A DNA stretch of 64,000 nucleotides from Bryobacterales bacterium. Lineage in GTDB: Bacteria > Acidobacteriota > Terriglobia > Bryobacterales > UBA6623. The stretch lies in the NCBI GenBank assembly GCA_028819215.1, contig JAPPMG010000012.1, positions 1 to 64,000 on the forward strand, given 5' to 3'. Under the pieces are notes generated by a model, which worked only from the letters and a program-made list of their open reading frames with translations, was not told the DNA's origin and did no database searches. The translations under genes and the position numbers were made by a program. Below are positions 1 through 64,000 of this stretch, piece by piece (the first letter of the stretch is position 1; every line of letters starts with the position of its first letter).

Positions 1-245
1 AGCAGAACTCAATCTCTCCGAAACGGCCTCAATCAGGACAAAAAAATGTTCCTGTGCAGGCATGTGCAAACTCCGTTCCGGGCTGGTTGCTACCATTCTA
101 GTCCGGCACTACACGCTCAGGGCGGATCTTGGTAAGCGGTCAGTGCGGAAACGAACTCGCAAGCCACCATCCACCCACTCCGGCGGGACAGTTAGGCTAC
201 GATTGAGCAGGCGGAAGTCCCCGCTGTGGGTTGGGTCCGGTGCGC

Positions 246-2081
246 ATGGAGAGCGGCGACAGGTACTGGCGCGTCTGCGCACCGATAATTCGGACGAGCC
301 TGGCAGGAACCCTGTTGTGGATTCCCGCGCTGGCAGGATCGGAAAACTCGCCAGCCGCCAGTAGGGTCGACGACCTGACCCCGATCAGCCAAGCTGACTG
401 GAGCTACGATCTCGCCGGTCACTTGCTGGAGCGAGCGGGCTTCGGCGGCACCCCGCAAGAAATCCAAGCACTCTCCGACCTGCCCGTGGCCAACGCGATA
501 GACCGCGTCGTCAACTACGAGGCCATCGATGCATCGGCGCTACAGGACTTCGACGAATCGGACGTGTGGGATCCCGACATGGACCCCTTCCCGCCGAGCC
601 GGGCGGAAGCGGTGCGGATCGCACGGGCCAAAGGGCATGCCATGGGCGTGGGCGTGCTGCCGCAGGGATCGACCCGCCGGCTGCAGCCGGTGGTGGACAT
701 GTTTTTCTACGGCTTGCGCGCCAATGCGCTGGAAACGCGTCGTGTCGCGCTGTGGTGGGCAGATCGCATGGTGGCAACGCCACGCCCGCTAGAAGAGAAG
801 ATGACCCTGTTCTGGCACGGGCACTTCGCCACCTCGGAAACCAAGGTGCGCGACTATCGCAAGCTGCTGCGGCAGAACCGGACTCTGCGAGAGCACGCCA
901 CCGGCAACTTCCGCGACCTGTTGATGGCGGTGATGCGCGATCCAGCAATGCTGGTTTACCTGGACAACGGGCAGAACATCAAGGACCACCCCAACGAGAA
1001 CTTTGGAAGGGAGTTGCTGGAACTCTTCACCATGGGTGTCGGAAACTACACCGAGCGCGACATCCGCGAAGCCTCCCGCGCGTTCACCGGCTGGACAAAC
1101 GACGCGCTCGAATTCCGATTCGACCGGGACAAGCACGACGACGGGACGAAGGAATTCTTGGGGCAGCGCGGCGCCTTCGACGGGGCTGACATCCTCGACA
1201 TCATCCTGGCCCAGCCCGTGACGGCGGAATTCATATCCTCGAAGCTCTACCGCTTCTTCGTGCGGGAAGGCCCGTCCGCAATCACCAAGACCCGCCTGGC
1301 GCGTGTCTTCCGCGAAGCGGACTATGAACTCAAGCCGCTGCTCAGGGCAATCTTCCTTTCCCGCGACTTCTATAGCGCCCCGTCGGTAGCCACTCAGATT
1401 AAGAGCCCGGTCCAGCTCCTCGTTTCCACCTACCGCAAGCTGGGCCTCTCGGGGGCTCCCACGATTCCTGACTTCAACGCGCAGACGCGACGATTGGGCC
1501 AGGCCCTGCTCTATCCCCCCAACGTAGCCGGCTGGTCCGGGGGGCGCACTTGGATCACGCCCGCGACCCTACTCGAGCGGGGCAACTCAATGCGGGACGT
1601 GCTGTTCCCGCAGGATTCAGAGTCGTTCGGGCATCCAGAACGACGCCTCCCAAGCATCTACGGGCGCGTGGCCCAGCGCCTGGCGCAGGGAATGAACATT
1701 ACCAACGCCACCCGCTCGGGAGATTCGGGCTCGAGCATGCTGGCCGACGCCGACGAGGAGTACAACACGCGCTATGGGGGCTACCGGGGCTATGTGCTGG
1801 CGTACGAGCGAGTCAAGCTTGTACCGCGTCACTCGGCCGACTTCGAGCTCGCGACGATCGTGCGCGAGTCCGGAGCGGCGACCGCAAGCGAGGCTGTCGA
1901 CCATCTGGTGAAGCGCTTCTTGCGCACGCCGCTGGCGGCCACCGACAGACAGGAGCTGGTCGACCTGCTGACAGAACAGATCGGATCGCGGGCGCTAGGA
2001 GACGCCCGGGCCGAGCTGGAAGCCGCGCTTCGGAGCGTTTTGTACGTCGTGCTGTGCTCCCCGGAATACCAAGTGGGGTAA
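246..2081 (+). CDS. DUF1800 family exported protein
   Basis: About 611 residues matching the DUF1800 family, whose biochemical role is unknown. The conserved core is visible: NENFGRELLELFTMGVGNY followed by a REASRAFTGW segment, and a C-terminal half rich in RDFYS and PPNVAGW-type motifs. The N-terminus (RTSLAGTLLWIPALAGS) looks like a signal peptide, so export is inferred. The frame is open from a TTG at 231; I chose the ATG at 246, which keeps the signal-like segment, but neither start has a strong ribosome binding site. The stop lies 4 bases before the ATG of the DUF1501 gene. DUF1800 and DUF1501 genes are habitually paired, so the two probably act together at the cell surface. Confidence 0.88.
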   Translation: MESGDRYWRVCAPIIRTSLAGTLLWIPALAGSENSPAASRVDDLTPISQADWSYDLAGHLLERAGFGGTPQEIQALSDLPVANAIDRVVNYEAIDASALQDFDESDVWDPDMDPFPPSRAEAVRIARAKGHAMGVGVLPQGSTRRLQPVVDMFFYGLRANALETRRVALWWADRMVATPRPLEEKMTLFWHGHFATSETKVRDYRKLLRQNRTLREHATGNFRDLLMAVMRDPAMLVYLDNGQNIKDHPNENFGRELLELFTMGVGNYTERDIREASRAFTGWTNDALEFRFDRDKHDDGTKEFLGQRGAFDGADILDIILAQPVTAEFISSKLYRFFVREGPSAITKTRLARVFREADYELKPLLRAIFLSRDFYSAPSVATQIKSPVQLLVSTYRKLGLSGAPTIPDFNAQTRRLGQALLYPPNVAGWSGGRTWITPATLLERGNSMRDVLFPQDSESFGHPERRLPSIYGRVAQRLAQGMNITNATRSGDSGSSMLADADEEYNTRYGGYRGYVLAYERVKLVPRHSADFELATIVRESGAATASEAVDHLVKRFLRTPLAATDRQELVDLLTEQIGSRALGDARAELEAALRSVLYVVLCSPEYQVG

Positions 2082-2085
2082 TACC

Positions 2086-3342
2086 ATGAACCTGCGTCAC
2101 CTATCGAAGGAGCCGCGGCGGCGCGATTTCTTGCGGCAGGGCCTGAACGGGCTTGGCGTCGGCCTCGGCCTGCCCGCCCTGCTGCGCTCGACGTCAGATG
2201 CGCTCGCCGCGGACACGCTGGACGGCAAGCCGGGATCGAATCCGGAACGAATTCTTGTCGTGGTGGAACTGACCGGCGGCAACGACGGGCTCAACACAGT
2301 CGTTCCGTATCGCAACGACGAGTACTACCGAGTGCGCCCGCGCATCGGGATTCGCAGGAAAGATGCCATCGCGATCAGCGACGAGGCGGGGTTCCACCCG
2401 TCTTTGGTGGGCTTCGAGAGGCTGTACAAGGACGGCAAGCTGGCCGTGGTAGAGGGGTGCGGCTATCCCGACCCTAGCCTGTCCCATTTCTCATCCATGA
2501 GCTTCTGGCACACTGGCGTACCGAACGGCGGCGAGACCTTGGGATGGGTCGGGAGATTCGCCGACGCCTACTCGGCCCCCGGGACACGCAACGCGATCGT
2601 GAACATCGGAAGTTCGCAATCGCTGGCAGTGCGAGGCAAGCTGCACCCACCGCTGGTCTTCGCCGAGCCCGCGCAGTTACGGCGAACCGGGTCGGAAACT
2701 GAAAAGCGCTCGATTGCAGCCTTTGATCTAAACGCTGAATCGCAGAATCCGACACTGGCATTCCTGCGCTCCGTGGCACGGAACGCAGCGGACAGCGGGG
2801 CGCTGGTGCGTGACGCCTGGAGTTCGTACCAGACGCCAGTCGATTACGGCATCGCTGGGGGGCTTTCAAGCGACCTGCGCAAGGTGGCGGCTCTGATCGC
2901 TGCCGGACTGCCGACACAGGTGTATTACGTGGCCTACCGCGGAAACTCCTTCGACACGCACGTGCATCAGGCGGACCTGCACAGCCGACTACTGATGTAC
3001 ACGGCCGACGCGATCCGGGGATTCATGCTGGACATGGGCCGCATCGGGCGCGCGGCCGATGTCTCAATGATGGTCTTCAGCGAGTTCGGGCGGCGCATCG
3101 AAGAGAACGCCAGCGAGGGCACGGACCATGGCACTGCCGGGCCGATGTTCTTGGTCGGCGAGAGCGTCAAGGGCGGCTTCTACGGCACCACGCCGAGCCT
3201 GACCGACACCGATGCCGGCAATCTGAAGATGACCACGGACTTCCGTCGGGTGTACGCAACGATGATCGGCGAGTGGATGGGGCACGCGGACACGCGCTCG
3301 ATCCTGAAGGGAGAGTTCGAGCCGCTCGGCGCGTTCGCCTAG
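2086..3342 (+). CDS. DUF1501 family Tat-exported protein
   Basis: 418 residues. The N-terminus RRRDFLRQGLNGLGVGLGL is a twin-arginine signal, so the folded protein is probably exported. The DUF1501 family belongs to the alkaline-phosphatase/sulfatase superfamily by fold assignment. Family features seen here are ELTGGNDGLNTVVPY near residue 65, SHFSSMSFWHTG near 135, and FSEFGRR plus GTDHGTAGPMFLVG near 330-360. The gene follows the DUF1800 gene after 4 bases, an evident two-gene operon. No catalytic activity has been established for the family; a hydrolase role on an extracellular substrate is an inference from fold and export. Confidence 0.9.
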   Translation: MNLRHLSKEPRRRDFLRQGLNGLGVGLGLPALLRSTSDALAADTLDGKPGSNPERILVVVELTGGNDGLNTVVPYRNDEYYRVRPRIGIRRKDAIAISDEAGFHPSLVGFERLYKDGKLAVVEGCGYPDPSLSHFSSMSFWHTGVPNGGETLGWVGRFADAYSAPGTRNAIVNIGSSQSLAVRGKLHPPLVFAEPAQLRRTGSETEKRSIAAFDLNAESQNPTLAFLRSVARNAADSGALVRDAWSSYQTPVDYGIAGGLSSDLRKVAALIAAGLPTQVYYVAYRGNSFDTHVHQADLHSRLLMYTADAIRGFMLDMGRIGRAADVSMMVFSEFGRRIEENASEGTDHGTAGPMFLVGESVKGGFYGTTPSLTDTDAGNLKMTTDFRRVYATMIGEWMGHADTRSILKGEFEPLGAFA

Positions 3343-3537
3343 GCCTGGTCGGCGCCGCTGGGCCCGGTGTGCTCCCGAGCCTACCTTCGGATGGCCAGTC
3401 ACTCGCTGGCTGTACTTGATGCCTTTGTATCGGACCGAGCGACGGCCGGCTAGCGGGGGAGGTGTTCGCTAAGATGGCACTAGCCGCCCGGGACGGGTTC
3501 TTGTAGTCGCGTATCGTCCTTGGATGGTTTCGTAGCC

Positions 3538-4788
3538 ATGCAAATCGAGAAGTATACCTTTGGGGTCGGCGACCGATTCGCTCACCAAGCACGACCGCAG
3601 CTGCGGGCCTGCATGCTGGCCGCAGAGCAAGGCATAGAGGTGATCCCGACTTGGAACAAGTCCCATCGCGAGCACCTCACGGTCGGTACGCAGCCCCCCA
3701 GCGTGCGGGCCGCGGCCGACGAGGCCGTCCGCGAACTGGGCTGGAGGAAGGCCCACTACGTTGATGCTGACCACATCAACCTCGACACGGTCGATGGCTA
3801 CCTTGACACGAGCGACTTCTTCACCCTCGACGTCGCGTATGCCATCGGCAAGCCTGCCGACGCGGCAGCGGTGGACGCCTTGATCGGCGCCCATCCCGAG
3901 CTCATCGGCAAGATCGAAATCGAGGGCATCGACGAGGCCTTTGAAACCACCAAGGAAGCCGTCGAGCGCACCGCTGCCCAGTTCCTATTCGCCGTGCAAG
4001 AAGCGGGTCGAATCTACCGGCACATCGAATCCGCCAAGGGCAGCGGGAACTTCATCACCGAGGTCTCGATGGACGAGACCGACGATCCGCAGACTCCTGC
4101 CGAACTATTGGTCATACTCGCGGCCGTCGCCGATGAGGGCATTCCAATCCAGACGATCGCGCCAAAATTCACGGGCCGCTTCAACAAGGGCGTCGACTAT
4201 GTCGGCGACACGGTCCAGTTCAACAAGGAGTTCTCCGAAGACATGGCGGTCATCCGCCACGCGGTGCGAGAGTACGGCCTGCCTGCGGGCCTGAAGCTCA
4301 GCGTCCACTCCGGCTCGGACAAGTTTTCGATCTATGACGCCATTCGCAGCGGCACTCGCAAGTTCGGGGCAGGCGTCCACGTGAAGACCGCGGGCACCAA
4401 CTGGCTCGAAGAACTGATCGGCTTGGCCGAGGGCGGCGGCGAGGGCTTGGCACTGGCCAGAGACGTCTACTCGGCGGCCTACGAGGCGCGTGATGCGCTG
4501 TGCGCCCCATACTCGGCCGTCATCGACATCGACGCCGAGAAGCTTCCGGCCCCAGCAGAAGTCGCGGGCTGGGATGCCGCCCAGTACACCTCGGCGCTGC
4601 GGCACGACCAGAGTTGCACGCATTTCAACCCCCATGTGCGACAGCTGCTTCACGTGGGCTACAAGATCGCGGCCAGGATGGGCGAGCGCTATCTCCGGAT
4701 GCTCGGCGAATGCGAGGAGACGATCTCCAAGAACGTGACCGAGAATCTCTACGAGAGACACATCAAGCCGTTGTTCCTCGGGCCCTGA
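3538..4788 (+). CDS. uxaE: tagaturonate epimerase UxaE
   Basis: 416 residues matching the UxaE family (D-tagaturonate to D-fructuronate epimerase), which links galacturonate breakdown to the glucuronate branch. The protein opens with MQIEKYTFGVGDRF and carries the conserved stretches IPTWNKSHRE, DADHIN, FITEVSMDE, IAPKFTGRFNKGVDYVGD, LSVHSGSDKFS and GAGVHVKTAGTNWLEE. The frame extends upstream to a TTG at 3520, but the family normally begins at the M-x-I-E-K-Y segment, so the ATG at 3538 is preferred. Uronate isomerase lies 5.5 kb downstream on the same strand and supports the assignment. Cytoplasmic. Confidence 0.9.
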   Translation: MQIEKYTFGVGDRFAHQARPQLRACMLAAEQGIEVIPTWNKSHREHLTVGTQPPSVRAAADEAVRELGWRKAHYVDADHINLDTVDGYLDTSDFFTLDVAYAIGKPADAAAVDALIGAHPELIGKIEIEGIDEAFETTKEAVERTAAQFLFAVQEAGRIYRHIESAKGSGNFITEVSMDETDDPQTPAELLVILAAVADEGIPIQTIAPKFTGRFNKGVDYVGDTVQFNKEFSEDMAVIRHAVREYGLPAGLKLSVHSGSDKFSIYDAIRSGTRKFGAGVHVKTAGTNWLEELIGLAEGGGEGLALARDVYSAAYEARDALCAPYSAVIDIDAEKLPAPAEVAGWDAAQYTSALRHDQSCTHFNPHVRQLLHVGYKIAARMGERYLRMLGECEETISKNVTENLYERHIKPLFLGP

Positions 4789-4828
4789 CCGCACGAAGCC
4801 GAGACTCCGAACCGACCGGGAGAGCGCA

Positions 4829-5653
4829 GTGCAGAACGACGTGATCGGAACGAACCAGCCGTTCCAGAGCGCCAGCCCGCTGCTGGCACCTCACGAGCCT
4901 CGGCCGTACCGGATCGAGAACGTCAATGGCCGGGCACCGCTGCTGTTCACCTGCGACCACGCGTCCTGGGCGGTGCCGGAGAGCCTCGACAGCCTTGGCT
5001 TGCAAGCAAGCGACCTGCAGCGCCACATCGGCTGGGACCGAGGCGCGGCCGAGGCAACCGTCCGGCTCGCTAGGCGATTCGATGCGCCAGCGATCCTGAC
5101 GCGCTATTCGCGACTCGTGATCGATTGCAACCGCGTGCCGCGCACGGCTGACTCGATCCCCGAGACGAGTGACGGAACGACGATCCCCGGAAACCATGGC
5201 CTGTCGCGGGCCGACACGGAAAGGCGCGAAGAGGCGCTGTTCAGGCCGTATCACGCCGGGATCAACGAGTTGCTGCAGAAGATTCAGGGGGCCGGGGCGA
5301 CGCCGATCTACATCGCGATGCATACGTTCACGCCGAGGATGAACGGCTTCAAGCGCCCGTGGCACTTCGGCGTCCTTTGGGACCGCGACAGCCCCCTGGC
5401 CCACCAGTTGATAGCAGAGCTGCGGCGCAATCCCGGTATCGTGGTCGGCGACAACGAGCCCTATTCAGCCCAAGGCAAGTTCGACTTCTCTCGAATGCAC
5501 CACGCCTCGACTGTCGGACTGCCTTACGCCTTGATCGAGATCCGCGAGGACTTGCTGGCCAGTCCACGCAGGATCACATACTTCTCGAACATGCTCGGCG
5601 ACGCTCTCGAGCGGGCCCTGGAAGCTTCCGGGTGCGACTGGCAGGTGCTCTAA
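4829..5653 (+). CDS. N-formylglutamate amidohydrolase family protein
   Basis: 274 residues of the N-formylglutamate amidohydrolase (FGase) fold, a zinc-dependent amidohydrolase related to carboxypeptidases. Visible motifs are FTCDHAS followed by AVPESL near residue 40-50, RYSRLVIDCNR, IPGNHGLS, and MHTFTPRMNG with the zinc-type histidine. The start is GTG. The gene ends exactly where the carboxylate-amine ligase gene begins (TAA then GTG), so they are translationally coupled. There is no hut operon, so histidine degradation is unlikely; pairing with a GCS2-type ligase instead suggests making and trimming an amide-linked small molecule or peptide (inference). Confidence 0.82.
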   Translation: MQNDVIGTNQPFQSASPLLAPHEPRPYRIENVNGRAPLLFTCDHASWAVPESLDSLGLQASDLQRHIGWDRGAAEATVRLARRFDAPAILTRYSRLVIDCNRVPRTADSIPETSDGTTIPGNHGLSRADTERREEALFRPYHAGINELLQKIQGAGATPIYIAMHTFTPRMNGFKRPWHFGVLWDRDSPLAHQLIAELRRNPGIVVGDNEPYSAQGKFDFSRMHHASTVGLPYALIEIREDLLASPRRITYFSNMLGDALERALEASGCDWQVL

Positions 5654-6790
5654 GTGCCGCTACCCGAGCCAAGCTTCAGTATCGGAATCGAAGAGGAATA
5701 CCTGCTCGTCAACCGCGAATCCCGCGATCTGGTTGACGAACCGCCGCCCGCGCTCGTCGAAGCGTTCGAGACCCATCTGAAGGGCCACTTCAGCACGGAG
5801 ATGCTGCGTACCCAAGTAGAAGTGGGCACGTCGATCTGCCAGACGATCGAGGAGGTCCGTGAGGAGGTCACGCGCCTGCGGCGCACGGTGGCCGACCTGT
5901 CGGCGGAGCACGGCCTGGCCCCGATCGCCGCATCGACCCATCCGTTCGCCCGCTGGAAGGACCAAAAGCGCACGGACAAGGAACGCTACCACGTGCTGCA
6001 ACAGGACATGCAGCTGGTCGCCGACAGGCTGCTGATCTGCGGCATGCACGTGCATGTCGGCATTGAGGACGACAATCTCCGGATCGACACGCTCAACCAG
6101 GTCGCGTATTTCCTGCCGCACCTGCTCGCTCTGAGCACCTCGTCCCCGTTCTGGGAGGGCACGGACACCGGCCTGCGCGCCTACCGCCTGTGTGTATTCG
6201 ACGAGCTTCCGCGCACCGGACTGCCCGAACGGTTCGAGAGCTACGGGGAGTACCGTCGAGCGGTCGATCTGATGATTTCCGCTGGTCTGCTGGAAGACGC
6301 GACGAAAATCTGGTGGGACGTCAGGCCAAGCGCACGGTTTCCCACTTTGGAGATGCGCATCACAGACGTGTGCACACGGGTTGAAGACGCGATCTGCTGC
6401 GCGGCATACTACCGCTGCCTGTGCCGCATGCTGTATCGCTTGCGGCGCGACAACCAGCGCTGGCGGGTCTACGCGCGGATGCTGGTCGATGAGAATCGTT
6501 GGCGCGCGCAGCGCTATGGCGTGGATCGGGGCATGGTTGACTTCGGTCGCGGCGAGATCATGCCCTTCCTCGACCTGATGGAAGAGCTGATCGTGATCTT
6601 GGGCGACGATTCTGAATACTTCGACTGCGTCAGAGAGATCGATCACGCCCGCACGATCATTGCCCGAGGCACCAGCTCGCACCAACAGCTCGAGACCTAT
6701 CGGCAGGCAATCGAGTCCGGCGCTACGCACGAAGAGGCACTCGCCCGGGTGGTGGACTGGCTGATTGAGGCAACCGTGGCGGGCGTCTAG
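5654..6790 (+). CDS. carboxylate-amine ligase (GCS2/YbdK family)
   Basis: 378 residues of the glutamate-cysteine ligase type 2 family, also called YbdK, which forms an amide between a carboxylate (often glutamate) and an amine using ATP. Diagnostic residues are FSIGIEEEYLLVN at the N-terminus, STEMLRTQVEVGT near residue 45, HPFARW near 95 and GMHVHVGIED near 130. Length is typical for the family (about 370). The GTG start follows the FGase-like stop with no gap. The substrate cannot be told from sequence; true glutathione synthesis is not implied because no gshB is nearby. Confidence 0.85.
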   Translation: MPLPEPSFSIGIEEEYLLVNRESRDLVDEPPPALVEAFETHLKGHFSTEMLRTQVEVGTSICQTIEEVREEVTRLRRTVADLSAEHGLAPIAASTHPFARWKDQKRTDKERYHVLQQDMQLVADRLLICGMHVHVGIEDDNLRIDTLNQVAYFLPHLLALSTSSPFWEGTDTGLRAYRLCVFDELPRTGLPERFESYGEYRRAVDLMISAGLLEDATKIWWDVRPSARFPTLEMRITDVCTRVEDAICCAAYYRCLCRMLYRLRRDNQRWRVYARMLVDENRWRAQRYGVDRGMVDFGRGEIMPFLDLMEELIVILGDDSEYFDCVREIDHARTIIARGTSSHQQLETYRQAIESGATHEEALARVVDWLIEATVAGV

Positions 6791-6981
6791 GGCAAGTCCC
6801 GGCACACCGAGCCCACGGCCCAGCTCATGCTGGCACGCGATCGATCGGCCGGTGCGAGCGACCGACTAGGTCAGAATCTATTGGTCGCTGTTAACCCATC
6901 GGCCGGAAATGCTGTTTTGCTAAGTGAGGAGCGCATCAAGCCAGCGTTGCCCCCCGCCGCTCCCAAGGAGACTCGAAAACA

Positions 6982-7455
6982 ATGCCGCTTGGATCTGTCT
7001 TGATTCCGATTGCCTTCTTTGCCATGATCACCGTGCTGGTTTGGTTGGGCACCGTATCCCGGCGACGGGACACTGACCGCAGAGCCGAAGTGCTCCGGCA
7101 GCTCATCGACAAGTTCTCGACCGGAGAGGCTTTCGCCCAAGCCATGCAAAGCCCGGAAGGCTCGAAGCTTGCCGACGCTCTGTCGCTCTCACGAGAGGCG
7201 CCCAAGCGGGCGTGGGTCGGTCTGTTCGTGCCCGGATCGATTCTGACCGCCCTCGGGCTTGGATTTGTCGGGCTGTCACTCATGATGGATGGCGTCTATA
7301 GAATCCCGGCGGTCGTCATCGGTTCGGTCGGCGTCGCCCTCCTAGTGTCGAGCTATGTGGCCTGGCGCGCGGACCGAGACGACACAGATGCAAGCGGCGG
7401 GGGAGACTATGTCACTCCACCCCAATCCAGTGTTTCTGGCCCAGATGCCCCGTAG
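6982..7455 (+). CDS. small membrane protein, DUF6249-like
   Basis: 157 residues. The first 22 residues form a membrane segment (LIPIAFFAMITVLVWLG) followed by a basic RRR patch. A soluble stretch of about 50 residues comes next, then two more hydrophobic segments (near 70-95 and 97-115) and an acidic tail. The arrangement resembles DUF6249 proteins often found beside ECF sigma genes. The ATG is preceded by a good GGAG about 10 bases upstream. The ECF sigma gene starts 29 bases after the stop, so this could sense or anchor a signal for that sigma factor. Function is unknown. Confidence 0.7.
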   Translation: MPLGSVLIPIAFFAMITVLVWLGTVSRRRDTDRRAEVLRQLIDKFSTGEAFAQAMQSPEGSKLADALSLSREAPKRAWVGLFVPGSILTALGLGFVGLSLMMDGVYRIPAVVIGSVGVALLVSSYVAWRADRDDTDASGGGDYVTPPQSSVSGPDAP

Positions 7456-7484
7456 CTCGAAGCCGACCGCCAAGTACGGGTTCA

Positions 7485-7997
7485 ATGCCGCAAGTGGAGT
7501 CCGATGCCGAAGGCTTTGAACAGTTCTATGGGGCCACGGCCGCACAGATCCGGGCCTACCTCGCACGGCACTGCAGCGACCGCGATGCGATCGACGACCT
7601 GTTCCAGACGACCTACAGCAAGTTCTTGCGCAGTCGAATGGCCAAGACGCCGCAAGCGGTTGAAGCAAAGGCGTACCTTTACCGGATCGCATCAAACGTC
7701 ATTGCGGACCACGGCCGCGCACTGCAACGGGCAGCACGGTTCGAAGCGTCTGCTCGCCAGCCCCTGGCCCCAGTGCGGGCAACACCTGCGTTGGAGAGCA
7801 TCGAACTGCGCGAGGCGCTCGCCAGCCTCTCCAGACGCGAACAACAACTCCTCTGGCTCGTCTATGCGGAAGGTTTCTCGCACAGGGAGGTTGCCAGTAT
7901 CATGAAGCTCAGCCAAGCCAGCGTGCGAGTGTTGACCTTTCGCGCCCGCAAGAAGCTCAAGCGCATCCTAGTCCCGGGAGAGGACACCGGTTCATGA
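7485..7997 (+). CDS. ECF-type RNA polymerase sigma factor
   Basis: 170 residues with the two-domain ECF layout. Region 2 spans roughly residues 10-75 (FEQFYGATAAQIRAYLARH, AIDDLFQTTYSKFL, AKAYLYRIASNVIADH). Region 4 spans about 105-160 (LREALASLSRREQQLLWLVYAEGFSHREVA then SQASVRVLTFRARKKL). It would direct RNA polymerase to a small regulon in response to an extracytoplasmic or membrane cue. The stop overlaps the start of the next membrane protein (ATGA at 7994), the usual layout for a sigma/anti-sigma pair. The ATG sits within the intergenic stretch after the membrane protein at 6982. Confidence 0.88.
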   Translation: MPQVESDAEGFEQFYGATAAQIRAYLARHCSDRDAIDDLFQTTYSKFLRSRMAKTPQAVEAKAYLYRIASNVIADHGRALQRAARFEASARQPLAPVRATPALESIELREALASLSRREQQLLWLVYAEGFSHREVASIMKLSQASVRVLTFRARKKLKRILVPGEDTGS

Positions 7998-8368
7998 AGC
8001 CCCGTCGCCGCGCGATCACGCCGCACGAGAATCCTCGAGACGCTGTACGAGATCTGCTCACGCAGGAGTTCTCCCGGGAAATCGAGGCGCAACGAGACCA
8101 GATCCCCAGTGCCCAGTCGATCCTGCTGGTCGCTCAATTTGATGCGAAGATCCGGCGGCGCTCTGGGGCTGACGCGCTCTTGGCTTGGACCCGTCCACTA
8201 ATGCTCAGTTCCGTCGCCGGACTACTAGCATTCTGGTGGAGTCGCATTGCGGCCGCACCGCTAGAACTGGCCGTCGTAGCTGAGCCGTGGATGCAAGCCA
8301 CCGGACTCGCTGCACTATTGTTTGCGATGGCGTTCGGCTGGACTCGGATGCTGTTGCGGACCGGCTGA
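7994..8368 (+). CDS. putative anti-sigma factor, small membrane protein
   Basis: 124 residues. The N-terminal 60 residues are soluble and charged, and two hydrophobic segments follow (about residues 65-83 and 98-117). The gene overlaps the ECF sigma stop by four bases (ATGA), so translation is coupled. Position and topology fit a membrane-tethered partner of the sigma factor, but I see no zinc-binding H-x3-C-x2-C motif of classic ZAS anti-sigmas. The anti-sigma role is therefore inferred from context only. Confidence 0.6.
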   Translation: MKPRRRAITPHENPRDAVRDLLTQEFSREIEAQRDQIPSAQSILLVAQFDAKIRRRSGADALLAWTRPLMLSSVAGLLAFWWSRIAAAPLELAVVAEPWMQATGLAALLFAMAFGWTRMLLRTG

Positions 8369-8433
8369 GCCATCGGGCAGCCTTGGCCCTACTGTGAGTG
8401 CCCCGCACCACACTGCAACGCCGAGACCAGAAT

Positions 8434-9459
8434 CTATACCTTGCCCTCGTAGCTATTGGCTCTTGCCTCTATATCGGCACAGCGGCCCATGATGTCTTCG
8501 AACGTCTCCTCGTCGCCAAGGAGCATGCCGTCACCGAGCATCCTTCCATAGTCGTCGGCAAGCACGCCGCGCGCCGCTCCGGTCGGAACGAGTTGCAAAC
8601 CGCCCGTCACGGCCGCTGGATAGTCGATCCAACTGCCACCCGTATCCTTCTCTCGAAAGAAGACCGATTTGTGCCGTGCGACGGCGCGCGCGAGCTTGCG
8701 GTCGGCCAGCGCGGTTTCGGCGTAACCGCCTTCGTCCAATCGGACCAAATCGTGCCAGTGCCTAGAAAGCCGGTCGCCGCGACCGCGTTCCCGCTTACAG
8801 AATACGTGCATGGCGGTAGCCTTTTCCCAGAACGTACGCTCGGCCAGCATGACCGATGGGGACGCGGTAGGAAACACCAGGTCGGGCAGGTGTACGGACG
8901 CGTCGCAGACCACAGGACGCCGCTTCCGTGGCTCGCCGGTCGAGCGTGCGCCGAATTCGAGCTTCACTTCCGGTTCAATGAATCCGTAGCTTTCGAAGAG
9001 CGGTGTGTAGCCAATGTAGATCCGGTCCGCATCCGCACGCACCTCAGCATCGCAACCACTCCTGGTCAGACCCTCTTGGATGACGGGCAACGCATGCTCT
9101 CTTGTCCACTCCGCCAATCGGGCCCGGATCGCCCGCGTCCAGCGTTGCTCCTGACTTCGCGTGGGCGGCAGTGGCTCTTCGCCATCGGGTACGAAGTCAG
9201 AAGCAAAGGCCCGAATATCGTAGGTGATGTCAATGTCCTCAGAAAAGCGCCGGATCACGTTGTAGGCCTTTGAGAGCGACGTGCCTCCCTTGAACGCCAG
9301 GTCGTTGGCAAATGGTGCCGAGAAAAGGATGCTCAGGGCTTGGACGACCCAGATGTCCTTTTCGAACAAGTACGGTCTCGTCCTAGTCCGCGCCGCGGCT
9401 ACACCGAGAGCATCGCGACGGTCGTCGGCCGACAGGGATGTAAACCTAGTCTTAGGCAT
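8434..9459 (-). CDS. AbiEii-type nucleotidyltransferase toxin
   Basis: 341 residues of the AbiEii/AbiGii toxin family, the toxin of type IV toxin-antitoxin and phage abortive-infection systems. The nucleotidyltransferase core is clear: AFKGGTSLSKAYN with GGTS at about 58-61, then RFSEDIDITYD with Asp75 and Asp77 as likely metal ligands. A second family block, WEKATAMHVF, lies in the C-terminal half. The frame continues 27 codons upstream, but the ATG at 9459 starts a family-like N-terminus (MPKTRFTSLS) and overlaps the antitoxin gene by 8 bases. AbiEii enzymes transfer nucleotides to tRNA or other targets; the antitoxin represses transcription rather than binding the toxin. Confidence 0.88.
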   Translation of the reverse strand: MPKTRFTSLSADDRRDALGVAAARTRTRPYLFEKDIWVVQALSILFSAPFANDLAFKGGTSLSKAYNVIRRFSEDIDITYDIRAFASDFVPDGEEPLPPTRSQEQRWTRAIRARLAEWTREHALPVIQEGLTRSGCDAEVRADADRIYIGYTPLFESYGFIEPEVKLEFGARSTGEPRKRRPVVCDASVHLPDLVFPTASPSVMLAERTFWEKATAMHVFCKRERGRGDRLSRHWHDLVRLDEGGYAETALADRKLARAVARHKSVFFREKDTGGSWIDYPAAVTGGLQLVPTGAARGVLADDYGRMLGDGMLLGDEETFEDIMGRCADIEARANSYEGKV

Positions 9460-10048
9460 GAACAACCAACCTGCTGATCGGCTCCGCGAGCCACGCGGGC
9501 AGCACCGCACGGACACTCGCGAGTTCCGCAAGATTCTCATCTGAGATCCGAGGCGCCAGCCGCTTCAATCCGTCGTGGACCTCTGCAGGCCCCAGCCATG
9601 AGAGGGCCCGCACGATGTTGCCAGCAAGCCGATTCGGCGCAACCAGTTGCCAGCGCGGAGCATGCCGCAACACCACCGGCTGGCCGTCAATCCAGAGCTT
9701 GCGATCAGGTCCGGAGGTCAGGAAGACCAAGCGCACCGGCACCTGATTCGTGAGACCGAGTCCATTGGCAGCGCCGCCGCCGCAAGGAACGATGACCTCG
9801 CCCCACAATTCCGAGAGCGATGGGATCACTTTCTCGATGGCAGGCGAGCGCATGCCGAATCGCGTCTCAATCGGTCGCATGTAGACACCCTGACAGATAC
9901 GCATAAGCCGACCGCGGCGAGCAAGCCGGGACAACGCCTGGTCAACCGCCGCACGAGTGCCCAGATGCAACAACGCGCTTGGGCAGAGAGGTGCGCCTTC
10001 GGGCAGACTCGCCGCATAGTCTTCGATCTGACGAGGTAAGCCGAGCAT
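9452..10048 (-). CDS. AbiEi-like antitoxin (DUF6088 family)
   Basis: 198 residues. The N-terminal 55 residues form a winged-helix region (LCPSALLHLGTRAAVDQALS then RLARRGRLMRICQGVYMRP) and the rest is the AbiEi-type C-terminal domain. Antitoxins of this family bind inverted repeats in their own promoter and counteract the nucleotidyltransferase toxin. The gene precedes and overlaps the toxin gene by 8 bases, the standard antitoxin-first order. A 7-base inverted repeat flanks a -10-like box 20-47 bases upstream of its ATG, consistent with autoregulation. Confidence 0.85.
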   Translation of the reverse strand: MLGLPRQIEDYAASLPEGAPLCPSALLHLGTRAAVDQALSRLARRGRLMRICQGVYMRPIETRFGMRSPAIEKVIPSLSELWGEVIVPCGGGAANGLGLTNQVPVRLVFLTSGPDRKLWIDGQPVVLRHAPRWQLVAPNRLAGNIVRALSWLGPAEVHDGLKRLAPRISDENLAELASVRAVLPAWLAEPISRLVVHA

Positions 10049-10067
10049 GATGGTCTGCCTCTATTGA

Positions 10068-10106
10068 TGTCAGAAATATCATAGCAAATCTGACAAACTT
10101 GTGGAA
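10068..10106 (-). promoter_or_regulatory. abiE promoter with operator-like inverted repeat
   Basis: Arms TGTCAGA (10068-10074) and TCTGACA (10089-10095) are exact reverse complements, 14 bases apart. On the minus strand a -10-like TATGAT (10078-10083) lies between them, with TTCCAC (10101-10106) 17 bases upstream as a weak -35. A repressor bound to both arms would cover the -10. The site is 20 bases from the antitoxin ATG. AbiEi-type autoregulation through inverted repeats is known; this particular site is inferred. Confidence 0.5.
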
Positions 10107-10155
10107 CGTTGAGACCACCCATGGAATCTTGCCGGACAAGATGGCGAACATCGTC

Positions 10156-10186
10156 GGATGGCAATTAGTCTCCGCCATTGCCATCC
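10156..10186. repeat. 10-base inverted repeat upstream of uxaC
   Basis: GGATGGCAAT (10156-10165) and ATTGCCATCC (10177-10186) are perfect reverse complements separated by 11 bases, in the gap between the divergent abiE genes and uxaC. The spacing gives a half-site centre distance of 21 bases, two helical turns, as expected for a dimeric regulator. It could equally form an RNA hairpin. It lies about 120 bases before the uxaC ATG. Confidence 0.5.
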
Positions 10187-10306
10187 ATCCACGCGTGGCT
10201 GAGATGAATGTTGATGGACGGAATCTTACGGGAATGCCCCGAATTGCTCCTGCGGCCGTAGCAGGTCGCCTTGTGCGTATGATGGGAATTGCACCGGAGC
10301 AGCCGG

Positions 10307-11713
10307 ATGTCCTTTATCCACGACGACTTCTTACTCCAGACCGAGCACGCCAAGCGGCTCTACCACGGCTACGCCAAGGGCGAGCCAATCCTTGACTACC
10401 ACTGCCACCTGCCGCCGGAGGACGTGGCTTCCAATCGGCAGTTCCAGAACTTATTCGAGATCTGGCTCGAGGGCGACCATTACAAATGGCGCGCCATGCG
10501 CGCGAACGGCGTGGACGAAGCCTATTGCACCGGCGAAGCTGACCCGCACGACAAGTTCTTGGCGTGGGCCAAGACGATGCCGCATACGTTGCGCAACCCC
10601 CTCTACCATTGGAGCCATCTTGAGCTGAAGCGCTATTTCGGCTTCGACGGCCTGCTCGACGAGTCCAATGCCGAAGAAGTCTGGCAGCTCTGCAACGACA
10701 AGCTGGCGACCGACGAACTCAGGGTGTTCGGCATTCTTCGCAGGTTCGATGTCCGGGCGCTCTGCACCACGGACGATCCGACAGACGATCTGTCACACCA
10801 CCGGGCGATTGCCGAGTCGGACCTCGAGACTAAAGTCTATCCAGCCTTTCGCCCGGACAAAGCGCTGACCGTGAACCAACCGGACACGTTTAACGCATGG
10901 GTAGCGAAGCTCGAGCAAGCCGCCAACCTGAAGATCAACTCCTTCCAAGGCTTCCTAGCTGTGCTGGCACAGCGGCACGACTTCTTTGACCAGATGGGCT
11001 GCCGCCTCTCAGACCACGGCCTGGACCACGCCTTCTGCGACTTCCCTGCCCAGGCGACTGCCAGCACGATCTTCAGCGCCGCGCGGAGCGGGCTCGCCGC
11101 CTCAGCAGAGGAGCATGGCCAGTTTGCCGCGTTCATGATGCTGTACTTCGGCCAGCTGGATTCCGCCAAGGGTTGGACCAAGCAGATGCATCTCGGCGCG
11201 CGCCGCAACAACAACACAAGGGGATTCCGCGCCGCCGGCGCGGACACGGGCTTCGATTCGATCGGAGACTGGCCCCAAGTAGACGCCCTAGGGCGGTACC
11301 TCGATCGCCTTGACCACGAGAACGCGCTGCCGCGCCTGGTCTTGTACAACAACAACCCGAACGACAACTACACCTTCGCAACCATGCTGGGCAACTTCCA
11401 GGACGGCAAGATTCCGGGGAAGATGCAATTCGGCTCGGGTTGGTGGTACCTCGATCAGAAGGAGGCGATGGAGTGGCAGTTGAACTGCCTGTCCAATGTC
11501 GGCCTGCTGTCCCGCTTCGTGGGCATGCTGACGGATTCACGGTCATTCATGTCCTATCCGCGCCACGAATACTTTCGCCGCGTGCTGTGCAACTTGCTCG
11601 GCAACGACATGGCCAAGGGCGAGATTCCCGACGACGAAGCGCTCGTGGGCGATCTGGTCCGGCGGTTGTGCTTTAGCAACGTTCGCGACTACCTCGCGCT
11701 CGCTGGAGTCTAA
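10307..11713 (+). CDS. uxaC: uronate isomerase UxaC
   Basis: 468 residues, the normal length for glucuronate/galacturonate isomerase of the amidohydrolase superfamily (D-glucuronate to D-fructuronate, D-galacturonate to D-tagaturonate). Recognised segments are the N-terminal FLLQTEHAKRLYHGYAKG, the metal-type ILDYHCHLPPEDVA, the block GDHYKWRAMRANGV, NPLYHWSHLELKRYFG and the C-terminal SGWWYLDQKEAMEWQLN plus TDSRSFMSYPRHEYFRR. A TTG at 10289 extends the frame, but the ATG at 10307 aligns with the family start (MSFIHDDFLL). Works with the uxaE product 5.5 kb upstream. Confidence 0.95.
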   Translation: MSFIHDDFLLQTEHAKRLYHGYAKGEPILDYHCHLPPEDVASNRQFQNLFEIWLEGDHYKWRAMRANGVDEAYCTGEADPHDKFLAWAKTMPHTLRNPLYHWSHLELKRYFGFDGLLDESNAEEVWQLCNDKLATDELRVFGILRRFDVRALCTTDDPTDDLSHHRAIAESDLETKVYPAFRPDKALTVNQPDTFNAWVAKLEQAANLKINSFQGFLAVLAQRHDFFDQMGCRLSDHGLDHAFCDFPAQATASTIFSAARSGLAASAEEHGQFAAFMMLYFGQLDSAKGWTKQMHLGARRNNNTRGFRAAGADTGFDSIGDWPQVDALGRYLDRLDHENALPRLVLYNNNPNDNYTFATMLGNFQDGKIPGKMQFGSGWWYLDQKEAMEWQLNCLSNVGLLSRFVGMLTDSRSFMSYPRHEYFRRVLCNLLGNDMAKGEIPDDEALVGDLVRRLCFSNVRDYLALAGV

Positions 11714-11761
11714 GGGGTACGGGAGAGCGGTGGCTGTGGCTTGGTCGCGGCCCGGCACATC

Positions 11762-13723
11762 ATGATCTCGCGACGGGCGTTCGCAACTTCCCTGCTTGCA
11801 GGAGCTTCCGGTGCGGGGCTCAGCTGCGGCCGGAAACCGCAGATCGCAGGAAACGGCCGCAGGGTGGTCGTGCTCGGCCTGGACGGCCTGGATCCCAAGA
11901 TCATCCAAGCCCTGATGGACGAAGGGCGGGCTCCGAACTTTAGCAAGCTGGCAGCGATGGGCTCGTTCCACGAGCTCGGCACGACCATGCCAGCGCTGAG
12001 CCCGGTGGCGTGGAGTACTTTCATCACCGGCACGGATCCGGGCAGTCACACGATCGCGGACTTCATCATGCGCGATCCGCTGACCTACCAACCGTACTTC
12101 TCGATTTGGGAGGCGAGCCCGCCCGCACGCACATTCAGCCTGGGCGACTACGAGCTCGCAATGGGTGGCCCGGGGATCGTCAACAAGCGCGTGGGGGTGC
12201 CATTCTGGACCTACCTCACCGACGCCGGAATTCCCTCCACGGTGATCAAGATCCCGACGAATTTTCCGGTCGACGACACCGCGACCCGGGCCCTGAGCGG
12301 CATGGGCACTCCAGACTTGGCAGACTCGTTCGGCCGATTCAACTACTTCACAACTGACGGGCAAGAGCTGTATCCCGGCTTGACCGGCGGGACTGTGCAT
12401 CACGTCACGCTCAGCGAGGGCCGCGTCACGGCAGAACTCGCCGGACCCGACGACTCGCTTCACAAGGACAAGCCCGCCACCTCGATACCCTTCACCGTTG
12501 ATGTCGATCCGGTCAACGCTGCAGTATTGGTGTCGATCCAAGGCCAGCAGTTCCTGCTCCAGGAGGGCGAGTACAGCGACTGGACGCGTGTGCGGTTCGG
12601 AATGGCTTCGGGCCTGGTGGGTGTCGCGGGCATCTGCCGCTTCTACCTCAAGCGGGCGCACCCGCACATGCAGCTGTACGTCACGCCCATCAACATCGAC
12701 CCGGCCGCGCAAGCAATGCCGGTCTCCCATCCTCAGGAGGTCGGCGGCGAGATCGCCGACGCGATCGGGCCGTTCTGGACCAAGGGCCTGCCGTCAGACA
12801 CGAAGGCCCTCGACTACCGCATCCTAGACGACGAGGGGTATGTCAAGCAGGCAGAGCTGATCCTAGAGGACCGCATACGGCTTTTCGAGCATGAGTGGGG
12901 GCGCTTTCGCGAGGGCCTGTTCTTCTTCTACGTCTCCAGCACCGACCAAGACACGCACATGTTATGGCGCAACATGGACGAGACCCATCCGATGCATGCT
13001 GCCAGCGATGTCCGCTACTCGGGGTATATCCACCACCTTTACGAAGAAATGGACAAGCTCCTGGGCCGAGTCCTGCCCGCAGCGGACGATGACACACTGC
13101 TGCTGGTGTGCTCTGACCACGGTTTCGCGCCGTTCGGCCGCCAGTTCCACCTCAACTCGTGGCTCCGTCAGCAGGGCTACCTAGCGATCAAGGACGAAGC
13201 CGCAAGCAAGGACAAGGCGAGCATCCTCGATATCGACTGGACAGCCACGGCGGCCTACGGCATCGGGTTCAACGGCCTGTATATCAACCGTCTGGGCAGA
13301 GAGGGCCAAGGCGCCTTGGGCGATGACGAGGCCGGCCGTCTGGCAGAGCGCATTGCCGGGGAACTGGAAGCGATCCGCGACCCGGACACTGGAGAGCGCC
13401 CGGTGCACCGGGCATATCGCAAAGGAGAAGTCTACAGCGGAGAATTCTCTCGCGACATGCCGGAACTGCTGGTCGGGTACACTCCCGGGTACCGCTCGTC
13501 TTCCGAGTCGGTGATGGGCGAGAGCAGCAGCGAGATCCTCAACCTCAACCCGTGGGCGTGGGCAGGAGATCACTCCATGGCAAGGGACCTTGTGCCGGGG
13601 TGCCTGTTCAGCAGCCACGCCGTCAGCATCGAACATCCCAACATCATGGACCTGCCGACGACCATCCTCGACTTCTTCGGAATGGCCAAGCCCTTCGGCT
13701 TGAAGGGCCGGGTCCTGCTATGA
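11762..13723 (+). CDS. exported type I phosphodiesterase / nucleotide pyrophosphatase family protein
   Basis: About 653 residues of the alkaline-phosphatase superfamily. The N-terminus SRRAFATSLLAGASGAGLSC looks like a Tat or lipoprotein signal, though the lipobox is weak. Metal and nucleophile motifs are VVLGLDGLDPKII near residue 40, SPVAWSTFITG near 80 (the Thr or Ser as nucleophile), SSTDQDTHMLW near 390, and VCSDHGFAPFG near 450. The usual predicted reaction is hydrolysis of phosphodiesters or phosphonates. The frame runs upstream to a TTG at 11741, but the ATG at 11762 fits the signal peptide. It follows uxaC by 48 bases; whether they share a pathway is unclear. Confidence 0.85.
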   Translation: MISRRAFATSLLAGASGAGLSCGRKPQIAGNGRRVVVLGLDGLDPKIIQALMDEGRAPNFSKLAAMGSFHELGTTMPALSPVAWSTFITGTDPGSHTIADFIMRDPLTYQPYFSIWEASPPARTFSLGDYELAMGGPGIVNKRVGVPFWTYLTDAGIPSTVIKIPTNFPVDDTATRALSGMGTPDLADSFGRFNYFTTDGQELYPGLTGGTVHHVTLSEGRVTAELAGPDDSLHKDKPATSIPFTVDVDPVNAAVLVSIQGQQFLLQEGEYSDWTRVRFGMASGLVGVAGICRFYLKRAHPHMQLYVTPINIDPAAQAMPVSHPQEVGGEIADAIGPFWTKGLPSDTKALDYRILDDEGYVKQAELILEDRIRLFEHEWGRFREGLFFFYVSSTDQDTHMLWRNMDETHPMHAASDVRYSGYIHHLYEEMDKLLGRVLPAADDDTLLLVCSDHGFAPFGRQFHLNSWLRQQGYLAIKDEAASKDKASILDIDWTATAAYGIGFNGLYINRLGREGQGALGDDEAGRLAERIAGELEAIRDPDTGERPVHRAYRKGEVYSGEFSRDMPELLVGYTPGYRSSSESVMGESSSEILNLNPWAWAGDHSMARDLVPGCLFSSHAVSIEHPNIMDLPTTILDFFGMAKPFGLKGRVLL

Positions 13724-13730
13724 CGCCTTG

Positions 13731-14543
13731 TCAGTCTTGGGCAAGCTCTTCGGAGCGCTCGCTGGCAGCCTCTACTGCGGCCAGCAAGGCGCCGCGCACG
13801 GCGTGCGACTCCAATTCCTGCAGCCCTGCGATGGTCGTTCCGCCGGGAGTCGAGACCTGGTCCTTCAGCACTGCGGGATGCAGCCCCTTCTCAAGCAGCA
13901 ACTTTGCCGAGCCAAACAGCAGCTGGCACGCGAGCTCCTGAGCTAGCGCAGGCTGGAGCCCCTTCTTTACCGCGCCGGCCACCAAGCCCTCTACGATCAA
14001 GCTCACGTAGGCCGGGCCACTGCCCGTCAAGCCCGTGACAGCGTGCATCTGGTGCTCTTCCACGCGCGCCACCCTGCCCACGGAACGGAAGATCGATTCG
14101 ACCTGCGACACCTGCTCTGAGGTGGCGAATCGGTTCGCGCAGATCGCCGTCGCGCTTTCGCCCACCAACATGGCGAGGTTGGGCATGACCCGCACAACCG
14201 GCCACTCGTCCGGGAGTTCCGCCTCTATGCGACCTATCTGGACGCCAGCAGCCACCGATACAACCGGGCAGGCCGGCGACAATGCGGGCCGAGCTTCTGC
14301 CAGCGCTCTGGAAAGGATGTGTGGCTTGACGGCGAAGACGAGCACGTCAGCCTGACCGGCAACTTCAGCAACTCCCGCCGGAACGAACGACGGGCCGATG
14401 CGACCGGCGAGTTCCCGGAGCCTTTCCTCGGCAACATCGAACGCAGCGACACGTGCCACCGCACCAGCCTCGAGAGCACCCTCGGCCAATGCGCCGCCCA
14501 GATTTCCAACCCCGACAATGCCGAGCGCTACACCACTGCTCAT
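13731..14543 (-). CDS. proC: pyrroline-5-carboxylate reductase
   Basis: 270 residues, full length for ProC, which reduces 1-pyrroline-5-carboxylate to proline with NAD(P)H. The Rossmann start LGIVGVGNLGGALAEG is at residues 7-22, and the family block VTGLTGSGPAYVSLIVEGL is near 165. The C-terminal substrate region has STPGGTTIAGLQELE. It is convergent with the upstream phosphodiesterase gene (7 bases apart) and stands alone, so it is probably housekeeping. Cytoplasmic. Confidence 0.95.
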   Translation of the reverse strand: MSSGVALGIVGVGNLGGALAEGALEAGAVARVAAFDVAEERLRELAGRIGPSFVPAGVAEVAGQADVLVFAVKPHILSRALAEARPALSPACPVVSVAAGVQIGRIEAELPDEWPVVRVMPNLAMLVGESATAICANRFATSEQVSQVESIFRSVGRVARVEEHQMHAVTGLTGSGPAYVSLIVEGLVAGAVKKGLQPALAQELACQLLFGSAKLLLEKGLHPAVLKDQVSTPGGTTIAGLQELESHAVRGALLAAVEAASERSEELAQD

Positions 14544-14603
14544 GAACCCAAGTGTACGACGCAGGGTGCGAGTTCGAATCAGATCCCGTCCCAGCGTGCT
14601 GAC

Positions 14604-16046
14604 TCAGCCCGCCGAATCCAGAAACTCGAACTCCCAGCCCGCATGGTCGTACTGGCTGCGAATGCGCCATGTCAGCAGTGCATCGAGCAGCTCTTGTTTC
14701 TTGGCCTGGCTGCCGTGATCGTTCCACAGATTCCGGACTTCGTCGGGATCATTGGCCAAGTCGAACAACTGGCCGTCCTCGGCATCCAAGAAGTGGACCA
14801 GCTTCCAGTCGCGCGTTCGAATCATGGTCTGGAAGTCATTGGTGGTGAAGTTCACGTCCCGAGCCGACTCGCAGAAGACCTGGTCCCGCCCTTCCCACGG
14901 CTCGCCCTGCAGTGCACCTAGCAGCGAATCGGCCTCCATCTTGCGCGGCGGTTCCAGCCCTGCCATCTCGAGAATCGTGGGCCCCAGATCTAGCAGCGAG
15001 CACAGCCCGTCCAGCCTGCGACCCCCGCCAAAGCGTTTCGGCGACCACACGATCAGGGGCATTCTCGCAACGGTGTCATACATCGTCCATTTCTGACTGT
15101 GTCCGTGGTCCGTCAAGCAGTCCCCGTGATCCGACGTGAAGATCACGATCGAGTTGTCGAGGTATCCGGTGGTTTCGAGAGTCTCCATGATCCTGCCGAT
15201 CTGTTCGTCGATCAGGGTCACGTTGCCGCAATAGTAGGCGCGCTGGCGGTGCCGTGCCTCACGCGACGGACGCCATTGATGCACGACCGAGTCGTGATCC
15301 ACTTCGCAGTTGTGCTGGATCATGCCGCGATATGCCTCGGGCTGGTTGTCGAGTTCCTCTTGTGTGACCTCGAGCAGCGGCAGATCCCTGTCCATGTACG
15401 GCTCGGAATAGCGCGTGGGCGGATCATACGGCGGGTGCGGCCCGGGAAACCCGATTTCCAGGAACAACGGCTCCGTCCTGGGGTAGTTCTCAAGCCACCA
15501 AGTGGCCGTCTCGCCCACGAAGGTGTCCGGATGCATGTCTTCGTCGATGGGCCACTCGAAGGCTCCTAGCCGCTCGCGGTAGTCCGGCATGCTGCGATAG
15601 GAGAGACGTCCGGGCTTCTTGAGCCCGCGAGCCTTCAAGGCCTTGTCCCACTCGTCAAAGAAGTAGCGGCCTTCCAAGTGCCTGTCTTTGTTTTCCACCG
15701 TGTAGCGCTGCCGGAACCCGAACAGTTCGTTGTAGGGAAAGGTGTGCATCTTGCCGATGTTGATCGTGTTGTAGCCGGAACGCTTCAGGTTCTCGACCCA
15801 ACAATGCCTCCAGCGGTCGCCGTTGCGCAGCACGCCGTGAGAGTGCGGATACTGACCGGTAAAGAGACTCGCGCGGCATGGCGCGCAAGATGCGGCAGGT
15901 ATGTAGCAATTGGTGAAAGTCACCCCTTCGCGCACGAGCCGGTCCAAGTTGGGCGTGTCCATGTGGCCATAGCCCAGTTCGCGAATCGTGTCGAAGCGTT
16001 GTTGATCGGTGATGATGAAGATGATGTTCGGCCGGGAGTCAGGCAT
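14604..16046 (-). CDS. sulfatase, formylglycine type
   Basis: 480 residues of the type I sulfatase family. Metal-site residues NIIFIITDQQ lie at 7-16. The formylglycine motif is Cys54-Ala-Pro-Cys-Arg58 followed by ASLFTGQYPHSHG; position 4 is Cys rather than the common Ser, still inside the C-x-P-x-R consensus. SDHGDCLTDHGHSQKW near 310 and the C-terminal RTRDWKLVHFLD are typical. No signal peptide is seen, so it may act in the cytoplasm unless the start is misjudged. The substrate (a sulfated sugar or phospho/choline-type ester) cannot be told from sequence. No formylglycine-generating enzyme is encoded in the window. Confidence 0.92.
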   Translation of the reverse strand: MPDSRPNIIFIITDQQRFDTIRELGYGHMDTPNLDRLVREGVTFTNCYIPAASCAPCRASLFTGQYPHSHGVLRNGDRWRHCWVENLKRSGYNTINIGKMHTFPYNELFGFRQRYTVENKDRHLEGRYFFDEWDKALKARGLKKPGRLSYRSMPDYRERLGAFEWPIDEDMHPDTFVGETATWWLENYPRTEPLFLEIGFPGPHPPYDPPTRYSEPYMDRDLPLLEVTQEELDNQPEAYRGMIQHNCEVDHDSVVHQWRPSREARHRQRAYYCGNVTLIDEQIGRIMETLETTGYLDNSIVIFTSDHGDCLTDHGHSQKWTMYDTVARMPLIVWSPKRFGGGRRLDGLCSLLDLGPTILEMAGLEPPRKMEADSLLGALQGEPWEGRDQVFCESARDVNFTTNDFQTMIRTRDWKLVHFLDAEDGQLFDLANDPDEVRNLWNDHGSQAKKQELLDALLTWRIRSQYDHAGWEFEFLDSAG

Positions 16047-16185
16047 TAACCTCGTATTCTAGTCAGCGGTTGCGGCAACGGCCCAAACCGCGAGCGGCGC
16101 CTAGGCACTGGGCGGTCGCATTCGCAAGCCCGCCAGCCTCGACACACGGGACGCCCGACCTTGGTCGCTGTCGCGAGCAGATGCG

Positions 16186-17538
16186 TTACGCGAGGCCGCC
16201 CAGCGGCTCGGTGCTGTCCCCGAACGAACCGACATCGTGCAGACCCATCCTGTGCATCAAGGCCAGGTATAGGTTGCACAACGGCGTGTCCTCTTTTGCG
16301 GCCAGCCTTCGCCCCGGACGCAGCGAGCCCTTGCCCCGCCCTGCCAAGACTAGCGGAAGGTTCGATGGATCGTGGGCGTTGCCGTCGCGCAGCGAGGATC
16401 CGAACATCACCATGGAATTGTCCAGCAGGGACGAGCCGCCCTCGTCCAAGTCCCGCATGCGGGTCAGGAAGTACGCGGTCTGGCGCACGTGCCAGTTGAT
16501 GATCGCCTCGTATTGGGCGAGCCGATCGGGCTCGTTGCGATGGTGCGAGATTCCGTGGAAGGTGCTGTTTACACCGTCAAGGAAGGAGAAGTTCCGGCCG
16601 GTCTGAGCGTCGCCATACATGAACGTCGCGACTCGCGTGGTGTCAGTCCAGAAAGCCAGCAGCAGGATGTCCAGCATCAGCCGCACATGTTCTTCGTGGC
16701 TTTCGGGGATGCCGTCGTCGGGTCGCCTTACCCCCAAGTCGCCTTCGTTGATCCAGCGCTGCTGGGGCTTCATCGAGGCCTGGATGCGAGCCTCCACCGA
16801 GCGGACCGATTCCATGTACTCGTCGAGCTTGTGCCGGTCACGCCCGCTGCCGCGCCTTCGCACGGCGGCGGCCTCGTCGAGCACGACGTCCAAGATGCTG
16901 GCCTCGTCGCGCTGGCGCGAAGAGGGCGTCCCGTCAGCCCCCGGAGCGCCATTGCGGAAGAGCCTGTCAAACGCGAGCGCGGGGACGATTTCCTTGGCCG
17001 CCGGCGTGTGCGGGTCTCGCCAAGAAATATACGATCCAACGATCCGCGCGAATCCGCCGCCGATGTTGTCGACGCCTGTTCGGGGGGCGTCGACCCCGAA
17101 GTGAACGGCCGGCAGCGGTGTGTGCGTCCCGATGCGACTGGAGATCAGTTGATCTACAGACGTGCCCCCGGTGTTGATGTCCCTGCCCGTGGAACGCTCG
17201 ACATATCCCCCGGAGAGCCAAGCTGGCACTTTCGCCCAGTGGCCATTGCGACCGACCGCGTTCGCGTTCCACAGGTTCTCCAGCAACAAGATCTCGTTCT
17301 TCAGGGGGGCCAGCGGTTCGAGATGCTCCTTGATCGCGTAGTCGTCCCCCGAACCTTCCGGGAACCACTTGTCCGGATTCACGCCGCACGGCATGAACAG
17401 GAACGCAAGGCGCAGCGGTGGCTCTGCCAGCTTGCCCGGCCCCACGGCCGCCGCAGGCGCCAAGGCTTCCAGCCACGGCAGCGCCAGGCTCACGCCTGCT
17501 CCGCGCAGGATTGTCCGGCGAGACAGGGACTGTCGCAT
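16186..17538 (-). CDS. DUF1552 (HXXSHH) Tat-exported protein
   Basis: 450 residues. The N-terminus SLSRRTILRGAGVSLALPWL is a twin-arginine signal. The family hallmark HXXSHH is present as His328-Gly-Ile-Ser331-His332-His333. Other conserved blocks are FLFMPCGVNPDKW near 47, LLLENLWNAN near 84 and KLDEYMESVRSVEARI near 237. The family has no proven activity. It begins 4 bases after the DUF1592 gene stop, the standard pair order, so the two products likely form one exported system. The gene is the last of this minus-strand pair. Confidence 0.9.
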   Translation of the reverse strand: MRQSLSRRTILRGAGVSLALPWLEALAPAAAVGPGKLAEPPLRLAFLFMPCGVNPDKWFPEGSGDDYAIKEHLEPLAPLKNEILLLENLWNANAVGRNGHWAKVPAWLSGGYVERSTGRDINTGGTSVDQLISSRIGTHTPLPAVHFGVDAPRTGVDNIGGGFARIVGSYISWRDPHTPAAKEIVPALAFDRLFRNGAPGADGTPSSRQRDEASILDVVLDEAAAVRRRGSGRDRHKLDEYMESVRSVEARIQASMKPQQRWINEGDLGVRRPDDGIPESHEEHVRLMLDILLLAFWTDTTRVATFMYGDAQTGRNFSFLDGVNSTFHGISHHRNEPDRLAQYEAIINWHVRQTAYFLTRMRDLDEGGSSLLDNSMVMFGSSLRDGNAHDPSNLPLVLAGRGKGSLRPGRRLAAKEDTPLCNLYLALMHRMGLHDVGSFGDSTEPLGGLA

Positions 17539-17542
17539 CGAT

Positions 17543-19825
17543 CTACCTCACTTGCGCCTCAATCGTATCATGCGAGGCGAGCGAATCGGCCTCTGCATTC
17601 TGCGTGAAGCGAAACGGTACGCTGAGCACGATCTGGCGAATTAGCGATCGCGTTCCGTAGTTGGAGTCCTCCAACTCGCGGAGGATGGTCTCGATCGCAC
17701 ACTCGTCGCGATCCAGCAAGCTCCGCCCAAGCGCGTAGCCGAAGACTTTGCGAGCGATCTGCCGCAGCAGTTGGTCCTGCTTGGCCAGCAGCACCCTGCG
17801 CAATCCCGCCGGGCCGTCAAACGATTCTCCCGAAGGCAGCGTGCCGGTCGCGTCGACGGGTCGTCCGCCCTCGTCAGCGTCTCGCCAGCGGCCCAGCCAG
17901 TCGTAGTTCTCGAGGCCAAATCCGATCGGATCAATCAAGTCATGGCAGGCCGCGCACGAGGGATCGGCGCGATGCCCATTCAGGACTTCGCGCATCGTCT
18001 GACCGTGGTCCTCGCCTGCGTTGTCTTCCAAATCCGGAATGTCCGGTGGCGGCGTGGGAATCTTAGTGCCGAGCAGCGTCTCCAGCACCCACACTCCGCG
18101 TAGCACTGGACTGGTGCGCTTATAGCCGGCATTCATTGCCTGCGCAGCGCCCAGGCCCAAGAGCCCGCCCCGTTCGCCTCCGGGGACATGCACCAGCTGG
18201 AACTTGTTTCCCTGCACAGCGTCCGGCATGCCGTAGAACTGCGCCAGGCGTTCCGTGAGATAGGTGTAGTCGGCCGAGACAAACTCGAGCATGCTCCGAT
18301 CTTCGGCCAGCATTCTCTGGAATAGCAGCACTGGCTCTTCGCGCATGTCGGCTGCGATTCGCGGCGTGTAGAAATGCTGGATCTCGTTCAGGGTCGGCGC
18401 GACGCGCCCGCCGACATCCTTTGTGCCCAGCCACTGGCCGATAAACGTGCGCGCGAAGAAGCGCGAGCTCGGGTGATCGATCAGGCGGTCAACCTGCGCC
18501 GCTAGCACTTCGTCCTCTTGCAAACGGCCCGCGCTCGCCAGGTGCATCAATTCCGAATCCGGCGTCGTGCCCCACAAGAAATACGACAGACGCGTAGCCA
18601 ACTCGTGGCCCGACAGAGGCTTGATGCCGGGCTGGGCGGCTGGTTCCTCGATGCGGTACAGGAAGGCAGGAGAGACGAGAACCGCTTTCAGAGCCAGCCG
18701 AATGGACACCTCGAAAGGATCGCCGCGTTCGGCCGAGCGATCGAACAAGCTCAGGTAAGGCTCCTCCTCGTCCGGCTTGAGAGGCCGCCGGAATCCTCGC
18801 GTCATGAAGCGGCGCAATAGGCGGCCCGCCTCGGCGCGCGGCGAGATCACAGTCTCCCCGGGCTCGCTGCCAAACAGCCGCAGGTGCGCTGCACGCTTGG
18901 CAGTCGCCGGATCGTCGCGCTTCTGGGCGATGTCCAGCGTGACGAGCCTCAGCATCGGGCTCTCGTCGGCCACCTTGAGCGTGACCGTGTGCTCGCCGCG
19001 GGTGGCGGGAATGTCTCTGGAGCTAGACGTAGCCTCTGCCAACGACCATGCGAAGCGAAGCTTGCCCGCGGGACGACCGTCGAGCAAGATGTCCATCACC
19101 GGCTCCTGGTTCACTTCGGGCGAGCTGATCACTGCGCGGACGGCGTACTCCGCGTCCTCGTAGAACGAGAGCGTCCGACTCACCGAGTCCCCTTCGGCCA
19201 TGGCGACCGAGTTGTGCTCGTCGGCTTCTCCATCGGGCAGCAAATCGATCGCTACGAATGATCGAGTCAGGCTGGGCGTGATCACCACGCGGTCCAGAAT
19301 CAAGTCCGCCACCTCCAGATAGCGCTCCGCCAGCAGCGGCGAAAGGAACAGCGTCTCGCCGTTGTTGTCGAAGCCTTCCCCGCCCGAGCCATCCACGGGA
19401 AAGAGCTCCGCGACGTCGATGGGCAGTCCGGTCAGGTCCCGCACAGTGTTCTGGTACTCGACTCGGTTAAGTCGCCGCACGGTTACAGGACCGGCATACA
19501 CTCCTAGGTCGCATGCTCCGGCGCGCAGTGCGCGATCAATCCAATCCGCGACGCGCATGCGGTCGCCTTCGGACGGCTGCGGACCGGTCGGCGGCATCGT
19601 GCGGTTGCGCAACTGCATCGCGACGTTGCGCCACAGGCTTGGCTCAGCGGAGACGGAATCTGCCGAACTCGCCTCCAAGAAGCGGATCCGGTTGTCGGCA
19701 CCGGGAGAGTGGCACGCGCCGCAATACTCGACCAAGACCGGGCGGACGCTGGATTCGAACTCGCTGGCGACCAGCAGCGTGACACTCGTGGCGGCGCAGA
19801 GCGCCATCCTCAGGCAGGCTTGCAT
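17543..19825 (-). CDS. DUF1592-type exported cytochrome-like protein
   Basis: About 760 residues with a signal peptide (MQACLRMALCAATSVTLLVA). Two haem-type motifs are present: Cys35-GA-Cys38-His39 and CAACH at about 624-628. The expected order of small domains is visible: DUF1587 with VRRLNRVEYQNTVRDL near 120, DUF1595 with RRFMTRGFRRPLKPDEEE near 335, DUF1592 with LATRLSYFLWGTTPDSEL near 425, DUF1588 with YKRTSPVLRGVWVLE near 575, and DUF1585 at the end. An extra beta-rich stretch of roughly 130 residues (about 195-320) lies between DUF1587 and DUF1595 and looks like a carbohydrate-binding insertion. A TTG at 19852 would add nine residues; the ATG at 19825 gives a cleaner signal peptide. 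Confidence 0.88.
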   Translation of the reverse strand: MQACLRMALCAATSVTLLVASEFESSVRPVLVEYCGACHSPGADNRIRFLEASSADSVSAEPSLWRNVAMQLRNRTMPPTGPQPSEGDRMRVADWIDRALRAGACDLGVYAGPVTVRRLNRVEYQNTVRDLTGLPIDVAELFPVDGSGGEGFDNNGETLFLSPLLAERYLEVADLILDRVVITPSLTRSFVAIDLLPDGEADEHNSVAMAEGDSVSRTLSFYEDAEYAVRAVISSPEVNQEPVMDILLDGRPAGKLRFAWSLAEATSSSRDIPATRGEHTVTLKVADESPMLRLVTLDIAQKRDDPATAKRAAHLRLFGSEPGETVISPRAEAGRLLRRFMTRGFRRPLKPDEEEPYLSLFDRSAERGDPFEVSIRLALKAVLVSPAFLYRIEEPAAQPGIKPLSGHELATRLSYFLWGTTPDSELMHLASAGRLQEDEVLAAQVDRLIDHPSSRFFARTFIGQWLGTKDVGGRVAPTLNEIQHFYTPRIAADMREEPVLLFQRMLAEDRSMLEFVSADYTYLTERLAQFYGMPDAVQGNKFQLVHVPGGERGGLLGLGAAQAMNAGYKRTSPVLRGVWVLETLLGTKIPTPPPDIPDLEDNAGEDHGQTMREVLNGHRADPSCAACHDLIDPIGFGLENYDWLGRWRDADEGGRPVDATGTLPSGESFDGPAGLRRVLLAKQDQLLRQIARKVFGYALGRSLLDRDECAIETILRELEDSNYGTRSLIRQIVLSVPFRFTQNAEADSLASHDTIEAQVR

Positions 19826-19957
19826 TGGCAGCGCCCAACCGGCGCTATTCAACAGTCTGCGCTAGTTGCCGCTAAAATTCAAGTCGCGCGGGACCTGCGG
19901 CACCTAGTCCGCGACACACGCCTCACGGGTGGAGGCGGTGCTTCAGGACTGGCGGAT

Positions 19958-19986
19958 TTGACACCCCTCCGCGCGACTGATAAGTT
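19958..19986 (+). promoter_or_regulatory. predicted promoter of the gcv operon
   Basis: A perfect TTGACA (19958-19963) stands 17 bases before TAAGTT (19981-19986), a weak -10. Transcription would begin near 19993, giving a leader of about 40 bases before the gcvT ATG. No tandem glycine-riboswitch core was recognised in this short leader. Confidence 0.4.
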
Positions 19987-20032
19987 ACGCTTCTGTCCTT
20001 GGCACCGCGTTCAGTTCCGGCGGGCCAGTCAC

Positions 20033-21148
20033 ATGCCGACAGCTGAGAGCCAATGCGCGCTGAAGCGGACGCCACTGCACGGTGTCCACTGCGATGCCAA
20101 GGCCCGCATGGTGGACTTCGGCGGTTGGCACATGCCCGTGGAGTATGACGGGATCGTTGCCGAGCACAACGCCGTGCGCTCGGGCGTCGGTCTGTTCGAC
20201 GTCAGCCACATGGGCGAGATCGTGATCCGCGGCCCGCAGGGCGTTGACCTGATCGACTCGCTGTGTTCGAACCGCGCCGCGGATCTCCAAGACGGACAAG
20301 CCCAGTACTCCGGACTGCTCAACCCTCAAGGTGGATTCGTGGACGACTTGCTGGTCCACCGGATCGCCTCGGACCACTACCTCCTATGCGTCAACGCGGC
20401 TAACCAAGAGGGGGACTTCGCCTGGATCAGCGACCACAACTCGTTCGACGCGGAAGTAACGTTTGCTAGCGCCGACTACGCCCAGCTCGCGATCCAAGGG
20501 CCGCAAGCGCTGGTTACGGCCTCGAAGCTGACGGGGCTCGACCTAGCCGCGATGCGATACTACTGGTTTGAGTCGGGCGAGTTTGCCGGGGTGCCTGCCC
20601 TGGTTGCCCGCACCGGGTACACCGGCGAGGACGGATTCGAAGTCTACGCCGCTCCGGGGGACGCTGTCGCGGTGTGGCAGGCGATCTTGGACGCAGGCGC
20701 TGAACACTCGATCCGGCCCTGCGGTCTCGGAGCGCGTAACACCCTCCGGCTCGAGGCTGCGATGTCCCTCTACGGGCACGAAATCGATGCCACTGTCACG
20801 CCGTACGAGGCGGGCTTGGGCTGGATCGTCAAGTTGGGCAAGCCGGCCTTCTGCGGGCGCGACGTGCTGGCCGAGCAGAAGCGGCGAGGCGTGAGCCGCA
20901 AGCTTGTCGGCTTCGAGATGACAGGGCGTGGAATCGCCCGGGACGGGTACGGCGTGCTGGTCGACGGGGATGAGGTCGGCCACGTTACGAGTGCTTCTCC
21001 GGCACCGTGGCTCGGCAACAACATCGGCCTCTGCATGCTGCCGGTGGAACATGCGCAGCCCGGCCGCGACATCGATATCGCAATCCGGGGCCGACCCGTA
21101 GGGGCCAAGACCGTCCGCACACCGTTTTACAAGCGCACGAGGCAATGA
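20033..21148 (+). CDS. gcvT: glycine cleavage system T protein (aminomethyltransferase)
   Basis: 371 residues, normal length for GcvT, which moves the methylene group from the lipoyl arm of GcvH to tetrahydrofolate and releases ammonia. Conserved blocks are LKRTPLHGVHCDAKARMVDF then GGWHMPVEY, GVGLFDVSHMGEI, and the folate region ARTGYTGEDGFEVY near 195. The open frame extends far upstream, but the ATG at 20033 fits the family N-terminus. The TGA overlaps the gcvH ATG (ATGA), so gcvT and gcvH are coupled. First gene of a gcvT-H-PA-PB operon. Confidence 0.95.
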   Translation: MPTAESQCALKRTPLHGVHCDAKARMVDFGGWHMPVEYDGIVAEHNAVRSGVGLFDVSHMGEIVIRGPQGVDLIDSLCSNRAADLQDGQAQYSGLLNPQGGFVDDLLVHRIASDHYLLCVNAANQEGDFAWISDHNSFDAEVTFASADYAQLAIQGPQALVTASKLTGLDLAAMRYYWFESGEFAGVPALVARTGYTGEDGFEVYAAPGDAVAVWQAILDAGAEHSIRPCGLGARNTLRLEAAMSLYGHEIDATVTPYEAGLGWIVKLGKPAFCGRDVLAEQKRRGVSRKLVGFEMTGRGIARDGYGVLVDGDEVGHVTSASPAPWLGNNIGLCMLPVEHAQPGRDIDIAIRGRPVGAKTVRTPFYKRTRQ

Positions 21149-21546
21149 GTTTCATGGAATATCCGGCGGAATATCGCTACACCCGCGAGCACGAGTGGGT
21201 ACGGCTTGACGGCAGCACCGCCACCGTTGGCATCACACACCATGCGCAAGACCAACTCGGCGACGTCGTCTTTGTCGAACTGCCGTCCGTCGGCGCGAGG
21301 CTGCAGGCGGGCGGGCCGTTCGGAGCGGTCGAGTCCGTCAAGGCCGTCTCCGACATCTATGCCCCGATCAGCGGTGACGTTACCGAAGTGAACGACTCGC
21401 TGATCGACGCTCCCGAGAAGATCAACGAGGATCCCCACGGCGAGGGCTGGCTGGTACGCCTGGCGGTGGCCGACAGCAATGAACTCCCACAGCTGCTGAG
21501 CGCGGAGCAGTACGCCGAATACGTCGCGGCCGAAACCGACGGGTAG
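21145..21546 (+). CDS. gcvH: glycine cleavage system H protein
   Basis: 133 residues. This is the lipoyl carrier that shuttles the aminomethyl group between GcvP, GcvT and Lpd. The lipoyl-lysine site is in the segment AVESVKAVSDIYAPISG near residue 65-80, and the N-terminal REHEWVRLDG and VGITHHAQDQLGDVVFVELP are typical. The ATG at 21145 overlaps the gcvT stop; an internal ATG at 21154 (MEYPAEYRY) is an equally credible start. Lipoylation enzymes are not in the window. Confidence 0.96.
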   Translation: MSFMEYPAEYRYTREHEWVRLDGSTATVGITHHAQDQLGDVVFVELPSVGARLQAGGPFGAVESVKAVSDIYAPISGDVTEVNDSLIDAPEKINEDPHGEGWLVRLAVADSNELPQLLSAEQYAEYVAAETDG

Positions 21547-21561
21547 GCCAGGGTCCACTTC

Positions 21562-22905
21562 GTGCGCTACCTGCCCAAGTCTCCTGCCGAGCGCGAGGCG
21601 ATGTTCGCCGAACTGGGGCTGGCTTCCGAGGAAGACCTGTTCGCGAGCATCCCCGCAGGCCTGCGCCAGCAAGAACCGCTGTCGATTCCGCCAGGGCAGT
21701 CCGAGTACGAGATCAGGGACTACTTCGAGGCCCGGGCGCGCGACGCCGCTCGCGGCTACGCGTGCTTCCTCGGCGCGGGCGCCTACCACCACTACAGACC
21801 TGTGGTGATCGACTCGGTCGCCACGCGGGGCGAATTCCTGACCGCTTACACGCCCTACCAAGCCGAGATTTCCCAAGGCGTCCTGACGACGATCTTCGAA
21901 TTCCAAACGATGGTGGCCCAACTCACCGGAATGGACGTCGCAAATGCCTCGATGTACGACGGATCCACGGCTGTCCCCGAGGCCGCGATGATGGCCGCGC
22001 GCGTCACGCGGCGCAACCGCCTGCTGGTGGCGCGCTCGCTCCATCCGGAGTACCGCCAAGTGATGGACACGTACGACCGCTACCAAGGACTGCCCGCGGA
22101 AACCGTGGCATACGACCCGCAGACCGGCCAGTTGGATCTGGAGGATCTCGACGCCAGACTGTCTTCCGATGTGGCAGCGGTTCTGGTACAGTCGCCCAAT
22201 TTCTTCGGCATTGTCGAGCCCGTCCGCGAGGCTGCCGAGCTCGCCCACAAGCACGGGGCGCTGCTGGTAGTGATCTTTTCCGAAGCGGCTTCGCTGGGGC
22301 TGCTCCAGCCTCCCGAGGAGGCTGATATCGTCGCGGGCGAGTTCCAGTCGTTCGCCCATCCACCCAGCTTCGGGGGGCCGTACGTGGGGATCCTTGCAAC
22401 CAAGGCCAAGCACCTTCGCCAGATGCCGGGCCGACTGGTCGGCGAGACGCTGGATGCCGATGGCAGGCGCGCATTCTGCCTGACCCTTTCGACGCGCGAG
22501 CAGCACATCCGGCGGGCCAAGGCAACTTCCAACATCTGCACGAACCAAGCTCTGGTCGCCTTGATGGCGACCGTCTACATGGCCCTGCTAGGCAAGCGCG
22601 GCCTGCGCGAGCTGGCCGAGCAAAACCTCTCTAAAGCGCACTTCCTGGCCGGCGCGCTGCGCTCGGCCGGAGCGGAGCTGCCATTTTCGGGGCCGTTCTT
22701 CAATGAGTTCGCTGTCCGTCCTGCCGGGGGCTCCGCCGGCGACGTCAACGATCTCGCCCTGGAGCGGAAGATTATCGGCGGCTTGGATCTCGGCCGCTTC
22801 TACCCCGAGCTGGCAGGCGCACTGCTAGTCTGCGCGACAGAGACTGCCAAGCGCGAGCAGATCGAAGGATACGCCGACTGCTTCCGGGAGGCGGCTGATG
22901 GGTAG
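21562..22905 (+). CDS. gcvPA: glycine dehydrogenase (decarboxylating) subunit 1
   Basis: 447 residues of the split P-protein alpha subunit. Together with GcvPB it decarboxylates glycine using PLP. Conserved features are [10 protein letters not shown] at the start, [16 protein letters not shown] near 75, [26 protein letters not shown] near 133 and the [13 protein letters not shown] region near 270. The start is GTG, 15 bases after gcvH. It overlaps gcvPB by 8 bases. The two-gene P-protein is common in Acidobacteria, Firmicutes and Thermus. Confidence 0.96.
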
Positions 22906-24382
22906 GATCCGGCAGCACCAGGCCTTGGAAGAACGGCTCTTGTTCGAGCGTTCCTCGCCGGGCAAGATCGGCTACCAATTGCCCGCCCTGGACGTGCCGC
23001 CGGTTGATCCGGAGCGGGCGCTGGGTTCCGTGCACGTGCGCGAGGAGATCCCCGGTTTCCCAGAGGTCAGCGAAGTTGAAGTGATCCGTCACTTCACGCG
23101 GCTTTCGAGCTGGAACTACGCCATCGACTCCGGTATGTATCCACTCGGCTCGTGCACCATGAAATACAATCCCCGCCTCAACGAGGCGGTGGCTCGCATC
23201 GACGGCATCATCGACGCCCACCCTTACCAGCCCGAATGCCTCGCTCAGGGAATGCTGGAGATCCAGCGCACGCTGGAGGCGTACCTGGCGGAAATCTGCG
23301 GGATGGATGCGGTAACACTCCAGCCGGCCGCGGGGGCTCATGGTGAGTTAACCGGGCTGCTGCTGATCCGGGCGTACCTCGAATCTCGGGGGGATGCCCG
23401 CCGCGTGGTCTTGATCCCGGACTCGGCTCACGGGACCAATCCCGCAACGGCTAGCATCGCGGGTTACGAAGTCGTCGAGATTCCTTCGAACCGCCTGGGC
23501 ATGATCGACCTGGCAACGCTGCGGGATGCTGTCGACGATTCGGTCGCAGCCCTGATGGTGACCAACCCCAACACGGTCGGCATCTTCGAACAGGACATCG
23601 CGGAAGTGGCGGCGGCGCTGCACGAGCGCGGCGCCCAGCTCTACATGGACGGCGCCAACATGAACGCCTTGGTCGGCATTGCCCGGCCAGGCGATTTCGG
23701 CGTGGACGTGATGCACCTAAACTTGCACAAGACCTTCTCCACCCCCCACGGCGGAGGCGGCCCCGGTGCAGGACCGGTCGCGGTCAAGCGCCACCTCGAG
23801 CCGCATCTGCCATTACCGCGTATCCGGGCCGCGGAATCTGGCTTGAGCTTTGACTGGGATCGCCCCGCTTCGATCGGACGGGTGCGCGCGTTTTACGGCA
23901 ATTTCGGCGTGCTTGTCCGCGCTTTGGCGTACATCCTCGCGCACGGCGGGGACGGCTTACGCAACGCGACGGTGGATGCGGTCTTGAACGCAAACTACAT
24001 CCGCAAGGGGCTCGAGGGCCGCTACGAGCTTCCCTACGAAGCTCCTTCGATGCACGAATGCATCTTCAGCGACAGTCGTCAAGCCAAGCATGGCGTGAAG
24101 ACAGGCGACATCGCAAAGCGGTTGATTGACTACGGCTTCCACCCCTATACCGTCAGCTTCCCGCTCATCGTTCGCGGAGCCCTGATGATCGAGCCGACCG
24201 AGACCGAGAGCAAGCACGAGCTCGACGAATTCATCGCGGCGATGCGGTCCATCGCCGAAGAAGCCGAGCGGGATCCTGACTTGATCCGCCGTTCCCCGGT
24301 CACGACGCGCACGAGCCGCGTGGACGAGACCAGGGCGGCCCGCAAGCCGATCCTCAAGTGGCAGAGCGCGGGCCAGGAATAG
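22898..24382 (+). CDS. gcvPB: glycine dehydrogenase (decarboxylating) subunit 2
   Basis: 494 residues of the PLP-binding P-protein subunit. The PLP lysine is in the block [19 protein letters not shown]. Other family marks are [19 protein letters not shown] near 83, [14 protein letters not shown] near 175, and the C-terminal [15 protein letters not shown] with [10 protein letters not shown]. It overlaps gcvPA by 8 bases and is followed after 22 bases by the SMP-30 gene. The product acts with GcvPA, H, T and Lpd in the cytoplasm. Confidence 0.96.
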
Positions 24383-24404
24383 GCCGCCGGAGTCGGTTGA
24401 CAGC

Positions 24405-25250
24405 GTGCAGCCGATGGAGCCCCGAGTGCTGCTCGATGGAGGCGCGTTCCTCGAAGGCCCGCGCTGGCGCGAAGACAGGCTGTGGCTTTCCGACATGCAC
24501 GGCGGTCAGATCATGACCGTGGACATGGACGGCGAGGTTGCGGTCTTCGCCAGCGTTCCCCAGCGGCCGTCCGGCCTGGGCTGGCTGCCCGACGGCCGTA
24601 TGCTGGCCGTGTCGATGGGCGATCGCAAAGTGCTGCGCATGGAGTCGAGCGGGTTTGTGGAACATGCGGATCTGAGCGGATTGGCGCCGTTCGAATGCAA
24701 CGACATGGTGGTCGACCGCCGGGGCCGCGCCTACGTCGGGCACTTCGGCTTCGACCACTTCTCTCACGCTGGCTTCCAGCCCGCGAGCCTGATCGCCGTG
24801 GAGACCGACGGATCAGCCCGGGTAGTCGCCGACGACCTGATGTTCCCGAACGGCACGGTCATTTCCGACGACGGCCGCACGCTTATCGTGGGCGAGAGCT
24901 ACGGCCGTCGCTTGACGGCTTTCGATATCGAGCGCGACGGCTTCCTCTCGAATCGACGCGTCTGGGCCGATATTGGCATGGCTCCCGATGGCATCTGCCT
25001 AGATGCGGAAAGGTGCGTTTGGGTTGCCTCGCCGACCGAACGGGCGTTGGTGCGCGTGCGCCAAGGCGGGGTCATCACCAGGCGCATCGAAGTCGGCCGC
25101 AAGGCAATCGCCTGCATGCTCGGCGGCCCCGACCGCCGGACCTTGTTCGCGCTCACATCCGAAACGACCCAGCCCGACCGGGCGCTAGAACTGCGCAGCG
25201 CCCGTGTCGAGACCTTTGCGGTCGATGTTCCGGGGGCGGGCCTGCCTTGA
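24405..25250 (+). CDS. SMP-30/gluconolactonase/LRE family protein
   Basis: 281 residues with a six-bladed propeller pattern. The metal-site style residues are EGPRWREDRLWLSDM (Glu near 16), GLGWLPDGRMLAVSM, ECNDMVVDRRGRAYVGHFGF near 100, FPNGTVISDDGRTLIVGES near 150 and GMAPDGICLDAERCVWVAS near 195. The Glu, Asn and Asp ligands of lactonases are in place. The GTG start is the first in-frame start after gcvPB. The likely reaction is opening of an aldonolactone; the sugar is unknown. It heads a stretch of sugar-acid-type genes on the same strand. Confidence 0.85.
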   Translation: MQPMEPRVLLDGGAFLEGPRWREDRLWLSDMHGGQIMTVDMDGEVAVFASVPQRPSGLGWLPDGRMLAVSMGDRKVLRMESSGFVEHADLSGLAPFECNDMVVDRRGRAYVGHFGFDHFSHAGFQPASLIAVETDGSARVVADDLMFPNGTVISDDGRTLIVGESYGRRLTAFDIERDGFLSNRRVWADIGMAPDGICLDAERCVWVASPTERALVRVRQGGVITRRIEVGRKAIACMLGGPDRRTLFALTSETTQPDRALELRSARVETFAVDVPGAGLP

Positions 25251-25284
25251 CCGAAACGCTGCGACTAGTGGCACGAAACGATCG

Positions 25285-25719
25285 ATGGCTGTGAGTCTGG
25301 CAGGAGCCTACCGCCTCGTGGCATGCGAGGTCGTCTGGGCCGACGGAAGGGTCGAACTCCCGTATGGCGGGGACCCGGACGGCCTGCTTGTTTACACGTC
25401 GAGCGGGTACGTCACGGGGCATCTGATGCGCCGTGACGTGACCAAGTTCCGCACCAGTGCGCGCAAGGCGTCCGCCGAAGAGGCCAAGGAAGCCTTCCTG
25501 GGATACCTGGGCTACTACGGAACTTACAGGGTGGATGAGGAATACGGCACCGTGACACACCGCGTTCTAGGCAGCTGGCATCCGAACTGGGTTGGCACCG
25601 ACCAAGTCCGGCACTTCCGCATGGAAGGAGAAACGCTCGTGATCGAGACGCCGCCGGTCGCGTCGGGGAGCTCTTCGTACCGTACGCGTCTTGTCTGGAG
25701 ACGCTCGGGAGCCACCTAG
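25285..25719 (+). CDS. lipocalin-like domain protein
   Basis: 144 residues matching the bacterial lipocalin-like family. Marks are LAGAYRLVACEVVWADGRVE at the start, PYGGDPDGLLVYTSSGYVTG near 32-50, and a GYLGYYGTYRVDEE strand pair near 80. No signal peptide is seen. The frame is open further upstream, but the ATG at 25285 sits right at the domain start. The family has no firm function; some are in sugar or hydrocarbon catabolic operons. Context here suggests an accessory role in the sugar-acid module. Confidence 0.75.
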   Translation: MAVSLAGAYRLVACEVVWADGRVELPYGGDPDGLLVYTSSGYVTGHLMRRDVTKFRTSARKASAEEAKEAFLGYLGYYGTYRVDEEYGTVTHRVLGSWHPNWVGTDQVRHFRMEGETLVIETPPVASGSSSYRTRLVWRRSGAT

Positions 25720-25818
25720 GAAGCTGCGCTGGGCTGGTGTCTATACTGGTCTTGGCCTTGACGGCCCCGACGGCTTGCGGCTTCGGCGGTCTCGCCGCGC
25801 AAGATATCACACATAGCA

Positions 25819-26913
25819 ATGAAGATCACGTCTTTTCAGACCCAAGTGGCCTGCCCGTCAGCGAGCGCCGACCCGGCCATCGAGCCCACCGCCGCGCAGA
25901 TGGCGAACTTCGTAACGCTCGAGCTGAGGACCGATGACGGCTTGACCGGAATCGGCTATTGCGGCTTCGTCCGGGTCGAGATGCTCAAGGCTCTCCATGC
26001 GACCGTCGACGCGCTGGCGGAATGGACACTGGGTGCCGATCCGGCCGCGGTGGAAGCCATCAGCTCGAAACTGCTCATGATGGGCGGCCTTGGCGCACCG
26101 GCCGGGATGGTAACCTCTGCCGCCGCCGCGATCGATGTGGCGCTATGGGACATCAAGGGCAAGGCTGCAGGCCAGCCATTGTTCCGCCTTCTAGGCGGGC
26201 AGTCCAACCGTGTCCCCACCTATGCCAGCGGGTATCTCTGGCGCAACTACAGCGGTGAGCAGCTGGCCGATACCGGGGCCGAACTCATCGAGCAGGGCTT
26301 TCGAGCGATGAAATTCCGCATGGGTGACGAGCCGAGCCTGGAGAGAGAAGTCGACCGCATGGATGCGCTGATCTCAGCGGTCAATGAAGACACCGACGTG
26401 ATGGTGGACATCAACCAAGGTTGGACCGTGGACCTCGCGCTCGCGGCAGGCGAGGTGATGGAGGCCTACGAGCTGACTTGGCTCGAGGATCCGATTCACC
26501 ATCAGGACTACAGCGGCCTGGCACACCTCGCAGACAAGCTCTCCCTCCCCATCGCGACGGGCGAATACCACTACGGGGTTCTTCCGTTCGGCGAACTGCT
26601 GCAGCGCAGGGCAGTGGACATCGTGATGGTCGATCTGCTTCGTGCTGGGGGCATCACGCACTGGATGAAGGCGGCACACGTCGCCGAAGCCTTCAACAAG
26701 CCGGTGGTGAGCCATCTGGCGCCGGAAATCCTAGCCCACTGCATCGAGGCTGCTCCCAACGGCACGATCGCCGAGCACATGCCCTGGGCCTTCCCCCTAT
26801 TCGAAGAAGTGCCGCAAGTTTCCTCCAAGGACGGTGCCCTCGTCTTGTCGGAAGAGCCTGGGCTGGGGCTCCGGCTCGATCAAGACGCCATCGACCGGAT
26901 GCAGCCCGAATGA
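25819..26913 (+). CDS. enolase-superfamily acid-sugar dehydratase (mandelate racemase/muconate lactonizing type)
   Basis: 364 residues. Catalytic residues of the mandelate-racemase subgroup can be placed: Lys165 in KFRMG, metal ligands Asp197 (VDINQGW), Glu223 (LEDPIHH) and Glu249 (ATGEYHYG), Asp272 and the general base His299 (VVSHLAPE). Such enzymes usually remove water from an aldonate to give a 2-keto-3-deoxy acid. The specific sugar is unknown. The TGA overlaps the ATG of the TonB receptor gene (ATGA), which links the enzyme to an uptake system. SMP-30 and FAH-family genes nearby support a sugar-acid pathway. Confidence 0.88.
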   Translation: MKITSFQTQVACPSASADPAIEPTAAQMANFVTLELRTDDGLTGIGYCGFVRVEMLKALHATVDALAEWTLGADPAAVEAISSKLLMMGGLGAPAGMVTSAAAAIDVALWDIKGKAAGQPLFRLLGGQSNRVPTYASGYLWRNYSGEQLADTGAELIEQGFRAMKFRMGDEPSLEREVDRMDALISAVNEDTDVMVDINQGWTVDLALAAGEVMEAYELTWLEDPIHHQDYSGLAHLADKLSLPIATGEYHYGVLPFGELLQRRAVDIVMVDLLRAGGITHWMKAAHVAEAFNKPVVSHLAPEILAHCIEAAPNGTIAEHMPWAFPLFEEVPQVSSKDGALVLSEEPGLGLRLDQDAIDRMQPE

Positions 26914-29624
26914 CGGAAGCTTGCCGCGAGCCTTGCACTCAGTCCCCAAGCGCGCGTCGAGTGGGACAGCCCGCAGGCTGGAGCAGAGAAACCCTGCCAG
27001 TGGGTCCCTGGCTGATAGCGACGGCCGCGACTCTGGCCTTCGCCGCTGCTCTGGCGGCTCAACAGCCGGCGGAAGAGGTCACATCCGAGTCCGACACCGA
27101 TTCAGGAACCGAAGAGTCGGAGGCGGCCGCAGGGCGCACGGCATTGAACCTGCTCGGCGAAGTGGACTCCGGCGGGGGCGAAGGACGGCGGAACGAGAAC
27201 GTCCGGATCACCTTGATCGACAACAACGTCCTCCGCGAGCTGACCACGCGGATGGGAACCACTGCTATCGTCCCGGTCGATGTGCGCATCGATCAGCGCT
27301 ACTTCGCAGCCGAGTTCGGCCAGCCGCCGAAACGCCTGCGGCAGGCGGTGCTCGCACCGGTTGCGCGTGCCCACGGCACACTTCGCTGGATGCATCAGAA
27401 CAGCGTCACGAGCGCGCGCTCGTTCTTCCAAGCGGGCGGCGTCCGACCAGCCCACGACAATTCGTACGGTTTCACAGTCGGCCTGCCGGCCTGGAGCGGC
27501 GCGTCCCTCATGCTTGATGGCAGCCAAGTGCGCTCCCGCGGCAACGTAAACGGCAACGTGCTCGTACCCGCACCGGACGAGCGGACGCCGTTGGCGGCAG
27601 ATCCCGCGCGCCGCGCTTATGTACAGCGCCTGCTGGACGCCTACCCCAACGAATTGCCGAATCGAACCGACATCAACCCGCGCGCGCTGAACACCAATGA
27701 CATACAGGCCATTAACAACGACCGCGGCTCTGTTCGATTGCGCCAAGCCATCCGCGAAGACGACGAGTTGGTCCTGAACTACAGTCACACCGGACAGAAG
27801 GTTGACGCATTCCAGCTGGTTGGCGGCCAGAACCCCGACACGACCACCAAGAACCATGTCGCCGCTGCGACATGGAACCGAACTTGGTCGCCAGCGACGA
27901 CCACCAGCCTGACGGCAGCGTATGAGCGGGTCGGCAGCCTGCTCGTTCCCGAAGAATCCGCGGTGGGGCCGCTTGTGCTGACCGGTTTTGTCGTCGAATT
28001 CCTCGGCCCCAGTTCGAACATACCCATCGACCGGGTGCTGAACCGCTTCACGTACGCCGCGAGGGCCGAGCATCTCGCCGGAAATCACAAATGGACCGCT
28101 GGAGCGGAGCTGACGCGCAGGCAAGTCAACGGATCGGAAGCTGAAAGCCATCGTGGGCTGTTCTTCTTCCGCAACGACTTCGGGCGCGACGCAATCACCA
28201 ACATCCGCCTGGGCACGCCCAGCGTGTACCGCGTTGCGGTCGGCAGCATTCATCGCGGATTTCGCAACTGGGCCATGCAGTACTACGTCGGTGACGAATG
28301 GAAGGCCGCCAAGGCGCTGACATTCAACATCGGGCTGCGCTTCGAGCCGGTCACCGCGCCGGTCGAGGTGCAGGGCTTGACTGATATTCCGTACGACTGC
28401 GACTGCAACAACTTTGCACCGAGGTTCGGCTTCGCCTATGATCTGGGCCGCCGCGCCGGTGTGTTGCGAGGATCCTACGGGATTCACTACGGGCAGATCT
28501 TCGACGTCACGTACGGGCAGTCGCGATTCAGCCCGCCGCAGAACCTCAACATCGCGGTGCAGGTCCCGGACCTGATAGAACCCCTGAATCGACTCAAGCC
28601 CGGCGATCTCAACCCCAACGCGCGATCGACGGTCTTCCGGATGGACCCAGAGCTTGCCACCCCGTACTCGCACCAATACGGGCTGGACTGGCAGATTCCG
28701 CTCGGCGGGGACTGGACCCTGAGCCTGGGGTACGTGGGCAGCCGGACGCACAAGCTGTTGACGCTGTGGTACACCAATCGCGCCCAGCCGGTGCCCGGCA
28801 TCCCCCAGACCACCCGCACCGTCAACCAACGAAGACCGGACGCCCGCTTTTTTGACAACCGGTTGGGCCTAAATGGCTCGAGAGCGTTCTTCGACGCGGG
28901 TAAAGCTACGCTACGCGTCCCCTCTTGGAAGGGACTCAGCCTCGACGCCTCGTATTGGTGGAGCAAGGCGATCGACCTCGGGAACGACTTCTCCAATACC
29001 GCGTCAGGACGTTCCGGAAGGCTGGGCCGCAGCCAGTCGGAATTCAACTCGCATGCGGAAATGCGGGCCGTGAGCTCGTTCGATCAGCCTCACGCCATGC
29101 TTGTCCGGTCCCAGTGGCGCATACCAGCCCCGCCGGGTGCGCTGCGAGCTGCGCTAGGCGGCTGGCAAGTGAGCGCAGTAGTGCTGGCCAAGTCAGGCAC
29201 TCCGTTCAACGTCATTGCTGGCTCCGACGGAGAGGGTTTCGGGAACGTCGATGGCTCGCCAGGAGACCGTCCGAACCTGCTGGATCCAACCATTCTGGGT
29301 CGCTCGGCGGATGATCCAGACACCTCTGCTGGTCGATTGCCAATATCGGCGTTCGCGTTCATCCAGCCGCACGACACGGCAGGCGACCTCGGGCGCAACG
29401 TATTTCGGAAGGACGGAATCTTCAACATCAACCTCGCCGCTTCCAAGGAATGGGCCCTCCCGAGCGACACCAGCCTTCTGTTTCGGGTCGAGAGCCTGAA
29501 CCTGTTCAACCACCCGCAATTCGCCGAGCCGGGAAGGGAGCTGACGTCGCCAAACTTCGGCCAGATCACCAACACACTCAACGACGGCAGGGCCTTCAAG
29601 TTCAGCTTGGAGCTGTCTTTCTAA
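26910..29624 (+). CDS. TonB-dependent receptor, Oar-like outer-membrane protein
   Basis: About 904 residues. A hydrophobic stretch ending in FAAALAAQQ near residue 50 suggests a signal peptide, followed by an acidic linker. The barrel is recognisable from SARSFFQAGGVRPAHDNSYG, GNVNGNVLVPAPDERTPL, PNELPNRTDINPRALNTN, the repeated aromatic strands and the closing FSLELSF with terminal Phe. These segments are typical of Acidobacteria TonB transporters. I see no N-terminal carboxypeptidase-regulatory domain. The frame is open further upstream through the dehydratase gene, but the ATGA overlap at 26910 is the natural start. It probably imports an oligosaccharide or siderophore; the gene neighbours favour a carbohydrate. 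Confidence 0.85.
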   Translation: MTEACREPCTQSPSARRVGQPAGWSRETLPVGPWLIATAATLAFAAALAAQQPAEEVTSESDTDSGTEESEAAAGRTALNLLGEVDSGGGEGRRNENVRITLIDNNVLRELTTRMGTTAIVPVDVRIDQRYFAAEFGQPPKRLRQAVLAPVARAHGTLRWMHQNSVTSARSFFQAGGVRPAHDNSYGFTVGLPAWSGASLMLDGSQVRSRGNVNGNVLVPAPDERTPLAADPARRAYVQRLLDAYPNELPNRTDINPRALNTNDIQAINNDRGSVRLRQAIREDDELVLNYSHTGQKVDAFQLVGGQNPDTTTKNHVAAATWNRTWSPATTTSLTAAYERVGSLLVPEESAVGPLVLTGFVVEFLGPSSNIPIDRVLNRFTYAARAEHLAGNHKWTAGAELTRRQVNGSEAESHRGLFFFRNDFGRDAITNIRLGTPSVYRVAVGSIHRGFRNWAMQYYVGDEWKAAKALTFNIGLRFEPVTAPVEVQGLTDIPYDCDCNNFAPRFGFAYDLGRRAGVLRGSYGIHYGQIFDVTYGQSRFSPPQNLNIAVQVPDLIEPLNRLKPGDLNPNARSTVFRMDPELATPYSHQYGLDWQIPLGGDWTLSLGYVGSRTHKLLTLWYTNRAQPVPGIPQTTRTVNQRRPDARFFDNRLGLNGSRAFFDAGKATLRVPSWKGLSLDASYWWSKAIDLGNDFSNTASGRSGRLGRSQSEFNSHAEMRAVSSFDQPHAMLVRSQWRIPAPPGALRAALGGWQVSAVVLAKSGTPFNVIAGSDGEGFGNVDGSPGDRPNLLDPTILGRSADDPDTSAGRLPISAFAFIQPHDTAGDLGRNVFRKDGIFNINLAASKEWALPSDTSLLFRVESLNLFNHPQFAEPGRELTSPNFGQITNTLNDGRAFKFSLELSF

Positions 29625-29691
29625 GGGGCGCCCGGGCGGCCCTTCCGGCCAATTTGGGGCGGCGGGCCCCGCGATACCATGGGGTAGGTCT

Positions 29692-30561
29692 ATGCAACTT
29701 TGCACGTTCGAATACGCTGGAGCGACCGAGGCAGGGATTCTCAAGGACGGCAAGATCCTGCCGATCAGCCAACTCAACAGCAAGAGAGGAGCTAACTTCC
29801 CCCTAGAGCTGCTGACTTTGATCCAGTCCGACGAGACACCAGCCCTGAGAGCCTTGGCACAAGGCGTGGAAGCGGAGGTCCCGCTGCAGGACGTCCGCCT
29901 GCGCATCCCGTATGCGAGTCCCGGCAAGGTATGGTGTATCGGCCTCAACTACCGCTCCCACGCCGAGGATCTGAGCGAAGTCCAGCCGGAGGAGCCCGGC
30001 AGCTTCATGAAGCCGTCCTCGTCGTTCTTCGAGCCCGGTGGCGCGATCGAGCTTCCGCCCGAGGATCTCACCTCCGATGTGGACGCCGAGGGAGAGCTGG
30101 CGTTGGTGTTCGGCAAGCGCTGCCGGGACGTGCCCCTCGAAGAGGTGCCTGACGTGCTCTTCGGCTATACCACGACGCTGGACATGACCGCGCTAGACAT
30201 CTTGGCCCGCAACACCCGCTATCTGCAGCGCTCCAAGAGCTTCGACACGTTCTTTTCCTTTGGCCCGGTCATCGTCACCGCGGACGAGATCGACGACGTC
30301 AATGCGCTTGAGGTCCAGACCATCCACAATTCCGAGGTGTTTTCCCGAGACTTCGTCTCCAACATGCGCCACCGTCCGTTCAACCTCGCGGCATTCCACT
30401 CCCGCGTGATGACGTTCGAGCCGGGAGACATCCTCTCCACGGGCTGCCCGAAGGGCGCGCGGATCAAGTCCGGCGACACCGTTGAGGCCCGCATCGACGG
30501 CGTGGGGCAACTGCGCGCTCGGGTCACCCGGCGCCAAGCGGCAGGCTGGCCTCCGCTATAG
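29692..30561 (+). CDS. fumarylacetoacetate hydrolase family protein
   Basis: 289 residues. FAH-family residues are clear: GKVWCIGLNYRSHAED near 79-93, SFMKPSSSFFEPGG near 104, the metal triad Glu133 and Glu135 (DAEGELALVFGKR) and Asp164 (FGYTTTLDMTALD), and FNLAAFHSRVMTFEPGDIL then STGCPKG near 235. Members hydrolyse C-C bonds in diketo acids or act as decarboxylases or isomerases. The usual DVTARD motif reads DMTALD, so the Arg is replaced by Leu. Near sugar-acid genes, a 2,4-diketo-3-deoxy acid hydrolase role is plausible but unproven. Convergent with the DUF1080 gene. Confidence 0.88.
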   Translation: MQLCTFEYAGATEAGILKDGKILPISQLNSKRGANFPLELLTLIQSDETPALRALAQGVEAEVPLQDVRLRIPYASPGKVWCIGLNYRSHAEDLSEVQPEEPGSFMKPSSSFFEPGGAIELPPEDLTSDVDAEGELALVFGKRCRDVPLEEVPDVLFGYTTTLDMTALDILARNTRYLQRSKSFDTFFSFGPVIVTADEIDDVNALEVQTIHNSEVFSRDFVSNMRHRPFNLAAFHSRVMTFEPGDILSTGCPKGARIKSGDTVEARIDGVGQLRARVTRRQAAGWPPL

Positions 30562-30567
30562 GCGGCA

Positions 30568-31206
30568 TCAGTCCACTAGAGGCCGAACGCTGACCTCGCG
30601 GAAGCGCACGATCGACCTCTGGTCGTGGTTCTGCAGGCCGACGTAGCCCGAGTCCGGGCGCGGACCCCGCTGGGGCTCAAACCACCTCTTGCGCTCCGGC
30701 ACTTCCTGAGTGCCGTCGAACTCGTTGACCATCCGGCCGTTGACCGAGACCCGCGTAACCTGCCCGTCGAGCGTGATCTCCATCGTGTTCCACCCATCCT
30801 CGCTTGCCGGGAACTCGGTCGCCGGAGAGAGTGAGTAGATCGAGCCGGTGCGGTGAAACTCGTCGGCTCCGTCTTCGATCTGGACCTCGTAGCCCTTATG
30901 CACCGCGAACCACGGATCATGAGGTTTCTCCGGCACCCGGATGAACACTCCGGCGTTTGACTTGGGAGCATCCGGCTGATAGACAACGCGCAGCACGGCA
31001 TTTCCGATCTTCTTGCCGTCGTAGACGAGCAATCCCATTCCGCCGGATGTCGTGAGCGCTCCGTCTTCGACCGTGAACTCTCCGCGTCCGACGTGACGCC
31101 ATCCGGTAAGGTCAGTGCCGTTGAATAGCTGCTCGGCCGGCGGTTCTGGCGCGCCGCACGCGACGCACCAGGCCAAGGCGAGCGTTGCGAGAGTCAGTCT
31201 CAGCAT
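30568..31206 (-). CDS. DUF1080 (3-keto-disaccharide hydrolase fold) lipoprotein
   Basis: About 212 residues. The N-terminus MLRLTLATLALAWCVACGAP is a convincing lipoprotein signal with Cys near residue 17. DUF1080 marks are LFNGTDLTGWRHVG near 28, SNAGVFIRVPEK near 85, GYEVQIEDGADEFHRTGSIY near 105, and the closing GYVGLQNHDQRSIVRFREVSV. The fold is a concanavalin-like beta sandwich; some members cleave 3-keto-glycosides. Longer frames begin at 31245 and 31299, but the signal starts at 31206. Convergent with the FAH-family gene after 6 bases. Confidence 0.85.
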   Translation of the reverse strand: MLRLTLATLALAWCVACGAPEPPAEQLFNGTDLTGWRHVGRGEFTVEDGALTTSGGMGLLVYDGKKIGNAVLRVVYQPDAPKSNAGVFIRVPEKPHDPWFAVHKGYEVQIEDGADEFHRTGSIYSLSPATEFPASEDGWNTMEITLDGQVTRVSVNGRMVNEFDGTQEVPERKRWFEPQRGPRPDSGYVGLQNHDQRSIVRFREVSVRPLVD

Positions 31207-31347
31207 GGTCACTAGGATACCGAGGCGTGTCGCGAACGATTTCATCGATTTTCCCGGCGCATGGACGGCGCTTGGGACAGATCGCACTGGGCGGGCCAAC
31301 TCCCGGGCTATTCGCCCTCGCGAATCCCTCCAACCTCCTTGAGGGAC

Positions 31348-32724
31348 TTAGGCTTTGATCGCTTCGATCTGCTTCGTTGCGATCCCAATGGGACGGTCTA
31401 TCGGAATGCCGGCGCAAACGAGCAATGTGGTCAGCAGATCCCCTTGATTTCCCTTGGTGTCCGGCAGGAAGCGTCCCGTGTTGATGGAACCGCCCCCTCT
31501 GCCGGCAACAATGAACGGGAGATTCTCCCGCGTGTGCTCATTCCCATCCTCGAGGCCGGATCCCCACATCATGATGCAGTTGTCGAGCAACGTGCCGTCG
31601 GCTTCGCGCAGGCTGTGCATCTTCTTCACCATGTAGGCGAATTGCGCGATGTTGAACTCCGTGATCTTTGCGACCTTCTCGACCATCTTCGGATCATTCC
31701 TGTGATGGGTTTGCGAGTGATGCTGATCGTTGAACCCAAGTTCCGGATAAGACGCGCCGTTGGGTCTCGAGCCAATGTAGGTGCAGACGCGAGTTGTGTC
31801 GGTCTGAAATGCCAGCACGTTCAGGTCACACATCACCTGCATGTACTCGCTACGCTTGTCTCCTTCCGGAATCTTGATCTCGATCGGCGGCGAATCGGTG
31901 GCGTGACGCTTGCTCGCGCGGACGCCGGCCTTCTCCAGGGCTGCCTCTTTCTGGCGATACTCGATGGCCGCGATGCGTCGCTCCACGGAGCGGACGCTGT
32001 CCAAGTATTCGTCCAGCTTGCGCTGGTCGGTTGTAGGCAACGTCTGCCGCAAGTCCCTGGCGCCGCCCAGCACGATATCCAATAGGCTTCGATCCAAGGC
32101 ATTCACTTGCGTCGTATCGCCGCTCTGATCCTGTTTGTGGAACAGGCGATTGAGCACGTTGCGTGGGTTGGTCTCGGCAGGGACCACCTGAGTGGGCGAA
32201 CGATAGCTGCAGTGCGAATAGTACCCCTCGTTCAGCCCTTCCTGGTTTTCCTTCCAGTTCTGGGGCATGGTGGCCAGCTCCAAAGACGGCAGCGTGGTGA
32301 AGGCGCCCACGTGGTTGGCGGCCACCTGATCCGCCGAGATCGCAATGTTGATTTCGCTCCGCTTGTCGGCGGCCGGCAAGGTCGCTGTGAGCCAGGTCGA
32401 CAGTTCGAGCGCGTGCGGCGCTCCGTTGAAGGGAGCGATCGGCACTCCGGAGATCCCCTTCATCGTCAGACACTGATCAAGCATGGGCCGCAGGGGTTCG
32501 AACGCCGTTGGCGGTGAAGAGAGAAAACTCTCCGCATCGGCAGGCCAGAAGTGGTCCATGATCACGCCATGGGGCATGTACATGAATCCGAGGCGCACCG
32601 GCGGCTTGTACGCCATGCCGTCGGCGGTGTCGGCCCAACCCATCGCGTCCATCAGCGGTAGGCCGAGTGAGACGCCCAACCCTTTCAGGCAGGCCCTGCG
32701 GTCAATCAGCGCTCTTCTGCTCAT
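31348..32724 (-). CDS. DUF1552 (HXXTHH variant) exported protein
   Basis: 458 residues. The signal [19 protein letters not shown] is Tat-like, with a hydrophobic segment to about residue 30. The family motif reads His336-Ser-Gln-Thr339-His340-His341, so the usual Ser is Thr. Other blocks are [16 protein letters not shown] near 46 and [16 protein letters not shown] near 236. The frame is open upstream to 32826, but AGAGGA lies just before the ATG at 32724 and decides the start. The gene overlaps the end of the upstream DUF1592 gene by 23 bases. This is a second copy of the DUF1592-DUF1552 pair. Confidence 0.9.
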
Positions 32725-34669
32725 CGGAACTCCTCTCGTCTTGAATTCGACGATGCGTAAAGGGATAACTCGTGACGACTGCATTGATGAGCGTCTGCAT
32801 GCGGTACCCGTCGCCGGCGATTTCATGCATCAACTCATCCACCACGATCTCGTCATAGCCCTCCAACCTTCGGCCTAAGGCGTACGCTAGCAGTTTTTCC
32901 GCGAAGTTGCGAGCGAGATCGTCGATTCTTCCAGCGATGATGGCCTTCAGATCCTTAGGGCCCGAAAAACGTTCTCCGCCCGGAAGCTCGCCCGCGGCGT
33001 CAATCGCCTCGCCATTGGCGTCCTGATCACGCCATTGCCCGATGGCATCGAAGTTCTCCAGTCCAAACCCGATCGGGTCAAGAATCTCGTGGCAATTGGC
33101 GCAGACCGGATTCGTGCGATGCAGTTCGGTGCGCTCACGCAGGGTCAGGTTCGCGACCGTCTCCCGGTCCTGTTCGTCCAGTGCCGGAACACTCGGAGGG
33201 GCGGCCGGTACATGGTCTCCGAGCAACTGTTCCAGCACCCACACGCCGCGCTTGACCGCGCTGGTGCGGTTGGGGAAGGAGGTCGCCGCGAGAACTCCGG
33301 GCATGCCCAAGACTCCCCCGCGATTGCCATCGCTCAGCCGGACCTTCCGCATCTCTGGTCCCGTGACAGTCTCTTCCAAGCCGTAGATCGAGGCCAGGGG
33401 CTCGTTGAGATAGGTGTAATCGCCATCGACGAAATTGACGACGCTCCTGTTTTCACGCACAAGGCTCTCGAAAAACAGGCGGGCTTCGTCGTACATCGCC
33501 TCGCGCATTTCGGCAGTCATCTGCGGAAACACCGCAGGATCAAAGACCTGGCTCTCCAAGCCGCCGACGCCGAGCCACTGTGCGCCAAACCCGTCAAACA
33601 GAGCGCGGGAGCGACGATCCTGCAGCAAACGTTTTACCTGCGCTTCGAGAATCTCTGGCTCATGTAGCGTCCCGCCATCGGCGAGGGCCATCAATTCGTC
33701 GTCGGGCATGGTGGCCCACAGCAAATAGGACAAACGCGAAGCAAGTTGATGGTCGTCCAGCGGAACAATGTCCGCGCCCGACTCGAGTTCTACAGCCGGA
33801 GTAACGAAGAGAAACTGGGGAGAGACGAGGACGGCCTTGAGCATCAAGTGAAGCGACTGCTCGTAATCGAGGTCGTTCTGCCTTCCCAGCTCGAATGCTG
33901 CCACCAAGACATCTAGCTCCGCCTCGGTTGGAGGCCGGCGATAAGCCTTCCTAGCAAGCGACCGGGCGACCTCTCGCGCCGCTTCGGGGGAGGCTGTCTC
34001 CGGCGTAGCAGGTTCGCCGAACAGCCGCTTCTGGACGTCGGTTGGGCGGGCGTCCTCCGGCGCCACGATCCGATCCAAGACCCGATCAGCGATCGTCAGA
34101 TACTGCTCGAGCTGAAGAGGCGAAAGCGAATTGAGATACCCCTCGCCGCTGACTTCATCCGGCAGTCCGTCGGCTATCGAGGGCTCGACGCCGAAGAGAT
34201 CATGTAGGGTGTTGCCGTATTCGGTCTTGGTCAGCCGCCGGATGACGAAACGCCCCGGATCCTTCTCGCTGAGGTACTTGAGCTTTTCAATCCAATCGAC
34301 GAACATCTGCCGATCCGCATCGCTCGGCTGGGGCGCACCTTCCGGCGGCATGTCATGCGCCTGCACCCTGGCAACCGCTCTCTTCCACTGATCGTGAAAC
34401 GCGGCGTGGCCTGGGGCCTTGAGCGCGGGCGAAAAATTGACCCCCGCTTGCGTGGGCCGCCTGTTCTGGTGGCACTGGATGCAATAGTCATTGATGAACG
34501 GCGTTACCCGATCGCTAAAGAACGCTTCGGAATCGGCCTTCAGCGCTTCATGGCGAGCGCCGCCGGTATCGGCCCGCGCCTCGCAGGGCAAGGCTAGACA
34601 CAAGATCAGGGATAAGGCCAAGAATACAGGAGCCTTCGAAACACCCTGGATCAAGTTGGAAGGGGCCAT
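32702..34669 (-). CDS. DUF1592-type exported cytochrome-like protein, shorter copy
   Basis: 655 residues with a signal peptide ([21 protein letters not shown]). Haem-type motifs are Cys63-IQ-Cys66-His67 and CANCH at 523-527. The DUF1587 block [19 protein letters not shown] is near 140, DUF1595/DUF1592 blocks include [16 protein letters not shown] and [18 protein letters not shown], and DUF1588 has [19 protein letters not shown]. It lacks the carbohydrate-binding-like insertion of the copy at 17543. Stop and partner start overlap by 23 bases. It is divergent from the amidase gene at 34823. Confidence 0.9.
32731..32736 (-). promoter_or_regulatory. ribosome binding site deciding the DUF1552 start
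   Basis: AGAGGA stands 6 bases before the ATG at 32724. No comparable site precedes the longer in-frame starts, so the 458-residue form is favoured. Confidence 0.6.
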
Positions 34670-34742
34670 GCTTCAACAAGACCTCCGATGGCTACTCCGT
34701 TTCGTTGAGTCGGATTGGCCAGCTCTAGGGTCTTGTCCGCCC

Positions 34743-34757
34743 TACCGTAGTACGGTA
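34743..34757. repeat. palindrome in the divergent amidase/DUF1592 promoter region
   Basis: TACCGTA, one central base, TACGGTA: a perfect 15-base palindrome lying between the divergent starts at 34669 and 34823. Candidate binding site for a dimeric regulator controlling either or both directions. Confidence 0.45.
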
Positions 34758-34769
34758 TCGAGCATTTGC

Positions 34770-34792
34770 CGGGATGTCAATTTGCCATCCCG
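34770..34792. repeat. second inverted repeat in the same promoter region
   Basis: CGGGATG (34770-34776) and CATCCCG (34786-34792) pair perfectly with a 9-base loop. It is 12 bases from the first palindrome and 30 bases before the amidase ATG, so it may be an operator or a leader hairpin. Confidence 0.4.
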
Positions 34793-34822
34793 ACGCGGAT
34801 CGCGTTGTTAGCCTGTGAGTGG

Positions 34823-36220
34823 ATGTCCGAACTCACTGCCCTCGCCGCAACGCGGCTTGCACAACTGGTCAATGGCAGAGAGGTTACCGCCACCGAAGTC
34901 GTCGAGGCCCACCTCAAGCGGGCCAACGGCCTGAACCCGAAGATTAACGCCATCACCGATCTCCAGGCCGACAGCGCGTTGGAACAGGCATCCGAAGTGG
35001 ATGAGGCTGTACGTCGTGGCCGTCCCCGACGGAGTCTGGCGGGCGTTCCTGTCACCATCAAGAGCTCGATTGCTGTCAAAGGGTTCCGCCAAGAGTGTGG
35101 AACTAGGCTGCGCCTAGGTGAGGTAGCCGAGGCTGACGCGCCGCTTGTCGCGGACCTGAAGGGTGACGGAGCCATAGTCCTCGGCACCACCAATGTGCCC
35201 GAATTCCTGATGGCTTACGAAACAGACAACGCCATCTATGGCAGGACAAGATCCCCGCTGAATCTAGACTTCACGCCCGGAGGCTCGAGCGGCGGTTGCT
35301 CGGCCGCGGTGGCGGGGCAGATCTCAGCGGGCAGCATCGGTAGTGATGCGGGCGGATCCGTGCGCGTGCCGGCGCACTTTTGCGGTCTCTACGGCTTCAA
35401 GCCCACTCCGGGCGTGATTCCACGCACTGGGCATTGGCCCACGGTCGCGGGTCCGTCCGTATTGCTGGCGGGAGTCGGGCCACTTGCCCGGACGGCGAAT
35501 GACCTCGCCCTGCTGACAGCGATAGCAGGTTGCAATAGGTCGGACGACATCTCTTGCGTGCCGGAATTTGATCCGCCGTGGCATGACCCAAGCGTCATTC
35601 GGGAGGTCCGTGTCGGTTGGTTTGACCATGCTTGGGACACGCCCGTGACTGCGGAGACGCGCGCTGCTATCGCTACCGCCGTCGTTGCCATGCGCGAGCG
35701 CGGCTTCCAGATGGAGCGCATCGATCCGGTCGGCCTAGAGAGGGCTCCCGGCGTTTGGCGACTGATGTTCGGCAAGTGCCTCAGAACGCTGATCGAGGGA
35801 TCAGTGCCGGAGGGCTACCGCCTTCATCCGCTTTCGTACGAGGCCATGGCGCCAGACGCCGAACTCGCCGCGACAACCTACGAGGAACTGCTACAGGGAT
35901 GGGTTGCACAAGACCAGCTGCGCAATAGGTTCCGGAAGTTGATGGACCGCTATACGTTCCTGCTATGCCCGGTTGCGTCAATACCGGCATTCCGCCACGG
36001 GGAGCGCCGCTGGATGATCGAGGGCGAACCGGTCACCTATCCTGGAGCTTTCGTCTATAGCCAGGTCTTCAACGTCCTTGGTGCCCCCGCAGCTACGATT
36101 CCGGTCAGCACCTCGAGTGAAGGCCTTCCAATCGGAGTGCAACTGGTAGGGCTACCCTACGACGACAGGTCGGTCATCACAGCCGTGGTGGAAACTGCGG
36201 CCGCACTAGGGCAAGCCTAA
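34823..36220 (+). CDS. amidase (amidase-signature family)
   Basis: 465 residues of the amidase-signature family, which hydrolyse amides with a Ser-cisSer-Lys triad. The Lys is in VPVTIKSSIAVKG near residue 75, and the Gly-Ser-rich signature FTPGGSSGGCSAAVAGQ then GSDAGGSVRVPAHFCGLYG spans about 150-190. The frame starts upstream at 34766; the ATG at 34823 begins the usual MSELTALAATRLAQL helix. The substrate is unknown. No gatB or gatC lies near, so it is not a tRNA amidotransferase subunit by context. Convergent with efp. Confidence 0.9.
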   Translation: MSELTALAATRLAQLVNGREVTATEVVEAHLKRANGLNPKINAITDLQADSALEQASEVDEAVRRGRPRRSLAGVPVTIKSSIAVKGFRQECGTRLRLGEVAEADAPLVADLKGDGAIVLGTTNVPEFLMAYETDNAIYGRTRSPLNLDFTPGGSSGGCSAAVAGQISAGSIGSDAGGSVRVPAHFCGLYGFKPTPGVIPRTGHWPTVAGPSVLLAGVGPLARTANDLALLTAIAGCNRSDDISCVPEFDPPWHDPSVIREVRVGWFDHAWDTPVTAETRAAIATAVVAMRERGFQMERIDPVGLERAPGVWRLMFGKCLRTLIEGSVPEGYRLHPLSYEAMAPDAELAATTYEELLQGWVAQDQLRNRFRKLMDRYTFLLCPVASIPAFRHGERRWMIEGEPVTYPGAFVYSQVFNVLGAPAATIPVSTSSEGLPIGVQLVGLPYDDRSVITAVVETAAALGQA

Positions 36221-36229
36221 AGCGAAGCT

Positions 36230-36250
36230 GGCCGCCACTCAAGCGCGGCC
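36230..36250. terminator. weak hairpin between convergent amidase and efp
   Basis: GGCCGC and GCGGCC (36230-36235, 36245-36250) form a 6-base stem between the amidase stop and the efp C-terminus. There is no T tract, so a true terminator is uncertain. Confidence 0.2.
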
Positions 36251-36799
36251 GAGGTAGCTGCCATCCGCCGTGTTGACGCGGATCGACTCGCCTTCCTTGA
36301 TGAATTGCGGCACCTGCACGACCAGTCCCGTCTCGGTCTTGGCTGGCTTGGTGACGTTGGTCACGGTAGCGCTCTTGATGGCTGGCTCGGTCTCGACGAC
36401 TTCCAAGTCGACTGCCGAAGGCAGGTCTAGGTTGAACGGCACGCCGTCCATGAACTGTACCCTTACGACCGTGTCGGGGATCATGTAGTTCACTTGGCTG
36501 CCGAGTTGATCCGCTGAGAGCTCAATCTGCTCGTAGTTCTCGGTGTTCATCAAGTGAAAGGTGTCGCCATCGGCATACAGGTACTGCATCTCCTGCGACT
36601 CGAGCATGACCTTCGGCACGAAGTCTTCCGAGGCAAACTTCAACTCCACCATCGCGCCCGAGCGATGGTTGCGCATCTTTGCCTGGACAAATCCCCGCTT
36701 GTTGCCCGGGGTCCTATGCTCGGTTTTGTGGATGGTGCAGATGTCGCCGTTGTAGCGAATCACCATGCCCGGCCGCAGCTGCGTGGCCTGTACGTTCAA
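36239..36799 (-). CDS. efp: elongation factor P
   Basis: 186 residues, normal length. EF-P relieves ribosomes stalled at polyproline. The three beta-barrel domains are recognised: MNVQATQLRPGMVIRYNGD at the start, the middle block YLYADGDTFHLMNTENYEQ, and VEVVETEPAIKSA-like domain 3 ending in GSYLGRA. The tip loop reads TPGNKRGF; the residue aligned with the modified Lys34 of E. coli is Asn33 or Lys34 depending on the gap. No EpmA, EpmB, EarP or Ymf-type modifier gene is in the window. A promoter-like TTGGGG-17-TACAAT lies upstream. Confidence 0.96.
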   Translation of the reverse strand: MNVQATQLRPGMVIRYNGDICTIHKTEHRTPGNKRGFVQAKMRNHRSGAMVELKFASEDFVPKVMLESQEMQYLYADGDTFHLMNTENYEQIELSADQLGSQVNYMIPDTVVRVQFMDGVPFNLDLPSAVDLEVVETEPAIKSATVTNVTKPAKTETGLVVQVPQFIKEGESIRVNTADGSYLGRA

Positions 36800-36851
36800 G
36801 TCGTGTCCCCCTTCCGGCCGCCCCGGTGACGCTCCGGCACCCTACGGTGCC

Positions 36852-36880
36852 ATTGTATCGTTGGGGCCGGCAGCCCCCAA
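36852..36880 (-). promoter_or_regulatory. predicted efp promoter
   Basis: On the minus strand TTGGGG (36875-36880) and TACAAT (36852-36857) are 17 bases apart. Transcription would start near 36845, giving a leader of about 45 bases before the efp ATG. The -10 matches consensus in five of six bases. Confidence 0.4.
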
Positions 36881-36905
36881 GCGTGCCGTTTTCCGAACGG
36901 AGCGC

Positions 36906-38672
36906 CTATTGCACCGATATCTCGAACGGTGCCATGTACATGGCGCCGTCGCTCAGTCTACCGGCGATACTTTCCAACTCCCTTGCGGCCCGGCTAGCGG
37001 CACCGAAGTTTCGCGGCACGAGTAGGCGAGCGGCAGCAGCCGAGAGATCACCGGACATCAGCGACTCCAACATGGAGCGACGCTCGGGGTAGGTGACGAT
37101 CCTGACCGGCTCGTCGGGATCGATCTCGGCGATCTGCTTGACTCGCTCCAGCGCGTCCAAGTAGCCGCCGAGCGAGTCTACAAGTCCGTTCCGCGCGGCT
37201 TGCGCCCCGATCCAGACCCGTCCTTCGGCCAGCTCGGCTATGGACTCGGCATCGTCTCCGCGGCCCTCGGCAACCCGATTGACAAAGGTCTCATAGATCG
37301 AGTCGACGTATCCGCGCAACTTCTCCCGCTCGGCACTGGTCATAGGACCGTAGTCCGATTCGATCGCGGTGAACTTCCCGCGGCTGAGGATCTCCTTGGT
37401 AATGCCGAGTTTGTTGTACAGGTCACGCAGATTCAGCCGGATCGTGAAGACACCGATCGACCCGGTATACGTTCCCGGATAGGCCACGATCGGCACATCG
37501 GGCACCGCGGCGATGTAGTAGCCGCCTGAAGCGGCAACGTTCGCCATGGAGACGACCATCGGCTTCTCCTGCCCCAGCCGGCGCACCGCATGGAGCATTT
37601 GTTCCGATGCGATGGCGTCGCCGCCCGGCGAGTCGATGCGCAGGACCACCGCATCGATGCTCTCGTCCTCGCGAATGGAATCGATCTGCGCTATGAAGTC
37701 AGCCGATGCGAGGGTACCGGAAGGACCCCCGAAAGGCGCCGGATTGGAGCGACCGCTATAGATCGTCCCCGAAGCATGTACCATCGCGATCTTCGGGCCG
37801 CCAGAACGGCCGCTAGCCGACTCCCTGGCGTACGTGGAGATCGCGACGCGATCAATCTCCTCAACTTCGAGGGCCTCGCTGAGTTCCTCGTAGAATTCGT
37901 CCTTGTACTGGACCGCATCGCTGAGGCCGTGCTCGCGAGCCTCGGCAGCCGCGAACGGCCCTTGGTCCATCACGGCCTGCCAGTGCGCCGCATCCTGGCC
38001 ACGCCCGGCGGCGATGCCATCTAGCAACTGGCCGTAGAACTCGTCCAGCATCTCGTCCAGAACTTGGCGCCACTCCGGGGACATCTCTTCGCGCGAGTAT
38101 GGCTCGCCAGCGCTCTTGTATCGGCCGGTGCGGATCACATCCGCTTCCACCCCCAGCTTGTCCAGCGCGCCCTTGAAGAACATGATTTCCAAGCGCAGTC
38201 CGCTCAGCGAGAGATAGCTCTCGGGCTGGATCACGATTCGATCAGCAATCGCAGCGATGTAATAGTCCTCGCGGCCAGCCAGTTCCAGGAACGCCCAGAC
38301 CGGCTTGCCGGACTCCTTGAAAGCTTCGATCGCCCAGCGCAGCTCCTGCGCTTTGGCCCAGCCCGCGCGCGATCCGTCGCACTGCAGGACCAAGGCCTTG
38401 ATGCGGTCGTCTTCGGCAGCCCGGCGAATCGCCCGGACCTGATCGAAGAGAGTGGCTTCTCCCGCGTTGTCGAAGGTCAGATAGTCGGGCAGATCCCAGT
38501 CGATGTATTCGGGGATGTCCCCGCTGAGCGGTACCACGACGGCCGAATCCGGCCCGATTTCGGTGGCGTCGCTCTGGGAGATGATCACCAGGGCCAACAA
38601 GACAACAAAGCCCAAGCCCGCCGCGACTGCGAGCGCGATGCCGGCCAGCACGCCCTTAACGAATTGACTCAT
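36906..38672 (-). CDS. sppA: signal peptide peptidase SppA, 67-kDa type
   Basis: 588 residues of the two-domain SppA family, a membrane-bound serine protease that clears cut signal peptides. A single N-terminal membrane segment spans about residues 8-31. The catalytic Lys is Lys186 (TGRYKSAGEPYS) and the nucleophile Ser382 (NVAASGGYYIAA); GTYTGSIGVF follows. A start at 38693 is possible but the ATG at 38672 has a strong GGAGGTG 3 bases upstream. The gene stands between efp and the pseudopilin genes on the same strand. Confidence 0.93.
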   Translation of the reverse strand: MSQFVKGVLAGIALAVAAGLGFVVLLALVIISQSDATEIGPDSAVVVPLSGDIPEYIDWDLPDYLTFDNAGEATLFDQVRAIRRAAEDDRIKALVLQCDGSRAGWAKAQELRWAIEAFKESGKPVWAFLELAGREDYYIAAIADRIVIQPESYLSLSGLRLEIMFFKGALDKLGVEADVIRTGRYKSAGEPYSREEMSPEWRQVLDEMLDEFYGQLLDGIAAGRGQDAAHWQAVMDQGPFAAAEAREHGLSDAVQYKDEFYEELSEALEVEEIDRVAISTYARESASGRSGGPKIAMVHASGTIYSGRSNPAPFGGPSGTLASADFIAQIDSIREDESIDAVVLRIDSPGGDAIASEQMLHAVRRLGQEKPMVVSMANVAASGGYYIAAVPDVPIVAYPGTYTGSIGVFTIRLNLRDLYNKLGITKEILSRGKFTAIESDYGPMTSAEREKLRGYVDSIYETFVNRVAEGRGDDAESIAELAEGRVWIGAQAARNGLVDSLGGYLDALERVKQIAEIDPDEPVRIVTYPERRSMLESLMSGDLSAAAARLLVPRNFGAASRAARELESIAGRLSDGAMYMAPFEISVQ

Positions 38673-38675
38673 TGC

Positions 38676-38682
38676 CACCTCC
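38676..38682 (-). promoter_or_regulatory. ribosome binding site of sppA
   Basis: GGAGGTG, close to the full anti-16S complement, ends 3 bases before the ATG at 38672 and selects it over the ATG at 38693. Confidence 0.6.
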
Positions 38683-38783
38683 GTATGGCTCATTGTACAA
38701 ACGGCCTGCTGAGGGCATTTCGCAGCGGCGCGCTCGCGCAGCCAGGCACGGCGGTCACCGCAGCGCTCGCATCGGCGCGCCCG

Positions 38784-39188
38784 CTACCACTCGTTGTAGG
38801 GCGTGCCCGCCAGCGATGTCTTGTCCGAGCCGCTGCGCACATCGAATAGGCCGGACTCGCCCGTCGGGCCGGTCTCGTTGATCAATTCCCAGGTTTCGCG
38901 AGAGTTGGTGATCGGATCGATCGGGATTTCGCGCAGGTAGCCCTCGTCAACTAGGTCGGCGAGCGACTGGGGCGGCGTTTCCTTATCGTAGGTGTACTGG
39001 TCGATCACTGACCGGATAGTGAGCAAGTTCGAGCGAAGCACGCTTTCTCGCGCCCTGACGATAGCCGAGGAGTAGAACGGGACGGCGATCGACACGATCG
39101 TGACGATGATCGTCAGCACGACCATCATCTCCAAGAGAGTGAAACCCTCCCGGGCCGAGACGGGATGAGCCGGTGCGCGATCTACCAT
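38784..39188 (-). CDS. type II secretion/type IV pilus-like pseudopilin
   Basis: 134 residues with a prepilin signal: SAREG then FTLLEMMVVLTIIVTIVSI, with cleavage expected after Gly and Glu at mature position 5. The rest carries a GspG-like pattern, SNLLTIRSVIDQYTYDKETPP then LVDEGYLREIPIDPIT. The overlap with the preceding pseudopilin gene is 7 bases. It would build the short pseudopilus of a secretion machine whose pore is the secretin upstream. No GspE or GspF gene is present in this window. Confidence 0.87.
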   Translation of the reverse strand: MVDRAPAHPVSAREGFTLLEMMVVLTIIVTIVSIAVPFYSSAIVRARESVLRSNLLTIRSVIDQYTYDKETPPQSLADLVDEGYLREIPIDPITNSRETWELINETGPTGESGLFDVRSGSDKTSLAGTPYNEW

Positions 39189-39916
39189 TCGCTGTACCTC
39201 GTGCCATCGAGCGCGATGCCCTGGCTCAGCGAGTAAACATCAAACACGTTGCGGCCGCTCCAACTGCGCCCCTCCGGCCGGTCTGACACCGAGAGCAGCC
39301 CCCATTCGCTCCTTCCAGTCATCGGGTCCATCGGAATCGAGCGCAAGAAGCGGATGGCACGCGACTCTTCGTCGTCCCTGGCCAGCGGATCCTCGGGCAT
39401 GCTTCCGAATTCGCCTTGCTGGGAACGATCGCTACCGAACGCGCCACTGCCGATCTGGGACCCGGTCGGGCGTCGAGATCCGATCCCGCCCATGGGATTC
39501 GGGCGGGTTCCGAGCGCCTGCGAAGGTTCCAGGCCGATGCCGGGCATGCCCGGGCTCATGCCGCCAGTCGGCATTCCGCCGGACAGCGGGCCGACGTCAA
39601 CACCTTCGACGAGCTCCTCCAAGCTCGTGGGATAGCCATGGTTGTTGGGGTCTAGCTGGCCCAGCCTGCCTTTGTCCGCCATGTCCTTGTAGCGATCGAT
39701 CGCTACGCGAATCTCGGTCAGCGCCGAGCGCAGGCGGCGCTCTTTTTCCCTCTGGACCTTGACCCGCGCCACGGGCACCGCCATCGTGGAGAGGATCAGC
39801 ATCAGGCTGAACGCGACGATCAGCTCGATCAGGGTCAGGCCGGTCTCGCCCGAGCTCGGCGCAAGCTGCCGCGCCACTCGTCGCGTCCAGCGCCCTGTCC
39901 GTCGCTGCGCGTCCAT
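39182..39916 (-). CDS. GspG-like pseudopilin with glycine/methionine-rich insertion
   Basis: 244 residues. The prepilin signal is SSGETG then LTLIELIVAFSLMLIL, with cleavage before Leu. After the helix comes RRLRSALTEIRVAIDRYKDMA, then a low-complexity Gly-Met-Pro-Ser stretch of about 85 residues (near 105-190), then IRFLRSIPMDPMTGRSEWGL, the GspG C-terminal pattern. The insertion is unusual for GspG. The gene lies 6 bases after the secretin stop and overlaps the next pseudopilin by 7 bases, so the three form one operon. Confidence 0.85.
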   Translation of the reverse strand: MDAQRRTGRWTRRVARQLAPSSGETGLTLIELIVAFSLMLILSTMAVPVARVKVQREKERRLRSALTEIRVAIDRYKDMADKGRLGQLDPNNHGYPTSLEELVEGVDVGPLSGGMPTGGMSPGMPGIGLEPSQALGTRPNPMGGIGSRRPTGSQIGSGAFGSDRSQQGEFGSMPEDPLARDDEESRAIRFLRSIPMDPMTGRSEWGLLSVSDRPEGRSWSGRNVFDVYSLSQGIALDGTRYSEW

Positions 39917-39922
39917 AGCCCC

Positions 39923-42352
39923 CTACTCGACCGAGATCTCAGTCTCCAGCGGCTCCACATCCAAGGTCTGGTTCGATGCGTCGCGCGGCGCGTTCGCAGT
40001 CACCCGGAGCTGTGCCGTGCCGGGTGCGAGCCCTTCGAACGTCAGCGTGACAAGCACCCCTTCGCCATCGGCGCCGCCCGCCCCGGGAAAGCGCGAGATG
40101 TTGACTGCCGCCAGCCCGTTGGCGTGCCTGATGCTGCGCGAGAAGATGATATCGCTGGCATCGTCGCCAGCCAGGAACGGTCCCCTCTCGATCCCGACCA
40201 GGCGCAGCTTCTCCCGATCATATTGGATGCGCAGGGGCATGCTGGCCAGTTCGACTGCATCGCCGACTACCAAAGAGAGAGTACCCCGCTGGTCGACCGG
40301 AATCACTGCCATCTCCGGCTCCAAGCTCAGCCGCGGTCCCTGGGTGGCCGGCACCTCGGCGGAGTCGGATTCTTCGGGACGATCGGGCTCGGCCTCGGGT
40401 GTCGGCGTTGACTGTCCGGTGTCGTCACTTGGCGGCGGCTCGGTGGGATCTGGTTCAGGTTGAGGCGCGACTGCAGGGTCGGGTACCGGCGCTTGCTCGG
40501 GGGCAACAGTGGCTGCGTCACCAGGCTCCACCCCGAGCGCGGGCTGGCCGTTGCCCCGCTGCTCATAGCGAAGCTCGAACTTCTGGTCCGTGCCGGAGGC
40601 GATCGTTCGCAAGTTGCTCTGCTCTATTCCCTGCATCCGCACGATGTGAGGAATGAGAACCAGCAGGATCTCGCTCTCGGAGCGCTGCACGTCTTCATCG
40701 CTGAAAAGCTTGCCAATCACCGGAATCTCGCCGAGAAACGGCACGCCAGCCCTGGTCTTGAAGATCTGTGACTGGTTCAGGCCGCCGATGACGCTGGCCT
40801 CCCCTTCCTGCACGCGGATGTCATGCTGGATCGTGCGCTGGCCGATGACAGGCTGCGAGATTCCACCGATATCGACGAAATCGCGCACATTGGAGATCTC
40901 GACTTCGACATGCATCGAGACGTCGCGGTTCGCATGGATCTTGGGAGTCAGCGAAACGTTCACGCCGACATCGGTGTAGGTGAACTGGGTGTTCACCAGC
41001 GGATTGATGCCCACGCCGCCAACCCCGGGCTGGAAGCTGCCGGTGGCGATCGGGATGCGGTCGCCGATGCGCAGGTCCGCTTGGTGGTTGTCGGCGGTGC
41101 GCACCCTGGGGGACTGCAGCAACTCTGTTTGCGAATTGCTGAACAACGCCGTGAGTTGGAAGCCGGGCAAGACGGTCGACCAACTACCCACGCCGACATC
41201 GCCGAAGCGATTCAGAGCGATCCCGCCAGCAGCATCGGCGCCCGTGTAGCCGATCGGGAACTGCAGGCCCTTGCCGCCGGGCGAGGTCGGCGCTAGGCCG
41301 AGCGTGCGCTTGGTGGACTTGCTGGTCTCTAGCACCAGCACGTCGACAACCACTTCGGGCTTGGGCTTGTCCATGTCGTGGACGATCTTCTCGGCAATGG
41401 CCACTTTGGAACGGCTGCCGCGGATCACCATGGCGTTCATGGAGGCCACAGTGAACAGTCGCCGCAGATCAGTCACGCCCCGGATGGCGGTCGACACCTC
41501 GGCCAGATCCTGCTGAGTCGAGAGGTTCGTTAGGTAGACCGTCTTGATCACCTCGTCTTCGAATTCCCGCCGCTTGTTGGGGTTGTCGTTGGCCACCATC
41601 ACCGTGTTGTGCGTGACTGTCTTCCAGAACGCCTTCGCTAGCAGGCCGACGTAGTCCAGAGCCTCTGGCAGGGTGGCATTGCGGATCTCGATCTCAACCT
41701 CGCTGTCGGAGAAGTCGGGGTCGAACAGGACGTTGATCCCGGCGAGCTTGCCGATGGTCTCGAAGACGACTCGCGACTGCTCCTTCAGCATCAGGTTGAT
41801 CGGCTCGGTGGAGAGCGGGACGAGATCGGCAGGCTCGGTGATCGACCCCACCATTCGCGCCCGTTCGAACCGGGCCTCTTCAAGCGCGCTCTGCCCCACC
41901 GCCTGGGGCGCCTCCCCCGCCCCGGCAAGCGCGTCCCGCTGCTCGATCAGCTCGATGGTCCTACGCCGCTCTTGCGCGGCGATGCTGGATGCGGGATCAA
42001 TGGCGAATGCCCGCTCGAACTCGGTCAGTGCCTCCTCGAGCAGTCCCTGCTGGCGCAGGTCCAGGCCCACGCTCACGTGAGCCTGCCCGGCCACGAAGCG
42101 CATCCGGCGCTCGGCCAGCGTAAAGCGGCTATCGCGCGGCGACTCCTGGCTGGCCAAGCTGTACATTTCCAACGCCTTGTCGAAATCGCCTGCCGCTTCC
42201 GCCGCGACACCCCGGCTGTACAGGCCCCTCGCCTTGCGGGAGGCTGCCGCAGCGGCGTCGACCGACACGAGCGATACGAGCAGCACCGCCACCGCGCCCA
42301 AGCGTCCGGGGCGCATTGGTGGCATGCTGGAGTATAGGGTCCGGGTGCGCAT
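39923..42352 (-). CDS. secretin (GspD/PilQ-like) with TPR and cohesin-like domains
   Basis: 809 residues. An N-terminal signal segment (GAVAVLLVSLVSVDAAAAA) is followed by TPR-like repeats (about 40-130). An N-domain with INVLFDPDFSDSEVEIEIRN comes next near 200, a secretin-N block with RRLFTVASMNAMVIRG near 300, and the secretin barrel about 330-600 (GFQLTALFSNSQTELLQSPR, VPFLGEIPVIGKLFSDE, LLVLIPHIVR). A proline-rich linker (about 625-680) leads to a C-terminal domain with cohesin-like PLRIQYDREKLRLVGIE and LVTLTFEGLAPGTAQLRV. This forms an outer-membrane pore. The ATG at 42352 is kept; ATGs 9 and 12 codons in are alternatives. Confidence 0.88.
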   Translation of the reverse strand: MRTRTLYSSMPPMRPGRLGAVAVLLVSLVSVDAAAAASRKARGLYSRGVAAEAAGDFDKALEMYSLASQESPRDSRFTLAERRMRFVAGQAHVSVGLDLRQQGLLEEALTEFERAFAIDPASSIAAQERRRTIELIEQRDALAGAGEAPQAVGQSALEEARFERARMVGSITEPADLVPLSTEPINLMLKEQSRVVFETIGKLAGINVLFDPDFSDSEVEIEIRNATLPEALDYVGLLAKAFWKTVTHNTVMVANDNPNKRREFEDEVIKTVYLTNLSTQQDLAEVSTAIRGVTDLRRLFTVASMNAMVIRGSRSKVAIAEKIVHDMDKPKPEVVVDVLVLETSKSTKRTLGLAPTSPGGKGLQFPIGYTGADAAGGIALNRFGDVGVGSWSTVLPGFQLTALFSNSQTELLQSPRVRTADNHQADLRIGDRIPIATGSFQPGVGGVGINPLVNTQFTYTDVGVNVSLTPKIHANRDVSMHVEVEISNVRDFVDIGGISQPVIGQRTIQHDIRVQEGEASVIGGLNQSQIFKTRAGVPFLGEIPVIGKLFSDEDVQRSESEILLVLIPHIVRMQGIEQSNLRTIASGTDQKFELRYEQRGNGQPALGVEPGDAATVAPEQAPVPDPAVAPQPEPDPTEPPPSDDTGQSTPTPEAEPDRPEESDSAEVPATQGPRLSLEPEMAVIPVDQRGTLSLVVGDAVELASMPLRIQYDREKLRLVGIERGPFLAGDDASDIIFSRSIRHANGLAAVNISRFPGAGGADGEGVLVTLTFEGLAPGTAQLRVTANAPRDASNQTLDVEPLETEISVE

Positions 42353-42400
42353 CGTCAGGCCGCTCTGAAGTTATGACGTTGCGACGGGCCGTAACGTGGA

Positions 42401-42880
42401 ATGTCCAAGCCGAAGCGATCCGGGAGCAGTGTGTTCGCGGAAAACCGCCGGGCACGCCGGATGTTCACGCTCCAAGAGACCGTCGAGAGCGGCATGGTGC
42501 TCACAGGCGCTGAGGTCAAGTCGTGTCGCGCCGGCAAGATCCAGCTCGCCGATGCGTACGCGACCATACGCAACGGCGAGATCTGGCTGCACAACGCTCA
42601 TATCAGCGCGTACACTCACGCCACGGTCGGCAACGCCGAGCCCGTGCGCATGCGCAAGCTACTGCTGCACCGCAGGGAAATCGACCGGCTAGCGGCCAAG
42701 GTCCAACAGAAGGGACTGACGCTGATCCCGACCAAGGTGTACGCTTCGAACGGGCGCATCAAGTGCGAGATCGCCCTCGCCAAGGGCAAGCAGCTCTATG
42801 ACAAGCGCGACGAGAAGCGCAAGGCGATCGAGAAAGACGAGGCGAGAGAAGCCGTTCGCAACCGCAGGAGTCGCGCGTAA
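42401..42880 (+). CDS. smpB: SsrA-binding protein SmpB
   Basis: 159 residues. SmpB binds tmRNA and allows trans-translation to rescue stalled ribosomes. The family blocks are VFAENRRARRMFTLQETVES near 11, GMVLTGAEVKSCRAGKIQLAD, YTHATVGNAEPVRMRKLLLH near 70-90 and the basic tail with KGKQLYDKRDEKRKAIEKDE. It is divergent from the secretin gene with 48 bases between starts. No tmRNA gene was recognised here. Confidence 0.95.
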   Translation: MSKPKRSGSSVFAENRRARRMFTLQETVESGMVLTGAEVKSCRAGKIQLADAYATIRNGEIWLHNAHISAYTHATVGNAEPVRMRKLLLHRREIDRLAAKVQQKGLTLIPTKVYASNGRIKCEIALAKGKQLYDKRDEKRKAIEKDEAREAVRNRRSRA

Positions 42881-42897
42881 CCCGGAAGCGGCGACGC

Positions 42898-43284
42898 TCA
42901 GCCGCCGAACGGCTCTGCGAAGACGTAGAACTTGAACTTCGCGACCTGCGAGCCGACGCCCCAGCGCGCCACCTTGTAGTCAACCCTGAGGAAGCGCACT
43001 TCCGGACTGGCGCCCAAGTCGAAGAGCAGCTGCCAGACTCCCGTATAGAACTTCTGGGGGAACGAGCGCAACGGCTCCTCGATCCACTCCTCGCCATCGA
43101 CAGAGCCCCGCACGCACACGTCGAGGCTCTCCTGCTCGACGATTTCGGTGATGCCCAGCGAAAGCAGCGCCGTGCCGCCGCCCGAAGCGATCTCGACCGG
43201 CTCTCCAGAGCCGCTCTCTTGCACGGTGGTTTCAGAAAAGAGGAAGCCAGGAAGCATAACGGCCCGCACGCGGCGAATGGTCAT
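42898..43284 (-). CDS. hypothetical protein of unknown function
   Basis: About 128 residues from the ATG at 43284; an earlier start at 43332 and a later ATG at 43257 (MLPGFLFSETT) are both possible. The sequence has alternating beta-strand-like segments with aromatic residues (SFPQKFYTGVWQLLFDLG, RFLRVDYKVARWGVG, FKFYVFAEP) and no cysteine cluster, signal or membrane segment. I do not recognise the family. It follows mutS2 on the same strand by about 95 bases, so it may share its transcript. Confidence 0.55.
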   Translation of the reverse strand: MTIRRVRAVMLPGFLFSETTVQESGSGEPVEIASGGGTALLSLGITEIVEQESLDVCVRGSVDGEEWIEEPLRSFPQKFYTGVWQLLFDLGASPEVRFLRVDYKVARWGVGSQVAKFKFYVFAEPFGG

Positions 43285-43379
43285 TCTAGCACTTGCGCGG
43301 AGTCGGTCCCAACAGGCGCGGGCAGCCTCCACTGACGCCAGGCCCCAGCGCCGCGCGGGCTGGCCGATTGCGTGAGAAG

Positions 43380-45821
43380 TCAGCTATCGCCGACTTCCAC
43401 GATGGTCGCCCCGGCTCCCCCCTCGTGCTGCTCGGCTTGGTAGTACTTGGTGACGTGCACGTGCCGCGCGAACATCTTCCACAGTTCGCGTCGCAGGACG
43501 TCCTTGCCAAAGCCGTGCACCACGCGCAGCTTTGATCGGTTGGCCAGCACGGCCCGATCCAAGTACTTGTCCACGTCAGAGAGGGCCTCTTCCGCGGTCT
43601 TGCCGATCACGTTGATTTCCGTCGGCAAGCCACCGTCGTGTGCCACGGTCTCGAGGCTGACTCCGTCGGGCAGCCTTGAAGGACGGTCCATCTCTTCGTC
43701 TAGCGGGACGACGTCCTCGCCCGCGACCTGCAGCCGCAACGCACCGGCCAGCACTTCCCAGCGCCCGCTCTCCAAGTGCCGCACGATTTCGCCGGTCGTA
43801 CCCATCGATACCAGGCGTACCTTGGCGCCGGGCTCGAATTCCTGCTCGCTGCCGGCAAGGGCTTCGGCGGCCCTGCTACCCAGCGCGGCCGCCACCTCAG
43901 CGTTGACGGCGCGGCGGAACGCCGCGACGTCTTGCGTGGCCCGCCGGGCCTGAGCTCGGTCCCCCTTCCTCGGTGCCGACGCCTGCACCCGCGCGACGGC
44001 AGCATCCAGCGCCCCGCGGAAGCGTTTCTCCAGCTTGGCCACCAGTCTCTCGACGCGGGCCTCAGCTTCAGCCTTGAGCTCGCGCTCGCGAGCTGCGGCT
44101 TGCTGCTCGAGCTGCCCCTTGCGCTCGTTCAACTCTCTGGATCGCTCGCGCGTCTGCTGCACTAGCTGGTCGTACTCCTCGGCTTGCTTGCGCAGTTCGG
44201 CAAGGTACTTGGCGGACTGCTCATGCGCGCGGCCCTTGAGAGCGAGCGCCCTCTGGACGATTCCCTGCGGCAGGCCGAAACGAGACGCCATCTCGATCCC
44301 GGCAGACTGTCCGGGGATCCCGCTCTGCAGGCGATAGGTGACCCGCTGTCGCGCATCGTCGAAACCCATCGCGGCAGTGACGACGCCAGGGGCGCCGGTG
44401 CCGAACATCTTCAGTTCGGGCAGGTGCGTCGAGATCGCAACGAAACCGCCCGCTTCGAGGAGTCTCTCCACGACCGCCACTGCCAGCGCCCCGCCGTCCT
44501 CCGGGTCTGTCGCGGTGCCGAGCTCATCGAGCACAACCAGCGTCCGCGGAGACGCGCTCTGCAGGATCCCGGTCAGCTTCGACACATGGGCGGAGAACGT
44601 GCTGAGGCTCTCGGCGATTGACTGCGCGTCGCCAATGTCGGCCAGAATCTGATCGAACCATGGAAACTCGGCCTCGTCGGCAGGTACTGGAATGCCGGCC
44701 TGCGCCATGGCGGAGAGCACTCCCAGGGTCTTGAGCACGACGGTCTTGCCGCCAGCATTGGGACCGCTGACGATCAAGGCACGGCGTTTTCCGTCCAATT
44801 CGAGGCTCATGGGCACCGGATGGCGGTGGTCCTGCGCCAACAGATCCTGCAGCAGCGGGTGCCGCGCCTCGGCGAGGACGATCCGCGCTTCCGACGAATC
44901 GCTGAACTTCGGCAGGCAGCAGGTGAACTCTTCAGCGAATCGCCCCCGCGCAAACACGTAGTCCAGCTCGCCGAGCGCTGCCAGAGTCGCGACAATCGCC
45001 GCGCGCTCCAGTCTCAGTGCCCCGCTCATCTCGCGCAAGATGCGCAGGATCTCGCGCTGTTCGTCCTCGCGCAGGCGCACCAGGCGGTTGTTCTGAACGA
45101 TGGTGTCCAGCGGCTCGACGAAGGCGGTCTGGCCGGAGCCGCTGGTGCCGTGCACGATGCCATCGACCTGGCCCTTCCACTCGGCCTTGACCGGCACCAC
45201 GGTGCGACCGTTGCGCATCGTGACGTATCGCTCTTGGAGCATGCCCGAAGCCGAATGCTTGCGCACAAAGCGATCCAGCGAAGTCTCGACTAACTGCCGC
45301 TGCCGCTCGATATGACGGCGGAGTTTGGACAGTGCCGTGCTGGCGAGACTAGAGATCTCGTCGTTGGGCAGGATCTTGCCGGACTGCTGGGCAACCAATG
45401 GTCTCAGGTCGGGTATTCCCTCCCCCGCTGCGCGCAGGCGCGGTCGCTCGTCTCCAGCCGCCAGCAATGCGAGCCGAATCCGCTGAGCTGCATCGAGCAC
45501 CGACAGAATCGCTCGGATCTCGGGAGCATCGAGGGAAACGCCGTCGGCCGAGAGTCGTCCGACCGCATCGCCTACGTCCTCGATGCCGCTGAAGCGCGGC
45601 AGCGGAGCGACACCGTGCTGGTCTCCCCCGCCAGCCGAGCGGAGCCACTTCGCAGCCTCGCCGACGATCTCGAGGTCTTGCCGGGCCGATTCGGCCGATT
45701 CCATCCTGGGCTCGGCCAGTAGACGCTCTAGCCTTGCGGCTCCCAGCGGGCTGGCCGCGTAGCGGCCGAGCAGTTCAACGACCTTGGTGAACTCGAGCGC
45801 TTCGTAGGGGTTTGGAAGCAT
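43380..45821 (-). CDS. mutS2: MutS2 family DNA/ribosome-rescue ATPase
   Basis: 813 residues, the usual MutS2 length. Walker A is GPNAGGKTVVLKTLG near residue 330, followed by the ABC-type block VVLDELGTATDPEDG near 415. A coiled-coil region (about 515-620) and a KOW-like segment (PGAKVRLVSMGTTGEIV) come before the C-terminal Smr domain with VVHGFGKDVLRREL. MutS2 suppresses recombination or cleaves or splits collided ribosomes, depending on species. The frame runs far upstream, but MLPNPYEALEFTKVVELLGR at 45821 is the family start. Confidence 0.92.
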   Translation of the reverse strand: MLPNPYEALEFTKVVELLGRYAASPLGAARLERLLAEPRMESAESARQDLEIVGEAAKWLRSAGGGDQHGVAPLPRFSGIEDVGDAVGRLSADGVSLDAPEIRAILSVLDAAQRIRLALLAAGDERPRLRAAGEGIPDLRPLVAQQSGKILPNDEISSLASTALSKLRRHIERQRQLVETSLDRFVRKHSASGMLQERYVTMRNGRTVVPVKAEWKGQVDGIVHGTSGSGQTAFVEPLDTIVQNNRLVRLREDEQREILRILREMSGALRLERAAIVATLAALGELDYVFARGRFAEEFTCCLPKFSDSSEARIVLAEARHPLLQDLLAQDHRHPVPMSLELDGKRRALIVSGPNAGGKTVVLKTLGVLSAMAQAGIPVPADEAEFPWFDQILADIGDAQSIAESLSTFSAHVSKLTGILQSASPRTLVVLDELGTATDPEDGGALAVAVVERLLEAGGFVAISTHLPELKMFGTGAPGVVTAAMGFDDARQRVTYRLQSGIPGQSAGIEMASRFGLPQGIVQRALALKGRAHEQSAKYLAELRKQAEEYDQLVQQTRERSRELNERKGQLEQQAAARERELKAEAEARVERLVAKLEKRFRGALDAAVARVQASAPRKGDRAQARRATQDVAAFRRAVNAEVAAALGSRAAEALAGSEQEFEPGAKVRLVSMGTTGEIVRHLESGRWEVLAGALRLQVAGEDVVPLDEEMDRPSRLPDGVSLETVAHDGGLPTEINVIGKTAEEALSDVDKYLDRAVLANRSKLRVVHGFGKDVLRRELWKMFARHVHVTKYYQAEQHEGGAGATIVEVGDS

Positions 45822-45826
45822 GGCAC

Positions 45827-46285
45827 CTAGGCGGAGCGTCGGGAGCCGGCTAGTAGGCCGTGCCCCTTGCGAATCACCGCGGCCGCCCCGGGGGTGAGAT
45901 GGAGCTTTGCAAGATCGCGAATCGGGAACCAGCCCGCTTCGTCCGCATCGTCTCCCGCACGCAGCAGACCGCCGGTGGCCTTGCAGATATAGTCCAACAC
46001 GACGTAGTGCGCATCGTCGCCAACCGCGCCGGGTCGCGGCAGACGCTCGTAAACGGCCACGAGTTGACCCACATCGACGATGAGACCAGTCTCTTCCAGC
46101 AGTTCCCTCGCCACGCCGTCGGCGATGGACTCCCCGAGGCGCAGCTTCCCGCCGGGAATCGACCAAGCGCCCTTGGCGGGATGTGCGCCGCGCCGAACCA
46201 GCAGTACCTGGCCTTGGTCGAAGACCAAGCCGCCAACGCCCAAGATCGGCCGAATAGCGGCAGCCTGCTCCCGACGGGCATCCAT
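45827..46285 (-). CDS. NUDIX hydrolase
   Basis: 152 residues. The full Nudix box is present: Gly-KLRLG-Glu then SIADGVA, RELLEETGLIV, following VGGLVFDQGQVLLVRRG and WSIPGG. Such enzymes cleave nucleoside diphosphates linked to another group; ADP-ribose or oxidised nucleotide substrates are common. The start at 46285 (MDARREQAAAI) is 31 bases beyond the stop of the DUF1549/DUF1553 gene, and the Nudix stop is 5 bases before mutS2. It is probably cotranscribed with mutS2. Confidence 0.9.
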   Translation of the reverse strand: MDARREQAAAIRPILGVGGLVFDQGQVLLVRRGAHPAKGAWSIPGGKLRLGESIADGVARELLEETGLIVDVGQLVAVYERLPRPGAVGDDAHYVVLDYICKATGGLLRAGDDADEAGWFPIRDLAKLHLTPGAAAVIRKGHGLLAGSRRSA

Positions 46286-46316
46286 GCCGACTTCGAGTCG
46301 TCCGGTACCGAGGTGG

Positions 46317-49300
46317 CTAGCGGACGTAGAGGAATTCCTTGAGGTTGAAGATCGAATGCGCCAGATCGGCCCACTCGGCAGAGCCCGGACCGTCTCCCAG
46401 ATAGCCCAGGCTGCGATCCAGCTCCTGCGGCGCGGGCGGCCGCCCCAGCGCACTGAGGAACATGCCCTTGACCCTGGCCGAGGGAGGCTCGGAACTCTCG
46501 GCCAGCTTCTTGCCCCACAGCTGTGCCTGCGAAATCACCAGCGGGCTGTTGAGCATCGTCAGCGACTGGGCGGGCACATTGGTGACGTCCCGGGTGCCGC
46601 GAGTGGAGGACGGCTTCGGCTGGTCGAAGACTTCGAGGAAGGGGTTGTGCGCATTGCGCCGGATCTCTTGGTAGACGCTGCGGCGGCCCTGCCCGTCCAG
46701 GGGACCCTTCTCGCGGTCGCCCTTCGTCTTGCCCTTCGCGAACGCGTAGTAGACGTTGATCGACGGCCCGGGCGCACCAGGCTCCAAACGCCCTGATATT
46801 GCCAAGAGGCTGTCACGGATCGCTTCGCCTTCGAGGCGGCGTAACGGCATGTGCTGCCACAGCGTGTTCCCTGGATCCTCACTGGCCGCCACGTGCGATG
46901 GCTCGCTGTCGGCTTGGTAAGTTGAAGTCAGCACCAAGCGGCGTATCAGCTGTTTGATGGACCAGCCATCCTTTACGAACCGGTCGGCGAGGTAGTCCAG
47001 CAGTTCGGGATGCGAGGGGGCGCTGCCCACACGCCCGAAATTATCGACCGTGGATACCAGGCCGTGGCCGAACAGATGCGCCCAGACCCGGTTAACCATG
47101 ACCCGCGCGGTCAGCGGATTCTGCGCGTCCGCTATCTCGTTCGCCAGCCGCAAGCGGGCGGTGGCCGGGTCGCTGTATGGCTCGCTGCCAAGCGCTTCCA
47201 AGTATCTCCGCGGTATCGGATCGCCGAGGTCCTTGTGGCTGCCGCGCACCAGCAAGCGCTGATCCGGCCCCTCCTCGTCCAGCACGCTTGGCGCTCTCCG
47301 ATAGATGGGAACTTCGTCCTCTAGCCGCCGGTACTCCTGCACCGAGGCATCGAGGCGCTCGGAGTGGCCCAGTGAGGCAGGCAACAGGTCCAAGCGGACA
47401 AAGGCGTCCAGATAGGCGACTTGCGGCGGTGTGATGGAACCGTCACGCCATGCGTGAATCGCCTCGCGAAGCCGACTGGCGTAGAGCCCGGCCAACTCTG
47501 CAGGCGACCCAGGCGCGGCCCCTTCCAACAGGTAACTAATGGGAACATCCACCGTCCTCGGCTTCGTCTCGTCGTTGTGGAAGGCAACGGCCAGAGCGCC
47601 GAAATGGGAGCGGCCGTCTCCCAGCGGTTTTGGCCTCGGATTCTTCCTAGCATCCTCGCGATCGAGATGGAAGTTGGTCGAGTCCTGCATCGTGGCGAAT
47701 TCCAGGTATGCACTGAAGCCCTTCCAGTACTTCGTACTCCACCCTTCCCAGACCGGCTCGTCCCGCTTGGGGGAATAGCGCTGCCAGTAGATGCCGCTAC
47801 GCGGCACGGCGTAGTTTTCGACGATCAACCTTACGACGCTAAAGCCGGAGCCCTGGACGAGAAAGCTGATGAAGTCGGTGTCGATCTTGAAACGCGGCGT
47901 TTGCAACACGCCGTTGTGGCGCCGTGACAACAGTCCCGAGTAGACCCCTGGAGCATAGACACCCTCGACGATCGTGTCCCCTTGCGGCACGATGGAGAAC
48001 TCGCCCGCGGCGCTGGAACCGCTCTCTAGGCCGGTGCCGATACGCTCCCAGCCCGCAAGTTCTTGCCCGGGCCGCCAGATGGCTTGGAAGTTCTGTTGGT
48101 TGAATCGCTTGCGCGACTCGCTCAGACGGGACTGCGATTCCGCCATCCGCCGCCAGCCATCCCGAAACTCCGCGCCGCTGCGACCCGACAGCTCGAACCA
48201 GGCGTGGAGCGGGCTCTCCGGATCGCACGCCGCGGCCTCAAGGACAGTCCGGACCTCCTGGTCTTCGCCTTGGAGCCGTTCCGGCAGGCTATCAGCGGCT
48301 TCCAGCCAGAGCGCTGCCAGGGCATCCTTGACCTCTGCCTTGCTAGTGCGCAGCGCGTCCATGTTCGTGCGCAGCAAGTCCGGCGCGTCTACAGCCCGCT
48401 GCACGGGCCGCGCGCTGGCCAGGAGGCCGAACAAGGCGTAGTAGTCTCGCTGGCTAATCGCGTCGAACTTGTGGTCGTGGCAACGCGCGCATGATACTGT
48501 CAGCCCTTGGAACGCCTTGGAGACAACATCGATCTGATTGTCGGTCCACTTCACGCGGTCTTCCCACGGGTCCACTGGCTGGAATCCGTGCTCGATCATG
48601 CGATAGTTGGCCGTGCCGATCAGCGATTCATTCAGGCCCCGTTCGGAATTCAGGCGCGGCTGCGGCAACAGGTCGCCGGCAATGTGCTCTCGGATGAGCT
48701 GGTCGTACGGAACATCGGCGTTCAGAGCCCGGATCAGGTAGTCCCGGTAGCGCCAAGCGTCCGGCAGGTCGGGGTCTCCCTCGCTGCCGTGGGACTCCGT
48801 GTACCGGAAGAGATCCATCCAATGACGGGCCCACCGTTCGCCGAAATGCGGCGACGCCAGCAGTCTTTCTACGACCGTATGAACTGCGCGGGGCGAATCG
48901 TCAGCCACGAACGCCGCGATTTCGGCAGGGGTGGGCGGCAGGCCGGTCACTGCGAATGAAAGCCGCCGCAGCAGGGTGTAGCGATCCGCCGCAGGGGCGG
49001 GGTCCAGCCCCGCGCTCTCTAGCTTGGCCAGGATAAACCGGTCCACGGCGGACTGCGGCCAGTCCGTGTCCGAGACCGCGGGGGGCGGCTCTGCGATGAC
49101 AGGTCGCCACGCCCAGTGCTCCCGCCTCCGCCGCTCCAGATCGAAGGCTTCACTGGGGTCGGGCAGGCCCGGAGCCTGTTCATCAGGCCACTGCGCACCC
49201 GCGTCAACCCATACCGCTAGGTCCGCAATCTTTTCCTCGCTCAGTTGTCCGGTGGGCGGCATCAAGGCCTTGGCCTGACCCCGAACGGCCCGCAGCAGCA

Positions 49301-49580
49301 AGCTGGCAGATGCATTGCCCGGCACTACGACCGGACCCGAGTCACCGCCGCGCAGCAAGCCCGCGCGGCTGTCTAGCCGCAAGTTGGCGAACACGCTTGG
49401 CGCGTTGGCACTGTGGCAGCTATAGCAGTTTTCCGCCAGCAGCGGCCGGACTCGTTTCTCGAAATGCTCGAGCGCGCCGTCATCCGCTGCTCCCGGCACC
49501 ACGGCCGGGCCGAGAAGCGCGAGCGCCAGGAAGAGCGCTGGCACAGCCTTTCCGAGACGTCCAGCTCGATCAGCCGCCAC
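46317..49580 (-). CDS. DUF1549/DUF1553 exported cytochrome-like protein
   Basis: About 1,087 residues. A signal segment (AVPALFLALALLGPAVVPGAA) is followed by a PSCyt1-type region with CYSCH in AENCYSCHSANAPS, then DUF1549 with SAVDRFILAKLESAGLDPAP and RRLSFAVTGLPPTPAEI. A long middle part contains an apparent beta-sandwich (about 500-690). The C-terminal DUF1553 has LTARVMVNRVWAHLFGHGLV, FGRVGSAPSHPELLDYLA and RRLEGEAIRDSLLAISG. These families are abundant in Planctomycetes and Acidobacteria; function is unknown. The frame is open to a GTG at 49685; the GTG at 49580 leaves a sensible signal peptide. Confidence 0.88.
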   Translation of the reverse strand: MAADRAGRLGKAVPALFLALALLGPAVVPGAADDGALEHFEKRVRPLLAENCYSCHSANAPSVFANLRLDSRAGLLRGGDSGPVVVPGNASASLLLRAVRGQAKALMPPTGQLSEEKIADLAVWVDAGAQWPDEQAPGLPDPSEAFDLERRRREHWAWRPVIAEPPPAVSDTDWPQSAVDRFILAKLESAGLDPAPAADRYTLLRRLSFAVTGLPPTPAEIAAFVADDSPRAVHTVVERLLASPHFGERWARHWMDLFRYTESHGSEGDPDLPDAWRYRDYLIRALNADVPYDQLIREHIAGDLLPQPRLNSERGLNESLIGTANYRMIEHGFQPVDPWEDRVKWTDNQIDVVSKAFQGLTVSCARCHDHKFDAISQRDYYALFGLLASARPVQRAVDAPDLLRTNMDALRTSKAEVKDALAALWLEAADSLPERLQGEDQEVRTVLEAAACDPESPLHAWFELSGRSGAEFRDGWRRMAESQSRLSESRKRFNQQNFQAIWRPGQELAGWERIGTGLESGSSAAGEFSIVPQGDTIVEGVYAPGVYSGLLSRRHNGVLQTPRFKIDTDFISFLVQGSGFSVVRLIVENYAVPRSGIYWQRYSPKRDEPVWEGWSTKYWKGFSAYLEFATMQDSTNFHLDREDARKNPRPKPLGDGRSHFGALAVAFHNDETKPRTVDVPISYLLEGAAPGSPAELAGLYASRLREAIHAWRDGSITPPQVAYLDAFVRLDLLPASLGHSERLDASVQEYRRLEDEVPIYRRAPSVLDEEGPDQRLLVRGSHKDLGDPIPRRYLEALGSEPYSDPATARLRLANEIADAQNPLTARVMVNRVWAHLFGHGLVSTVDNFGRVGSAPSHPELLDYLADRFVKDGWSIKQLIRRLVLTSTYQADSEPSHVAASEDPGNTLWQHMPLRRLEGEAIRDSLLAISGRLEPGAPGPSINVYYAFAKGKTKGDREKGPLDGQGRRSVYQEIRRNAHNPFLEVFDQPKPSSTRGTRDVTNVPAQSLTMLNSPLVISQAQLWGKKLAESSEPPSARVKGMFLSALGRPPAPQELDRSLGYLGDGPGSAEWADLAHSIFNLKEFLYVR

Positions 49581-49731
49581 GTCAACATTGTAGTTGGAAG
49601 TTCTATACAACGGTGCCCCGCCACGCCAGGCACGTCCCCACACCGTTTCTTCCGGTGGAAGCTGGCACACTACATGGAACGGCACATGGGCTGGCTACTG
49701 GCCGCAAGAAAGCCGTCATCGAGCCTGCGGC

Positions 49732-50973
49732 TCAGTCCTCGGGCTCGACCTCCCAACCAAAGCCCGGACCGTCCGAAGGTCGGGTGTAAATGCCTTCAGG
49801 ACCGCGTGTCAGGTTGTTGTCCTCCTCGTACCGCTGGTAGACGACTTCCGGGCCGCCGGGAGCCGGCATGAACATCTCTGCCCACGGGGAATTGGGCGTG
49901 GCATAGATGAAATGCACGGCGTCCCTCTGGCCACCACCGTGCGGGATAACCGGGATGTCGTGCGCGGCCGCCATGTGCGCGATCTTGACCAGCTCGCTCA
50001 TGCCGCCGCACCAGTGGATGTCAGGCTGCCAGATCTCCGCTCCGTTCACCCGCAGGAGTTGGCGGAAACCGTACCTGGTATAGATGTGCTCGCCGGTGAC
50101 GATCCGCGTGGACGTGATCTTCTCGCGGAGTCGGCCGAATCCCTCGTAGTCGTCAGGGGGCAGCGCCTCCTCGATCCAGTAGACGTTGTACGGCTCGAAC
50201 GCCTCCGCTAGGTCGATCGTATAGCGCTCAGTGAGGGCCATCCAGCAGTCCATCATTACGTCGCCGTCCTCGCCCACCGCCGCGCGGGCGCGCTTGACGA
50301 GTTCGACGTTCTCGCGGATGCCCTGCCTGCCGTCCGCGGGACCATAGGGCAGGGCCAGCTTGAGGCGCTTGTAGCCGAACTCCACGTGCTGCTCGATGTC
50401 GTTGCCGGTGCAGTAGCACGGGATGCGGGGATGGGTGCGGCCACCGAGCAACCTCCAAACCGGAGCGTCCCAGATCTTGCCGGCGATGTCCCAGAGGGCG
50501 ATGTCGACGCCAGAGATAGCGTTGACCACGCTGCCCTTGCGTCCGTAGGACATGGTGGCGCGCCACATGATGTCCCAGAGGCGCTCGATGTCAAGGGGGT
50601 TCTCGTCCATGACCAGCCTCGAAAGGTGATCCTCGACAATGACCCCGCCGGCAGGCCCACCCGGGCCGTACCCTTTGACACCCTTGTTGGTGGAGATCTC
50701 GACCCAGAAGCTGCCCGCACGGGGGCCCGTGGCGCGGAACAGGCTTCGCATCGGCTTGTATTTCGGGTAAATCGAGACCGGGTTGGCCACCTCCACCTGG
50801 TTCGTCGACCACGACCCGGGAGCAGGTTCGTAGCTGGGGACGGGGCGCTTGCGCCGCATGTTGACCAGTCGCACTCCAGTGATGCGCAGGTCGTCCTCGA
50901 CGCCCGCAAAGGCGGGGAATGCAAGCGGCACTGTGGCGGCCGATCCGAGGGTCAGGAACTTCCGACGATCCAT
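49732..50973 (-). CDS. Tat-exported L-rhamnonate-dehydratase-like enolase-superfamily enzyme
   Basis: 413 residues. A strong Tat signal, MDRRKFLTLGSAATVPLAF, precedes the enzyme. The barrel matches L-rhamnonate dehydratase in DCWMALTERYTIDLAEAFEP, VYWIEEALPPDDYEGF and the QPDIHWCGGMSELVKIA region. Active-site residues: Lys205, Asp242, Glu268, Glu295 (TGEHIYT), Asp318 and His345 (VIPHGGG). An acid-sugar dehydratase exported through Tat is odd for a catabolic enzyme, since product uptake would then be needed. AAGGAGT 8 bases before the ATG supports the start, so the signal is genuine rather than an artefact. Confidence 0.88.
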   Translation of the reverse strand: MDRRKFLTLGSAATVPLAFPAFAGVEDDLRITGVRLVNMRRKRPVPSYEPAPGSWSTNQVEVANPVSIYPKYKPMRSLFRATGPRAGSFWVEISTNKGVKGYGPGGPAGGVIVEDHLSRLVMDENPLDIERLWDIMWRATMSYGRKGSVVNAISGVDIALWDIAGKIWDAPVWRLLGGRTHPRIPCYCTGNDIEQHVEFGYKRLKLALPYGPADGRQGIRENVELVKRARAAVGEDGDVMMDCWMALTERYTIDLAEAFEPYNVYWIEEALPPDDYEGFGRLREKITSTRIVTGEHIYTRYGFRQLLRVNGAEIWQPDIHWCGGMSELVKIAHMAAAHDIPVIPHGGGQRDAVHFIYATPNSPWAEMFMPAPGGPEVVYQRYEEDNNLTRGPEGIYTRPSDGPGFGWEVEPED

Positions 50974-50981
50974 GCGTGATT

Positions 50982-50988
50982 ACTCCTT
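50982..50988 (-). promoter_or_regulatory. ribosome binding site of the rhamnonate-dehydratase-like gene
   Basis: AAGGAGT stands 8 bases before the ATG at 50973, confirming the start that includes the Tat signal. Confidence 0.6.
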
Positions 50989-51197
50989 GTTGCGGTCTGC
51001 GCCTCAGCGCCGAGCCAGGCACCGGCAGCCCAAGGCTACCATGCCGCCAGCCGGCTAAGCCGAGGAACTTTTCCCGCCACCCTCGAACTCGTTTCCGAGG
51101 CTGCAGGCAGTTCTGGGAGCTCCGGGGGCGCCGAGTATCCCCTTGCCCGGGGCCGGGCCAGCATGTGCGGCCGTCGTCGCCAAACGACCAGCTACGC

Positions 51198-51217
51198 AGC
51201 ATGGCAGCTGCCATGCT
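51198..51217. repeat. perfect 20-base palindrome
   Basis: AGCATGGCAG followed directly by its reverse complement CTGCCATGCT, with no spacer. It is about 105 bases before the exchanger ATG and 225 bases before the dehydratase ATG. A spacerless palindrome is poorly suited to an RNA hairpin and better suited to a dimeric DNA-binding protein. Which gene it controls is unknown. Confidence 0.5.
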
Positions 51218-51321
51218 CGTCCGAGCCGATTCCAGCCCGCAGTCCATGCTCTGAGAGAATGGGAGGGCGGTCCGGCCGCCGCGCCGAAGGCCCGTTCCCA
51301 GCGTCGGCCCTCGGACTCGAT

Positions 51322-52362
51322 ATGGAAGCTTTTCTAGAGCAATTCTTTTCCCAAGTCCATTGGTCGATCCTGCTCGCGAGTATCGCCGCGAGCCTATTGA
51401 TGCTGGGAAAGGCGGCCGATATCTTGGTGGATCAAGCGGTCGAACTCTCTGACAGCCTGCACATTCCGCCGATGGTGGTCGGAGCCACTATCGTCAGCCT
51501 CGGCACAACCGCCCCGGAAGCGGCAGTTTCGGTCTTGGCAGCGATCGAAGGCGCACCGGGGCTGGCCCTTGGAAACTCCGTCGGATCGGTGATCGCCGAT
51601 ACCGGCTTGATTCTCGGCCTTGCTTGCCTGATCGCGCCGCTGAAGCTCGACCCTCGGATCGTGAACCGCCAGGGCTGGATTCAAATCGGGTCCGGCGTCC
51701 TGCTCGTACTCCTGAGCGCTCCGTGGACACGTTTGGACCAGATCTTCGATAGCGGTGGCCGACTATCCCAAGAGGCGGGTTTCTTCCTGCTCATCTTGCT
51801 CGCAGCCTACCTCTACCTCTCAATACGCTGGGCCGGCCAGCGTCGGGCCGAGCACGAGCGCCACGCCGAAGATGGGCATTCCAGGGCCTGGCTGACCGTC
51901 CTCAAGCTCGTCCTGGCGATCGCCACAGTCGTTGTATCGGCCCAAGTCGTGATCCCGGGAACGATAGAGGCGGCCACGCGCATGTCTGTGCCTAGGAGCG
52001 TGATAGCCGCCACTTTGGTCGCCTTCGGCACGTCCCTTCCAGAACTGGTCACGGCCGTGACAGCGGCGCGCCGGGGCCAGGGTGAACTGGCGGTCGGCAA
52101 CGTGATCGGCGCCGACATTCTCAACGTCCTATTCGTGGCCGGGGCGGCTGCGGCCGTGACGCGTCAAGGCCTCGAAGCAGGCTCCAACTTCTTTACCCTG
52201 CTGTACCCGTCGATGCTATTCATACTGATCGTGTTCCGGGTGGGCGTGCTCGCCTCGAAGGACGTCCTGCGCCGCGGTTTCGGACTCGTGCTGCTCGTGG
52301 CGTATCTTGCCTACATCGTCGCCGGGTACTACTTCCTGCCCGAGGGTGTTCCCGGACACTAG
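51322..52362 (+). CDS. calcium/sodium antiporter (CaCA family)
   Basis: 346 residues with ten or so membrane segments in two inverted halves. Each half has the exchanger signature: VVGATIVSLGTTAPEAAVS near 53 and VIAATLVAFGTSLPELVTA near 228, with the conserved Glu that binds the cations. Length and layout match YrbG/CaxA-type Na+/Ca2+ exchangers. The start ATG at 51322 (MEAFLEQFF) is the first that gives a family-like N-terminus. The gene is convergent with cysC. It likely exports calcium using the sodium gradient. Confidence 0.9.
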   Translation: MEAFLEQFFSQVHWSILLASIAASLLMLGKAADILVDQAVELSDSLHIPPMVVGATIVSLGTTAPEAAVSVLAAIEGAPGLALGNSVGSVIADTGLILGLACLIAPLKLDPRIVNRQGWIQIGSGVLLVLLSAPWTRLDQIFDSGGRLSQEAGFFLLILLAAYLYLSIRWAGQRRAEHERHAEDGHSRAWLTVLKLVLAIATVVVSAQVVIPGTIEAATRMSVPRSVIAATLVAFGTSLPELVTAVTAARRGQGELAVGNVIGADILNVLFVAGAAAAVTRQGLEAGSNFFTLLYPSMLFILIVFRVGVLASKDVLRRGFGLVLLVAYLAYIVAGYYFLPEGVPGH

Positions 52363-52375
52363 AGAACTGCCCGAC

Positions 52376-52391
52376 AAGCTGCTCACAGCTT
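52376..52391. terminator. small hairpin between convergent exchanger and cysC
   Basis: AAGCTG and CAGCTT pair over 6 bases with a 4-base loop and overlap the cysC stop. There is no T tract. Weak candidate for a shared transcription end. Confidence 0.25.
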
Positions 52392-52916
52392 CAGGAGTCC
52401 GGCCTCGATCAGGTACCGCCAGACGATTTCGGTCGATTCCTCCGCCGTCTGCCGGCTCGAATCGACCCGAACCTCCGGAGACTCGGGTGGTTCGTAGGGA
52501 TCGGAGACCCCGGTGAAGTTCTTGATCTCGCCCGCGAGCGCCTTCTTGTACAGGCCCTTGGCGTCGCGCTCGACCAAGGTGTCCAGGGGACAGTCAGCGA
52601 AGACTTCCACGAAATCGCCAGCCGCGGCCCTGACCTCGTCGCGGATCGCCTTGTAAGGCGAAATGGCCGCCGCGATCGCGAACACGCCGTTCCGTGACAG
52701 GAGATTGCACACGAACCCGATGCGGCGGATATTGGTGTCGCGGTCTTCCTTGCTGAAACCGAGGCCCTTAGAGAGATTGGTCCGGACGACATCGCCGTCC
52801 AAGATCTCCACCCGCGCACCGACGGCGCGCAGGCGCTTGGCCAGCATATTCGCGACGGTCGACTTACCCGAACCGGACAAGCCGGTCATCCAAATCGTTG
52901 CCCCTTTATACTCCAT
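52383..52916 (-). CDS. cysC: adenylyl-sulfate kinase
   Basis: 177 residues. CysC phosphorylates adenylyl sulfate (APS) at the 3' position to form PAPS. The P-loop is GLSGSGKST at about residues 12-20. The family blocks [20 protein letters not shown] then [11 protein letters not shown] and [17 protein letters not shown] are complete. It is the third gene of sat-cysH-cysC, with 30 bases between cysH and cysC. PAPS may supply sulfotransferases rather than reduction here, because the CysH type suggests direct APS use. Confidence 0.95.
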
Positions 52917-52946
52917 TTCTCATCATACTCCGAGCGGGTCCCGCGC

Positions 52947-53732
52947 TTACTTGACGGCAAACGGCCTGCGGGCCGGCAAGACCTCATCGAGCAGCACGTC
53001 CACCTCCCGCCGCATCTGGCCGCGCATGCCCAAGTGCATTCCACACTCCTTGTCGACGTCCTTCTCCCACCACCAACGCCCCGCCCGGGAATCTTCGCCA
53101 GCCTGTACCTTGCGGGTGCAGGGCTGGCACCCAATGCTCGGGAAGCCCTGGGCGTACAGCGGGTGTAGCGGCACATCGTGCTCCCGCGCGTAGGCAAAAA
53201 CCTGTTCGTTCGACCAATCGGCCAGTGGGGCAAGCTTCACGATTCCGCCGTGCTCTTCGTCGATCGCCACCGGTTCCGTTTGGTCGCGACCGCTATCTTG
53301 GTCGCGCCGCAGGCCAGTCACCCAGGCATCGAGTGTCGCCAAGCGGCGCTGCAATGGCCTCACCTTGCGGATCTCGCAGCACAGCTTGCGCTTGGCAGGG
53401 CTCTCGTAAAAGAGGTTCGGGCCGTGCAGCGTGAGCATCGAGCCCAGCTCGTCAGCATCCGGCGGAACCAACTCGATCACGATCCCGTAGCGCCGGCGGA
53501 TCTGTGAGATCAGTTGGTAGGTCTCCTCATGCAAGCGACCGGTATCGATGCTAAAGACGTTGATATCGTCGCCGACCATGCGCGCCGCCATGTCGAGGAT
53601 TACCGATCCGGAGGCTTGGAAACTGGTGCAAATCGCCAGTCCCGAGCCGAACTCGTCGATCGCCCAGCCCAAGATCTCCTGGGCCGAGGCGTCGGGCCGC
53701 GGCCACGTGAATTTCGGCAGCGGGAGTGTCAC
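52947..53732 (-). CDS. cysH: APS/PAPS reductase with iron-sulfur motif
   Basis: 261 residues. The enzyme reduces APS (or PAPS) to sulfite using thioredoxin. The [4Fe-4S] ligands Cys118-Cys119 (KLCCEIRK) and Cys202-x2-Cys205 (GCQPCTRK) mark the APS-reductase type, and the catalytic Cys230 is in KECGMHLG. The ATP-pyrophosphatase-like blocks FQASGSVILDMA and SIDTGRLHEETY are present. The start is GTG, overlapping the sat stop by three bases (53729-53732). No cysI sulfite reductase follows. Confidence 0.95.
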   Translation of the reverse strand: MTLPLPKFTWPRPDASAQEILGWAIDEFGSGLAICTSFQASGSVILDMAARMVGDDINVFSIDTGRLHEETYQLISQIRRRYGIVIELVPPDADELGSMLTLHGPNLFYESPAKRKLCCEIRKVRPLQRRLATLDAWVTGLRRDQDSGRDQTEPVAIDEEHGGIVKLAPLADWSNEQVFAYAREHDVPLHPLYAQGFPSIGCQPCTRKVQAGEDSRAGRWWWEKDVDKECGMHLGMRGQMRREVDVLLDEVLPARRPFAVK

Positions 53733-54841
53733 GCAGATTCTCGCGCCGCAGCAATCAGAATCTCAGCGATCTCCGGGCGGGTGAACTCGCTCGGGGGCAG
53801 CTTGCCCTCGCGCAACATCTGGCGCACCGCGCGGCCGGCCAGATGCACGTGATGCTCCGGCGGGTGCGGACACGTCTTCTTCGAGGCCATGCCCCCGCAG
53901 ACCTTGCAGAAGTGGACGAAATCGAAGAAGACCGGTTCCACCCCGAGTTCCCCGGGCCGAAACTCGGAAAAGATCCTCTGGGCGTCGAACGGGCCGTAGT
54001 AGTCGCCCACGCCGGCGTGGTCCCGCCCCACGATGAAGTGCGTAATGCCGTAGTTCTTGCGCACTTGCGCGTGGAAAATCGCCTCGCGCGGGCCGGCGTA
54101 GCGCATCCACGCCGGAAAACCCGCCAGCATCGCGTGGTCGGCCGGGTAGTAGTTGCGCATCAGCACGTCGTAGCAGGCCAAGCGCACCTCCGCGGGCGTG
54201 TCGTCAGCCTTGGTCTCGCCCAAGAGGGGATGGATCACGAGACCGTCAGCGGTCTCGAGGGCGATCTTGGTGCAAAACTCGTGGGCTCGGTGGATCGGAT
54301 TGCGCGTCTGGAATCCCACCACCGTGCGCCAGCCCTTCGCCCCCACCAGCGCCGCCGTCTCGCGCGGCGAGATCGGAAGCGAGCCGGGAACGTCGAGCTT
54401 CCAGTCCGAGCAGACCTCGGCCATAGCCGCGATCGAATATTCGCCCGCCCCGCGCAGCCACTGAACGCCCGGATGCGCCTCGTCCTGGGTGCGGAAGATG
54501 CTCGCGGCGTAGAGTTCCTTCTCGAGCGGGAAGATCTCCTCGACATGCAGCACGCCCGCCGGGGCGTCCCCGTCCATCAGGACCACGCGCTCCGCTCCCT
54601 GGATGCGCTCCTTGGTGGCTGCATCGACTGGGAATACGATCGGAATGCTCCACGGCTCCCCGGTGGTGAGGTGCATGGTCCGGCAGACCGAGCGGGTCTG
54701 GGCACTGTTGAGGAACCCTTGGATCGGCTCGTATCCGCCTTCGGCCAGCAGGTACAGGTCGCTCAGCTGCCGGAACGTCGCGGCAAGGCTCGGTGCGCCA
54801 GAGGAAACCAGCGCGTTCAGTTCCGAGGAGGCAATAGACAT
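53729..54841 (-). CDS. sat: sulfate adenylyltransferase
   Basis: 370 residues of the single-chain Sat family (ATP sulfurylase), which makes APS from sulfate and ATP. The nucleotide-binding blocks are QTRNPIHRAHE (178-188, with His184 and His187) and VGRDHAGVGDYYG. A zinc-type FCKVCGG with TCPHPPEHH follows. A GTG at 54850 could add three residues, but the ATG at 54841 has GGAAGGA directly upstream. First gene of the sulfate-activation operon; an imperfect palindrome lies in its promoter region. Confidence 0.95.
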   Translation of the reverse strand: MSIASSELNALVSSGAPSLAATFRQLSDLYLLAEGGYEPIQGFLNSAQTRSVCRTMHLTTGEPWSIPIVFPVDAATKERIQGAERVVLMDGDAPAGVLHVEEIFPLEKELYAASIFRTQDEAHPGVQWLRGAGEYSIAAMAEVCSDWKLDVPGSLPISPRETAALVGAKGWRTVVGFQTRNPIHRAHEFCTKIALETADGLVIHPLLGETKADDTPAEVRLACYDVLMRNYYPADHAMLAGFPAWMRYAGPREAIFHAQVRKNYGITHFIVGRDHAGVGDYYGPFDAQRIFSEFRPGELGVEPVFFDFVHFCKVCGGMASKKTCPHPPEHHVHLAGRAVRQMLREGKLPPSEFTRPEIAEILIAAARESA

Positions 54842-54848
54842 TCCTTCC
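54842..54848 (-). promoter_or_regulatory. ribosome binding site of sat
   Basis: GGAAGGA immediately precedes the ATG at 54841 and overlaps the alternative GTG at 54850, which makes the ATG the better start. Confidence 0.45.
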
Positions 54849-54874
54849 ACTATACACGGCTCGACAGCTATAGT

Positions 54875-54908
54875 CTAGTATTCCTATCGACATAGTAGGG
54901 ATTACTAG
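54875..54908 (-). promoter_or_regulatory. imperfect palindrome upstream of sat, candidate sulfur-regulator operator
   Basis: CTAGTA (54875-54880) and TACTAG (54903-54908) are exact complements, and the pairing continues inward with TTCC against GGGA-type matches. The element is AT-rich in a GC-rich genome and lies 34 bases before the sat ATG, where an operator of a sulfur-responsive repressor would sit. The regulator is not identified. Confidence 0.45.
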
Positions 54909-54978
54909 CTGAGCGTGCGGCGGAACTGACTGGACCGAGCCGCCGGTTGCGGACCCTACGTGCTGGCCGGGATGGGAA

Positions 54979-55860
54979 TCAGCACCCTGTCGCGCGCTCT
55001 TGCTCGCGCAATTTCAGATACTCTGCGATCGCAGAGTCAAGACTGGGCATCTTGGCGATTCCGGCCGCTTCGACCTTCGCGTTCGAGAGCGCCGCGCAAC
55101 GGGGGCGACGCGCCTTCCCCTGGTAACGCGTGCGGTCGATCGGTTCTAGCTCGGCAGCGCAGCGAGCCAAGCGCGCGATCTTGCGGGCGAACTCGTACCA
55201 CGACACAGGTTCGCCGCCCGCCAAGTGATACAAGCCGAACGGGATTCCGCGCTCGATCGCGTCCAGCGTGCGGGCAGCCAGCGCCGGGCCGAACGTCGGC
55301 GTCGCGATCTGGTCGTCCACGATGCGCAACGGCGCTTCTGAGGCGCACTTGCGCAGCACGAACTCGGCGAAGTTGCCGCGTTTCGTGTGCCGCCCCGGCG
55401 GACCGAAGACGCCCCCGACCCTCAGCACGTAGTGAGCAGGGCAGTGGGCCTGCGCAAACGTCTCCCCGGCAAGCTTGGAGACTCCATAGACCGACTGCGG
55501 GGCTGGGGCGTCTGTCTCACGGTACGGGCAGCTCGTCTCGCCGCTGAAGACATAGTCGGTCGAATAGTGCACCAGCACGGCGCTGGCTCCCGCACATGCG
55601 ACAGCTATGTTGCGCACGGCCAGTGCATTGACGCGCATGGCCGTTCGGACGTCACTCTCGGCCCGGTCGACCTCGTTGAAGGCTGCCGCGTTGATGACGC
55701 AGTCCGGGTTGTGGCGTGCGATGCGCCGGCGCGTCGCGGGCTCGTCGGTTATGTCGAGTTGGCTCCGGGGCAGGGCCAGCAAGGTGTGGCCGCGCTTGCG
55801 GCACAACCGCGCCAAGTCCGCGCCGAGCTGACCGCCCGCGCCCAACAGGATCGTACGCAA
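54979..55860 (-). CDS. rmlD: dTDP-4-dehydrorhamnose reductase
   Basis: 293 residues of the RmlD family, the last step of dTDP-L-rhamnose synthesis. The start RTILLGAGGQLGADLARL is the Rossmann motif, NPDCVINAAAFNEVDRAE near 50-68 is typical, and the active-site YGVSKLAGE (Tyr-x3-Lys) is near 130. The C-terminal PRCAALSNAKVEA block fits. The start codon is TTG, because no ATG stands at the beginning of the fold. rmlA, rmlB and rmlC are not in the window. Confidence 0.9.
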   Translation of the reverse strand: MRTILLGAGGQLGADLARLCRKRGHTLLALPRSQLDITDEPATRRRIARHNPDCVINAAAFNEVDRAESDVRTAMRVNALAVRNIAVACAGASAVLVHYSTDYVFSGETSCPYRETDAPAPQSVYGVSKLAGETFAQAHCPAHYVLRVGGVFGPPGRHTKRGNFAEFVLRKCASEAPLRIVDDQIATPTFGPALAARTLDAIERGIPFGLYHLAGGEPVSWYEFARKIARLARCAAELEPIDRTRYQGKARRPRCAALSNAKVEAAGIAKMPSLDSAIAEYLKLREQERATGC

Positions 55861-55884
55861 GGCCGCAGTCTAGCAGTCTGCCGG

Positions 55885-57165
55885 TCAGTCCGCCGGACGC
55901 AGGCCTCTCAGCGCAGTCTCGAGCTCAGCCCTCGCTCGCAGCGCTTCTTCGGAGGAGGCGCTGATTGTCAGCGGGGCGACTTCCCCCCTGCCAGCACTCA
56001 TGTCGAAGAGGCGTCCGTCGTCGTACAGCTTCCAGCGTTGCGTGCGCACCCAGCGCGCAGAACTGCCCTCGGCAAAGGCCCATGGGCGCGGTGAAGCGGT
56101 GCCGCCCCGCAGTCGATCGGCCAAGCTGACGCCGTCCAGCCCGGCCGGAACCGTCCCGCCAGCTAGGTCGACGAAGGTCGGGAACCAGTCGCTGAAGTCG
56201 ACCAGATCATCAACGACCTGCCCTGGAGAGAGCTTGCCCGGCCAGTTTGCGACCAGCGGCACGCGGGTGCCTCCATCGGTGAGTTCGCCCTTGCCGCCCT
56301 TGACCCGCTGCCCGTTCCAAACCAGTTCTATGGGTTGCTTGAACATCTTGCCGCCTTCGGCAGTGAAGTAGTACGACTTGGGGGTCCCGTTATCCGCCGT
56401 GAACAGGAACAGCGTGCGCTCTCGAATGCCGAGCTCTTCGACGGCATCGACGAGTCTGCCGACGCGCTCATCCATGTCTTCGACCATCTTCTTGTAGCTG
56501 TCGTAGTGGCCTTGCGGCCCGAGCGGAGGCGGCGTTCCGACATCATCGGTCACGTCGTGCGCCAGCGCCATGGAATAGAACGCAAAGAATGGCTTGTCGC
56601 GGTTGTCGCGCATGAATTCCACGAGGTGTTCGACATAGACATCCGGCCCATAGCGGTCAATGACGTCCGAGCGCACCTTGCCGTCCTGATAGATCAGCGG
56701 CCGGTAGTAGCGCGGCCCCTCGTGCCAGCCGAACAGGGATGATCGTTCAAAGCCCAGTCGTTTGGGATGGTCGGGCTCGTCGCGAAGCAGAGTCAGCTGC
56801 CACTTGCCAGCAATGGCCGTCGCATACCCGAGCCCGCGCATCGCAATGCCAATCGAGGCGCTCTCCAAGTTGCGCGGGAAGGTGCCCCACTGCGGCCGAC
56901 CTAAGCGGAAGGGGTACTGGCCCGTCATGATGGCAATGCGGGAAGGGTGACAAACCGGCATGGAGTAGCAATGGCGGAAGCGGACGCCCGCCTGGGCCAA
57001 TGCATCGATCCGGGGCGTCCGGTACGAGGTTCCGCCGTAGCAGCCCAGCGCTTGGTCCGCAACGTCATCGGCAAGGATGAACACGATGTTCGGTTTGTCG
57101 GCCGCAAGCGCGCGAGTGGTCAGGACCATGGCGAACACCGCGAGGGCGCACTTGAATCTCGTCAT
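55885..57165 (-). CDS. secreted sulfatase
   Basis: 426 residues. A signal peptide (FKCALAVFAMVLTTRALAA) is followed by PNIVFILADDVADQALGCYG with the metal Asp33-Asp34. The formylglycine motif is Cys72-His-Pro-Ser-Arg76 then IAIMTGQYPFRLG. FTADNGTPKSYYFTAEGGK and ELTDGGTRVPLVANWPGK are the later metal and substrate blocks. The frame runs upstream, but the signal begins at the ATG at 57165. Likely an arylsulfatase or glycosaminoglycan/fucoidan-type sulfatase in the periplasm or outside; the substrate is unknown. It is followed by rmlD after 24 bases on the same strand. Confidence 0.92.
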   Translation of the reverse strand: MTRFKCALAVFAMVLTTRALAADKPNIVFILADDVADQALGCYGGTSYRTPRIDALAQAGVRFRHCYSMPVCHPSRIAIMTGQYPFRLGRPQWGTFPRNLESASIGIAMRGLGYATAIAGKWQLTLLRDEPDHPKRLGFERSSLFGWHEGPRYYRPLIYQDGKVRSDVIDRYGPDVYVEHLVEFMRDNRDKPFFAFYSMALAHDVTDDVGTPPPLGPQGHYDSYKKMVEDMDERVGRLVDAVEELGIRERTLFLFTADNGTPKSYYFTAEGGKMFKQPIELVWNGQRVKGGKGELTDGGTRVPLVANWPGKLSPGQVVDDLVDFSDWFPTFVDLAGGTVPAGLDGVSLADRLRGGTASPRPWAFAEGSSARWVRTQRWKLYDDGRLFDMSAGRGEVAPLTISASSEEALRARAELETALRGLRPAD

Positions 57166-57234
57166 CGGCGCCCATCGTACAGCACTGAGCATCGGCGGCG
57201 CGGGGCTAGCCGCGCTGGCGTCTAGAATCAGACT

Positions 57235-58137
57235 GTGACGCAATCCTCGAGCCCAGTAGTCACTGGAGCCACGGGATTCGTGGGACGGCGGCTCTGCAAG
57301 CTGCTGACAAGCCCGCGGATCCTCACACGCGCCCCGGAGCATGTCCCGCCGGAATTCGCTCAGAGCGCGTGCTTCCGCTGGGACCCGGCCCGCGAACTTC
57401 CTCCGGCGGAAGCTTTCGACGGCTGTCAGGCCGTGTTTCACCTAGCCGGCGAGCCAGTTGCAGAGGGGCGCTGGACGAAGGCCAAGAAAGCGAACATCCG
57501 AGACAGCCGCGTCGAGGGGACCAAGCATCTGGTCGAAGCTCTGCGGCAACTCGAGCATCGGCCGGAAGTCCTGGTTTCGGCTTCAGCGGTCGGGATCTAC
57601 GGCAGTCGCGGCGACGAAGTCCTCGCCGAGTCCGCGACGGCGGCAGAGGGCTTCCTTGCCGATGTGTGTCGCGCATGGGAAGCGGAGGCGCTTGCTGCCG
57701 AGGATCTGGGCATGAGAGTCGTCACGATCCGGATCGGTCTCGTGCTCGGCGCGCAAGGCGGGGCTCTGGCCCGAATGCTCCCGCTGTTCAAGCTGTGCGC
57801 CGGAGGGAGGCTCGGCCACGGGAGGCAGTGGATGCCGTGGATCCACGTGGATGATCTAGCTGCCCTGTTCCTTTATTGCGCCCAATCGGAGACGTTGTCC
57901 GGGGCGGTCAATGGCTCCGCGCCGGACCCGGTTACCAACCGACACTTCACCAAGGCACTGGCGACCGCTGTCGGCAGGCCAGCACTCTTCCCGGCCCCGG
58001 CGTTCGCCCTGCGCGTCGGGCTGGGTGAATTCTCCGAGGTGCTGCTGGCGTCGCAGCGCGCAGTGCCGGACAAGGCCCTGAGCGCCGGATTCGAGTTCGA
58101 GCACCCGACCATCGAGACGGCCTTGCAAGGGCTCTGA
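57235..58137 (+). CDS. TIGR01777-family epimerase (SDR, YfcH-like)
   Basis: 300 residues of the atypical SDR family seen as YfcH/SDR39U1. The nucleotide motif is [17 protein letters not shown] at residues 8-24, followed by [20 protein letters not shown] near 75 and [14 protein letters not shown] near 118. [15 protein letters not shown] and the C-terminal [14 protein letters not shown] then [12 protein letters not shown] are typical. The start is GTG. The function is unproven; the family is often linked to cell division or NADP-binding reductase activity. It is divergent from the sulfatase and upstream of another SDR gene. Confidence 0.9.
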
Positions 58138-58210
58138 TCGGCCTGCGTGCGGGCCGCCGGCTCGAGGCGGGAGACCTGGCGCCGGCTTGCTAGACTGCGG
58201 GCGGGGCTCT

Positions 58211-58972
58211 ATGGAACTTTCGGGAAAGACGGCGCTGGTCACCGGCGCCAGCAAGGGAATCGGCCGCGGGATCTGCCTCAAGCTTGCCGCCTTGGGCTGC
58301 GATGTCGCGGTGAACTACAACAGCGACCCCTCCGGCGCTGAGCAGGTCGTGGACTCTGCCCGGGCGGTTGGGAGACGAGCGTTTCCGGTGCAGGCTTCCG
58401 TCGCGGAGTCGGCGCAAGTTCGTGCCATGTTCGACAGGGTGCTGTCCGAATTCGCCGGGCTCGACATTCTCGTCAACAACGCTGGGACACAGGTCTGGGC
58501 CCCTTTGCTCGAGCTATCGGAGGAGGACTGGGACCGCGTAATCGACACGAACCTAAAGGGGTGCTTCCTCTGCACTCAGTTGGCGGCCCGCGCCATGAAG
58601 GAGCGCGGCAAAGGGCGCATCGTCAACATCGGATCGGGATGCAACAAAGTCGCATTCCCCAACCTTGTCAGCTACACGGCCAGCAAGGGCGGCATGGAGC
58701 AGTTCACCAAGGTGGCTGCGGCCGAACTGGGCGACTGCGGCATCACGGTCAACTGCGTGGCGCCCGGAGCGATCCTGATCGAGCGAACCGAGCGCGAGGC
58801 GGCAGACTATGCCGGACAGTGGTCGAAGCTAACACCGATAGGGCGAGTCGGCCACCCGCCGGACGTGGCCGAAGCGGTGGCGTTCCTATGCCGCGACGAG
58901 AGCGAGTTCATCACCGGCCAAACGCTGATGGTTGACGGCGGACTGTTCACGCGGGGGCCCTGGGCCTATTGA
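58211..58972 (+). CDS. SDR-family oxidoreductase (FabG-like)
   Basis: 253 residues. The classical SDR motifs are [11 protein letters not shown] at 11-21, NNAGT near 90, the catalytic Ser and Tyr in [23 protein letters not shown] near 140-160, and [12 protein letters not shown] near 185. The C-terminal [18 protein letters not shown] completes the fold. It could act in fatty-acid synthesis or as a sugar or alcohol dehydrogenase; the genome context (sulfatases, acid-sugar enzymes) favours the latter. The earlier frame start lacks a pattern; the ATG at 58211 is the natural start. Confidence 0.9.
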
Positions 58973-58980
58973 GCCCGCCC

Positions 58981-60504
58981 CTACGAATAGTCGCCGCCAG
59001 AGAGGCTGTGGAGCACTGACTCCTGCCACTCGTGCAAGTGCGCCTCCAAGCGCGCGACTTCTTCGGGGTGGCGGTCTGCAAGATCATTGCTCTCAGCCGG
59101 ATCGGCGCGGATGTCAAACAGCTCCCTCGTTCCGGCACCGCCGCCGTCTACCACTAGCTTGTAGCGGTGGTCGAGGACCGCCCGCGGCCCACTGAAGTCG
59201 GCCTCTTCGACGCTGGGGTGATGAAAGTTGCGGAAGTTCCGCGTCAGCCGGCCATCCATGTACTTTACAAGCGGCGTGGTGCCTTCTTGGAGCGCCGCGT
59301 CGATGTACGGCTCGCCGCCATCCGCTTGGCCGGCTTCGAACCTCCAGAAGCAAATCGGCTCCGGCCGTTGCTGCATGGCCCCATCGATGACCGGAACCAA
59401 GCTGAGGCCATCCAGCGGGCGGTCTGGCAGCGATTGGCCGGTGAGTTCGCATAGCGTAGGCAGGATGTCACTGGTCACGGAGTTGACGGGGCTGCGCAGC
59501 GGCTCCGGAATCCGTGCAGGCCACTCGATCACACACGGAACGCGCACACCGCCTTCGTACACCCGGCCTTTGCTCGACCGCAGTGAGGACGAGAAGCGGG
59601 CCTCCGATGGCGCTCCGTTGTCGCTGCAGTACCACAGCAGCGTGTCGGGCCGCAGGTCGGCTTCCCGCAAGTGATCTCTCAGATCTCCGATGGCCCGATC
59701 CATCGCGGTGATTTCGGCGTAGCGGGCCTGCAGGATCTTGTCCAAGCGCACCTGCGTCCGCAAGCCCGTCTCCATCGAGGTGATCCCGGCCGTGTCCTCT
59801 CGCAGGCTCTCTGGAAGATCCGCATACGCTTGGAGGTCGGAGTCCAAGCCACTGTACGGCTCGTGGGGCGAGCCGAACCAGATGACCGCGAAGAAGGGCC
59901 GCCCGTCGCGCTTCGCCTTGTCGATGAATTGCTTAGCCGCGTCGATCACGATCTGAGAACTCTCCCCCTCGTGCATCTCTGGAGCGGCACCGTTTCGCGA
60001 GAGAATCGGGTTCATCTCGAAGAAGTTGTCGTGAGAGAGCCACTCGTCGAATCCGAACGCACCGGGATTCGTTGGCGAATCGGCCTTGACGGGGCCGAGG
60101 TGCCACTTGCCGAAGTGGCCGCAGGCATAGCCGGCTTGGCTCAGCATTTGGGCGATGCCGGTTTCCTCTGGCCGGATCGACCAATTCGCACTGAACGTGC
60201 CGTAACGGTTTGGATGCCGTCCAGTCATCACGCTGCCGCGGGTCGGCGAGCACACAGGCGCGGCCGAGTAGAAGCGATCAAGGCGCAATCCGGACGCGGC
60301 CATTTCGTCGAGCACTGGCGTCTTGACGTGCGAGTGTCCGTTGTATCCCGTTTCGTGCCAGCCGTGGTCGTCTCCCATCAACAGCACGATGTTGGGCCTC
60401 GCCGGGCCCTCCGTCTGGCCAGGGCCGCCAGATGTGCACGAGGACGACACCGACAAAGCGGTTGCGGTGGCAAAGAAGTTCCGACGAGTGAGGGTGTACG
60501 ACAT
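58981..60504 (-). CDS. exported sulfatase, lipoprotein-like or Tat signal
   Basis: 507 residues. The N-terminus has Tat-like LTRRNFFATATALSVSS with a Cys at 23 (SSC) that could be lipidated. Metal residues Asp45-Asp46 (LLMGDDHGW) precede the formylglycine motif Cys85-Ser-Pro-Thr-Arg89, then GSVMTGRHPNRYG. CSDNGAPSEARFSSSLRSSK and VYEGGVRVPCVIEWP are the later family blocks. The substrate is unknown. It is convergent with the SDR gene (8 bases) and preceded on its own strand by the UXS-like gene 140 bases away. Confidence 0.92.
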   Translation of the reverse strand: MSYTLTRRNFFATATALSVSSSCTSGGPGQTEGPARPNIVLLMGDDHGWHETGYNGHSHVKTPVLDEMAASGLRLDRFYSAAPVCSPTRGSVMTGRHPNRYGTFSANWSIRPEETGIAQMLSQAGYACGHFGKWHLGPVKADSPTNPGAFGFDEWLSHDNFFEMNPILSRNGAAPEMHEGESSQIVIDAAKQFIDKAKRDGRPFFAVIWFGSPHEPYSGLDSDLQAYADLPESLREDTAGITSMETGLRTQVRLDKILQARYAEITAMDRAIGDLRDHLREADLRPDTLLWYCSDNGAPSEARFSSSLRSSKGRVYEGGVRVPCVIEWPARIPEPLRSPVNSVTSDILPTLCELTGQSLPDRPLDGLSLVPVIDGAMQQRPEPICFWRFEAGQADGGEPYIDAALQEGTTPLVKYMDGRLTRNFRNFHHPSVEEADFSGPRAVLDHRYKLVVDGGGAGTRELFDIRADPAESNDLADRHPEEVARLEAHLHEWQESVLHSLSGGDYS

Positions 60505-60542
60505 GGTTTCGGGGCGCCCTATGATCTCACATCAACATGCCC

Positions 60543-60578
60543 GACAAGCTGGTCCGGGCGCGTCGGATCCGGCTTGTC
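60543..60578 (-). terminator. long hairpin between the UXS-like gene and the sulfatase gene
   Basis: GACAAGC (60543-60549) pairs exactly with GCTTGTC (60572-60578), and the stem continues inward with GG and TCCG against CGGA and CC, one wobble pair and one bulge, around a 7-base loop. It lies 67 bases after the UXS-like stop. There is no T tract, so it may be an attenuator or RNA-stability element instead. Confidence 0.3.
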
Positions 60579-60644
60579 CCACCAAATCGGTCGGGATAGC
60601 TAGACGGGAGTCCGGCTGGGATCAGACGCTCCGCTACAGCGCCC

Positions 60645-61568
60645 TCACTCCGAGTAGGATGCCAGCATCAAGCGCACACCTTGCTGCAAATCCACGGTTG
60701 GCTCCCAACCGAGCAGGCGTCTTGCCTTGGCGATATCCGGATGACGCCGGCAGGGGTCATCCTGCGGCAATTCGAGGTGGGTGACCCCACAGTCAACACC
60801 CGCAATCGCTTGCACGACCTCGGCCAGTTCCAGCACAGTGATCTCGTCTGGACCGCCGAGGTTAACCGGCATCGCCTCGTCGCTGGCAGCCAATCGGACG
60901 ATGCCCTCGACAATATCGGAGACATAGCAAAAGCTCCGCGTCTGCGAACCGTCGCCGAAGACCGTCAGGGGAACGGCGCGCAACGCTTGGTCCAGAAAAG
61001 CTGGCAAGACGCGCCCATCGCCACGCTTCATCCGGGGACCGTAGACGTTGAACAGGCGAGCGATCCGGGTATCGGCGCCGCAGTCGCGGTGGTAGGCCAT
61101 GGTGAGGGCCTCCGCGTAGCGCTTGCCCTCGTCATATACCGAGCGCGGGCCAACCGGATTGACGTTGCCCCAATACGTCTCAGTTTGCGGCTGGACGAGG
61201 GCGTCGCCATAGGCTTCGGAGGTCGAGGCCTGTAAGAACGTGGCGCGATTGCAAAGAGCCAGTTCTAGCATGTTGCGGGTACCCTGCGAGCAGGCCGCCA
61301 GCGTTTCGAGCGGGGCTGCCAGATAGTCGCGCGGGCTCGCCGGGCAGGCGAGGTTGTAGACCACGTCGATACGGCCATCTGCTTGAAACGGCTCGCAGAT
61401 GTCGTGTCGACAGAAGCGAAACCCCGTACGGCCCCGCAGATGGTGCAAGTTCTCCGCCCGACCAGTGCTGAGGTTGTCCAGCCCGATCACCTCATGCCCA
61501 TCCGCCAGCAAGCGGTCGCAGAGGTGAGAACCGATGAAGCCGGCGGCTCCAGAAACAACGACTCGCAA
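60645..61568 (-). CDS. UDP-xylose-synthase-like NAD-dependent epimerase/decarboxylase
   Basis: 307 residues of the extended SDR family. Typical of UDP-glucuronate decarboxylase are GAAGFIGSHLCDRLL, VVYNLACPASPRDYL near 70, FLQASTSEAYGDALVQPQTE near 112-130, TYWGNVNPVGPRSVYDEGKR (active Tyr-x3-Lys) and RIARLFNVYGPRM near 168. RRHPDIAKARRLLGWEP is the family end. It would turn UDP-glucuronate into UDP-xylose for surface polysaccharide; a GDP-mannose-type epimerase is less likely. The ATG lies at 61568, and the gene ends 140 bases before the sulfatase start. Confidence 0.88.
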   Translation of the reverse strand: MRVVVSGAAGFIGSHLCDRLLADGHEVIGLDNLSTGRAENLHHLRGRTGFRFCRHDICEPFQADGRIDVVYNLACPASPRDYLAAPLETLAACSQGTRNMLELALCNRATFLQASTSEAYGDALVQPQTETYWGNVNPVGPRSVYDEGKRYAEALTMAYHRDCGADTRIARLFNVYGPRMKRGDGRVLPAFLDQALRAVPLTVFGDGSQTRSFCYVSDIVEGIVRLAASDEAMPVNLGGPDEITVLELAEVVQAIAGVDCGVTHLELPQDDPCRRHPDIAKARRLLGWEPTVDLQQGVRLMLASYSE

Positions 61569-61578
61569 GTCTATTGGG

Positions 61579-61621
61579 CTCCCGCCTTCATCGTATGCGG
61601 GCAGGAACCTGCGGGCGGGAG
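61579..61621. repeat. nested inverted repeats upstream of the UXS-like gene
   Basis: CTCCCGCC (61579-61586) pairs exactly with GGCGGGAG (61614-61621), and inside the loop GCAGG (61601-61605) pairs with CCTGC (61608-61612). The element is within 12-55 bases upstream of the UXS-like ATG (61568) and could fold in its leader. The rest of the gap to 61831 shows no gene. Confidence 0.35.
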
Positions 61622-61831
61622 AGCACCGAGCATCCTACTTCCGATCGGGATTCGAGGAATCGGGGAATCCACCTAGATGGTGCCCCAAGGCGTCGGCTGC
61701 AGGAACCGGTCGCTGACAAGGAGGACGCTCGCAAACCAGTCGTCGCGTGTGGTAACGTTCCTCGGAAAGGTCTGCTTCGACCTGACCATCGCCTCATCGG
61801 CCAATCACACTGCAATTTCCGATCGACTGCA

Positions 61832-62749
61832 ATGGGAGTCAAGCTTGTAGTAGCGGTTACTGATGGTGACTGGTTCAAGATGCTTCGACAGCGTCCCGAT
61901 CTGTCCGAGGTCAATTTCTGGTCGCCCGCGCCAAGGAACTTCAAGGCACTCGAACGGGGCGAGTTGTTGCTGTTCAAGTTGCACGCGCCCCACAACTTCA
62001 TCGTCGGCGGAGGGATCTTCGCTTACGCCAACCGGTTACCGAGTTCGCTTGCGTGGGACGCGTTTGGGGAAGCTAACGGTGCGCGCTCGCTGCGACAAAT
62101 GCGGGAGCGCATCGTCAAGTATCGAAAGGATGAAGCAGATCGGCGGGAGGACTTCGCAATCGGTTGCCGGATTCTGACAAGGCCCGTCTTCTTCCCAGAG
62201 AGCGACTGGATACCTGTGCCGTCGAGTTGGGCCCCGAATATCGTGTCGTTCAAGCGATACGACACCGACGAGTCCGACGGCCGGCGGCTGTGGGACTCTG
62301 TCACGGACCGAATTGGCCGACAGGAAGTTACCGACCAAACAATCCATGCAGATCGCTACGGCCAGCCGCAGCTGATTCTCCCTCGCCGTGGCCAAGGGGA
62401 GTTTCGGTTGCTCGTCACCGACATCTACGGGCGACGGTGTGCTGTGACTCAAGAACGCACGCTGCCAGCCCTCGAAGCCGCTCATATCCGTCCTTTCAGC
62501 GATGGGGGCGAGCACACGCCGCAGAACGGCCTCCTGCTCCGACGCGATATCCACCGGCTCTTTGACACCGGCTATGTGACGATCACGCCCGATCTGAACT
62601 TTGAGGTCAGCCCGCGAATTCGCGATGAGTTCGAAAACGGCAGAGATTACTATTCCTTGCAGGGTAAACGGATCGTCACACCTCACCGCCCGGACCTACG
62701 CCCCGATCCGAACGCACTGTCATGGCATAACGAGCACTGCTTCTTGTAG
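61832..62749 (+). CDS. HNH endonuclease with N-terminal PUA/EVE-like domain
   Basis: 305 residues. The C-terminal HNH_2-type nuclease is clear: VTDIYGRRCAVTQERT (Cys203) then LEAAHIRPFSDGG with His218, Asn232 in QNGLLLRRDIH and His241. The N-terminal half (about residues 5-160) has RNFKALERGELLLFKLHAP, NFIVGGGIFAYANRL and SLAWDAFGEANGARS, a pattern resembling PUA/EVE-type modified-base readers. Such fusions occur in predicted modification-dependent restriction enzymes (COG3440-like). The frame extends upstream, but MGVKLVVAVTDGDW at 61832 starts the domain. A second HNH gene follows after 15 bases, suggesting an operon. The domain call for the N-terminus is inference. Confidence 0.85.
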   Translation: MGVKLVVAVTDGDWFKMLRQRPDLSEVNFWSPAPRNFKALERGELLLFKLHAPHNFIVGGGIFAYANRLPSSLAWDAFGEANGARSLRQMRERIVKYRKDEADRREDFAIGCRILTRPVFFPESDWIPVPSSWAPNIVSFKRYDTDESDGRRLWDSVTDRIGRQEVTDQTIHADRYGQPQLILPRRGQGEFRLLVTDIYGRRCAVTQERTLPALEAAHIRPFSDGGEHTPQNGLLLRRDIHRLFDTGYVTITPDLNFEVSPRIRDEFENGRDYYSLQGKRIVTPHRPDLRPDPNALSWHNEHCFL

Positions 62750-62764
62750 ACGAGGCACGTGGCA

Positions 62765-63727
62765 ATGGTTGAAGACTCGTCGAACACGCTGATGCGCATG
62801 GCGGCATTCCAGCGCGTGCAGGAACTTCAGCAAGTCTACGGGCACCTGACCGCGAAGGAACTAAGACTGGGGTTTGATTTCGACGGCAAACGCATCCCGC
62901 TGGTCAATCCACAACGCGGCATCTTCAAGCCGAAGCAGATGCAATTCCTGCTTTCGATCAGAACCGTGTTCCCCAGGCCGGGCGGCAAGGTTTGGTACGA
63001 CGACCAACGCAAGGTCCACCGCCAGATATACGGAAGCGACGAAAGCGTCGACTACGCCTTCATGGGCAGCAATCCCAACGCGGCCGACAATCGCTGGCTC
63101 CGCGAGGCCTTCGAGAACCGCATTGCCGTGATCTACTTCCTCGGCATAGCTCCAGGCCGGTATCAAGCAACGCTGCCTACCTTCATCTCAGGCTGGGACG
63201 CCAACACGCTAAAGGCAAGCCTTGCCTTCGGACTTCCTGCACGAGAGGGCGCAATCCATCAGGGCTCGTTGTCGGAGGCCGTCATCGGCGCGTATCCGGA
63301 CAGCTCGCTAGAACGACGCTATGCGCTCCAATCGGTCAAGCGCCGGCTACATCAGTCATCCTTTCGCGAGGCCATCATCCATGCCTATAACGGTCGCTGC
63401 GCAGTTTCGGGAATACCGGAGCCCTTGCTCCTAGATGCGGCGCATATTGTCCCGGACAAGCACGAGGAACTTGGCCAGCCAGTGATCCCGAACGGCCTGC
63501 CTCTGTCGAAGATTCACCACGCAGCGTTCGACTCGCACCTCATTGGTATCGACCCGGACTACCGCTTACATGTCTCCGAGCGACTGCTCGACAAGGAAGA
63601 CGGCCCGCTCTTGGAATCTCTCAAGCACCTCGACGGTAGCGCGATTCATCTGCCTAGCCGGCATACGGACCGGCCAGACCGGGAGCGGCTTGCGCTGCGC
63701 TTCGAATCTTTCAAAGCAGCCGCGTGA
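62765..63727 (+). CDS. HNH endonuclease, putative restriction enzyme (COG3440-like)
   Basis: About 320 residues. The HNH core is RCAVSGIPEPLLLDAAHIVP (His227), NGLPLSKIHHAAFDSHLIGI with Asn243 and His251-His252. The N-terminal half has RGIFKPKQMQFLLSI, KVWYDDQRKVHRQIYGSDES and RIAVIYFLGIAPGRYQATLP, an arrangement seen in predicted restriction endonucleases and reminiscent of an SRA-like base-flipping domain. A GTG at 62759 adds two residues; the ATG at 62765 is preferred. It follows the first HNH gene by 15 bases, so the two may be a functional pair. No methyltransferase lies nearby. Confidence 0.85.
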   Translation: MVEDSSNTLMRMAAFQRVQELQQVYGHLTAKELRLGFDFDGKRIPLVNPQRGIFKPKQMQFLLSIRTVFPRPGGKVWYDDQRKVHRQIYGSDESVDYAFMGSNPNAADNRWLREAFENRIAVIYFLGIAPGRYQATLPTFISGWDANTLKASLAFGLPAREGAIHQGSLSEAVIGAYPDSSLERRYALQSVKRRLHQSSFREAIIHAYNGRCAVSGIPEPLLLDAAHIVPDKHEELGQPVIPNGLPLSKIHHAAFDSHLIGIDPDYRLHVSERLLDKEDGPLLESLKHLDGSAIHLPSRHTDRPDRERLALRFESFKAAA

Positions 63728-63887
63728 TTCCCGAATCCAACTCGCTCCGGTGCTGACGCGGCGGTTCGGCCAGCGGGATTGACGAAGGCCAGAAGCCCCG
63801 CAGTGCACTCGACATGTCCCACATGCGTGGTGCGACGCACTGTGCCGAAGCACACCTTCAGCTGCACCAGGCTGGTCAAGCTGGTGT

Positions 63888-64000
63888 CTAGCGCATGAAC
63901 TGCGGAGCCGGCCCCGTCCAGACGGCGGGCGCACCGTCCCCCGGCGATGGCGCGGGGGATCCTGATGGGTCCAGGTCATGCACTTGCCCTGCAAGAATCG
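63888..64000 (-). CDS. possible C-terminal fragment of a gene running off the window
   Basis: On the minus strand a frame is open from the window edge to a TAG at 63888-63890 and ends in PAVWTGPAPQFMR. The composition looks protein-like (Gly, Pro, aromatic), but only 37 codons are seen and no family is recognised. The tail of the window between 63728 and 63887 shows no other gene. Confidence 0.25.
   Translation of the reverse strand, partial: ILAGQVHDLDPSGSPAPSPGDGAPAVWTGPAPQFMR

What the first reader, a model, noticed from the sequence alone, without database searches (positions are those of the whole stretch)
61832..63727. Tandem HNH nucleases with two different candidate modified-base reader domains
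Two adjacent, same-strand genes each end in a complete HNH nuclease (His218/Asn232/His241 and His227/Asn243/His251) but have unrelated N-terminal halves: one resembles a PUA/EVE-type reader, the other an SRA-like region. No methyltransferase is beside them, which argues for a modification-dependent (type IV) restriction system. A coupled pair of distinct HNH readers is not a standard named system and may recognise two modifications or cut as a heterodimer.
Basis: partly seen in the sequence, partly recalled or inferred. Interest (0 to 1): 0.7.

Follow-up and report, generated by a model that had tools for sequence, protein, structure and literature searches.

The report
Paired modified-DNA-cutting nuclease genes
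Two neighbouring genes make DNA-cutting enzymes that each carry a different domain for sensing chemically modified DNA, and this gene pair recurs in bacteria of several phyla, so it is probably a small mobile defence unit against phages with modified genomes.

Summary
Window 61832-62749 (gene 1) and 62765-63727 (gene 2) are adjacent same-strand genes, each ending in an intact HNH_2 nuclease domain with the named catalytic residues. AlphaFold plus fold search shows two different PUA-superfamily readers. Gene 1 is ASCH/EVE/YTH-like and closest overall to VcaM4I (EVE-HNH) and TagI. Gene 2 has an SRA fold with conserved candidate pocket tyrosines. The pair is no accident: it recurs in 23 of 75 informative gene-1 loci, usually 14-40 nt apart, in Acidobacteriota, Pseudomonadota, Nitrospinota, Gemmatimonadota, Latescibacterota and an IMG/VR contig; the two trees are correlated. 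Six further gene-1 loci have another HNH_2 nuclease beside them. A sister genome has the flanking genes adjacent, without the pair. No methyltransferase is beside it here. Most likely it is a compact type IV (modification-dependent) cassette of two independently competent nucleases with different modification ranges. Against an obligate heterodimer, most gene-1 and several gene-2 homologues occur alone with intact catalytic residues. The genome encodes C5-cytosine methyltransferases, so 5mC in every context is an unlikely target. Each enzyme type is known; I found no description of the conserved pair. Cleavage specificity and heterodimer formation are untested.

The parts
61832..62749 (+). Gene 1: PUA-superfamily (ASCH/EVE-like) reader fused to HNH_2 nuclease, 305 aa
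   Evidence: ORF; HNH_2 E 5.2e-13; AlphaFold pLDDT 86; VcaM4I/TagI/ASCH fold matches
61832..62326 (+). Reader domain of gene 1, residues 1-165; invariant N28 F29 W30 P32 W75 F78 N82 F120 P130
   Evidence: Z 11.8 to Zymomonas ASCH 5guq, 7.8 to human THYN1 (EVE), 7.7 to YTH domains; 66/66 conservation
62384..62746 (+). HNH nuclease domain of gene 1, residues 185-305; His218 62483-62485, Asn232 62525-62527, His241 62552-62554
62750..62764 (+). 15-nt spacer with GAGG (62752-62755) ahead of the ATG of gene 2: likely one transcript
   Evidence: sequence; short spacing conserved in relatives
62765..63727 (+). Gene 2: SRA-fold reader fused to HNH_2 nuclease, 320 aa
   Evidence: ORF; HNH_2 E 1.7e-11; SRA fold Z up to 9.3
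62765..63259 (+). SRA-fold domain of gene 2, residues 1-165; pocket candidates Tyr78 62996-62998, Asp80 63002-63004, Tyr97 63053-63055
   Evidence: the top structural matches are SRA-containing proteins and modification-dependent nucleases; Y78, D80, Y97 invariant in 23/23 and in five plasmid homologues
63317..63724 (+). HNH nuclease domain of gene 2, residues 185-320; His227 63443-63445, Asn243 63491-63493, His251 63515-63517
61569..63977 (.). Insertion slot: between the epimerase gene (start 61568, - strand) and the enolase-superfamily gene (start 63978, + strand). In sister genome G088 these two genes lie about 380 bp apart without the pair

Best explanation
The two genes form a small horizontally moving type IV (modification-dependent) restriction cassette. 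Each protein has an N-terminal PUA-superfamily reader that should flip and bind a modified base, most likely a modified cytosine: an SRA domain in gene 2, an ASCH/EVE-like domain in gene 1. Each has a C-terminal beta-beta-alpha-metal HNH nuclease that, as in VcaM4I and TagI, should dimerise through the HNH domain and cut both strands near the mark. The readers differ, so the two enzymes probably cover different modifications or sequence contexts and widen protection against phages with modified genomes. Shown here: both ORFs, intact active sites, purifying selection, different reader folds (by prediction), recurrent tandem pairing, correlated phylogenies, an empty site in a sister genome. Inferred: modified-base binding, cleavage, homodimer action, phage defence.
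For: HNH_2 in both. Gene-1 profile matches VcaM4I over residues 128-305 at E 5e-18. Gene-1 fold: TagI Z 14.1 (107 residues, mainly its HNH part), VcaM4I Z 12.8, ASCH Z 11.8. Gene-2 fold: SUVH5/6, ScoMcrA, TagI and MspJI SRA, Z 7.5-9.3. Gene 2 keeps a Tyr pair (Y78, Y97) whose spacing is 12 residues in the three shortest homologues, as for Tyr55/Tyr67 of TagI (PMC6212794). Pairing in 23 of 75 informative loci across phyla. Distance matrices of the two proteins correlate, r 0.72, Mantel p 1e-4. In 44 gene-1 genomes there are 48 other HNH_2 domains, and in 22 genomes two HNH_2 domains lie within 2.5 kb of each other, chance expectation about 0.05. Type I R-M and GmrSD genes are recurrent neighbours elsewhere. 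Empty site in a sister genome. Solo homologues keep the active site. dN/dS 0.12-0.16.
Against: No cleavage or binding data. Neither reader is detectable by sequence, so the assignment rests on predicted structures. The gene-2 HNH part is modelled poorly (pLDDT 36-67 per block). The SRA acid is at Y+2 (D80) here but at Y+3 in TagI. The host encodes several C5-cytosine methyltransferases, so a general 5mC nuclease would attack its own DNA. The 44-genome set was picked to include the paired loci. The window region itself is not a defence island.
Confidence: 0.66

Rival explanations
1. The two proteins assemble as a heterodimer through their homologous HNH domains, so that cleavage needs, or is stimulated by, two different marks (an AND gate) or cuts each strand with a different subunit, like a type IV version of type IIT enzymes.
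For: HNH domains of the two are homologous (36% over residues 180-297). VcaM4I and TagI dimerise through HNH. Partners of gene 1 are preferentially other HNH_2 proteins: 23 SRA-HNH plus 6 other HNH_2 neighbours. Host C5 methyltransferases would favour a two-key enzyme.
Against: 52 of 75 gene-1 loci have no gene 2 beside them. Gene 2 occurs without gene 1 in three sister genomes and on plasmids. Both keep full active sites when alone.
Confidence: 0.17
2. Ordinary restriction nucleases protected by an unlinked methyltransferase (orphan type II-like halves), with the PUA domains used as plain DNA-binding or self-discriminating modules.
For: The genome carries several C5 methyltransferases elsewhere; some relatives neighbour complete type I R-M systems.
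Against: No consistent methyltransferase neighbour in the paired loci; SRA and ASCH/EVE folds are characteristic modified-base readers.
Confidence: 0.08
3. Defence-island drift: two unrelated type IV enzymes that are neighbours only because defence genes cluster and move together, without functional coupling.
For: Gene 1 also neighbours type I R-M, GmrSD and other nucleases; pairing is patchy on the gene-1 tree, at least 5 changes forced by starred branches.
Against: Fixed order, strand and 14-40 nt spacing in most pairs, correlated trees; in the window the pair stands outside any island.
Confidence: 0.09

Closest known systems
VcaM4I (EVE-HNH, PDB 6YEX)
   Same: For gene 1: PUA-superfamily reader, linker helix, homologous HNH_2-type C-terminus; best Foldseek hit, E 3e-10
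   Different: Reader of gene 1 fits ASCH domains better than classical EVE and shows no sequence match to the VcaM4I reader; gene 1 is often paired or tied to type I R-M; VcaM4I is described as a single enzyme (PMC7897488)
TagI and ScoMcrA (SRA-HNH, SBD-SRA-HNH)
   Same: For gene 2: SRA fold, HNH C-terminus, pocket tyrosines
GmrSD / BrxU and type IV systems embedded among other restriction systems
   Same: Type IV enzymes stacked with other restriction systems for complementary coverage
   Different: No NTPase domain here; different nuclease and reader families
Type IIT heterodimeric restriction enzymes (e.g. BbvCI)
   Same: Two adjacent genes for two nuclease subunits
   Different: No linked methyltransferase; heterodimer not shown; each gene common alone

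Membership tests
EVE-HNH modification-dependent endonuclease (VcaM4I type), gene 1 | C-terminal HNH of the VcaM4I/TagI kind with catalytic His-Asn-His | tested here: met
EVE-HNH modification-dependent endonuclease (VcaM4I type), gene 1 | N-terminal EVE subclass domain | tested here: inconclusive
   PUA superfamily clear, but ASCH Z 11.8 ranks above EVE THYN1 Z 7.8 and YTH Z 7.7
EVE-HNH modification-dependent endonuclease (VcaM4I type), gene 1 | Linker helix between reader and nuclease | tested here: met
   helix 148-168 in the model, followed by a low-confidence stretch 168-178
EVE-HNH modification-dependent endonuclease (VcaM4I type), gene 1 | Cuts DNA only when modified | not testable with these tools
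   needs biochemistry
SRA-HNH modification-dependent endonuclease (TagI type), gene 2 | SRA fold of the N-terminal domain | tested here: met
   Z 9.3 SUVH6, 9.1 SUVH5, 8.8 ScoMcrA SRA, 7.7 TagI; Foldseek E 0.02 at best, probability 0.94; N-terminal pLDDT mostly 77-91
SRA-HNH modification-dependent endonuclease (TagI type), gene 2 | Base pocket Tyr...Asp...Tyr (TagI Y55, D58, Y67) | tested here: inconclusive
   Y78 and Y97 invariant, spacing 12 in short homologues; D80 invariant but at Y+2 instead of Y+3; no residue-level superposition made
SRA-HNH modification-dependent endonuclease (TagI type), gene 2 | HNH catalytic His-Asn-His | tested here: met
   23/23
Type IV restriction system | No cognate methyltransferase | tested here: met
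   none beside the pair in the window nor recurrently in paired loci; unlinked C5 methyltransferases exist in the genome
Type IV restriction system | Restricts modified DNA in vivo | not testable with these tools
   needs plating or transformation assays
Heterodimeric (type IIT-like) restriction enzyme | The two subunits form one enzyme | not testable with these tools
   no complex prediction available; frequent solo occurrence argues against an obligate complex

The most novel reading that the evidence does not exclude
The pair is a two-key type IV enzyme: a mixed HNH dimer whose SRA and ASCH/EVE-like readers must (or preferentially) engage two different marks. This would let a host that methylates its own cytosines still destroy phage DNA carrying a second or bulkier modification, and HNH_2 partners would be exchangeable modules.
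Probability: 0.15. Interest if true: 0.78.

Novelty: new variant of a known kind. Interest (0 to 1): 0.45.

Why it matters
It turns two single-enzyme families into a conserved, mobile two-reader unit found across several phyla. It also raises a directly testable question: whether phage defence against modified DNA uses paired readers for breadth or for coincidence detection. New SRA and ASCH-like readers are also candidate tools for mapping modified cytosines.

Tried and rejected
Sequence-only assignment of the readers failed: no Pfam reader match, no PDB profile match for the SRA half, and only chance hits for the ASCH/EVE half. NCBIfam 'phosphorothioated DNA-binding restriction endonuclease' matches only the HNH part, far below its cut-off, so no sulfur-binding claim is made. 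Recent tandem duplication of one gene was rejected: the readers differ in fold and the HNH domains share only about 35%. A lone curiosity of this genome was rejected by the survey. A homing-endonuclease or selfish-HNH reading was considered and set aside: a reader domain is present, no intron or host-gene disruption was seen, and the pair lies in an intergenic slot. An obligate heterodimer was set aside because solo copies are common. A GIY-YIG-like partner beside gene 1 in L038 and L062 was noted by eye only (no Pfam match for L038).

Full report
Observation. Both carry Pfam HNH_2 above its cut-off, and these are the only two HNH_2 domains found in the 5.86 Mb genome. Both genes are under purifying selection (dN/dS 0.12-0.16 for the window's copies against three sister genomes).

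Readers. Neither N-terminal half is recognised by sequence. AlphaFold models built on relatives (66 and 23 sequences) were compared with the PDB. Gene 1 (pLDDT 86) matches VcaM4I and TagI as whole proteins, and its first 165 residues match ASCH domains (Z 11.8), then EVE and YTH domains (Z 7-8), i.e. the PUA superfamily. Gene 2 (N-terminal pLDDT mostly 77-91, HNH part poor) matches SRA domains of SUVH5, SUVH6, KRYPTONITE, ScoMcrA, TagI, MspJI and UHRF1; the best clearly unrelated fold scores Z 5.2 against Z 9.3 for the best SRA. Tyr78 and Tyr97 are invariant and 12 residues apart in the three shortest homologues; TagI uses Tyr55 and Tyr67, also 12 apart, plus Asp58 (PMC6212794). Here the invariant acid is Asp80, one position off, so the pocket assignment is likely but not proven.

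The pair elsewhere. A scan of 84,980 species genomes with gene 1 found 221 relatives; the best 80 were read. With the window and viral contigs, 75 gene-1 loci have enough downstream sequence; 23 have gene 2 next, in the same order and strand, 14-40 nt apart in most (one 102 nt). Two of the 23 are incomplete: L048, where gene 2 is interrupted, and L064, cut by the contig end. Hosts are Acidobacteriota, alpha-, beta- and gammaproteobacteria, Nitrospinota, Gemmatimonadota and Latescibacterota; an IMG/VR contig (L015) has it too. Pairwise distances of gene 1 and gene 2 correlate (r 0.72, 21 pairs, Mantel p 1e-4; 0.87 in an 11-pair subset), as expected if they travel together, although host descent can contribute. 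Pairing is scattered over the gene-1 tree, so the partner has been gained or lost several times; L059 keeps a gene-2 remnant.

A wider rule. Apart from gene 2, the commonest family among immediate neighbours of gene 1 is again HNH_2 (one of its seven hits is a piece of a broken gene 1 in L069). Six loci have a different HNH_2 protein touching gene 1: L037, L041, L063, L068, L091 and L103 (L063 and L068 are near-identical relatives, and the L063 and L103 proteins were placed by BLAST clustering with L068). In 44 genomes with gene 1 there are 48 other HNH_2 domains, and in 22 genomes two HNH_2 domains lie within 2.5 kb; about 0.05 would be expected by chance. The 44 were chosen to include the paired loci, so the proportion is inflated, but the excess over chance is not in doubt. 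Type I R-M gene clusters occur beside gene 1 in about 12 loci (specificity subunits confirmed by Pfam in several), and GmrSD proteins are among the neighbours. These contexts support a restriction role.

The locus. In the window the pair is not in a defence island. In sister genome G088 the two flanking genes (epimerase and enolase-superfamily) lie about 380 bp apart with no pair; in G086 the same gap holds an ammonium-transporter-like gene instead (by eye from its sequence). Within the genus seven of eleven genomes have an intact adjacent pair, one has pieces on contig ends, and three have gene 2 without gene 1; the sampled other genera of the family and order show no full-length copy of either gene. 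This is the pattern expected of a horizontally acquired two-gene unit.

Mechanism. By analogy with VcaM4I and TagI, each protein should flip a modified base into its reader, relieve autoinhibition and cut nearby as an HNH dimer (PMC7897488; PMC6212794). Solo copies with intact active sites argue that each gene works alone, so I favour two complementary type IV enzymes in one transcript. A constraint from the genome: it encodes several C5-cytosine methyltransferases, as do all sampled members of the genus. A nuclease for 5mC in any context would be self-harming, so the targets are probably bulkier cytosine marks (for example 5hmC or glucosylated 5hmC), particular contexts, or combinations of marks. 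The last possibility, a mixed dimer with two keys, is the most novel reading and is not excluded.

Known or new. Each enzyme is a new member of a known kind. Searches of the held open-access literature found single EVE-HNH and SRA-HNH enzymes and their reviews but no description of a conserved tandem of the two. That absence is limited to that library and to my terms.

Noticed in passing
L038:2455-3261 and L062:1827-2633: Directly downstream (3 nt) of gene-1 homologues lies a 268-aa protein with a GIY-YIG-like motif (KGIYLI...KRYIGSA, by eye; no Pfam match): possibly another modification-dependent nuclease taking the partner place of gene 2.
   Followed up: partly
L041:3902-7313: A GmrSD_N protein, a different HNH_2 protein and a gene-1 homologue in a row: a stack of candidate type IV enzymes.
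   Followed up: partly
L015:2010-7318: On an IMG/VR contig the pair follows an AAA ATPase gene and an IetS-like subtilase (PADLOC IetS E 7e-110), i.e. next to another defence system.
   Followed up: partly
G084:C5:588041-588808 (genome handle): A second, decayed copy of the same pair (gene-1 remnant with a TGA, gene-2 fragments) besides the intact one on C2.
   Followed up: no
L009:1-2021 and 8001-8927: In Methylibium petroleiphilum a solo gene-2 homologue lies 6 kb from a DNA phosphorothioation-associated putative methyltransferase.
   Followed up: no
L023:3315-4250: A distant gene-1 homologue on a viral contig lies near a protein that looks like a C5-cytosine methyltransferase (by eye).
   Followed up: no
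window 55885-57441 and 58981-60504: At least two sulfatase-like genes stand close together near the pair (assigned by eye).
   Followed up: no
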